Assembly (NCBI GenBank): GCA_011390385.1
Contig: JAABSN010000012.1
Location: forward strand, 1-34,373
Direction of reading: 5' to 3'
DNA: 34,373 bases
Source: Thioalkalivibrio nitratireducens
GTDB taxonomy: Bacteria; Pseudomonadota; Gammaproteobacteria; Ectothiorhodospirales; Ectothiorhodospiraceae
This document shows positions 1-34,373 of the stretch, piece by piece (the stretch's first letter is position 1; each line of letters opens with the position of its first letter). The notes under the pieces were generated by a model. It saw only the letters and a program-made list of their open reading frames with translations, was not told where the DNA came from and did no database searches. A program made the translations under genes and the position numbers.

Positions 1-2
1 TT

Positions 3-35
3 GGCACCCTACGCTTCATAACCCCGTAGGGTGCC
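3..35. repeat. Perfect hairpin at end of TVP38 operon
   Basis: An 11-bp perfect inverted repeat (GGCACCCTACG at 3-13, CGTAGGGTGCC at 25-35) with an 11-nt loop. It lies about 45 bases beyond the stop codon of the leftmost minus-strand gene, so it could end transcription of the ftsK-lolA-rarA-TVP38 operon. No T-run is visible because the window ends here. Its right arm is also the first part of the interspersed repeat at 25-60. Confidence 0.55.
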
Positions 36-60
36 GTGAGGCGAAGCCGAACCGCACCGA
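25..60 (+). repeat. Interspersed repeat, copy 1
   Basis: A 36-bp unit beginning CGTAGGGTGCCGTGAGGCG and ending GAACCGCACCGA. It is nearly identical (35 of 36) to the reverse complement of 8705-8740, and a diverged relative lies at 10856-10902. All copies are intergenic, as expected of a REP-like chromosomal repeat family. Confidence 0.7.
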
Positions 61-81
61 CTCCCCTGCCGGCCTCGGCCC

Positions 82-747
82 TCAGGGATCAATCGCGCCG
101 GTATGCATCAGGCGGCGGATGAAGCCGGGCAGGAACAGCAACAGCGCGAGCAGCGCCAGTACCGCAAGCAGGATCTGGATCAGGCTTTCGGCACCCGAAA
201 TCGCCTGCCGGGTTGCGTGCCCCAGCCAGGTGTAGGCCGCCGAATTCGGGATCAGCGCAATGGCGGTCGTCCAGCCATAGCTGAACAGGGGAATTCCGGT
301 CAGACCCAGTGCGTAGTTCGTTGGGGCAAACGGGAACACCGGAATCAGCCGCGTCATCGCAACAACACGCCAACCCTCGGCGTCGACTCCGCGCATGACC
401 ATGCGCACGCGGCGGCCAGCGTGGGCCTGCACGTAATCGCGTGCCAGGAAACGGCCGATCACGAATGCAAGAACGGCCGCCACCGTCGCGCTGAACACAC
501 TGAGCATGGTTCCCAGCAGGGGGCCGAACAGGCTGCCACCCAGCAACACCCAAAGGGTCGACGGGATCGGAAACATCGCCAGAAACACGAAGGCAAGAAC
601 GAACAGTAGATAGGACCAGGCGCCGAACGCCCGAAACCAGACCTCCAGACCCGCGAAATCGATTTCCTCGATCGGGATCCGCGCAATCAGGTGAATGATT
701 GCGATGGCCGCGAGCAGCAGGGTCAGTCCCCAGATCCAGACCTTCAC
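82..747 (-). CDS. TVP38/TMEM64 (VTT/DedA-like) membrane protein
   Basis: A 221-residue polytopic inner-membrane protein. An N-terminal hydrophobic helix (about 5-24) is followed by a second helix near 40-60 and the family core FPIPSTLWVLLGGSLFGP, with re-entrant-loop glycines and GRFLARD. A further motif is RLIPVFPFAPTNYALGLTG, and a hydrophobic C-terminal helix ends the protein. These match the VTT (SNARE-associated) domain family; members are proposed lipid scramblases or membrane-homeostasis proteins, but the substrate here is unknown. The start is GTG at 745-747, overlapping the rarA stop by four bases (GTGA), which implies translational coupling. In E. coli the gene after rarA is serS, so this is a different downstream partner. 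Confidence 0.88.
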   Translation of the reverse strand: MKVWIWGLTLLLAAIAIIHLIARIPIEEIDFAGLEVWFRAFGAWSYLLFVLAFVFLAMFPIPSTLWVLLGGSLFGPLLGTMLSVFSATVAAVLAFVIGRFLARDYVQAHAGRRVRMVMRGVDAEGWRVVAMTRLIPVFPFAPTNYALGLTGIPLFSYGWTTAIALIPNSAAYTWLGHATRQAISGAESLIQILLAVLALLALLLFLPGFIRRLMHTGAIDP

Positions 748-2150
748 GACTTGCCCTCAGATCCGTGTTCTCCATTGCCAGGCTGACGCAGAGCATCAAG
801 TCTCTCGGCGAGCACCCGCTCCGTGCCAGCACGGCCAGGCCGGAAAAACCTGTGACCGAGTAGATCTTCAGGCAGATACGTCTGCCCGCGCGCAAAGCCA
901 TCCGGCTCCTCGTGATCGTAGCGGTAGCCCTTACCGAAGCCCTCCTCGCGCATCAGTGCCGTCGGCGCGTTGCGCAGATGCAGCGGCACCGGGAGACTGC
1001 CCGTTTCCGCCAGTGCCTTGCGCACCTGACCCAGGGCAACGTAGGCCGAGTTGCTCTTGGGAGCGCTGGCCAGTTCGATCACGGCCTGCACCAGCGCGAG
1101 GTCTGCCTCGGGCCGGCCCAGACGTTCAACCGTCTCCCATGCGGCGAGCACGCGGCCGGCGAGGCCCACCGCGGCCAGACCGATATCCTCGTAAGCCATC
1201 CGCAGCAGCCGGCGGCCGAGATAGCCGGGGTCGCAACCCGAGTCCAGCATGCGCACCAGCCAGTACACCGCGGCGTCTGGATCGGAGCCGCGGACGGATT
1301 TGTGCAACGCGGAGATCTGGTCGTAGAAGGCGTCACCCTGGCGATCGAACTGCAGGGACTGTGTGCCCATCACGGCACGGAGCGCCTCGGGGCTGATTTC
1401 GCCGCCTTCGGCCAGGTCCGCGGCAGTTTCCAGCCAATTCAGCGCGCGCCGGGCATCGCCATCGGCCGCCGCCGCCAATCGTTCGATCCATTCCTGCTCA
1501 AGCCGGAGTCCCCTGCCTCCCAGTCCGCGTTCCTCGTCGTGCACTGCCTGCCGCAACAGATCGACGATCACCGAAGCGGTCACGGGTTGCAATCGGTAGA
1601 CCCGCAGACGTGACAGCAGCGCGTTGTTCAACGCGAACGACGGATTCTCGGTCGTGGCGCCGATGAAGCGCAGGGTGCCGTCCTCGATATGCGGCAGCAG
1701 TGCATCCTGCTGGGCCTTGTTGAAGCGATGGATCTCGTCGATGAAAAGCAGCGTCCCCTGCCCTCCGGCACGCCGCAAGGCCCGCGCCTGCTCGACCACC
1801 GTACGTACGTCCTTGACGCCGGCCAGCACAGCCGAAAGCGTTGCGAAGGTGAACGCACCGGTCGCGGCAACAACGCGGGCAAGCGTTGTCTTGCCACAGC
1901 CGGGCGGCCCCCAGAGGATCATCGAAGGCGGTTGACCGTTCTCGATCGCCCTGCGCAGCGCGGCACCGGGCGCCAGCAGATGATCCTGTCCGAGCACCTC
2001 GCCGATCTGCCGTGGGCGCATGCGTTCGGCCAGCGGCACGAAGGCATCTGGATCGGCAGCTGCCGCCGGCTCGCCGACCCCAACGGGCGACCCGGTACTC
2101 GTACCCTGCGGATCCCCGAACAGATCGCCGCTTTCGGTCGCCCGGGTCAC
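744..2150 (-). CDS. rarA: Replication-associated recombination protein A (AAA+ ATPase)
   Basis: A 468-residue cytoplasmic AAA+ ATPase of the RarA/MgsA/WRNIP1 family, which acts at stalled replication forks and interacts with SSB in known members. Walker A is GPPGCGKT at about 81-88 and Walker B is LLFIDEI at about 134-140, followed by HRFNKAQQDALLP. The sensor-1 region reads FIGATTENPSF, and the C-terminal tetramerisation domain contains MLDSGCDPGYLGRRLLRMAYEDIG split over its start. The roughly 40 residues before the AAA+ domain are somewhat longer and more Ala/Gly-rich than usual. The GTG start overlaps the lolA stop (GTGA). The order ftsK-lolA-rarA is the classical gammaproteobacterial arrangement. 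Confidence 0.95.
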   Translation of the reverse strand: MTRATESGDLFGDPQGTSTGSPVGVGEPAAAADPDAFVPLAERMRPRQIGEVLGQDHLLAPGAALRRAIENGQPPSMILWGPPGCGKTTLARVVAATGAFTFATLSAVLAGVKDVRTVVEQARALRRAGGQGTLLFIDEIHRFNKAQQDALLPHIEDGTLRFIGATTENPSFALNNALLSRLRVYRLQPVTASVIVDLLRQAVHDEERGLGGRGLRLEQEWIERLAAAADGDARRALNWLETAADLAEGGEISPEALRAVMGTQSLQFDRQGDAFYDQISALHKSVRGSDPDAAVYWLVRMLDSGCDPGYLGRRLLRMAYEDIGLAAVGLAGRVLAAWETVERLGRPEADLALVQAVIELASAPKSNSAYVALGQVRKALAETGSLPVPLHLRNAPTALMREEGFGKGYRYDHEEPDGFARGQTYLPEDLLGHRFFRPGRAGTERVLAERLDALRQPGNGEHGSEGKS

Positions 2151-2779
2151 GGTCGGTAGATGTCGGTACCCGGCGGTGGGTTGAACTGAAACTCGGCCGG
2201 GGCCAGCGGCGGGTTGCGCCGCGCCTCGCTCAACCGGATCTCCGTACGCTGACCGAAGACGTCCTGGAAGTTCAGTGCCAGCAACCGGCCGTCTTCGGCC
2301 AGATCGAGCTCGAGCCGGGTGAAGTCCGCTTCCGACGTTTTTGGCCGCAGCACCAGTCGATACCCCTTCGCCACGATCTCCTCGGCAACGTCGAAGCGTT
2401 CATCGAGACGGTGCGGCTGCGTCAGCAGAGCCAGCGGTGTCGCTCCCAGCGCCTGGTCCATCGGGCGTACTGTCGCCTGGCGCAATTCCGGGTCATGGGT
2501 CCACAGAAACTCGCCATCAGCGACGATCGTCTGCTCGAATGGACCATCGAGCTCCCAGCGCAGGCGGTCCGGAACCGCCAGCGAAAGCCTTCCTGTGGCT
2601 TCCTGCAACAGGAAGTCGGTCTCGTCGGTCAGTGTTTGCGAGAACTCGGCCGAAAACGTCTCGAGTCCATCGAGGAATTGGTCCAGCGCGGCCCGACCGT
2701 CGCCTGCCATGGCCATCGGCCCCGACAGCAGTCCTCCAACCATCGACAACGTCACAAGGGTCTTGATGAATACGTTCAC
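2147..2779 (-). CDS. lolA: Outer-membrane lipoprotein carrier protein LolA
   Basis: A periplasmic chaperone that receives lipoproteins from LolCDE and hands them to the outer-membrane receptor LolB. The 210-residue product has a Sec signal peptide with likely cleavage after AMA at residue 25. A typical LolA body follows: LDQFLDGLETFSAEFSQTL, then RLRWELDGPFEQTIVADG and a FLWTHDPELRQ strand. The reading frame stays open upstream to 2905. The GTG at 2777-2779 is chosen because AGAGG stands 8 bases before it and it gives a clean signal peptide; upstream ATGs would put charged, unrelated sequence ahead of it. It lies between ftsK and rarA and overlaps the latter by 4 bases. Confidence 0.93.
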   Translation of the reverse strand: MNVFIKTLVTLSMVGGLLSGPMAMAGDGRAALDQFLDGLETFSAEFSQTLTDETDFLLQEATGRLSLAVPDRLRWELDGPFEQTIVADGEFLWTHDPELRQATVRPMDQALGATPLALLTQPHRLDERFDVAEEIVAKGYRLVLRPKTSEADFTRLELDLAEDGRLLALNFQDVFGQRTEIRLSEARRNPPLAPAEFQFNPPPGTDIYRP

Positions 2780-2873
2780 GGGATAATCCTCTGCATGCAT
2801 TGATCGAAAGCCCATCGTGCGGCTCGCAGCGTGAACCCCCCCTGAAGTTTCACCAAGCCTTCCTCGCCTGCCT

Positions 2874-5171
2874 TCATTCATGCCCCCCGGGCACCAGCAC
2901 TTCACGGTTGCCGTTCGATTGTACCGGGCTGACCAGTCCCGCTGCTTCCATGTCCTCGACCATGCGCGCCGCCCGGTTGTAGCCGATCTTCAGCCGCCGC
3001 TGCACATAGGAGATCGACGCCTTGCGCGACTCGATGACGATCTGTACCGCCTGATCATACAGAGGATCGCCTTCGGCTGCGGCCGCGGAGGGCTCAAGCC
3101 CCGGAATGGCCGCCGCGCCGGCTTCGGGTTCATCGAGGATTCCCTCGTCGTAATCGGGTTCCCCCGTGCTCTTCAGGTATTCCACCACCTTGTGCACCTC
3201 ATGATCACCCACGAAGGCTCCATGAACGCGTTCCGGCAGCGCCTTGCCTGGCGGCAGGTACAGCATGTCCCCATGGCCGAGCAGATGTTCGGCACCCATC
3301 TGATCCAGAATGGTCCGTGAATCCACACGGGACGAGACCTGAAATGCGATACGCGTGGGAATGTTCGCCTTGATCAGGCCCGTGATCACATCCACCGACG
3401 GTCGCTGAGTCGCCAGAATCAGGTGAATCCCGGCCGCACGTGCCTTTTGCGCCAGCCGGGCGATCAGTTCCTCGACCTTCTTGCCGACCACCATGATCAT
3501 GTCGGCAAACTCGTCCACCACGACAACGATGAACGGCATCCTGCCGAGGACCGGGGGTTCGACCTCCGCCACCTGCTGGTCGGGATTGAACGTCGGGTCC
3601 TGCAGCGGTGTACCCGCGGCTTCGGCGTCGCGGACCTTCTTGTTGTACCCGGTGATATTGCGTACCCCGAGCTGCGACATCAGCTTGTATCGCCGCTCCA
3701 TCTCGGCGACCGCCCAGCGCAAGGCGTTGGAGGCATCCTTCATGTCCGTGACCACCGGCGCCAACAGGTGCGGGATGCCCTCGTAGACCGAGAGCTCCAG
3801 CATCTTCGGGTCGATCAGGATCAGCCGCACGTCCTCGGCGGTGGACTTGTATAACATTGACAGCAGCATGGCGTTCACGCCAACGGATTTCCCGGAACCG
3901 GTGGTCCCGGCCACCAGCAGATGCGGCATCCGCCCCAGGTCGGCGATGACCGGCGCCCCGCCGATATCCTTGCCGAGCGCCAGTGTCAGTGATGATTTTG
4001 CGTTCTCGAACAGGCTCGAGCGCAGGATTTCCGACAGCGACACCAGTTCACGCTGCTCGTTCGGAATCTCCAGGCCGACCGTGGAACGTCCCGGGATGAC
4101 CTCGACGATACGCACCGCGATGACCGACAGCGACCGCGCCAGATCCTTGGCCAGCGCGGAAATCCGCGCGACCTTGACGCCGGGTGCCGGATGCAGCTCG
4201 AAACGGGTGATCACCGGACCGGGCTGCACCGCAACGACCTCGACTTCGACACCGAAATCGCGAAGCTTGAGTTCGACCAGGCGCGACATGGCCTGCAGCG
4301 CCTCCTCCGAATAGCCGCTGACTGCGGGCGGCGGGTCGTCGAGCAGATTCAGCGGAGGATGCGGGTCACTCATGTCACCGTCGAACAGCGGTACCTGCTT
4401 CTCCTTCATCACCCGTGGACTGGGGGTCAACGTCTCGATTCGCGGCTCGACGCGCGACGGGGGACGATGCGCCACCCGCGCCCGTTCGCGCTCGACCCGG
4501 ATCTCCCGCTGAGCCTTCTCCAGCGCGCCGATACGCTGATCACGAAACGCGTCCACGCGTTTGCGCACCGTATCCACCCCGTCGAGAATGGCCTTGCCGA
4601 TGAAATCCATCAGGGAAAACCACGACAGGCCGGTGAACAACGTGAACCCGGTCAGGAACAGCCCCAGCAACAACAGCGTGGCGCCGACCAGACCCAGGCC
4701 GGAGGCGACCATGCTCGCGACGAACTCGCCCAGCATGCCACCCGCGTTCACCGGCAGGTTCCGTGGCAGCCAGTGCAGTGCCGCCAGTGCCGCCCCCGAA
4801 AGCAGCGCGACGACCAGTGCCAGACCCCGCAGAGTCAGCTCCAGCGGACTGGCGATGCGGGCATCACGCCGATGCCGGAACAACCACCAGCCAACTCCGA
4901 CGCACACCAGCGGAATCAGGTAAGCCAGGTACCCGAGCAGGTACAGGGCGACATCGGCAAACCATGCACCGGCAGTACCACCCAGATTGCGGATGCCTTC
5001 CCCGTCCCCGGTATAGGACCAGCCGGGGTCGCCAGGATGGTAGGTCGCCAGCGCCACCAGAAGGTAAAGCGCGATGACACCGAAAACCAGCAACGCACCC
5101 TCGCGCAGGCCGCGCAGCAACTGCCTGCTCAGGCTGGTCTCGGCCTCGGTCTCTACCTTGGTTTGCGCCAT
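2874..5171 (-). CDS. ftsK: DNA translocase FtsK
   Basis: A 765-residue septal DNA translocase that pumps chromosome termini and activates XerCD at dif in known members. Hydrophobic helices in the first 190 residues anchor it at the septum. A short charged linker follows (about 190-290), then the alpha/beta motor with Walker A GTTGSGKS (Lys428) and Walker [13 protein letters not shown]. The C-terminal gamma winged helix reads [19 protein letters not shown] and recognises KOPS. The linker is short compared with E. coli FtsK (1329 aa) and similar to SpoIIIE-type proteins. The start is ambiguous: the ATG at 5169-5171 gives [11 protein letters not shown], while an in-frame GTG at 5207 would add 12 residues; neither has a strong ribosome site. 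Confidence 0.95.
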
Positions 5172-6512
<1,341 letters not shown>

Positions 6513-6555
6513 AGTACCGCGACTTTCACCGGCGACGGCGGCTACCGATCCCGTC

Positions 6556-7719
6556 ATGACCACGACTGGAATGTCCGAACTGCGCGTCGAAATCCACGAC
6601 GGTCTCGGGGCTGTGGATGCAACGGCCTGGGACGCCCTGACCGACGCACAGGAGCCGTTCCTGCGTCATGCCTTCCTCGAAGGGCTCGAGCGGCATGAAT
6701 GTCTGGGTCGACGCTACGGCTGGTTTCCCCAGCATGTCCTGATTTTCAGTGACGAAACGCTGGTCGCGGCTGCCCCCTGCTACGCGAAGACGAACAATTA
6801 CGGCGAGTTCGTTTTCGACTGGGCCTGGCAGGCCGCATGGGAACGCGCAGGTCATCCCTACTATCCGAAACTGGTGATCAGCGTGCCATATACCCCCGCC
6901 ACCGGCCCGCGCCTGCTGGTGCACCCCCAGGTGGTTCAACCCGAGGCCCTGCGGCGACGCCTGATCGCCGCAGCCATCGCCCGGGGAAATGAACTCGGGG
7001 CCTCCGGAGTGCACGTGCTGTTCCCCACCGAATCCGAGGCGGCTCTGGCCGAGGATGCAGGACTGATACGCCGCACAGGGTGCCAGTACCACTGGCGGAA
7101 TCAGCACTACGCAGACTTCGACGCGTTTCTCGGCGCCCTGAGTTCGAAGAAGCGGAAAAACGTGAAGCGGGAGCGCCGGCGCGTCGCCGAACAGGGCGTG
7201 ACCTTCCGCACCTTGACCGGCGCCACGGCTGACATCGAGGACTGGGAACGCTTCCATCGCTTCTACCAGGACACATTCGAGAAACACATGGGGATTCCGA
7301 CTCTGTCCGAGCCCTTCTTCGCGAGCACCGCGGCTGCACTCGGATCGCAGGTGGTGCTGTTCGAGGCGCAACGCTCGGGTACGACCCTGGCCGCGGCGCT
7401 GTGCTACCGAAGCCACGATACGCTTTACGGTCGATTCTGGGGCTGCCACGAGGATCTGCCCGACCTGCATTTCGAGACCTGCTACTATCAGGGCATCGAA
7501 TTCTGCATCCGGGAGGGTCTGGATCGGTTCGAACCGGGCGCACAAGGCGAGCACAAGATCCCGCGCGGGTTTCTGCCCGTACCCACCGCTTCGGCTCACG
7601 CCATCCTGACCCCCGGATTTCGCCCTTCCGTGGAGGATTTCTGCACGCGCGAAACCCGGATGGTGCAAATGCAGTGCGCCGATCTGATGCAACATTCGCC
7701 TTACCGGCAGGAGCGCTGA
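6556..7719 (+). CDS. FemAB/GNAT-like acyltransferase (DUF482 family)
   Basis: A 387-residue soluble protein resembling the DUF482 'peptidoglycan biosynthesis/recognition' family, a FemAB-like branch of the GNAT fold. Supporting motifs are DAQEPFLRHAFLEGLE near the N-terminus, NNYGEFVFDWAWQAAW, YYPKLVISVPYTPATGPR, FLGALSSKKRKNVKRERR in the middle and GRFWGCHEDLPDLHFETCYY, then EPGAQGEHKIPRGF near the C-terminus. The biochemical substrate of the family is not established to my knowledge. It lies 43 bases after trxB on the same strand and just before aat. A second ATG five codons on (6571) could be the real start; neither is preceded by a clear ribosome site. Confidence 0.85.
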   Translation: MTTTGMSELRVEIHDGLGAVDATAWDALTDAQEPFLRHAFLEGLERHECLGRRYGWFPQHVLIFSDETLVAAAPCYAKTNNYGEFVFDWAWQAAWERAGHPYYPKLVISVPYTPATGPRLLVHPQVVQPEALRRRLIAAAIARGNELGASGVHVLFPTESEAALAEDAGLIRRTGCQYHWRNQHYADFDAFLGALSSKKRKNVKRERRRVAEQGVTFRTLTGATADIEDWERFHRFYQDTFEKHMGIPTLSEPFFASTAAALGSQVVLFEAQRSGTTLAAALCYRSHDTLYGRFWGCHEDLPDLHFETCYYQGIEFCIREGLDRFEPGAQGEHKIPRGFLPVPTASAHAILTPGFRPSVEDFCTRETRMVQMQCADLMQHSPYRQER

Positions 7720-7820
7720 ATGTCGAGGGCTGTAGCCATCATCGCATCGACATCCCTTCCGTGCCCCCTCGGCCCGCGTGCGGAACTCCGGGGGCAACGT
7801 TGAGCGGACAGTCGCGCAGG

Positions 7821-8561
7821 ATGATCACCTGGCTGCACGCCGGTGTCGTGGGGGAACCGTTTCCGCATCCGTCCCAGGCATGGACCGACCCGAACGGGCT
7901 GCTTGCCGCCGGCGGCGATCTTTCGCTGCCACGCCTGCTGCGCGCATACCGCCAGGGTATCTTTCCCTGGTACGAAGCGGGGCAGCCGATCCTCTGGTGG
8001 AGTCCCGACCCGCGCACCGTCCTCGAACCCGGCGCACTGCGCATACCGCGCAGCCTGCGCAAATCGATTCGCAATGGCGGGTTCGAAATCAGTTTCGACC
8101 AGGACTTTGAAGCGGTCATTCGGGCCTGCGGAGCGCCGCGCGCGGGGGCATCGGGAACCTGGATCACCGTGGAGATGCGGCACGCCTATCTGCAACTGCA
8201 CCGCGCGGGCTACGCCCATTCGGTCGAGGTCTGGCGCTCTGGCCAGTTGGTCGGCGGCCTGTACGGGATCTCGCTGGGCCGGCTGTTCTGTGGGGAATCC
8301 ATGTTCTCGCGCGCGACCGATGCCTCGAAAGTGGGCCTCGCGTGGCTCTGTCGTCACCTCATCGCCTGGAACTGGCCATTGATCGATAGTCAGACACCAA
8401 CGCCGCACATGCTCAACATGGGTGCCAGGGAGATCCCCCGCGATCGGTTCCTGGACCGGGTGGCGCAGCTGGTGGACGACGAACCCGGACCGCTGAGCTG
8501 GCAGTTCAACCCGGGACTGAACCCGCTCGACTCGGGCTGGCGGCATACGGATGGATCCTGA
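7821..8561 (+). CDS. aat: Leucyl/phenylalanyl-tRNA-protein transferase
   Basis: A 246-residue cytoplasmic enzyme that adds Leu or Phe from aminoacyl-tRNA to proteins with N-terminal Arg or Lys, marking them for ClpAP in the N-end rule pathway. Diagnostic motifs are GLLAAGGDLSLPRLLRAYR, GIFPWYEAGQPILWWSPDPR, GLYGISLGRLFCGESMFSR and DSQTPTPHMLNMGAREIPR. The length is that of the family. The ATG at 7821 lies only just after AGG; an in-frame TTG at 7800, preceded by a G-run, would add seven residues and is a real alternative. About 100 bases separate it from the upstream acyltransferase gene. Confidence 0.94.
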   Translation: MITWLHAGVVGEPFPHPSQAWTDPNGLLAAGGDLSLPRLLRAYRQGIFPWYEAGQPILWWSPDPRTVLEPGALRIPRSLRKSIRNGGFEISFDQDFEAVIRACGAPRAGASGTWITVEMRHAYLQLHRAGYAHSVEVWRSGQLVGGLYGISLGRLFCGESMFSRATDASKVGLAWLCRHLIAWNWPLIDSQTPTPHMLNMGAREIPRDRFLDRVAQLVDDEPGPLSWQFNPGLNPLDSGWRHTDGS

Positions 8562-8797
8562 CGCGTACGCAGGAAAGTTGGTCTGATCCCGTATGCGATG
8601 ACTAAGCTTCGGTGCCAGGGAAACGGCGATCAATCCGCCAATGCGAGGCGCGAAGCCTTTGATCGCGAGCGCAGCGAATTGCACCGTTCGAGGTCCGGGT
8701 GTTATCGGTGCGGTTCGGCTGCGCCTCACGGCACCCTACGCAGGTTCTTTCACGCTTACTGCGCAGGCGCCCAATCTGCGATCGGAGACCGTCTGTA
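8562..8797. other. Repeat-bearing gap between aat and the oxidoreductase pair
   Basis: A 236-base stretch with no convincing gene. It contains one copy of the interspersed repeat in reverse orientation (8705-8740). Small open frames in all phases give Arg/Ser/Ala-rich translations typical of non-coding high-GC DNA. No clear terminator after aat was recognised. Confidence 0.5.
8705..8740 (-). repeat. Interspersed repeat, copy 2
   Basis: The reverse complement begins CGTAGGGTGCCGTGAGGCG and differs from copy 1 (25-60) at one of 36 positions. Immediately before the unit, in the repeat's own direction, it reads GTGAAAGAACCTG. That flank resembles ATGAAAGAACCCG in the copy near 10,856, so the repeat unit is longer than 36 bases. 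Confidence 0.7.
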
Positions 8798-10099
8798 ATG
8801 CCGATGAGCTGGAACCGCCTGCCCCACGTCAGGCATGCACGTCTTATCGAATGGCAGGACCGCAACGCGACTTTACCGAATGCCGATGGTCCCCTGCTGG
8901 CCTGGGGTAACGGCCGAAGCTACGGCGATGTGTGCCTGAACGACGGCGGTACTTTGCTTTTGACGCAGGGCATGGACCGACTGATCGCCTTCGACCGCAC
9001 TGCCGGGATCCTGGACTGCGAGGCCGGCATGATGCTCGGCGACATTCTGCGCTGGTGTCTGCCCCAGGGCTGGATGCTTCCGGTCGTGCCAAGCACACAA
9101 TGGGTGACGGTTGGCGGCGCGATCGCCAACGATATCCACGGCAAGAATCATCAAGTGGCTGGCACCTTCGGCCAGCACGTGCTCGAGATGGAACTGCTCC
9201 GTTCCGACGGCGGCCGATGGCCGACAAGCCCGGTGGAAAACGCGGACCTGTTCGCCGCAACGATCGGCGGCCTCGGATTGACTGGCCTGATCACGCGGGT
9301 GCGCCTGCAGATGATTCCAACGAGCAACGAGCTGATGCTGACCGAAGGCATCCCCTTCGACCACCTGGATGCATTCTGGGAGCTGAACGACCGAGTCGGT
9401 CCCGAGTGGCCCTACACGGTTTCATGGATCGATTGCCTCGCTCGGGGACGCAAGCTCGGCCGTGGTGTCTTCCTCGCGGGCCGTCACGCTCCGCCGCAAC
9501 CTGCCGGAGTCCGTCTGCCGCAATGGCGCGATCATTCACACTCGGTTCCGTTCGATCTGCCCTTTTCCCTGCTCAACCGCCACACCGTGCGCGGCTTCAA
9601 TGCGTTGTATTATCGCGCGGCGAGATCTTCGGGGCGGCGTCTGCAACACTACCAGCCCTATTTCTTCCCACTGGACGGCATCCGGAACTGGAACCGGCTC
9701 TACGGGCGCAAGGGTTTTTATCAGTACCAGTGCGTACTGCCGCACGAGCATGCCCGTGACGGCATTCGCGCCTTGCTGAGGCGCATCGCAACCAGCGGCC
9801 AGGGTTCGTTTCCGGCGGTCCTCAAGAGGTTCGGCGATATGCCCTCACCGGGCCTGCTGTCGTTTCCGCGCCCCGGTGTCACCCTTGCGCTGGACTTCTC
9901 CAACCGTGGTTCTCTCACTCACCGCCTGTTCGCCGATCTCGACGACATGGTCAGTAGCGCCGGCGGTGCCCTGTATCCGGGCAAGGACGCGCGCATGTCG
10001 GTAACCATGTTCCGTCGCGGCTTTCCGCAGTGGGAACGCTTTGCCGCCTTTGTCGACCCCGCTTTTTCCTCCACCTTCTGGCGCAGGATGAATCCATGA
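8798..10099 (+). CDS. FAD-binding oxidoreductase, DprE1-like
   Basis: A 433-residue flavoprotein of the vanillyl-alcohol-oxidase/PCMH superfamily. The FAD pyrophosphate-binding motif is GNGRSYGDVCLN (about 37-48). It is followed by WVTVGGAIANDIHGKNH and IGGLGLTGLITRV, as in DprE1. The C-terminal part includes FYQYQCVLPHEH and ends in a YPGKDARMS segment. DprE1 with DprE2 epimerises decaprenyl-phosphoryl ribose to arabinose in mycobacteria. In this Gram-negative bacterium the sugar-lipid substrate is unknown. It overlaps the next gene, an SDR like DprE2, by four bases (ATGA), so the two probably act together. The ATG at 8798 follows CGGAG at a long spacing; an ATG at 8804 is possible. Confidence 0.85.
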   Translation: MPMSWNRLPHVRHARLIEWQDRNATLPNADGPLLAWGNGRSYGDVCLNDGGTLLLTQGMDRLIAFDRTAGILDCEAGMMLGDILRWCLPQGWMLPVVPSTQWVTVGGAIANDIHGKNHQVAGTFGQHVLEMELLRSDGGRWPTSPVENADLFAATIGGLGLTGLITRVRLQMIPTSNELMLTEGIPFDHLDAFWELNDRVGPEWPYTVSWIDCLARGRKLGRGVFLAGRHAPPQPAGVRLPQWRDHSHSVPFDLPFSLLNRHTVRGFNALYYRAARSSGRRLQHYQPYFFPLDGIRNWNRLYGRKGFYQYQCVLPHEHARDGIRALLRRIATSGQGSFPAVLKRFGDMPSPGLLSFPRPGVTLALDFSNRGSLTHRLFADLDDMVSSAGGALYPGKDARMSVTMFRRGFPQWERFAAFVDPAFSSTFWRRMNP

Positions 10100-10854
10100 A
10101 CGCCACACCCCGACGTATCGCGATCTTTGGTGCCACCTCGCGCATTGCCACCGAAACCGCCAGGCTTTGGCTGGCCAGAGGTGTGCACCTGGTGGTGGTG
10201 GCGCGCAATCCCGAACGCCTGCGCATGCTGGGCGACGACCTGAGCATCCGTTCCGGGGGGCTTTCAGAGGTCGATGCCGTTCCCGCCAACCTCGAAGATC
10301 TGGACGCCCTACCCGCATTGTGGACTTCGCTGGCTGCACGCTTCGACGACCTCGACGGCGTACTGATTGCTCACGGAAGCCTGCCGGACCAGGCACAGTG
10401 CGAATCCGACCCTCGCGCCATGCTGCGTGAGGTCCGGGTGAACGCCCTGAGCGCCATGGTCCTGCTGACCGCGATCGCCAACGACTTCGAAAAACGGGAA
10501 CGGGGAGTGATCGGCGTCATCGGGTCGGTCGCCGGGGACCGTGGCCGCAAGAGCAGCTATGTCTATGGCGCCGCCAAGGGAATGCTGGCCGTGTTCCTGC
10601 AGGGCCTGCGCAGCCGCCTGCACGACAGCGGCGTAGCCGTGGTCACGCTGAAACCCGGATTCGTCATCACACCGATGACCCAGGATTGCGATCGCGACAG
10701 CGTCTTGTGGGCGCGTCCGGAAGTCGTGGCCAGAGGTATCGTGCGTGCGTTCGCACGCCGACGCGACGTGGTCTACCTGCCATGGTTCTGGCGCCCCATC
10801 CTCTGGGTGATCCGCATGATCCCGGAACCGGTGGCCAAACGCCTGTCGTTTTAA
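10096..10854 (+). CDS. Short-chain dehydrogenase/reductase, DprE2-like
   Basis: A 252-residue SDR-family NAD(P)-dependent reductase. The cofactor-binding loop is FGATSRIATETARLW at about 11-25, a variant of TGxxxGxG that is common in DprE2-like proteins. The catalytic pair is YGAAK (Tyr157, Lys161), with the serine of GVIGSVAGDRG before it. The C-terminal RPILWVIRMIPEPV segment is hydrophobic and may touch the membrane, fitting a lipid-linked substrate. The start overlaps the FAD-oxidoreductase stop (ATGA), and AGGA stands 8 bases before it. By analogy with DprE1/DprE2 it would reduce the keto-sugar made by its partner; this is inference. Confidence 0.85.
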   Translation: MNATPRRIAIFGATSRIATETARLWLARGVHLVVVARNPERLRMLGDDLSIRSGGLSEVDAVPANLEDLDALPALWTSLAARFDDLDGVLIAHGSLPDQAQCESDPRAMLREVRVNALSAMVLLTAIANDFEKRERGVIGVIGSVAGDRGRKSSYVYGAAKGMLAVFLQGLRSRLHDSGVAVVTLKPGFVITPMTQDCDRDSVLWARPEVVARGIVRAFARRRDVVYLPWFWRPILWVIRMIPEPVAKRLSF

Positions 10855-10855
10855 C

Positions 10856-10902
10856 ATGAAAGAACCCGCAGGGTGTCGTGAGGCGAAGCCGAACCACACC
10901 GA
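10856..10902 (+). repeat. Interspersed repeat, copy 3 (diverged)
   Basis: ATGAAAGAACCCGC followed by AGGGTGTCGTGAGGCG and GAACCACACCGA. It matches copies 1 and 2 with several substitutions and a two-base deletion. It begins two bases after the SDR gene ends. Confidence 0.6.
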
Positions 10903-11039
10903 AACCACGCCGACGCTGATCCCCAGGCTCCCGGGCCCCGATCGGCTCAGTTCGCCGCGCTCATGGGCACCCTGCTCCTGTCATCGTCAGGGGCGGCGCG
11001 TATCGCCATGATCGTTGGTGTCCTGTCACAAGGGCAGGG

Positions 11040-11068
11040 TTTACCCGGGCGCCACGATACTGTTTAAA
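11040..11068 (+). promoter_or_regulatory. Candidate dnaE2 promoter
   Basis: TTTACC (11040-11045) and TTTAAA (11063-11068), 17 bases apart, form a plausible sigma-70 promoter. The -10 lies inside the LexA box, so LexA would block RNA polymerase directly. Each element matches the consensus at four of six positions. Confidence 0.4.
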
Positions 11069-11091
11069 TGAACAGTATCGTGGCGCCCGGG
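11044..11091. repeat. 48-bp perfect palindrome around the LexA box
   Basis: Two perfect 21-bp arms (11044-11064 and 11071-11091) flank a six-base centre, TAAATG. The LexA operator occupies the middle 20 bases. The symmetry continues 14 bases further on each side, as CCCGGGCGCCACGA and its complement, which LexA recognition alone does not require. The right arm also supplies the GGGAG ribosome-binding site of dnaE2. Confidence 0.85.
11058..11077. promoter_or_regulatory. LexA box (SOS operator) of dnaE2
   Basis: TACTGTTTAAATGAACAGTA fits the gammaproteobacterial LexA consensus CTGT-N8-ACAG, with the flanking TA on each side as in strong E. coli sites. It lies 25 to 44 bases before the dnaE2 start codon, predicting SOS induction. 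Confidence 0.85.
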
Positions 11092-11101
11092 AGCAATTTC
11101 A

Positions 11102-14100
11102 GTGCCTGCCTATGCCGAACTGACCTGTTACAGCAACTTCACCTTCCTCCGTGGCGCCTCGCACCCGGAAGAACTGGTGCGGCAGGCAGCCCGACTCGGC
11201 TACCGTGCACTTGCGATCACCGACGAATGTTCGCTCGCGGGCGTGATCCGGGCTCACCAGGCGGCCGAGGAAACCGGCCTCCACTTGATTATCGGCACGG
11301 ACCTGCATCTCCATGACGGGCCGCGATTGACCCTGTTGGCCCGTTCGCTGGCCGGCTACCAGACCTTGTGCCGTCTGATCACCCATGCCCGCAGAGCAGC
11401 CCACAAGGGAAAGTACCGCCTCGGAACAGAAGACCTGCTGCGGCCCGAGTGGGCCGGCCTGCCCGACTGTGAGGTGCTGTGGCGTTTCGGATCGGACCAT
11501 GACGGGAGGAAAACAGGAACTGCGTTCCCCGCCGACACCGACCCCGGCGAAGCATCTGCCGGGAATGACCGGCACTGGGCGCAGTGGCTTTGTCATGCGG
11601 TCGCGCCGGAACGGATGCACATTGCAATCGCACTGACACGTAGCCCCGATGACGCAGCGTTGCGGGTGCGCGCCGCACGGCTCGGCGCATCCACCGGGAT
11701 CCCGGTCGTCGCCTGCGGAGATGTGCATATGCACGTGCGCGGGCGCCGCGCGCTGCAGGACGTACTCACCGCGCTGCACCTGAAATCGACCGTCGCAGAA
11801 GCGGCACCGGTACTGTTCCCGAACGGAGAGCGCTGTCTGCGCCCGGAGGATGAACTCGCCCGGCTGTACCCACCGCAATGGCTGGCGGAAACACTGCGAA
11901 TCGCCGGGCGTTGCCGCTTTCGAATCGATGAGGTTCGTTACCAGTACCCCACCGATGCAATCCCCGTCGGCGAACGCCCCGGTGTCTGGCTGCGTCGTCT
12001 GGTCGAACAGGGTTGCCAGGAGCGATGGCCCGAAGGGATACCGGAAAAGGTGCGCAAGCAGGTCGAACATGAACTCGCGATCATTGCCAGCCTCGGCTAC
12101 GAGCCCTATTTCCTGACCGTGCACGACATCGTCCGCTTCGCCCGCGGACGCGGCATCCTGTGCCAGGGCCGGGGCTCGGCCGCGAACTCGGCGGTCTGCT
12201 ATGCACTCGGGATTACCGCGGTGGATCCCGCACGTTCCAGCATGCTGTTCGAACGCTTCATCTCGCCCGAACGCAACGAACCGCCGGACATCGATGTGGA
12301 TTTCGAGCACGAGCGGCGCGAGGAAGTGATCCAGTACATTTACCGCCGCTATGGGCGCGAGCGGGCCGCGCTGACCGCGACCGTGATCCGCTACCGGCGG
12401 CGCAGCGCACTGCGCGATGTCGGGCGAGCCCTGGGAGTCAGCCGCGCACGCATTGATGCGCTGACCGCGAACATGGCCTGGTGGGACGAGGGCATTCCCC
12501 CCGAGCGCCTGTGCGAGGCAGGACTCGATCCGGATGGACCATTGGCCCGGCAATGGCAGACGTTGGCACGAATACTGGTCGGCTTTCCTCGACATTTGTC
12601 GCAACATACCGGCGGCTTCGTGATCGCTGCCGGACGTCTGGATGAACTGGTCCCGATCGAGAACGCTGCGATGGCTGAGCGCACCGTGATCCAATGGGAC
12701 AAGGACGACCTCGACATGCTGGGGTTGCTGAAGATCGACATCCTGGCACTGGGCATGCTTTCCTGCCTGCGCCGCTGTCTGGAGCTGCTGGCCCTCCACC
12801 GCGGCCGACACTGGGGGCTGGCCGATGTCCCGGCCGAGGATCCGGCGGTCTACGCGATGCTGCAGCGGGCGGACACCGTCGGTGTGTTCCAGATCGAATC
12901 GCGCGCACAGATGAGCATGCTGCCACGGCTGAAACCGAAGACCTTCTACGACCTGGTGATCGAGATCGCGATCGTCCGGCCCGGCCCGATCCAGGGCCAG
13001 ATGGTGCACCCCTACCTGCGCCGGCGGCAGGCCCGCGAACCCGTCAGTTACCCGGGACCGGATGTGAAACGGGTGCTGGAGCGCACGCTGGGGATACCCA
13101 TCTTCCAGGAGCAGGTCATCGAACTCGCGATGGTCGCTGCCGGCTTCAGTGCGGGCGAAGCGGATGGACTGCGTCGTGCGATCGGTGCCTGGCGCCGCAC
13201 CGGAAATCTCGCCAGGTACCGGGAACGACTGGTGACGGGCATGCTCCAGCGCGGATATCCGGAAGCCTTCGCGGAGCAGATCTATCAGCAGATTCTCGGC
13301 TTTGGCGAATACGGTTTTCCGGAATCGCACTCCGCAAGCTTTGCCCTGATCAGCTACGTCTCCGCCTGGTTCAAATGCCGGGAACCGGCGATTTTTGCCT
13401 GCGCGCTGTTGAACAGCCAGCCAATGGGCTTCTATGCCCCGGCCCAGATCATCGCCGATGCGCGTCGGCATGGGGTCGAGGTTCGACCGGTGGCTGTAAC
13501 GGCAAGCGAACGGAACTGCAGCATCGAGTCCGTTCCGGGTCGGAACGGTCGCGGCGGATTTGCGCTACGGTTGGGCCTGTCGATGGTGCGTGGTTTGCAC
13601 GAAGAGAGCGCTGCACGGATTGTCGCGAAACGCGCCGACGCCCCGTTTCGCGACATCGCGGACCTGGTCTCGCGTGCAGCTCTGGATCGCGGTCAGGCCG
13701 CCTGCCTTGCACGGGCTGCGGCGCTGGCAGGGCTGATCGGACACCGGCATCAGGCGCACTGGGCCACTCAGGCAGTGGAGCCACCATTACCCCTGTTTCC
13801 CCGATCCGAAGCGACCGGAAAGGATGCACTGCCACTACTTCCAACCCCGACGGTCGCGACCGACCTGGTGCAGGACTATGCCGGTACCGGGCTGACGCTG
13901 GGGCCACATCCATTGTCCTTGCTGCGCAGCCACGACGACTTCACCGATCTGCCCACCGCCGAAGCACTGATCGCTGCAGGACCGCGCCGCTCGGTACGCT
14001 ATGCGGGCCTGGTCATCACCAGACAGCGGCCCGGCTCTGCCAAGGGCACGGTGTTCCTGACTCTGGAGGATGAATCCGGTACGCTGAATGTGATCGTCTG

Positions 14101-14269
14101 GCCCACCCTGGTCGAACGGGCGCGTTCCGCAGTAATCCGTGCAACACTGCTGGAGGTGACTGGAGAACTCCAGCAGGAGGACGGCGTCACCCACCTGATC
14201 GCGAAACAGTTGCGCGACCGCAGTGTCTGGCTGGGCGAACTGACCGTCCGTTCCCGGGACTTCGGATGA
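11102..14269 (+). CDS. dnaE2: Error-prone DNA polymerase DnaE2 (ImuC)
   Basis: A 1055-residue C-family polymerase of the DnaE2/ImuC type, responsible for damage-induced mutagenesis in bacteria lacking Pol V. The N-terminal PHP domain starts YAELTCYSNFTFLRGASHP, which is typical of DnaE2 rather than DnaE1. The catalytic aspartates lie in PDIDVDF (Asp398 and Asp400), with the third in LLKIDILALG (Asp546). The C-terminus has an OB-fold (RYAGLVITRQRPGSAKG, then VFLTLEDESGTLNVIVW). The start is GTG at 11102 with GGGAG nine bases upstream. Its usual partners imuA and imuB are not beside it: the gene before is the SDR and the gene after is convergent. A LexA box precedes it. Confidence 0.95.
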   Translation: MPAYAELTCYSNFTFLRGASHPEELVRQAARLGYRALAITDECSLAGVIRAHQAAEETGLHLIIGTDLHLHDGPRLTLLARSLAGYQTLCRLITHARRAAHKGKYRLGTEDLLRPEWAGLPDCEVLWRFGSDHDGRKTGTAFPADTDPGEASAGNDRHWAQWLCHAVAPERMHIAIALTRSPDDAALRVRAARLGASTGIPVVACGDVHMHVRGRRALQDVLTALHLKSTVAEAAPVLFPNGERCLRPEDELARLYPPQWLAETLRIAGRCRFRIDEVRYQYPTDAIPVGERPGVWLRRLVEQGCQERWPEGIPEKVRKQVEHELAIIASLGYEPYFLTVHDIVRFARGRGILCQGRGSAANSAVCYALGITAVDPARSSMLFERFISPERNEPPDIDVDFEHERREEVIQYIYRRYGRERAALTATVIRYRRRSALRDVGRALGVSRARIDALTANMAWWDEGIPPERLCEAGLDPDGPLARQWQTLARILVGFPRHLSQHTGGFVIAAGRLDELVPIENAAMAERTVIQWDKDDLDMLGLLKIDILALGMLSCLRRCLELLALHRGRHWGLADVPAEDPAVYAMLQRADTVGVFQIESRAQMSMLPRLKPKTFYDLVIEIAIVRPGPIQGQMVHPYLRRRQAREPVSYPGPDVKRVLERTLGIPIFQEQVIELAMVAAGFSAGEADGLRRAIGAWRRTGNLARYRERLVTGMLQRGYPEAFAEQIYQQILGFGEYGFPESHSASFALISYVSAWFKCREPAIFACALLNSQPMGFYAPAQIIADARRHGVEVRPVAVTASERNCSIESVPGRNGRGGFALRLGLSMVRGLHEESAARIVAKRADAPFRDIADLVSRAALDRGQAACLARAAALAGLIGHRHQAHWATQAVEPPLPLFPRSEATGKDALPLLPTPTVATDLVQDYAGTGLTLGPHPLSLLRSHDDFTDLPTAEALIAAGPRRSVRYAGLVITRQRPGSAKGTVFLTLEDESGTLNVIVWPTLVERARSAVIRATLLEVTGELQQEDGVTHLIAKQLRDRSVWLGELTVRSRDFG

Positions 14270-14372
14270 AGTATCCGGACCGGGCACCGGATCGCAGCCG
14301 GGGGCAGCTCCTTCAACGGGCTGAAACGCCCCACGCGGCGCCAGCGGCGCGGAGCATTCCGGGCAGAACCGA

Positions 14373-14843
14373 TCAGATGAACAGACAGATATCCGATTCG
14401 CCGGCAAACTCGAAGAAGGCCGCGGCTCCCGCATATTCGACGCCATCGATGAATTCGGCCGTATCCATCTCGAACAGATCGACCGTCATCTGGCAGGCAA
14501 TCATCCGAACTTCAGCCTCAAGGCAAAGATCCCGCAGATCTTCCAGGCTGGCCACGCCCTTGGCCTTCATTTTCTGCTTCATCATCACCGTCATCATTTT
14601 CTGCATACCCGGCAGAGCCTGCAGCAGAACGGGAACGGGCATCGGCATTGGCATGCCCGGATTCCCCAATGAACTGACCTGGAGATCCAGCTTCTTCTTC
14701 AGCAGTTGCAGACCGTAGAAGGTGAAGAAGACTTCCACCTCATAGCCGAGCGCAGCCGCCGTTGATGCGAGAATGAATGGAGGGTAGCCCCAATCCAGGC
14801 TGCCCTTGGTCGCGATGATTGCAAGTTTCTTGGTGTCGCTCAT
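14373..14843 (-). CDS. dsrE2: DsrE2-like protein (DsrE/DsrF family)
   Basis: A 156-residue protein of the DsrE/F/H superfamily. The N-terminal strand and loop KLAIIATKGSLDWGYPPFIL are followed by ASTAAALGYEVEVFFTFYG. A methionine-rich central segment with MPMPMPVP and MMTVMMKQKMK comes next. The C-terminal part holds the conserved cysteines of CLEAEVRMIACQMTVDLF and ends GESDICLFI. This pattern fits DsrE2, which in sulfur oxidisers binds sulfane sulfur with the carriers TusA and rhodanese. Those partners are not adjacent here. The ATG at 14841-14843 is preceded by GGGGA; the frame is open further upstream but without a better site. It is convergent with dnaE2. Confidence 0.82.
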   Translation of the reverse strand: MSDTKKLAIIATKGSLDWGYPPFILASTAAALGYEVEVFFTFYGLQLLKKKLDLQVSSLGNPGMPMPMPVPVLLQALPGMQKMMTVMMKQKMKAKGVASLEDLRDLCLEAEVRMIACQMTVDLFEMDTAEFIDGVEYAGAAAFFEFAGESDICLFI

Positions 14844-15110
14844 AGTCACTATCCCCAACGAAGTCGATTTACGGCGTCGCCGCCTGTTGCAGCCGAACGC
14901 CACGGGAGCTTTCCATACCACCGGCCCGATCGTATTGCATCCGGCGCGGTTCGGATCAAACCTTTTTCCACAACTGCTTCAACGGTAACCACGCCCGATG
15001 GTTACCGCCGTTTCCCTACCATCCTCCGCACAGGGCACGGCACTTTCCGTGGCTTCCATCATTGGTGCCAGGCACTCGCACCGCGAGAAAACCGGCAACC
15101 GACCGCTTCT
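14844..15110. other. Upstream region of dsrE2
   Basis: 267 bases without a convincing gene between two minus-strand genes. It should hold the dsrE2 promoter. The one structural feature noticed is the inverted repeat at 14983-15007. Confidence 0.5.
14983..15007. promoter_or_regulatory. 9-bp inverted repeat upstream of dsrE2
   Basis: CGGTAACCA and TGGTTACCG are separated by seven bases, about 140 bases before the dsrE2 start. No T-run follows on either strand, so an operator or mRNA hairpin is as likely as a terminator. Its function is unknown. Confidence 0.4.
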
Positions 15111-15272
15111 TCAGACATCCTTGCCCGACGGACTCTGCAATTGCCGATCCTTCTGCCAGTCACGAACCAACGCACAACCAGCACAAACACCGAGCGCAGC
15201 GAGACTGGCCCATACTGAAACGGGGACCAGAATCATCGCCAGAACAAACATGATCCATGCCAGAATTGTCAT
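15111..15272 (-). CDS. Small membrane protein (53 aa)
   Basis: A 53-residue hydrophobic protein, MTILAWIMFVLAMILVPVSV followed by WASLAALGVCAGCALVRDW and a charged tail ending SPSGKDV. One long or two short membrane helices are possible, with the tail probably in the cytoplasm. The ATG at 15270-15272 has an excellent ribosome site (a GGGGGGAG run, about six bases away), the best evidence that it is real. The two cysteines in GVCAGC could be redox-active or metal-binding, but nothing shows this. No family is recognised. It lies upstream of dsrE2 on the same strand, 267 bases away. Confidence 0.65.
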   Translation of the reverse strand: MTILAWIMFVLAMILVPVSVWASLAALGVCAGCALVRDWQKDRQLQSPSGKDV

Positions 15273-15539
15273 TGCACTCCCCCCGCAAGCGCAGCCAGCC
15301 GCCCACGAAACCAATTATTCGATCGTAAAGTGTAACCTGCCGTCCAGTTCCGCGACAGTCCAATCCTTCGTGTGCCGTGAGACGCACGCCACACCGTACC
15401 GAAGCATTCGCTAATCTGCGAGTCTCGACCGGCGCAACTCACTGTGTTCATTCGTACCCTCGGGCCGCCCGGATCGTGCGAATCGCGATACTCACCATCC
15501 AGGTTTCCACGCCGGCACCGAGAGGCCCAGGTCGGATGA
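15273..15539. other. Gap after the ten-gene block
   Basis: 267 bases between the dynamin-like GTPase gene and the small membrane protein gene. It holds a possible, strongly diverged copy of the interspersed repeat near 15370-15404 (GTGCCGTGAGACGC...CCGTACCGA). No clear terminator for the upstream block was recognised. Confidence 0.4.
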
Positions 15540-17069
15540 CTATCCGCGCACACTCTGATCGGATTCGGCACCGGTGTTCCCACGGTCTTCACTCATTCCA
15601 TTGGACGCCGCACTCGCGGTGCGCGTCTCGTTTTCGCCAGCCGTCTGCCCGGATTTCAACCCAGCGTCCATGAACTGATTGTTGAGGCGCTGGATATAGG
15701 CTTCCACACGATCCCGCAGCGCGTGCAGCTGGCGTATCGAGCCGCGACCAAGGCCGGTCGGGGACTGGCGGAAAATGGAACGCCAGAACACGGTATTCTT
15801 CATGAAGGCAGCCCGCCAGTTACCCGAGGCCGTCTCATCCGGAAGGCTCTGCGCGACGCGCCGAGCCACCCAGTTCCGATTCAGGAAGTGAATGGCCAGC
15901 AGGATGAGCACCACTGCCACCGCCCCTGCCCCCGATCTGACCGGGCCCTCCTGAATCGCACTCAGCAACGGGCCAAAGCCGCCGGCCATCGCTTGTGCGC
16001 CGTAGACCACGATGGCAAGCACCACCGCCATCATCAGGAAATCCGCCTGCAACACGCGTCGACGCCAGCGTGCCAATGCACCCTTCAATGCCGGGAGCGC
16101 ATCCATTTCAATCGCCTCGGCGATAGCCTGCATCGCGCCCACGATACGGTACGACCGCGAGGAACTGATCTCGCTGATCTTCGCATGGATTTCCTCCCGA
16201 TCGCGGGCCGCCTTGTATTCGTAACGTGCCCGAACCTTTTCGTCTCCGATCTCGACCGCCGCACCCGTGTTGTACAGACAGTAGAAACGCCCGGTCGCGT
16301 TGCCCTGGCGCACCACCGCACGCTGCCACGCGGAAACGACCTCTTCGAGATTGTCCTCGCGCCACGTGGTATCGATCTGGTTCAGCACGAAGACGAGCTT
16401 CGTGAAATCATTGCGTGCGGCCACCCGGTTCACGAGATGTTCGAGCGTATCGCGCATCGCACCGGGTTCCGGATGGCGGGCATCGAAAAAGACCAGGACA
16501 AGGTCTGAGAGATCGATGATGTGGTCCGTCAACTGCAGGATCGTGGCACGCTGCTCATCTGCGTCGAACCCGGGTGAGTCGATCAGGATACGGCCTCGCA
16601 ACCGTTCGGACTTGATCGTCTTCATCGCCAGGAAGTGATCCACCGTGCGGCCACCGCCGTCGCTCAGGCGTTCGATCTCGCTGCTCACCCTGTAGAACGG
16701 AAAGCGCGGGTCGCCATCGAGCGCCAGGCCCGGCAATTCCTTGACGTTCTCGCTGGCGCCATAGCTGATCACCGTGAACCGGTCATCCACTGCCTGACTG
16801 CCACTACGCTGGACGGTCGCTCCGATATACTCGTTGATGAACGTCGATTTGCCAGCGGAGAAGGTCCCCAGAACCGCGATCATCGGCCACCAGGATATGG
16901 TGAATGCGTAGGATTCTTCCTCCGGGTCCAGAAACCCGGCGGCATAGCCAAGCCGGTCCAAGGCGCCGAAGGACTCCACGACCCCTTCCAGGGCCGGATT
17001 TTCCTCCGACAGACGATCGCTCAGCAGGGTCAGTTGCTGGTTCACTCGGTTGCCAGGACGGTTGAACAT
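15540..17069 (-). CDS. Dynamin-like GTPase with C-terminal membrane helices
   Basis: A 509-residue GTPase of the dynamin/GTPase-fold superfamily. The G1 P-loop is GTFSAGKST at about 68-76, with a candidate G2 threonine in DDRFTVISYG. G3 is DSPGFD (164-169) and G4 is NQID (230-233). Two hydrophobic helices lie at about 343-363 and 379-397, so it is anchored in the inner membrane with the GTPase domain inside the cell. The C-terminal 110 residues are polar and end in a low-complexity tail. Bacterial dynamin-like proteins remodel or fuse membranes; the role here is unknown. GGAG stands five bases before the ATG. It is the last gene of the ten-gene minus-strand block, 36 bases after the heptad-repeat protein gene. 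Confidence 0.85.
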   Translation of the reverse strand: MFNRPGNRVNQQLTLLSDRLSEENPALEGVVESFGALDRLGYAAGFLDPEEESYAFTISWWPMIAVLGTFSAGKSTFINEYIGATVQRSGSQAVDDRFTVISYGASENVKELPGLALDGDPRFPFYRVSSEIERLSDGGGRTVDHFLAMKTIKSERLRGRILIDSPGFDADEQRATILQLTDHIIDLSDLVLVFFDARHPEPGAMRDTLEHLVNRVAARNDFTKLVFVLNQIDTTWREDNLEEVVSAWQRAVVRQGNATGRFYCLYNTGAAVEIGDEKVRARYEYKAARDREEIHAKISEISSSRSYRIVGAMQAIAEAIEMDALPALKGALARWRRRVLQADFLMMAVVLAIVVYGAQAMAGGFGPLLSAIQEGPVRSGAGAVAVVLILLAIHFLNRNWVARRVAQSLPDETASGNWRAAFMKNTVFWRSIFRQSPTGLGRGSIRQLHALRDRVEAYIQRLNNQFMDAGLKSGQTAGENETRTASAASNGMSEDRGNTGAESDQSVRG

Positions 17070-17105
17070 GCTTACTCCATGGTTGCGGATTGAGGCGACA
17101 CCGGG

Positions 17106-17636
17106 TCAGCGTCCGCCTTGCTGCGGAAAATACGGCGCGGGAGACCCCGGGAAAGGACCCTGATTACCGTTGAAGGGATTGAAACTGTTCATCATGCCCA
17201 GCGGACCGGACACATTCCGGTTGAGGCTCCACATGTCGCGCTGCATGTTCAATGTCGATCCAGCCATGGTTGTCGTATCCGTGGCCATCGAACGGATGTT
17301 GATGTTCATGCTGCTGATGTCGCGCGTCATGGAACCGATATTCCGGTTCATCGACAGCATGTTGTCGTTGATCGACACCATGCGTTCGTCGATGTCCCCC
17401 ATCTTGCGGGCCATCACCGCCATCTCCCGATCGATGGTCCGGGTCATTGCCGACATTTCTATCGCCAGCCGGCTGACGTCGCGGGTGAGACTGGTAATCA
17501 GCCAGAAACCGTATACAGCAAGGACCACGAAGGCCACCAGTGACGAATAGACGATCAGCTGCAAACGCCGTGATCGAACATCGTATTCATCCGAGTCCAG
17601 ATGGCGCGCATCATTGTGTTCGTTGAAATTGCTCAT
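17106..17636 (-). CDS. Membrane-anchored heptad-repeat (coiled-coil) protein
   Basis: A 176-residue protein of unrecognised family. A polar, acidic N-terminus (1-26) is followed by one membrane helix (about 27-48). A long segment then shows seven-residue periodicity with Met and Ile at the core positions, for example LSMNRNI, GSMTRDI, SSMNINI and RSMATDT (about 85-125). This should form a parallel coiled coil projecting into the periplasm. The tail from 145 is Asn/Pro/Gly/Phe-rich (NSFNPFNGNQGPFPGS). The form suggests a spacer or scaffold. It sits between the DUF302 and GTPase genes, 48 and 36 bases from them, in the same direction. Confidence 0.78.
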   Translation of the reverse strand: MSNFNEHNDARHLDSDEYDVRSRRLQLIVYSSLVAFVVLAVYGFWLITSLTRDVSRLAIEMSAMTRTIDREMAVMARKMGDIDERMVSINDNMLSMNRNIGSMTRDISSMNINIRSMATDTTTMAGSTLNMQRDMWSLNRNVSGPLGMMNSFNPFNGNQGPFPGSPAPYFPQQGGR

Positions 17637-17684
17637 TATTCACGTCCAGCCAAGAAAAATTTTCGTACGCCCCTCAGGCAACCA

Positions 17685-18272
17685 TCAGATACTGATTCCG
17701 GCCGCTCGATCCACCATCTCGCGCAACGTGTCCTGAAGACCCAACGCACGTTCCTGCAGCGCCAGCGGCAACGGCCTGCCACCATGAATCACAAAATCGA
17801 GATTGGGGCTCATCAGCCACAGCCTACCCCGCTCGTCCTGATACAGAATCACGCGGCACGGTAGAAAAGCCGCCATGGCGGGATTGAGTGCCATCAAATC
17901 CGTCGCGAGGTCCGGATCACAGAACAGGTAGGCATTGAGCAGGGGAAAGCTGCGCCCCGCTCGGGCAAGGACCTCCCGCTGAACATGGAGCGTACCTAAC
18001 GAATGCACTCCAAGCTCCGCCGCCGCCTCCTCCAGATGTTTCTCGATCTCGGCAATGGATCGCTGGGCAACGACCTGGCGTTGGTAGACCATTGCCGCCA
18101 TCGGATCCCCGGTTTCCAGAATCGTCCGGGCCATATTGGCGTACACGCCGAGGGCCACGTCGTCCAGGCTGCGGGCCTTGTTGACATAGGGCTCAAATGC
18201 CAGGATGACCACCGCCATGACGATCAGCGAGGCAGCCCCCACCAGTGCGAGCAGATTGCGCAACAGCCTCAT
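17685..18272 (-). CDS. DUF302 domain membrane protein
   Basis: A 195-residue protein with an N-terminal hydrophobic helix (about 5-26) that is a signal anchor, and a DUF302 domain from about residue 80 to the end. The recognisable core is LLNAYLFCDPDLATDLMALN followed by NPAMAAFLPCRVILYQDE and RLWLMSPNLDFVIHGG. DUF302 proteins are small alpha/beta proteins of unknown biochemical role, some found beside sulfur- or heme-related genes. The middle is helical and charged (SIAEIEKHLEEAAAELG). A cysteine stands in each of the two conserved blocks. It is most likely periplasmic and membrane-tethered. Confidence 0.82.
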   Translation of the reverse strand: MRLLRNLLALVGAASLIVMAVVILAFEPYVNKARSLDDVALGVYANMARTILETGDPMAAMVYQRQVVAQRSIAEIEKHLEEAAAELGVHSLGTLHVQREVLARAGRSFPLLNAYLFCDPDLATDLMALNPAMAAFLPCRVILYQDERGRLWLMSPNLDFVIHGGRPLPLALQERALGLQDTLREMVDRAAGISI

Positions 18273-18381
18273 TTTGCGCCCCGGGAATCATGGAGGGCCT
18301 CAACCCGCAGGGACAGGCAGAGTTGTGGCCTGAAGCATGGAGGCACGGCATCTCGCTGGCATAGGACAACAGAGCGCTATT

Positions 18382-19374
18382 CTACCTGAATTGCTCGAGG
18401 TGTGAGCGCCCATCCGGATGGTAGCGATCATAGACGGAGGCGAGGCGCCGCAGCATGGCACTTCGCTCCTTGGCCGGCAGCGTCTGGATCGCCGCGTCGT
18501 AGGCGGCAAGTGCAGCCGGGAAATTCCTGGCCATGAAATGGTAGTTGCCCATCTCGCCATAAAGGTCTGCCAGCCCCGGCGTTGTTGAAGGCAGTTCCCG
18601 CAAGTCCTGAGCCATTGCCTCCGCCGCTGCGTTCGGACCCCGGCTTCGGGCCAGCGAGCGAGCGCGCGCGAGCACTTCCGCCTGGCGCTCGGTCGATCCG
18701 GTATCAGCGACAGGATCAGGAGACGTTTCCGCCACCGGCGCAGCCGCCGATTCTCCGTCCTCCCCCTCGCTCTCTGCGACTGCCGCCGGTTCCTTCCGGC
18801 TATCCCGAACCTCCACCTCGGTGCCGGCATCTGCGCGAACCGGGGTACCGTTCGTCGCAACGGGGGTGTCCGACCCCGACCGCGCCAGATCCTCCGATGC
18901 CGGAGCCGGTTCGGGCCCGGCGTCTTTCTCGGTCACCGCACTCTTGGCATCCGCAGCTTTCCGAGAGAGTGTCGTCGAGTCGCTTGCAGCAACCGGCACT
19001 ACCTCCTCGGTCGGTCGATCAATGTCTTCCTCCGATCCCGATCCGGCGGCGGTCTTCCGCTGTGCGGTCGGGTTGCGGGGAGGCGCGTCATGGGCCGAGG
19101 TACCGGTGTCCATCGCAGCGGAGTCAGATAGCGATGCCAGATCCGGGTCGGCTGCTGTGACCACTTCATCCACCGAGTCACCTGAAGCAGATGGAGTCGA
19201 CTCCGACTGCAGCGCCGGTTCGGCGACTTCAGCCGCACGTGCCGACTCAGCGGGTGCATCCTCGGCCGATGGGGGCCCGCCGGCGAGCCAGTCACGATTC
19301 GCCCATGCGATCACCCAGAGGACAATGACGAGGAAAATCCAGTATTTACGCAAAAAGGTGCGCGCTGCAGCCAT
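18382..19374 (-). CDS. Membrane-anchored protein with disordered linker and TPR-like end
   Basis: A 330-residue protein of three parts. A single membrane helix lies at about 11-26 (YWIFLVIVLWVIAWA). Residues about 30-230 are low-complexity, rich in Ala, Ser, Thr, Glu and Asp, and probably disordered. The C-terminal 90 residues are helical and TPR-like, with MGNYHFMARNFPAALAAYDA and RSAMLRRLASVYDRY. With this topology the TPR end would reach into the periplasm on a long tether, like envelope proteins that bridge the inner membrane to a distant target. Exact function is not recognised. It lies directly downstream of the ParA gene (48-base gap). Confidence 0.78.
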   Translation of the reverse strand: MAAARTFLRKYWIFLVIVLWVIAWANRDWLAGGPPSAEDAPAESARAAEVAEPALQSESTPSASGDSVDEVVTAADPDLASLSDSAAMDTGTSAHDAPPRNPTAQRKTAAGSGSEEDIDRPTEEVVPVAASDSTTLSRKAADAKSAVTEKDAGPEPAPASEDLARSGSDTPVATNGTPVRADAGTEVEVRDSRKEPAAVAESEGEDGESAAAPVAETSPDPVADTGSTERQAEVLARARSLARSRGPNAAAEAMAQDLRELPSTTPGLADLYGEMGNYHFMARNFPAALAAYDAAIQTLPAKERSAMLRRLASVYDRYHPDGRSHLEQFR

Positions 19375-19422
19375 GGTTCACCTTGGAGTTCTTGATGATT
19401 GCGGTAGATGGGGACCGTGGAC

Positions 19423-20058
19423 TTATCGGCGATTCTTCCGAAAAATGGTCTTGGCCAGCTCATCGAGTTCGAGAGCGGCCTTACCGCGACGCTCCAGTTC
19501 CTGAACCGACAGCCCCTCGCTGAACGAGCGTCGGAAGGCCATGCGTTGACGGAGGCGCGGGCGCAGTGCCCGGATACCTTCGATCATTCCGAGAGCACCA
19601 AAGGCTTCGTCAGACTCACGCACCGCCTGGTGTGTGTCCGCTCGGTTGATGAAGCCCATGATTTCGGGTTTGGAGCGATCGCCACGCAACTCCACGATCT
19701 TCTTCACGAAACGTTGCGTCGACCATACGTCCGCCTGACTGGGGGGGACGGGGATGACGACCTGATCGGCAGCGAGGATCGCCGCATACATCGTGCCGAG
19801 GTCGGAGGGCCCGACGTCGACAATGATGTCCTGATAGGCGTCTCCGGCCTTCATCGCCTCATCGAGGCTTTGGGAGAGTTCCAGAACGGGGGTATACCCT
19901 TCCTCCTCGCGAACGCGCACGACATCCGTCAGTGTCGCCTGCGGGTCGAGATCGACCACGAGAACCTTGCGCTTGTTTGCGAGTGCCCACAGGGCCAGAT
20001 TGAATGCGACCGTGCTTTTTCCGGTACCGCCTTTCAAATTGCCGATGACTGTCAGCAT
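19423..20058 (-). CDS. Orphan ParA/MinD-family ATPase
   Basis: A 211-residue cytoplasmic ATPase of the ParA/MinD superfamily. The deviant Walker A is KGGTGKST (9-16, with the signature Lys9). Walker A' is DLDPQAT, and the Walker B strand reads IIVDVGPSD. The end has basic segments (RPRLRQRM, FRKNRR) suited to non-specific DNA binding. There is no ParB gene, no visible parS site and no replication gene, so chromosome or plasmid partition is unlikely. Such orphan ParAs position cargoes such as carboxysomes (McdA), chemoreceptor arrays and flagella. It lies between a sulfur-globule-like protein gene and a tethered envelope protein gene. The ATG at 20056-20058 has no strong ribosome site; upstream in-frame alternatives exist. 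Confidence 0.9.
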   Translation of the reverse strand: MLTVIGNLKGGTGKSTVAFNLALWALANKRKVLVVDLDPQATLTDVVRVREEEGYTPVLELSQSLDEAMKAGDAYQDIIVDVGPSDLGTMYAAILAADQVVIPVPPSQADVWSTQRFVKKIVELRGDRSKPEIMGFINRADTHQAVRESDEAFGALGMIEGIRALRPRLRQRMAFRRSFSEGLSVQELERRGKAALELDELAKTIFRKNRR

Positions 20059-20130
20059 CCGGAGCCTCAAGGCAAGGGGTTGAGGAAGTCCTGCCCGGCG
20101 CAAGCCGGACAGGCTTTCACTTGCGTTGGC

Positions 20131-20472
20131 TTACCAACGCGGGCCGTAGCCGTAGCCAGGGCCGTATCCGCCGTAGCCGGGCTGGCCGTAGCCATAGCCG
20201 GAACCATCACCGCGACCATAGCCGTGGCCCCGGCTTGCGCCACGCCCTGACATGCCGAAATCCATGTCGTTGAACATGTCGCCCATGCCGAACATGTCAC
20301 CCATGCCGCGTCCATAGCCTGGACCGTAGCCACCATAGCCCGGCGCATAACCGGGGCCATAGCCCGGGCCACCCCAGCCTGGACCGCCCCACTGCGCCGA
20401 CGCGAGCATCGGTGCTGCGGACAGCGCAGCGACAGAAGCGGCCATAACGAATGCCTTGACGAACTTGCTCAT
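20131..20472 (-). CDS. Sulfur-globule-like secreted Gly/Tyr-rich protein
   Basis: A 113-residue secreted protein. The signal peptide MSKFVKAFVMAASVAALSAA ends at ASA, with likely cleavage after residue 26. The mature 87 residues are built of GYGPGY, PGYGGYGP and GWGGPG repeats with a short central DMFGMGDMFNDMDFGM stretch. This composition is that of the sulfur globule proteins that coat periplasmic sulfur in Chromatiaceae and relatives. Gly/Tyr-rich proteins also occur in other coats, so the call rests on composition and context. An excellent ribosome site (GGAGG, five bases before the ATG at 20470-20472) suggests strong expression. Strongly repetitive coding DNA makes its length variable in evolution. 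Confidence 0.8.
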   Translation of the reverse strand: MSKFVKAFVMAASVAALSAAPMLASAQWGGPGWGGPGYGPGYAPGYGGYGPGYGRGMGDMFGMGDMFNDMDFGMSGRGASRGHGYGRGDGSGYGYGQPGYGGYGPGYGYGPRW

Positions 20473-20553
20473 GAAAACCTCCAATGGAGTGTTGTGCCCT
20501 CTTTAGAATTACGCACTGGCCATGAGGGCTACCGACCTGTGCGCATTGTGTAT

Positions 20554-21087
20554 TCAGTACGGCATCCCGAACATGGGTATGCCTGACGACGAGCCATAAA
20601 GCGGGGAAAGCAGCCCCGGCGTCGTCAGACCGGTTCCGGGAAACAGCATACCACTACCCAGATAGCTGCTATAGGGAGAAAGTCCCGGGTAGGTCAAACC
20701 GGGAACGCCATAGATCCCGGACGACCCGGGAACCGAACCATAGCCATAAGGATCGGGGGCGGCCCGACCCAGCGCATCAGGCGCGGCCCTGATCTCTCCT
20801 GTCGGAGGATACCGCGAAGCGTCGCCGTACCCTGGCTGGACGAAGTCTCCAGGATTGGAAGAACGCCTTCGCCGCTCGTCCACCGGATCATAGTCCCGAG
20901 GCGCGAAACGGCCGTCGGAATACGGGCGCAACTCCAGAGCCGGTGCCCGCTGCTCGGGCGTAGCCCAGGGGTTGCCGCGGTCACGGGCCTCAAGACCACC
21001 CATCGGGGCGTTGCCCAATACCACGCCGAGCAATAGCACCCAGCCCGATATCCGCCCGGGAAGTCGTTCGCTGGCCAACCGGTTCAT
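20554..21087 (-). CDS. Secreted Pro/Gly/Tyr/Ser-rich protein
   Basis: A 177-residue protein with an N-terminal hydrophobic segment (GWVLLLGVVLGNAP, about 15-28) that looks like a signal peptide. The middle, to residue about 110, is charged and Arg/Asp/Pro-rich (RPYSDGRFAPRDYDPVDERR). The C-terminal half is a low-complexity run of Gly, Pro, Tyr, Ser and Leu, with GLTYPGLSPYSSYLGSG and GIPMFGMPY. No family is recognised. Its composition and position between two other secreted aromatic/Gly-rich proteins suggest a structural coat or matrix component. Gaps to its neighbours are 69 and 81 bases. The start has only a weak ribosome site. Confidence 0.72.
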   Translation of the reverse strand: MNRLASERLPGRISGWVLLLGVVLGNAPMGGLEARDRGNPWATPEQRAPALELRPYSDGRFAPRDYDPVDERRRRSSNPGDFVQPGYGDASRYPPTGEIRAAPDALGRAAPDPYGYGSVPGSSGIYGVPGLTYPGLSPYSSYLGSGMLFPGTGLTTPGLLSPLYGSSSGIPMFGMPY

Positions 21088-21156
21088 GGTCCCGGGCCAA
21101 CCTCCAGCACGTGGGTTCCCTGGCGATGGCTGCCCACGGCGGGAGGGTATCCCTGC

Positions 21157-21918
21157 TTACTCGGCCGAACCTTGTTCAGCGTTCGCCGGGGCGTCGTAGC
21201 GGGTTTCCATGGCCTGCCGCCGTTCTTCCATCATTTTCTCCATCGCTTCCCGCTGCTTTTCCATTTCGGCCATGTAGGCTTCGCGGCCGGCTTCCATCGC
21301 CTTTTCGCGGGCCTCACGCATTTCTTCGATCTCCTGCATCTGCTTCTCGCGCTCGGCCATCATCTCCTTCATGCGCTCTTCACGCTCGGCCATGGCCTGC
21401 TTGATTTCCTCGGGCATCTCGGCCATATAGGCGGCACGGGCCGCCTCCATCGCCTTCATGCGCGCCTCGCGCATCGCCTCCATCTCTTCCATGCGCTCCG
21501 CCCGCTGCGCTTCCATGGCCTTCATGCGCTCTTCACGCTCAGCCTCCATCGCCTTCATGCGCTCTTCACGCTCGGCCATGGCCGCCTTCATTTCCTCGGA
21601 CATTTCCGGCATCTGTCCGCGCTGCCCCTCGCGGACCCACGGCGGCGGTTCAAAGGCAGGCGCCTGCCGGTCCATGAACTCCGGGCGCTGCGGCATGCCA
21701 TAGCCCTGCGGCATCCCGTAGCCGTGGCGCGGCGCGTATCCGCCGTCAGGCCGACCATACCCGTAGGCCATCGGCCCGTGGCCGAAGCCAGGGGCGCCAT
21801 AGGTCTGCCCCGATGCGCCCTCGTTTGCCTGCACGGCGCCAGTCAGCGCCAGCGTGGCGGCCACAGCGAGGGCCGTCAGCGAAAACTTGCCAAAACGATT
21901 GCTCGAATCTTGCTTCAT
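21157..21918 (-). CDS. Secreted protein: Gly/Tyr-rich head plus Met/Glu/Arg helical repeat
   Basis: A 253-residue secreted protein. The signal peptide probably ends at VQA (about residue 31). Residues 32-80 are Gly/Tyr/Met/Pro-rich (GFGHGPMAYGYGRPDGG), like the nearby sulfur-globule-like protein. Residues about 105-240 form an almost uninterrupted charged helix of repeated units such as AEREERMKAME, with methionine about every four to seven residues. This would be a coiled coil or single alpha-helix. AGGAGA lies seven bases before the ATG, a strong site. The repeats are recent at DNA level: a 21-base unit recurs exactly at 21367, 21520 and 21553. No family is recognised; a methionine-rich scaffold or metal-binding role is conjecture. 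Confidence 0.78.
   Translation of the reverse strand: MKQDSSNRFGKFSLTALAVAATLALTGAVQANEGASGQTYGAPGFGHGPMAYGYGRPDGGYAPRHGYGMPQGYGMPQRPEFMDRQAPAFEPPPWVREGQRGQMPEMSEEMKAAMAEREERMKAMEAEREERMKAMEAQRAERMEEMEAMREARMKAMEAARAAYMAEMPEEIKQAMAEREERMKEMMAEREKQMQEIEEMREAREKAMEAGREAYMAEMEKQREAMEKMMEERRQAMETRYDAPANAEQGSAE
21367..21583 (-). repeat. Exact DNA repeats within the helical-repeat gene
   Basis: A 21-base unit beginning CTTCATGCGCTCTTCACG on the plus strand occurs at 21367-21387, 21520-21540 and 21553-21573. The first and third copies are identical for ten further bases. They encode repeats of the charged helix, and identity at codon level points to recent duplication or gene conversion. Confidence 0.75.
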
Positions 21919-21968
21919 GAGTATGTCTCCTGATTTTAAAGTTTTTTCGGTTATCTTACTTCTTGCGC

Positions 21969-24900
21969 CTACTTCAAACGAATGCCGCGGCGCCGACGGG
22001 TATTGCTGGTTGTTGCCCCGGCTGCCCCGGACTCTTCCCCCAGTCCGACTTTGGCATCGACCGCACGGCTTCCTTTTCCAGACTGCGCCGCAGGTTCAGG
22101 CGCAACTGTTGACCCCTCTCCTGCGGATTCCTTCTTTTGCTCCCGGGTGCGAGAGGGTGTTTCACCGCCCGCTTTCGCGGGCCGAGTTGCCTGCGTGGAA
22201 CGCCGAGGCACATTGCTGTCATCGTTTCCAGCGGCGTCCGATTGCGTGGCACGGGCTTTCGACCGCGCCTGAGGCTTTTCGCCGTCACCTGACGGTACCG
22301 AAGAGCCAACGGGAGCATTCTTGGACGCACCGGAAACCTCGCCAGATCCAGACCCCGGCTCCGACGGTCCACCCGTCGTACCACCACCGGCTCCCGGGCT
22401 CGGGGAGCCCGGTCCACCGGGACCACCTGTGCCAGGACCCGGTGGTCCATCGGAGCCACCTCCGATCAAGCGCAGAATGAGCCGCGCCAATGCGCGCAGC
22501 AACTGCACAACGCCCTCGACAATACTGGCGATCAAGGATTTCAGGTAAAGCCACGCAAGACCGAGCCCCCGGGAAAGAGGACCATCGGCCGGCGCGGTCA
22601 TCTTCCGTGGCTTTCCGGGCACGTTCTCGTCTGCAGCGGGCTCGCCGTACTCGGGACCCATCGCTGCAAGGGTGCCGTCACCCCCGGTATCCCCTTCCGC
22701 ATGATCGAGACCCTCAAAGGTCTTGCGAGCACTGATGCAACCCAGCGGGATGACCAACAAGGTAAGCAGCGTGGCGACGATCGTGCCAAACATCAGGGAT
22801 ACCGCCATTCCCTGGAAGATCGGGTCGAACAGGATCACGCTGGAGCCGGCGAGCAGCGCAAAAGCCGTGATCAGGATTGGCCGGGTACGTGCCTGGCAAG
22901 CGTTGATCATCGCCTGCATCAGGTCCTCGCCCTCGGCCACCTGGTGTCTCGCAAAATCCACAAGAAGTATCGAGTTGCGGACGATAATGCCCGCCAGCGC
23001 GATGAAGCCGATCATCGACGTCGCGGTAAACTCAGCTCCGAGTATCCAATGCCCGGGGATAATCCCGATCAGGGTCAACGGAATGGGCGCCATCACGATC
23101 GCGGGCAGGAGAAAGTTACCGAACTCCCAGACCACGAGCATGTAAATGAGCACCAGCGCAATGGCGAATGCGATGCCCATGTCCCGGAAGGTTTCGTAGG
23201 TAACGGTCCACTCTCCCGCCCACTCGAACGCCACGGAACCGTCATTAGGTGGCGGAGCCACCCAGTACGACTGGAGTTCCCCGCCTCCGGGCAGCGAATA
23301 ATCCTCGATTTGCTGTTCCACTTCCAGCATGCCGTAAATGGGCGCCGCCAATCTCCCGACCGTTTCGGCCGTCACATATTCAACCGGTCTCAGATTCTTG
23401 TGGAAAATGGGCTCATCCTGCGGCATGCGCACGAATTCACCCAATTCCGAAAGCGGTACGGAGCCGCCCGCCATCGTCGGCACCGGGAGCAGGAGCAGGT
23501 TCTGGACATTCGACCTTGCCACAAGCGGCAGGCGCAGTCGGATCATATGCGGCTCGACCAGCGAACGCGCCTTTACATCTCCCAGCAGTTGCCCTCCAAC
23601 CGCTGACTCCAACGTCCGATTCACTGCGTCGACGGTTACGCCACGCCGAAGAGCCTTGTCGCGCTCGACATTGAAATGCCACACGTCGTATGGCGCTTGC
23701 AGAAAGCTGTCTACGTCGTCCAGGTGCGGAGCGTTGTCGAACATGCGCTCCATGTCCAAAGCCACCTGTCGCCTGACTTCGGCGTCGGGTCCATAGATCT
23801 CGGCCACCACGGACTGGAGGACTGGAGGGCCGGGCGGCATCTCGACCACCTGAATCCGGGCGCCGGCCGCCTCGGCCAGCGGGGCCACCAGTGCGCGTGC
23901 CTCGACAGCGATATCGTGGCTGGTCCGTTTGCGGTCACCCTTGTCCAGCAACTGCACCTGGATATCAGCCTGCCAGGGCTCCTGGCGAAGATAATAGTGC
24001 CGAACCAGGCCATTGAAGTTGAAGGGCGAGGCGGTGCCGACATAGGCCTGGACGGCGGTCACCTCGGGCAATTCACGAAGAACCATCGCAAGTTCATGGG
24101 TGAGGGTCGCGGTTTTCGGCAGCGCGGTCCCCTCGGGGAAATTGATCACCACGTTGAATTCGGGCTTGTTGTCGAGCGGCAACATCTTCACCGACACATC
24201 CTTGGTGAAAAAGAGCATCACGGTCAGGAAGAAGACGACCAGGATTCCGATCAGGAAACCCCAGCCGTAGGTCCGATTGTTCACCAGGCCGGGGATGGCC
24301 TTGGCGAACAAGCGCCCCATCATCTCGTTCTGCTTGTGCTCCTTCTCTTCGGCACGCTGCAGATATTCCATCGTCGGCCGCAGGCGCCAGGCCAGCCAGG
24401 GAGTGAACAGGAATGCTGCAACCAGCGAGAACAGCATCGCAACCGAACCCAAGGCCGGAATCGGTTGCATGTACGGCCCCATCATTCCGGTCACGAAGCC
24501 CATTGGGAGCAGAGCCGCGATCACTGTGAATGTGGCAAGGATAGTTGGGTTGCCCACCTCGGCAACGGCATCCACCGTGGTTTCGGTATCGACACCCCGC
24601 TTCATCAGCCATCGCCGATAGATGTTTTCCACCACAACGATCGCGTCGTCGACCAGAATGCCAATGGCGAAGATCAGCGCGAACAGGCTGACCCGGTCGA
24701 TCGTATAGCCCATCAACCAGGCGCTGAATATGGTGAACAGGAGCACGACGGGGATCACGATCAGCACGACCAGCGCCGCGCGCAGGCCGAGGAAGATGAA
24801 CACCAGAACGGTCACGGCCGCGGTAGCGATGAAGAGCTTGAACATCAACTCATTCACCTTGGCGTTGGCCGTCTCCCCGTAGTTGCGGGTCACCGAGACT

Positions 24901-25946
24901 TCGACGTTGTCGGGGATGACCTGGCCTTTCAGCAGTTCCAGCCGTTCCAGTATGCCGTTGGCCACCGCAACACCATTCGAACCCTCCTTCTTGGCAATCG
25001 CGATGGTGACCGCTGCGGCACCCTCCGGAGCAGCGTCCGCCTGTCCGCCAGCGACACCGGTGTAGTAGCGGACGAAGCGGTCAACCGGGCCGGGACCATA
25101 GATCACTTCCGCAACATCACGGACATAGATGGGGCGACCTTCGTCGACCGTGATCAACAGACGTCCGATATCCTGGGCATCGCGCAGGAACGAACCCGTA
25201 TAGATGGGCGTATCGTTCGGCCCGACCTCTATGGTTCCGGCGGTAAGCTCGGAGTTGGCTCCCTGCACCGCCTGCGCGATCTGCTGCATGGTCACGTTGT
25301 GCCCGGCGAGCCGCTCGGGCATCACTTCGATCCGGACCATCTCCTCACGGCCACTGACCACGAAGCTCTGGCTGGTATTGGGCACCTCGTTCAGGTATTG
25401 CAGCGAATCCAGCGCGATCTGCCGCAGCATCGCGTCATCGAGATCGTGCGACCAGAGCGTGAGGGTCACCGTGGGAACGTCATCCACACCCTTGGGTTTC
25501 ACCATCGGCTCGGATACGCCAGGCGCCATCAGATCCCGGTTCGATGTGAGCTTGTCATGCACCTTGACGATGGATGACTCCATCTCTTCACCCACGTCGA
25601 ACTGCACCGTGACCATTGCCTGACCACGATGAGAGACGCTGTACACGTTGTCGACGCCGGATATCTCACTCATCAGGCGCTCGAGCGGTCGCGCAACGAG
25701 GCTGGCCACCTGCTCCGAGGGCACTCCCGGGTACTGGACAAAGATGTCCACCATCGGGACAGAGATCTGCGGATCCTCCTGGCGGGGTGTGATCACCAGA
25801 CCCAGAATACCGATCCCCAGCGTAGCCAACAGAAGCAGGGGTGACAAAGGCGAGTGGATAAAGGTCTGCGCCATCCTCCCGGCCAACCCGAGATCCTTGG
25901 CAGGGACGTCGTCACCTACGGCATGCTGATTGTTATGCTCGGACAT
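21969..25946 (-). CDS. RND efflux transporter permease with long C-terminal extension
   Basis: A 1325-residue inner-membrane proton-driven RND permease. The N-terminal helix is followed by a periplasmic porter domain starting TPRQEDPQISVPMVDIFVQYPG. The TM4 proton-relay motif is GILVDDAIVVVENIYRRW with the paired aspartates. The second half repeats the fold, and the last helices end near residue 1070. A normal RND protein stops about there; this one continues for 255 residues. The extension is an acidic linker, an amphipathic helix (about 1127-1161, SLIASIVEGVVQLLRALARL), then a 164-residue Gly/Pro/Ser-rich tail ending in RRRRGIRLK. It follows its adaptor gene by 95 bases. No outer-membrane channel gene is present in the window. 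Substrate unknown. Confidence 0.92.
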   Translation of the reverse strand: MSEHNNQHAVGDDVPAKDLGLAGRMAQTFIHSPLSPLLLLATLGIGILGLVITPRQEDPQISVPMVDIFVQYPGVPSEQVASLVARPLERLMSEISGVDNVYSVSHRGQAMVTVQFDVGEEMESSIVKVHDKLTSNRDLMAPGVSEPMVKPKGVDDVPTVTLTLWSHDLDDAMLRQIALDSLQYLNEVPNTSQSFVVSGREEMVRIEVMPERLAGHNVTMQQIAQAVQGANSELTAGTIEVGPNDTPIYTGSFLRDAQDIGRLLITVDEGRPIYVRDVAEVIYGPGPVDRFVRYYTGVAGGQADAAPEGAAAVTIAIAKKEGSNGVAVANGILERLELLKGQVIPDNVEVSVTRNYGETANAKVNELMFKLFIATAAVTVLVFIFLGLRAALVVLIVIPVVLLFTIFSAWLMGYTIDRVSLFALIFAIGILVDDAIVVVENIYRRWLMKRGVDTETTVDAVAEVGNPTILATFTVIAALLPMGFVTGMMGPYMQPIPALGSVAMLFSLVAAFLFTPWLAWRLRPTMEYLQRAEEKEHKQNEMMGRLFAKAIPGLVNNRTYGWGFLIGILVVFFLTVMLFFTKDVSVKMLPLDNKPEFNVVINFPEGTALPKTATLTHELAMVLRELPEVTAVQAYVGTASPFNFNGLVRHYYLRQEPWQADIQVQLLDKGDRKRTSHDIAVEARALVAPLAEAAGARIQVVEMPPGPPVLQSVVAEIYGPDAEVRRQVALDMERMFDNAPHLDDVDSFLQAPYDVWHFNVERDKALRRGVTVDAVNRTLESAVGGQLLGDVKARSLVEPHMIRLRLPLVARSNVQNLLLLPVPTMAGGSVPLSELGEFVRMPQDEPIFHKNLRPVEYVTAETVGRLAAPIYGMLEVEQQIEDYSLPGGGELQSYWVAPPPNDGSVAFEWAGEWTVTYETFRDMGIAFAIALVLIYMLVVWEFGNFLLPAIVMAPIPLTLIGIIPGHWILGAEFTATSMIGFIALAGIIVRNSILLVDFARHQVAEGEDLMQAMINACQARTRPILITAFALLAGSSVILFDPIFQGMAVSLMFGTIVATLLTLLVIPLGCISARKTFEGLDHAEGDTGGDGTLAAMGPEYGEPAADENVPGKPRKMTAPADGPLSRGLGLAWLYLKSLIASIVEGVVQLLRALARLILRLIGGGSDGPPGPGTGGPGGPGSPSPGAGGGTTGGPSEPGSGSGEVSGASKNAPVGSSVPSGDGEKPQARSKARATQSDAAGNDDSNVPRRSTQATRPAKAGGETPSRTREQKKESAGEGSTVAPEPAAQSGKGSRAVDAKVGLGEESGAAGATTSNTRRRRGIRLK

Positions 25947-26041
25947 GGCTGTTTTTCAGTCTCTTTTCTTGGTATCCCTGCGCGCACGACCGAGGCTTCT
26001 CGCCGCGGTGTGACCCTGGGCTGAGAACATCCCCTGCGGAC

Positions 26042-27223
26042 CTACCGGAAGCGCGGCCCGCTGGGACGTGGGGCATAGTTGCTGTCCACGCGATCGCCGG
26101 AACGTACGTTGGCATCCGGATCGTCCAGAATGCGCTCCCCCGCCTCCAGCCCGGAAAGCACGGTGACCATGTCGCCCTGCACCGCACCCAGCCGCACCAT
26201 CCGCACCCGGGTCGTGCCGTCCCCATCGACAACAGCCACCCGCGGCAGGGCGCCCCCCGGTACGATCGCGGATAGAGGAATGCGAACGACCCCCCGCGCC
26301 GTATCGGCACCCGGGAGATGCACATCCGCATACATTCCGGGCCCGCCGGGAACGCCACGCGGCAGATCGAACTTGACCGTCACGGTGTGGCGCTGCGGAT
26401 CGGCGATCGGAAAGATCTGGGCGACACGGGCATCGACTTCGGTCTTGCCGACGTCGAGGGTCACCCGGACCATGTCCCCCACCGAAAGACGGCCGACCAG
26501 CCGTGCCGGGATGTCTGCCTCCACACGCAGGAATTCGACGTGTCCGAAGGTGACCAGAGGATGCCCAGGCTGAACCGTATCGCCTTCCTCCACGTGCTTG
26601 CGCATGATCAGCCCCGAGAAAGGCGCTACCGAGCGCGTGTCACGAATCGCCGAATCGAGTTCTTCCAGGCGCGAACGCGCCTGGTGCCAGCGCGAGGTCG
26701 CCTGGTCGATCCCGACCTGACGCGAGAAGAGATCGGCATGGCGTTCGACCGATGGATCGCCGAGGCCGGCCATGGAGCCCGCCGGTCGGGTAATCAACTG
26801 GTCGAACATCGACGGGATCCCCATGCCCGGCATCTGGCCGATATCCCGGCTTCGGGGCGCCGCGATTTCGCGGCCGTATTGCATCTGGGCTTCGCGTAAC
26901 GCCGCCTCCGCAGAACGCAGCTCCGCGATCGCGGCCTGGCGCTGCGCGGCCAAACGTTCATCGCTGATCGCGACCAGCACCTCATCCCGATCGAAATAGT
27001 CCCCCTCTGCGCCGGCGACCAGTGTGACCCGACCACCGATCTGCGCGGTCAGCGTCACTTCGCGGAACGGCACCACCGTACCGCTGATGGTTTGATCACC
27101 CGCGGTCGCGGCCTCCACCGTGATGACCCTGCCAAACTGGGCCAACGCGGTACCGGCAAACATCAGGAGTGCTGCAGACACGGCAGCCAGGAGTGCTCTG
27201 GTTGGAGTCATGGTCATCTTCAT
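26042..27223 (-). CDS. RND periplasmic adaptor (membrane fusion protein)
   Basis: A 393-residue periplasmic adaptor linking the RND permease to an outer-membrane channel. The signal peptide spans about residues 1-28 and ends TALA. A lipoyl-like half follows (SGTVVPFREVTLTAQIGGRV, then GDYFDRDEVLVAI), and a helical hairpin with RLAAQRQAAIAELRSAEAAL. The second lipoyl half is APFSGLIMRKHVEEGDTVQPG, and beta-barrel and membrane-proximal domains complete it. The hairpin carries an inserted stretch rich in Met, Gly and Pro (IGQMPGMGIPSMFDQ). It is the first gene of the ten-gene block. Several in-frame ATGs (MKMTMTP) make the exact start uncertain by up to four residues. Confidence 0.9.
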   Translation of the reverse strand: MKMTMTPTRALLAAVSAALLMFAGTALAQFGRVITVEAATAGDQTISGTVVPFREVTLTAQIGGRVTLVAGAEGDYFDRDEVLVAISDERLAAQRQAAIAELRSAEAALREAQMQYGREIAAPRSRDIGQMPGMGIPSMFDQLITRPAGSMAGLGDPSVERHADLFSRQVGIDQATSRWHQARSRLEELDSAIRDTRSVAPFSGLIMRKHVEEGDTVQPGHPLVTFGHVEFLRVEADIPARLVGRLSVGDMVRVTLDVGKTEVDARVAQIFPIADPQRHTVTVKFDLPRGVPGGPGMYADVHLPGADTARGVVRIPLSAIVPGGALPRVAVVDGDGTTRVRMVRLGAVQGDMVTVLSGLEAGERILDDPDANVRSGDRVDSNYAPRPSGPRFR

Positions 27224-27452
27224 GTCGTAGATTCAAAGTGAAGGCGCTGACGAATCTGTCCGCAGACTGAACAACACCCCGGTACAGGCATCCGACCCGA
27301 AAACTCCCTCTTTTTACCACAACCTGCAATCCAAGTGTGCTCGTTGCGCAGTTGCGAAGAGCCGAGAGGGAGAGCAATTCCTGGACTCGAGCAACGACCA
27401 TACGGCATGCGCCCGCGACCGCCAAAGCCTGCTTCCTGCGGTTGCCCATCGT

Positions 27453-27468
27453 TGCAACAGGCGTTCCT
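27453..27468 (-). promoter_or_regulatory. Candidate sigma-54 (-24/-12) promoter of the ten-gene block
   Basis: Read on the minus strand, AGGAACGCCTGTTGCA fits the RpoN consensus TGGCACG-N4-TTGCA with two mismatches. It has the invariant GG and GC exactly ten bases apart. Transcription would start near 27442, about 220 bases before the adaptor gene. A divergent gene for an RpoN-type activator supports the call. Confidence 0.55.
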
Positions 27469-27549
27469 GCAGGTGCAGCCAGATCGGTCCGAATGCGCTG
27501 TACCGCCAGAATGCCACGGAACGCAGTAATGCAGAGCCTCATCTGGCAG

Positions 27550-27581
27550 TGTTGCAACAGCCCTGGCAAACTGTTGCACAC
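27550..27581. promoter_or_regulatory. Candidate upstream activator sites
   Basis: A perfect palindrome TGTTGCAACA (27550-27559) and a related site TGTTGCACAC (27572-27581) lie with centres 22 bases apart, about two helical turns. They are roughly 110-140 bases upstream of the predicted sigma-54 start, the usual place for enhancer-binding proteins. They also lie just before the activator gene, so they could mediate autoregulation. Confidence 0.4.
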
Positions 27582-27595
27582 ACAATCCGGATCCC

Positions 27596-28984
27596 GTGGC
27601 AATGCACTTGGAAGCGCTTGTCGAGCTGTTCAATAGCCTCATCCAGCAGAACCGTGACGCGGTTTTGGTGATCGATGATCGGGACCGCATTGTCACACAC
27701 AATGCAGCCCTTGTTGAACTGCTCGGGCAACCCCGAGGCACCCGTTTCGACTCGGCCCTGCGCCTCGGCCCCATCAACCTGCAACGCTTGCTGGTGCGCG
27801 CCGCCATTGCCGCCGGTCAACAGGACGTTGTCGGGCGTGCGCGCTGGGAGGCACTCGATTTCGGGGCGGTACTGGAAATTCACAAACCGCCCAAGGCGGT
27901 GCGTATCACGAGCACTCCACTTCCTCTGATGGAACAGGAGCGTCCGCTTCGTCTCGTGACCATAGCGGCCGACCCCGCCGCAGGCATCACCGCAATCGAT
28001 CCCCAGGGGCCAACGCCGAAATCGCCATTGCAGTCCGCGGACCCACACTGCCGGGAACAGCTTGATCAGGCACGCAGAGCAGTTGCGACCGGGCAGCGCC
28101 TGCTCCTGCTCGGAGAGACGGGTACCGGCAAGACCTTGATTGCGCGGACGCTCCACCTGTACGGACAGCGCGGCAGCGGTCCACTGATTGACGTCCACTG
28201 TGCTGCGCTCCCGGAATTCACGCTGGAATCGGAACTCTTCGGACATGCCCGCGGTGCGTTCCCCGGTGCCAGTGCAGAGCGCGAAGGACGGATCGAGGCG
28301 GCTGCCGGAGGCACGCTGGTGCTGGATGAAATCGGCGCCATGTCTCCGCATCTGCAGGCTGTCCTGCAGCGCGTGCTGGGCGAAGGTCGCTTCGAGCGGG
28401 TCGGTGAAAACCGGACCCGGAAACTGGGGGCAAACATCATTTCCACCGCCGGTACGGACCTTCACCAGCGCTTGGCAGACGGGCGGTTTCGTTCCGACCT
28501 CTTCTACCGGCTTGCAGCCGTCAGCGTGCGCCTGCCGCCCCTGCGCGAAAGACCGGCTGATCTCGACTCAATCGTGGAAACCTGGGCCGCGAAACACCGC
28601 ATTGCGATCACCGCTGCCGGGCAACAACGCCTTCGGCAGCATCCTTGGCCCGGAAACTTCCGGGAATTGCACCACCTGCTCGAAGCCCTGCGCCTGCGGT
28701 CCCCAGCCGGCAGCACGCTGACTGAAAGCGAGATCAGCCAAAGCCTGTCGGGTCCGGAACATGAACCGATCGCGAACATCCCTCCAGGGTCAGGCCGAAA
28801 TCCGGTACAGGCACCCCCACCTTTCTCTCCGGAAGAGGAACGTGAGCGCGAAACGCTGCGTGCTGCGCTTGCAGCGCACGACGGCAATCGTTCACTGGCG
28901 GCCCAAAGCCTGGGGATCGATCGTACGACCCTTTGGCGCAAGCTGCACCGCTTACGCCTGATTCCAGAGCGGAGCACAACATGA
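27596..28984 (+). CDS. Sigma-54-type enhancer-binding regulator with altered GAFTGA loop
   Basis: A 462-residue transcription regulator. The N-terminal PAS-like sensor (about 5-125) starts LVELFNSLIQQNRDAVLVID. The AAA+ domain has Walker A GETGTGKT (173-180), Walker B TLVLDEIG (240-247) and the end GRFRSDLFYRL followed by PPLRERPADLDSI. The C-terminal Fis-type helix-turn-helix reads HDGNRSLAAQSLGIDRTTLW. The loop that contacts sigma-54 is GAFPGA (220-225) instead of GAFTGA, so the critical Thr is Pro. The start is GTG at 27596 or ATG at 27602; GGA at 27589 suits the latter slightly better. It is divergent from the pump operon and convergent with thrC. Confidence 0.9.
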   Translation: MAMHLEALVELFNSLIQQNRDAVLVIDDRDRIVTHNAALVELLGQPRGTRFDSALRLGPINLQRLLVRAAIAAGQQDVVGRARWEALDFGAVLEIHKPPKAVRITSTPLPLMEQERPLRLVTIAADPAAGITAIDPQGPTPKSPLQSADPHCREQLDQARRAVATGQRLLLLGETGTGKTLIARTLHLYGQRGSGPLIDVHCAALPEFTLESELFGHARGAFPGASAEREGRIEAAAGGTLVLDEIGAMSPHLQAVLQRVLGEGRFERVGENRTRKLGANIISTAGTDLHQRLADGRFRSDLFYRLAAVSVRLPPLRERPADLDSIVETWAAKHRIAITAAGQQRLRQHPWPGNFRELHHLLEALRLRSPAGSTLTESEISQSLSGPEHEPIANIPPGSGRNPVQAPPPFSPEEERERETLRAALAAHDGNRSLAAQSLGIDRTTLWRKLHRLRLIPERSTT

Positions 28985-29062
28985 AACACCCCATCGGGCG
29001 TGTCGCCGAGGCTCGCGATCGGGCCTTCCCGCGATTCGGGACCCACCCCCAGGGTTCTCACC

Positions 29063-29098
29063 TGGGGAAGCGATGACGAATTCATCAGTGCTTCCCCA
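29063..29098. terminator. Bidirectional hairpin between regulator and thrC
   Basis: TGGGGAAGC (29063-29071) pairs with GCTTCCCCA (29090-29098), with an inner five-base stem GATGA/TCATC. It lies between the stop codons of two convergent genes, the classical place for a shared terminator. An overlapping smaller hairpin, CCCCAGG (29047-29053) with CCTGGGG (29061-29067), could compete with it. No long T-run follows. Confidence 0.5.
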
Positions 29099-29128
29099 AG
29101 AGCCTGTCGGACTTCGGTACCGACCGTG

Positions 29129-30271
29129 TCAGGCCATGTTGTCGTGGATGGCGCGCGTAACCGCGTCGAGTTCCGCTGGTACCTTGATCGGCGTCCGACT
29201 GGCCTGCGCGATTGCGGTGTCGGGATCCTTCAGCCCGTGTCCGGTCAAGGTGCAGACCACGCTGGACCCGTCCGGAATCTTCCCCGCACGGATGTCACGC
29301 AACGCCCCGGCCACCGATGCCGCGGACGCCGGCTCGCAGAACACCCCTTCCTTCTCCGCCAGCAGTTTCTGGGCGGCGAGAATTTCGTCGTCGGTACACT
29401 CGTCAAACCAGCCGCCGGACTCTTCGCGCACCTTCCAGGCGACATCCCACGACTGCGGGTGGCCGATCCGGATCGCGGTGGCAACGGTGTCCGGATTGTC
29501 CACCATCGCGCCGCGCATGAACGGCGCGCTTCCGCTGGCCTGGTACCCGACCATTTTCGGCCGCTGGCCGGCAACGCCGCCGCCGGCGAAGCGGCAATGA
29601 CCGCTGCAGAAAGTACAGGCACCGGTGACATGGTCACCCGAGTTCGCGGCGAGCTCCGAGTAGCCGATCCAGTGCGCGGTGATATTGCCCGCGTTGCCCA
29701 CCGGCAGGCAGTGGAAATCGGGTGCACGCCCCAGTTCCTCGACGATCTCGAAGGCCGCCGTCTTCTGACCCTGAAGCCGGAATGGGTTGACCGAGTTGAC
29801 CAGGGTTACCGGAGCAGCACTGGCAACCTCCTTGACCAGACGCATGCCGTCGTCGAAGTTGCCCTCGATCTGGATCACCACCGACCCATGCATCATCGCC
29901 TGCGCCAGTTTGCCCATCGCGATCTTGCCGTCCGGAATGACCACGAAGGCGGTGATGCCGGCGCGCGCCGCGTAGGCGGCAGCCGCGGCCGAGGTGTTCC
30001 CCGTCGAGGCACAGATGATCGCTCTGGAACCCTCCTCGACGGCCTTGGTCACGGCCATGGTCATGCCACGATCCTTGAACGAGCCGGTCGGATTCAGGCC
30101 CTCGAACTTGACATAGAGTTCGACGTCGCGCGAAAGCTCGCGCGGGATATTGTTCAACCGGATCAGCGGCGTATTGCCTTCACCCAGCGAGATGATCCGA
30201 GTGTCGTCGTGGACTGGAAGACGGTCCCGGTAACGGTCGATGAGGCCGGTATAGCGATGTCCGAAAGCCAT
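29129..30271 (-). CDS. thrC: Threonine synthase with Cys-rich insertion
   Basis: A 380-residue PLP enzyme converting O-phosphohomoserine to threonine. The N-terminal ISLGEGNTPLIRLNNIPREL is followed by the PLP lysine in PTGSFKDRGM (Lys66), CASTGNTSAAAAAYAAR and the phosphate-binding loop LPVGNAGNITAHWIGY. Between that loop and the conserved PKMVGYQASGSAP there is an extra stretch of about 20 residues containing ACTFCSGHCRFAGGG (Cys219, Cys222, Cys226). This stretch is absent from the short threonine synthases I know, for example the mycobacterial one. The substrate-binding parts appear intact, so activity is expected. It follows hom by 33 bases and GGA precedes the ATG. Confidence 0.95.
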   Translation of the reverse strand: MAFGHRYTGLIDRYRDRLPVHDDTRIISLGEGNTPLIRLNNIPRELSRDVELYVKFEGLNPTGSFKDRGMTMAVTKAVEEGSRAIICASTGNTSAAAAAYAARAGITAFVVIPDGKIAMGKLAQAMMHGSVVIQIEGNFDDGMRLVKEVASAAPVTLVNSVNPFRLQGQKTAAFEIVEELGRAPDFHCLPVGNAGNITAHWIGYSELAANSGDHVTGACTFCSGHCRFAGGGVAGQRPKMVGYQASGSAPFMRGAMVDNPDTVATAIRIGHPQSWDVAWKVREESGGWFDECTDDEILAAQKLLAEKEGVFCEPASAASVAGALRDIRAGKIPDGSSVVCTLTGHGLKDPDTAIAQASRTPIKVPAELDAVTRAIHDNMA

Positions 30272-30304
30272 GGTGAATATTCCGTTGGGAGGGGCGGATT
30301 GGAG

Positions 30305-31618
30305 TCAGCGGGCCAGGGATTCCATGCGGATCCGGGTCACCGGCGAACTCAGGTGTGAAAGCGCTTCGATCTCGTCGATGGCGCGCTGCATATCGCCCTC
30401 GCGGACCTTGTGGGTCAGGATGATGATCGTGGCCTCGCCACGCTCGGGGTCCGGCTCACGTTGCAGAATCGCCTCGATGCTGATGCTGTGAGCACCCAAT
30501 ACCCGCGTGATGTCGGCCAGCACGCCCGGGCGGTCATGGGCGCGCAGGCGCAGATAGAAGGAGGTGCGCACCTCGTCCATCGGCAGGATCGGCAGGTCGG
30601 AAAGGGCTCCCGGCTGGAAGGCCAGATGCGGCACCCGGTTTTCCGGATCGGCCGTAAACGCCCGCACCACATCGACCAGATCGGCCACCACCGCAGAGGC
30701 GGTCGCCTCCGCGCCCGCCCCCGCTCCGTAGTAAAGCGTCGGTCCCACGGCGTCAGCCATCACCAGCACGGCATTCATCACGCCGTCAACGTTGGCGATC
30801 AGACGTCTTTCCGGTATGAGCGTGGGATGCACACGCAACTCGAAGCCGCCCTCGGCCCTGCGAGCGATCCCCAGATGCTTGATCCGATAGCCCAGTTCGC
30901 CGGCAAAGGTCACGTCCTCCCGGGTGATCCCGCTGATGCCCTCAACATGGATGCGCTCGAACTGCAGCGGGATGCCAAAGGCAATGGCCGCGAGAATGCA
31001 AAGCTTGTGGGCCGCATCGATACCTTCCACGTCAAAGGTTGGATCGGCCTCGGCATAGCCGAGACGCTGCGCCTCCGCCAGCACGTCGCCGAAATCCCGG
31101 CCGTGATCGCGCATCTCGGTCAGAATAAAGTTTCCCGTGCCGTTGATGATGCCCGCCACCCAGTCGATCCGGTTACCCGCGAGGCCCTCGCGCAACGCCT
31201 TGATGATCGGGATCCCTCCGGCTACCGCGGCCTCGAAGGCGACAACCACACCGCGCTCCTGTGCACGTTCGAAAATCTCGTTGCCATGCAGGGCAATCAA
31301 CGCCTTGTTGGCGGTGACCACATGCTTGCCCCTGGCGATCGCCTGCAGAACCAGATTGCGCGCGGGTTCGATACCACCCATCAATTCAACGACCACGTCG
31401 ACTTCCGGATCGTCCACCACCATAACGGGGTCGTCGGTCAGGCGGATGCCGTTCAGATCACAGCTCCGCTCCCGGTCCAGGTCGCGCACCGCCGCGGCGA
31501 CGACCGAAATCCCGCGGCCGGCTCGCCGGGCAATCTCGCTGCCGTTGCGCTCGAGTACCTGGACGGTCCCGCACCCGACGGTACCCAGGCCAAGTAATCC
31601 GATGTTGACGGGCTTCAT
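30305..31618 (-). CDS. hom: Homoserine dehydrogenase
   Basis: A 437-residue NAD(P)-dependent enzyme reducing aspartate semialdehyde to homoserine, the step before threonine and methionine branch. The Rossmann motif is GLGTVGCGTVQVLERNG near the N-terminus. VELMGGIEPARNL and ARGKHVVTANKALIALHG follow, then the catalytic region GYAEADPTFDVEGIDAAHKL. The C-terminal ACT domain (YLRLRAHDRPGVLADI) should give feedback inhibition by threonine, as in other bacterial enzymes of this length. It is monofunctional, without an aspartokinase part. GAGGAATT precedes the ATG. It forms an operon with thrC, and alaC lies upstream in the same direction. Confidence 0.96.
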   Translation of the reverse strand: MKPVNIGLLGLGTVGCGTVQVLERNGSEIARRAGRGISVVAAAVRDLDRERSCDLNGIRLTDDPVMVVDDPEVDVVVELMGGIEPARNLVLQAIARGKHVVTANKALIALHGNEIFERAQERGVVVAFEAAVAGGIPIIKALREGLAGNRIDWVAGIINGTGNFILTEMRDHGRDFGDVLAEAQRLGYAEADPTFDVEGIDAAHKLCILAAIAFGIPLQFERIHVEGISGITREDVTFAGELGYRIKHLGIARRAEGGFELRVHPTLIPERRLIANVDGVMNAVLVMADAVGPTLYYGAGAGAEATASAVVADLVDVVRAFTADPENRVPHLAFQPGALSDLPILPMDEVRTSFYLRLRAHDRPGVLADITRVLGAHSISIEAILQREPDPERGEATIIILTHKVREGDMQRAIDEIEALSHLSSPVTRIRMESLAR

Positions 31619-31822
31619 GCGCAGAATTCCTCGTTGTACAGGTAGCGAAGGGAAACGCTGATCAAACCGTCACCGCAAGCAGTGACGCCTTCAACCACGA
31701 GCTGGGCGTGACAATCCATCACGCGTCCTTTCGACTTGTGCCGACTGGATGATTCGTCTCACTCGCAATGACATGCGCGTTAATCAGCGTTTCCCGGAAG
31801 ATTGTTGCGGATTGCCGGCAGG
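31619..31822. other. alaC-hom intergenic region
   Basis: A 204-base gap holding no gene but most of a small element with terminal inverted repeats (31650-31795). The hom ribosome site is in the first 20 bases. If the element carries a promoter or terminator it would separate hom-thrC expression from alaC. Confidence 0.5.
31650..31795. mobile_element. Candidate MITE with 16-bp terminal inverted repeats
   Basis: GGGAAACGCTGATCAA (31650-31665) and the complement of 31780-31795, GGGAAACGCTGATTAA, match at 15 of 16 positions and bound a 146-base segment without an open frame of note. The inner right part (complement TCATTGCGAGTGAGACGAAT) recalls a 'TCATTGCGAG' repeat found in many bacteria. No clear target duplication was seen. 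A MITE or compound repeat is likely but unproven. Confidence 0.45.
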
Positions 31823-33061
31823 TCAGGAGGGGGGCGCCACGGAATCAGGCTCGGAGCCGGTCGTTCTCGCGCTGGCGAGAATGGAATCGGCTCTGAGCAT
31901 CGCCTTGATTCCGCGCAACGCCTGACGAATACGCTGCTCGTTCTCGATCAGGCTGAAGCGCACGTGTGTGTCGCCGTAATTTCCGAAACCGATACCCGGC
32001 GATACGGCCACTTTCGCGTCCCGAAGCAGTTTCTTCGAAAACTCGAGCGACCCCATCTCCCGGTAGGGTTCAGGAATCGGCGCCCACACGAACATTGTTG
32101 CTTTGGGCTTCGCGAGCACCCAGCCCATCGCGTTCAGGCCGTCACAAAGCACATCGCGGCGCGACTGATAGAGCTCGGCGATCTCCTTCACGCAGTCCTG
32201 CGGGCCCTCCAATGCGGCAATTGCGGCCACCTGGATCGGCGTGAATGTACCGTAGTCGAGATACGACTTCATTCTTGCGAGCGCCGCAACCAGTTTGGGG
32301 TTACCGCACATGAAACCAACGCGCCAGCCGGGCATGTTGTAACTTTTCGACAGCGTGTAAAACTCAACGGCGATGTCCTTGGCTCCCGGAACCTGAAGCA
32401 CTGAGGGCGCCTTGTAGCCATCGAACACGATCTCCGCATAGGCGAGATCATGTACCAGCCAGATTCGGTTCTCACGACAGATTTCCACCACGCGCTCGAA
32501 GAAATCGAGATCGACACACTGGGTGGTCGGATTTGCCGGAAAATTGAGGACCAGGAGCTTTGGCCGTGGCCACGAGTCCTGGATGGCACGAATCAGTTCC
32601 GCGAAGAAATCCACATCCGGCGTCAACGGCACGTGGCGCACATCGGCACCGGCGATCACACAACCATAGGGGTGAATCGGGTAAGCCGGGTTCGGCGCCA
32701 GCACTGCATCACCGGGTCCAAGGATGGCCAGGGCGAGATGTGCGAGGCCTTCCTTGGACCCGATCGTCACGATCGCCTCGGTCTCGGGATCGAGATCCAC
32801 GTCAAACCGGGACTTGTACCAGCGCGTGATCGCGCGCCGAAGCCGCGGAATCCCCTTGGACACCGAATAACGATGGGTATCTCCCCGCTGCGCGGCTTCC
32901 ACCAGTTTGTCCACGATGTGCTGGGGGGTTGGCTGGTCGGGGTTACCCATGCCGAAATCGATGATGTCCTCGCCACGTGCGCGTGCTTCCGCCTTCAATT
33001 GATTGACGATATTGAAGACGTAGGGCGGCAAGCGCTCGATGCGGGGGAAAGCGTCGGTCAC
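31823..33061 (-). CDS. alaC: Alanine-type aminotransferase (class I, PLP)
   Basis: A 412-residue PLP-dependent aminotransferase of fold type I, close to AlaC/YfdZ, which makes alanine from pyruvate and glutamate. Key motifs are [32 protein letters not shown], the substrate loop [20 protein letters not shown] and the PLP lysine in [15 protein letters not shown] (Lys239). Near the end, [19 protein letters not shown] is typical of the family. The C-terminal 20 residues are a Ser/Thr/Pro tail. The GTG at 33059-33061 is chosen because AGGAGG stands six bases before it; the frame remains open to 33121. The order alaC-hom-thrC is common in gammaproteobacteria. Confidence 0.92.
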
Positions 33062-33331
33062 GGATGGCCTCCTGGTTCGTGTAATGAGGCCTGATGATGT
33101 ACCGGGACCCGCACAGGCCAAGCGAAACGAAGCAAGGTATAACCCGCCGGAGATACTGTCAACGAGAAACCGCTCCCGCGTTCATGGGGCATGGCTTCCC
33201 ATCACCCCATCCGTGTGACCGAGGCTGCGGCGCACTGCCGGAAGACCATCAACAGTCGCGACGCCATGGCCCGTCGGTTTCGACCGGAATTTCAGTGCCT
33301 CCGGGTGGTCATTGAGGAAATGGAGCGCCCC
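33062..33331. other. Divergent alaC / thioredoxin-protein intergenic region
   Basis: 270 bases between divergent genes with no convincing gene. A small interrupted hairpin (ATGGGG at 33184-33189 with CCCCAT at 33205-33210) is visible; its role is unknown. Promoters for both sides are expected here but none stood out. Confidence 0.45.
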
Positions 33332-34373
33332 ATGAACATCGATCTTCGAAGAATACGGACGCACACGGCGGGCTGCGCTGAACGCGCCGGATGGGCTCTG
33401 CTGGTGGTTACCCTCCTGCTGGTTCCCATGCTGGCCGCCATTCCGACGGTTTTCGCCAGCGACGACTATCCGGAAGGCTCGAGGATCGAATGGAACACAT
33501 TCGAATCCGCACTCTTCACCCGCGCGCGGACCGAGAACCGACCTCTGTTTCTGTACTTCCACGGCCAGTGGTGCACCTGGTGCCGCGATTTCCAGGAAGA
33601 AAGCCTGGAACACGATGACGTCGCCAAAGCCATTCAAGACGGCTACATACCGGTACTCGTCGATCTCGATCGCCGCCGCGATCTGTTCAACCGGTACGGA
33701 GGGCGCGGTCTCCCATTCGTCGTGATCGTCGATGCACGGGATCATTTACTGGGCCGTTTCACCGGCCATGTCGCACCTGCCGACCTGCACCAGATGTTGC
33801 TCGAACGACGACAGCGCATCTCGGTAACCGGGAGGGAACTCAGCCCGGCGGACGATCCCATCGACAATCCGGAAGCCTTCCTGCAGATGCTGGATGAGGT
33901 TTACGATGCCAACACTCGTCGGTTGAGCGGAAGCGCGATGTTCGGCACCCTGAGCAAAAGGCCGCAGCCGTGGACAATGGCCTTCCTGCTACAGAGGGAA
34001 TCCTGGGACCAGCGAATGCCTGGTCTGCTCGATCAGATCGTCGAGGACCTCTGGGACGCCGAGGAAGGCGGTTTTTTCTTTTTCCGTGATCCCGATCAAC
34101 CCGACCCCGAGCGAGCGCTCGAGACGTCGAAGCGTCTCGACCAGAATGCCGCCTTCCTGTGGCTGTTCGCGGATGCCTATCGCCGCTTCGGCAACGAATC
34201 CCACCGAAAGGTCCTCGAACGCAACCTGGACTACCTCCGAACGAATCTCTGGAATCCCGACCGGCAGCGTTTCTACAGCAGCCAATACTCGGACGACGCC
34301 TATTACGCCCAGCCACTGAAGGTTCGCAGAACCATGGCGCCACCTGCGGTCGATCGAACCACGTATGCCGATG
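33332..34373 (+). CDS. Secreted thioredoxin-domain protein, YyaL-like (3' end cut)
   Basis: The first 347 codons of a gene running off the window. The N-terminus has a signal peptide or anchor (WALLVVTLLLVPMLAAIPTV, about 21-40) with possible cleavage after FAS. A thioredoxin-like domain (about 50-155) carries the redox pair in GQWCTWCRDF (Cys81, Cys84) and the cis-proline loop GRGLPFVVIV. The rest is helical, with DQNAAFLWLFADAYRRFG and LDYLRTNLWNPDRQRFYSS, resembling the alpha/alpha-barrel part of YyaL/DUF255 proteins. It probably acts in the periplasm. GGAG lies six bases before the ATG at 33332; an ATG four codons earlier is possible. It is divergent from alaC. Confidence 0.8.
   Translation, partial: MNIDLRRIRTHTAGCAERAGWALLVVTLLLVPMLAAIPTVFASDDYPEGSRIEWNTFESALFTRARTENRPLFLYFHGQWCTWCRDFQEESLEHDDVAKAIQDGYIPVLVDLDRRRDLFNRYGGRGLPFVVIVDARDHLLGRFTGHVAPADLHQMLLERRQRISVTGRELSPADDPIDNPEAFLQMLDEVYDANTRRLSGSAMFGTLSKRPQPWTMAFLLQRESWDQRMPGLLDQIVEDLWDAEEGGFFFFRDPDQPDPERALETSKRLDQNAAFLWLFADAYRRFGNESHRKVLERNLDYLRTNLWNPDRQRFYSSQYSDDAYYAQPLKVRRTMAPPAVDRTTYAD

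Follow-up and report, generated by a model that had tools for sequence, protein, structure and literature searches.

To our knowledge, little beyond the coat proteins has been described of the way in which sulfur globules are assembled and placed in bacterial cells. The described systems closest to the locus reported here are McdAB and ParABS, the SgpA-D proteins of A. vinosum, the RND pumps TriC, MexK and AcrB, and the EHD ATPases, mitofusins and bacterial dynamin-like proteins. McdAB and ParABS pair a small ParA ATPase with a cargo-bound partner that carries a basic terminal peptide, and ParA partners are thought to bind via their basic N-termini, according to excerpts of PMC12204374. For A. 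vinosum, excerpts of PMC10386293 give scattered locus tags for sgpA-D, place sgpD beside genes for an exporter and a regulator, and report no ParA or dynamin links; they also name Thioalkalivibrio among the formers of enveloped globules. Sgp proteins are reported to be absent from Ectothiorhodospiraceae in PMC10892978, which speaks against a sulfur-globule reading of the locus, PMC11267869 treats other RND genes, and the words "sulfur" and "globule" do not occur in PMC13052382. We found no description in the open-licence literature of a module linking sulfur globules with dynamin, RND and ParA, an absence that is weak because open-licence papers alone were covered.

The locus lies in a 34,373-nt stretch of DNA from Thioalkalivibrio nitratireducens, of the family Ectothiorhodospiraceae (contig JAABSN010000012.1, positions 1 to 34,373 of the forward strand, assembly GCA_011390385.1; hereafter the window). 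Ten minus-strand open reading frames lead from an adaptor (26042-27223) to a dynamin-like GTPase (15540-17069), separated by nine gaps of 95, 50, 69, 81, 72, 48, 109, 48 and 36 bases, figures that assume ATG starts at 20058 for ParA and at 20472 for the Gly/Tyr-rich protein. A preliminary description, made from the sequence, had listed ten same-direction genes with gaps of 36-109 bases, which the coordinates reproduce exactly; its three secreted and three single-helix membrane proteins are likewise evident in the sequence, and its RND pump, adaptor, ParA and dynamin-like GTPase are recognized by Pfam (ACR_tran, RND adaptor domains, AAA_31/CbiA and Dynamin_N).

The first gene encodes a 393-aa RND periplasmic adaptor (MFP) with a signal peptide (HlyD_D23, 60 bits; HlyD_3, 52 bits; TIGR01730, 156 bits). 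The second (21969-25946) encodes a 1325-aa permease, identified as an RND (HAE-type) protein by an AcrB-type fold and by its profile match (ACR_tran in Pfam, 493 bits). The core and adaptor resemble those of TriC, MexK and AcrB, but the pump differs from these in a tail of about 245 aa past the AcrB-like core, with an amphipathic helix and a conserved end, and no outer-membrane channel family was found among the window ORFs scanned; the channel may be encoded elsewhere. Three secreted proteins follow: a Met/Glu-rich coiled-coil protein of 253 aa (rep253; 21157-21918), a Gly/Pro/Tyr-rich protein of 177 aa (20554-21087), which has tblastn counterparts in six other loci and no Pfam match, and a Gly/Tyr-rich SGP-like coat protein of 113 aa (20131-20472). 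After the ParA ATPase (211 aa; 19423-20058) come a 330-aa single-helix membrane protein with a TPR-like C-terminal part (18382-19374; TPR_2 at E=0.016, below cut-off; proteins in the corresponding position of two other loci pass the TPR cut-off), a 195-aa membrane-anchored DUF302 protein (17685-18272; PF03625, 53 bits; 49 homologues at E ≤ 0.001 in a protein search) and a 176-aa membrane-anchored coiled-coil protein (17106-17636), whose membrane helix holds invariant residues in a 13-row alignment (A2). The run ends with the 509-aa GTPase, which has two hydrophobic helices.

Pattern scans for transcription signals were weak either way: terminator-like sites numbered 12, compared to 8.8 ± 3.1 in shuffles, with none on the minus strand within the run gaps, and promoter-like sites numbered one (3.2 expected), immediately before the DUF302 gene. 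No match in the window came from tRNA scans or from Rfam at gathering cut-offs.

The ten genes form a conserved module, present in many sulfur oxidisers. Of the named loci, 41 extend 8 kb or more upstream of the dynamin-like gene; in 35 of these, adaptor and pump stand beside that gene, and in 32, ParA does. The same gene order recurs in Magnetococcales-type genomes (class Magnetococcia). The run is more than a chance arrangement, since other genomes repeat both its gene order and its gene content. The preliminary description had named scattered, unlinked homologues as the outcome that would count against the module; in distant sulfur oxidisers the homologues instead stay linked. The run provides a conserved candidate machine with named parts, together with a seven-residue peptide open to mutation.

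The same description had guessed at a sulfur-globule link from composition, and three lines of evidence now back it. First, ten cluster proteins picked by hand from other genomes all match the SGP family PF17228 at E ≤ 0.1, seven of them above the curated cut-off; nine of the ten occupy the SGP position before parA, where 6/9 pass, and the tenth is the first gene after its pump. Second, the window protein, which has a signal-peptide-like N-terminus, scores 15.7 bits against PF17228, below the cut-off of 26.7, and, against a profile built from six SGPs of distant clusters, 35.9 bits, where the best of 1000 shuffles reached 7.7; it resembles the SGP family without passing Pfam's own test. Third, among 321 class-drawn genomes, of which 49 have a PF17228 match and 64 the pump type, the pump type is present in 44/49 SGP genomes and 20/272 without SGP (Fisher 8e-33, uncorrected for descent). 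The counted pump type includes short-tailed, motif-less members; judged by frame length, 10 of the 64 genomes contain no others. A PF17228 match is absent from 20 of the 64 pump genomes and from 44 of 48 Magnetococcales-type genomes, and the pump is absent from 5 of the 49 SGP genomes. Genes for sulfur oxidation co-occur with the pump as well, with dsrA or soxB in 61/64 pump genomes and 80/257 others, again uncorrected for descent. Thirteen SGP matches lie 0.2-2.5 kb downstream of a pump on the same strand; the 26 sister pumps have no SGP match within 8 kb.

The run resembles A. vinosum SgpA-D in having a coat protein of SGP type and a coiled-coil protein like SgpD. The likeness of the 253-aa protein to an SgpD-like protein (local score 100; 200 shuffles 60 ± 9, maximum 88) is suggestive only. 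We considered and rejected the idea that this pump is the exporter adjoining A. vinosum sgpD: in the genome that we presume to be A. vinosum (G040), the SgpD-like gene adjoins a different, distant RND pump, about 24% identical. No dynamin-like gene was found at that genome's copy of the module within the DNA fetched.

What is new at this locus is the end of the long pump tail, RRGI[R/Q/K]LK, a motif that tracks ParA. In the window it reads RRGIRLK (21972-21992, minus strand), a proposed ParA-recruiting tag; the pattern occurs in 0.12% of shuffled tails. Across 124 loci, the tail motif and a nearby ParA are both present in 77 and both missing in 39. The eight discordant loci resolve: in two the motif is a variant, in two it lies in a different frame, and in four a matching ParA is encoded elsewhere. 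The pump tree shows nine changes of the motif, and motif and ParA changed together repeatedly: local ParA changes in the same way in five to seven of the nine independent pairs and never in the opposite way (median p 0.016, range 0.016-0.0625). With ParA relabelled genome-wide, all nine pairs agree (p 0.004); we do not treat this as the main evidence because the four motif-only rows alone were relabelled. Magnetococcales-type genomes carry the motif on 19/20 pumps; the six pumps without a local ParA have one elsewhere, and the sole motif-less pump has none. Conversely, loci from Thiofilum, Thiohalobacter and Thiogranum retain the adaptor and pump as well as coiled coil and GTPase, lack motif and ParA, and belong to genomes with only distant ParAs.

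The window ParA carries the deviant Walker A motif of the ParA/MinD type, with its signature lysine (KGGTGKST; AAA_31, 62 bits), of which K, GG and GKST are invariant in a 13-row alignment (A4). It scores 131.8 bits against the ParA family NF041546, below the curated cut-off of 180, is of the small ParF-like type, and has ParF (4dzz) and ParA (5u1g) as its nearest solved structures. Within the run, neither McdB nor ParB was seen as a separate gene. The preliminary description had called this ParA an orphan, which it probably is not, because the pump-tail motif tracks it.

A tag that comes and goes with ParA suggests that the cell places the pump, and sulfur droplets with it, via ParA. We consider it probable that the run is a sulfur-globule module in which ParA positions pump and globules through the pump tail, the tail being the putative ParA partner. 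The SGP-like and coiled-coil proteins would be exported to coat periplasmic sulfur, and the AcrB/TriC-like pump with its adaptor would sit at the globule site and bring a hydrophobic substrate to it, possibly a lipid or sulfur chains. The cytoplasmic pump tail, held to the membrane by its amphipathic helix, would present the RRGI[RQK]LK peptide as a ParA partner, like the basic N-terminus of McdB or ParB, and nucleoid-bound ParA would spread or anchor the pumps, and globules with them. The membrane coiled-coil, TPR and DUF302 proteins may join pump to coat in the periplasm, and the EHD-like GTPase may shape the inner membrane around the growing globule. The positioning proposed in the preliminary description gains indirect backing from the ParA-tracking motif, and the building and feeding proposed with it stay conjectural; gene set, linkage, SGP resemblance and motif-ParA co-occurrence are observed, and binding, positioning, substrate and GTPase role are a matter of inference. 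More tentatively, and a little short of probable, the RND pump itself would be the ParA partner in an organelle machine for assembling, feeding, shaping and placing periplasmic sulfur globules that is common to Gammaproteobacteria and Magnetococcia. Unlike in McdAB and ParABS, the proposed partner peptide here forms the C-terminal end of an RND pump, whereas the partner peptides in the excerpts of PMC12204374 are N-terminal, and what ParA would carry is a membrane pump together with a periplasmic granule. If the model holds, ParA cargoes would gain a membrane transporter and a periplasmic granule, one "orphan" ParA would gain a partner, and the motif-ATPase co-loss test would be applicable to other orphans.

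The pump might instead export or detoxify sulfur compounds or lipids at the envelope, with SGP and ParA doing separate jobs and the globules left unpositioned. We regard this as unlikely: the tail motif and ParA go together both inside single genomes and across genomes, and SGP matches adjoin this pump type and not the 26 sister pumps compared. Less likely still, the motif could anchor ParA at the membrane so that the nucleoid, or some other cargo, is moved or held in place; the pump would then be the anchor and not the cargo. The same motif-ParA data speak for this, as does the lower mobility of a membrane pump relative to a carboxysome, but the ParA gene follows the SGP-like genes, in Magnetococcales-type genomes too, which points to the globule as cargo.

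Positioning by ParA through the tail calls for a cytoplasmic tail, which we infer. In the window, the amphipathic helix spans residues 1127-1162 (22461-22568, minus strand), and structure prediction gives residues 1123-1161 as one helix, in a pump model whose pLDDT of 65 is too poor for deciding tail topology. The tail-helix hydrophobic moment has a median z of 1.9 in 99 pumps, compared to -0.1 for TM12 of the same proteins. Of the 18 rows with the motif for which net tail charge was measured, 16 have a positive value, favouring a cytoplasmic tail. In some species the helix is strongly hydrophobic (mean Kyte-Doolittle up to 2.7) and may cross the membrane, so that a then-periplasmic RRGI peptide would bind coat proteins and the ParA link would reflect shared loss of an optional sub-module; this is very improbable given the amphipathic helix in about half of rows (54/99 with z > 1.5), the tail charge, and the Thiofilum, Thiohalobacter and Thiogranum loci, which retain coiled-coil, pump and GTPase genes though motif and ParA are gone.

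The dynamin-like GTPase is the loosest member of the run. It belongs to the dynamin superfamily by domain (Dynamin_N, 59.8 bits) and by a dynamin-like fold, with matches to EHD4, mitofusin and bacterial dynamin; similarity to these known proteins is weak (E=1.4e-5 for EHD4), and a remodelling role is putative. Six loci have the GTPase without pump and ParA beside it, and on the pump tree it does not covary with ParA. It lies beside 68/81 ParA-bearing pumps and 9/43 others, counts that include loci fetched with a GTPase query. A scan found no GTPase relatives in viral contigs, and excerpts of PMC6509183 describe SUP05 genomes without dynamin.

Two further genes on the same strand, overlooked in the preliminary description, lie beyond the GTPase and are possible members: a 53-aa membrane ORF (15111-15272), with a counterpart in one other locus, and a DsrE2-family gene (14373-14843; PF13686, 180 bits, E=4.7e-53, scored on the longer ORF 14373-14921). 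The DsrE2-family gene adjoins the GTPase in Thioalkalivibrio-named loci and may be a member in that genus.

The ten minus-strand genes at 15540-27223 (RND adaptor, RND pump, Met/Glu-rich coiled coil, Gly/Pro/Tyr-rich protein, sulfur globule protein (SGP)-like protein, ParA, TPR-like protein, DUF302 protein, membrane coiled coil and dynamin-like GTPase) are a real, conserved sulfur-globule module that, as far as our searches show, is undescribed in the literature. ORF calls and a Pfam scan bore out the order, strand and gaps that a preliminary description had given for all ten. A PAS/sigma-54-activator gene (27596-28984, plus strand) diverges from the module, bounds its end and is a possible regulator of it. 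Downstream of the GTPase, on the same strand, lie genes for a 53-aa membrane protein (15111-15272) and a DsrE2-family protein (14373-14843). The TPR, DUF302 and coiled-coil proteins each have a single N-terminal hydrophobic helix. The window ORFs scanned gave no match to an outer-membrane channel family. Thioalkalivibrio is the prevailing name among the nearest named proteins to those of the window.

Scanning named genomes with the GTPase, we retained the best 80 of 549 relatives, a sample that represents the closest GTPases and carries names such as Thioalkalivibrio, Wenzhouxiangella, Thiothrix, Cocleimonas, Thiofilum, Sedimenticola, Thiodiazotropha, lucinid symbionts or just Gammaproteobacteria. 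For 41 of these 80 loci the sequence reaches 8 kb or more upstream of the GTPase; among them, adaptor and pump are present in 35, ParA in 32 and the coiled-coil protein in 29, and the 35 pumps lie on the GTPase strand in 29 cases and divergently in 6. The six loci in which the pump is absent (L011, L018, L027, L059, L073 and L078) show either a lone GTPase gene or one accompanied by a TPR-like or DsrE2 gene. In the 39 loci with shorter flanks, the pump was seen in 9, ParA in 11 and the coiled coil in 27. Because the GTPase is widespread (5038 proteins at E ≤ 0.001 from 7996 candidates scored), it is unfit as a module marker.

In the Thioalkalivibrio loci compared, dsrE2 adjoins the GTPase even without pump and ParA: L011 and L018 (Thioalkalivibrio ALJ21 and ALJ3) keep the GTPase, the TPR-like gene and dsrE2, and L011 also retains secreted proteins. 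The sole pump found in these two genomes is the sister pump, a related RND type. Three other loci (L039, L150 and L232) have a secreted DUF4412-type protein between pump and ParA that is not in the window.

We recognised the pump type by a profile built from 14 cluster pumps. In two genome searches it scored about 1600-2170 bits, versus about 1150-1270 for the sister pump; the dividing line of 1590 bits was chosen after the gap in scores was visible, and one fragment, at 1422, falls between. The line is not sharp everywhere, because two matches at 1507-1546 bits and a fragment at 1303 bits fall between the types in an order draw around a Thiodiazotropha genome, where 114 of 119 genomes match the profile at E ≤ 1e-150, sister pumps counted in. 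Matches at E ≤ 1e-200 occur in 43 of the 48 genomes from the class of a Magnetococcales genome (G012, the source of L073); in 36 of the 43 a match exceeds 1590 bits. Short-tailed members belong to the pump type too: 64 genomes in a class draw of 321 have the pump, with an open frame of 1190 aa or longer in 54 and shorter frames only in 10. Loci L111-L129, except L122, hold short-tailed paralogues, often next to an adaptor and without ParA, coiled coil or GTPase; most of their host genomes have a long-tailed pump as well.

Beyond the AcrB-like core, most pumps of this type carry a tail made up of a helix (hydrophobic or amphipathic), a charged segment of low complexity and the end motif RRGI[RQK]LK. 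When the C-terminal 80 residues of 101 pumps with the motif were shuffled, this pattern arose in 60 of 50,500 cases (0.12%). The pump was present at 142 loci, 124 of which could be used because they had a closed tail and either parA or at least 4.5 kb downstream; parA was counted as local up to 6 kb downstream of the pump. Motif and local parA occur together in 77 of these loci, neither in 39, the motif only in 4 and parA only in 4, with at least six row pairs being identical pump sequences fetched twice. Two of the parA-only exceptions carry variants (L017 ends RRGIRLT; L173 has RKGIRLK), and the other two carry RRGIKLK downstream in another frame (L023, near 7356, and L174, near 6702, both in pump orientation), where the early end of the pump frame may reflect a sequencing error, a split gene or a frameshift. 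The motif-only genomes (G218, G310, G364 and G149) encode a cluster-type ParA elsewhere, at 205-311 bits; four genomes of motif-less clusters (G006, G008, G010 and G214) have distant ParAs only, at most 75 bits.

Separately from the 124, we chose 20 Magnetococcales-type loci from pump matches. The motif is present in 19, three times as RRGIRM, and local parA in 13, all with the motif. The six motif-positive loci without local parA have a ParA elsewhere in the genome (274-282 bits), and no ParA match at E ≤ 1e-10 was found in G468, the genome of the sole motif-less locus, L229.

To weigh shared ancestry against repeated joint change, 125 pump cores, tail excluded, were placed in a FastTree phylogeny, with the four resolved parA-only rows scored as motif-bearing in the main test. 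Motif state changes nine times on this tree. Nine independent pairs were drawn at random 200 times; local parA shifts along with the motif in 5-7 pairs per set (mean 6.5) and oppositely in 0, with a median p of 0.016 (range 0.016-0.0625). Under the strict pattern there are 13 pairs, a mean of 6.5 changing the same way, 0 oppositely and a mean of 6.5 showing no difference. In contrast, GTPase and local parA change the same way in 3 pairs and oppositely in 2 on average (p 0.625-1). The most telling cases are L055, L060 and L065, in which motif and parA are both missing and adaptor, pump, coiled-coil protein and GTPase are kept.

From these sequence patterns we propose a link between RND pump and ParA, which is new and testable. 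The excerpted text of PMC12204374 gives a positively charged N-terminus as the presumed part by which ParA partners bind the ATPase. The nearest solved relatives of the window ParA are ParF and a ParA, entry 5u1g. Given this resemblance and the charged terminus of known partners, we propose the pump tail as the partner of ParA, to which it would instead bind through its C-terminal end. Structures of the AcrB type, whose C-terminus is cytoplasmic, match the pump core, and the tail would therefore start on the ParA side. The tail helix could in principle cross the membrane; its hydrophobic moment favours a helix lying along the membrane (median z 1.9 over 99 rows, 54 of them above 1.5; TM12 in these proteins gives -0.1). 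Of the 18 motif-bearing rows measured, 16 have a positive net tail charge (zero in L016, -2 in L064). Pump and coat may be connected by the TPR, DUF302 and coiled-coil proteins, and the GTPase, whose model resembles EHD4, mitofusins and bacterial dynamins, may shape the membrane around globules. The individual parts are of known kinds; as far as our searches show, what is new is how they are combined, together with the proposed partner peptide.

Ten hand-picked Gly/aromatic-rich cluster proteins were scanned with the SGP family PF17228; all ten match at E ≤ 0.1 and seven score above the cut-off. Nine, including six of those seven, occupy the position that precedes parA; the tenth, from L013, is encoded immediately after the pump. 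The window SGP-like protein scores 15.7 bits to PF17228, below the cut-off, but a profile built on six SGPs from distant clusters gives it 35.9 bits; 1000 shuffled versions of its mature part scored no higher than 7.7. The counts in the rest of this paragraph are uncorrected for kinship. PF17228 matches at E ≤ 0.001 in 49 of the 321 genomes, 44 of them among the 64 pump genomes, and dsrA or soxB is above cut-off in 61/64 pump genomes versus 80/257 others (dsrA singly, 51/64 versus 46/257; soxB singly, 57/64 versus 71/257). Counted against the sulfur-globule reading are 20 of the 64 pump genomes, in which PF17228 is not matched, and five SGP genomes without this pump type among the 321. PF17228 was not found in 14 control genomes. 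Distances were taken for 144 SGP matches, weak ones included: 17 are no more than 8 kb from a pump, and 13 of the 17 are downstream of it, 0.2-2.5 kb away on the same strand. Around the 26 sister pumps listed for contrast, no SGP match falls inside 8 kb.

Just 4 of the 48 Magnetococcales-type genomes match PF17228, three of which (G487, G488 and G489) have a match some 4-5 kb downstream of the pump. On reading L234, from genome G486, where PF17228 is unmatched, SGP-like secreted proteins directly precede parA. Shortly after the module, this locus contains a second ParA-like ORF, of larger size (L234:12386-13273).

In genome G040, which we take to be Allochromatium vinosum, genes for an adaptor and a distant RND pump come after an SgpD-like coiled-coil gene (L158:979-6170); this pump is only about 24% identical to the window-type pump. 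Away from this SgpD-like gene, at L150, the genome holds a module copy with motif, ParA, DUF4412 protein and coiled coil; with both loci present, one genome thus pairs coat-like proteins with two different RND types. As described in the excerpted text of PMC10386293, A. vinosum SgpD coats globules and its gene adjoins an exporter and a regulator. The window Met/Glu-rich protein resembles the G040 SgpD-like protein somewhat beyond composition.
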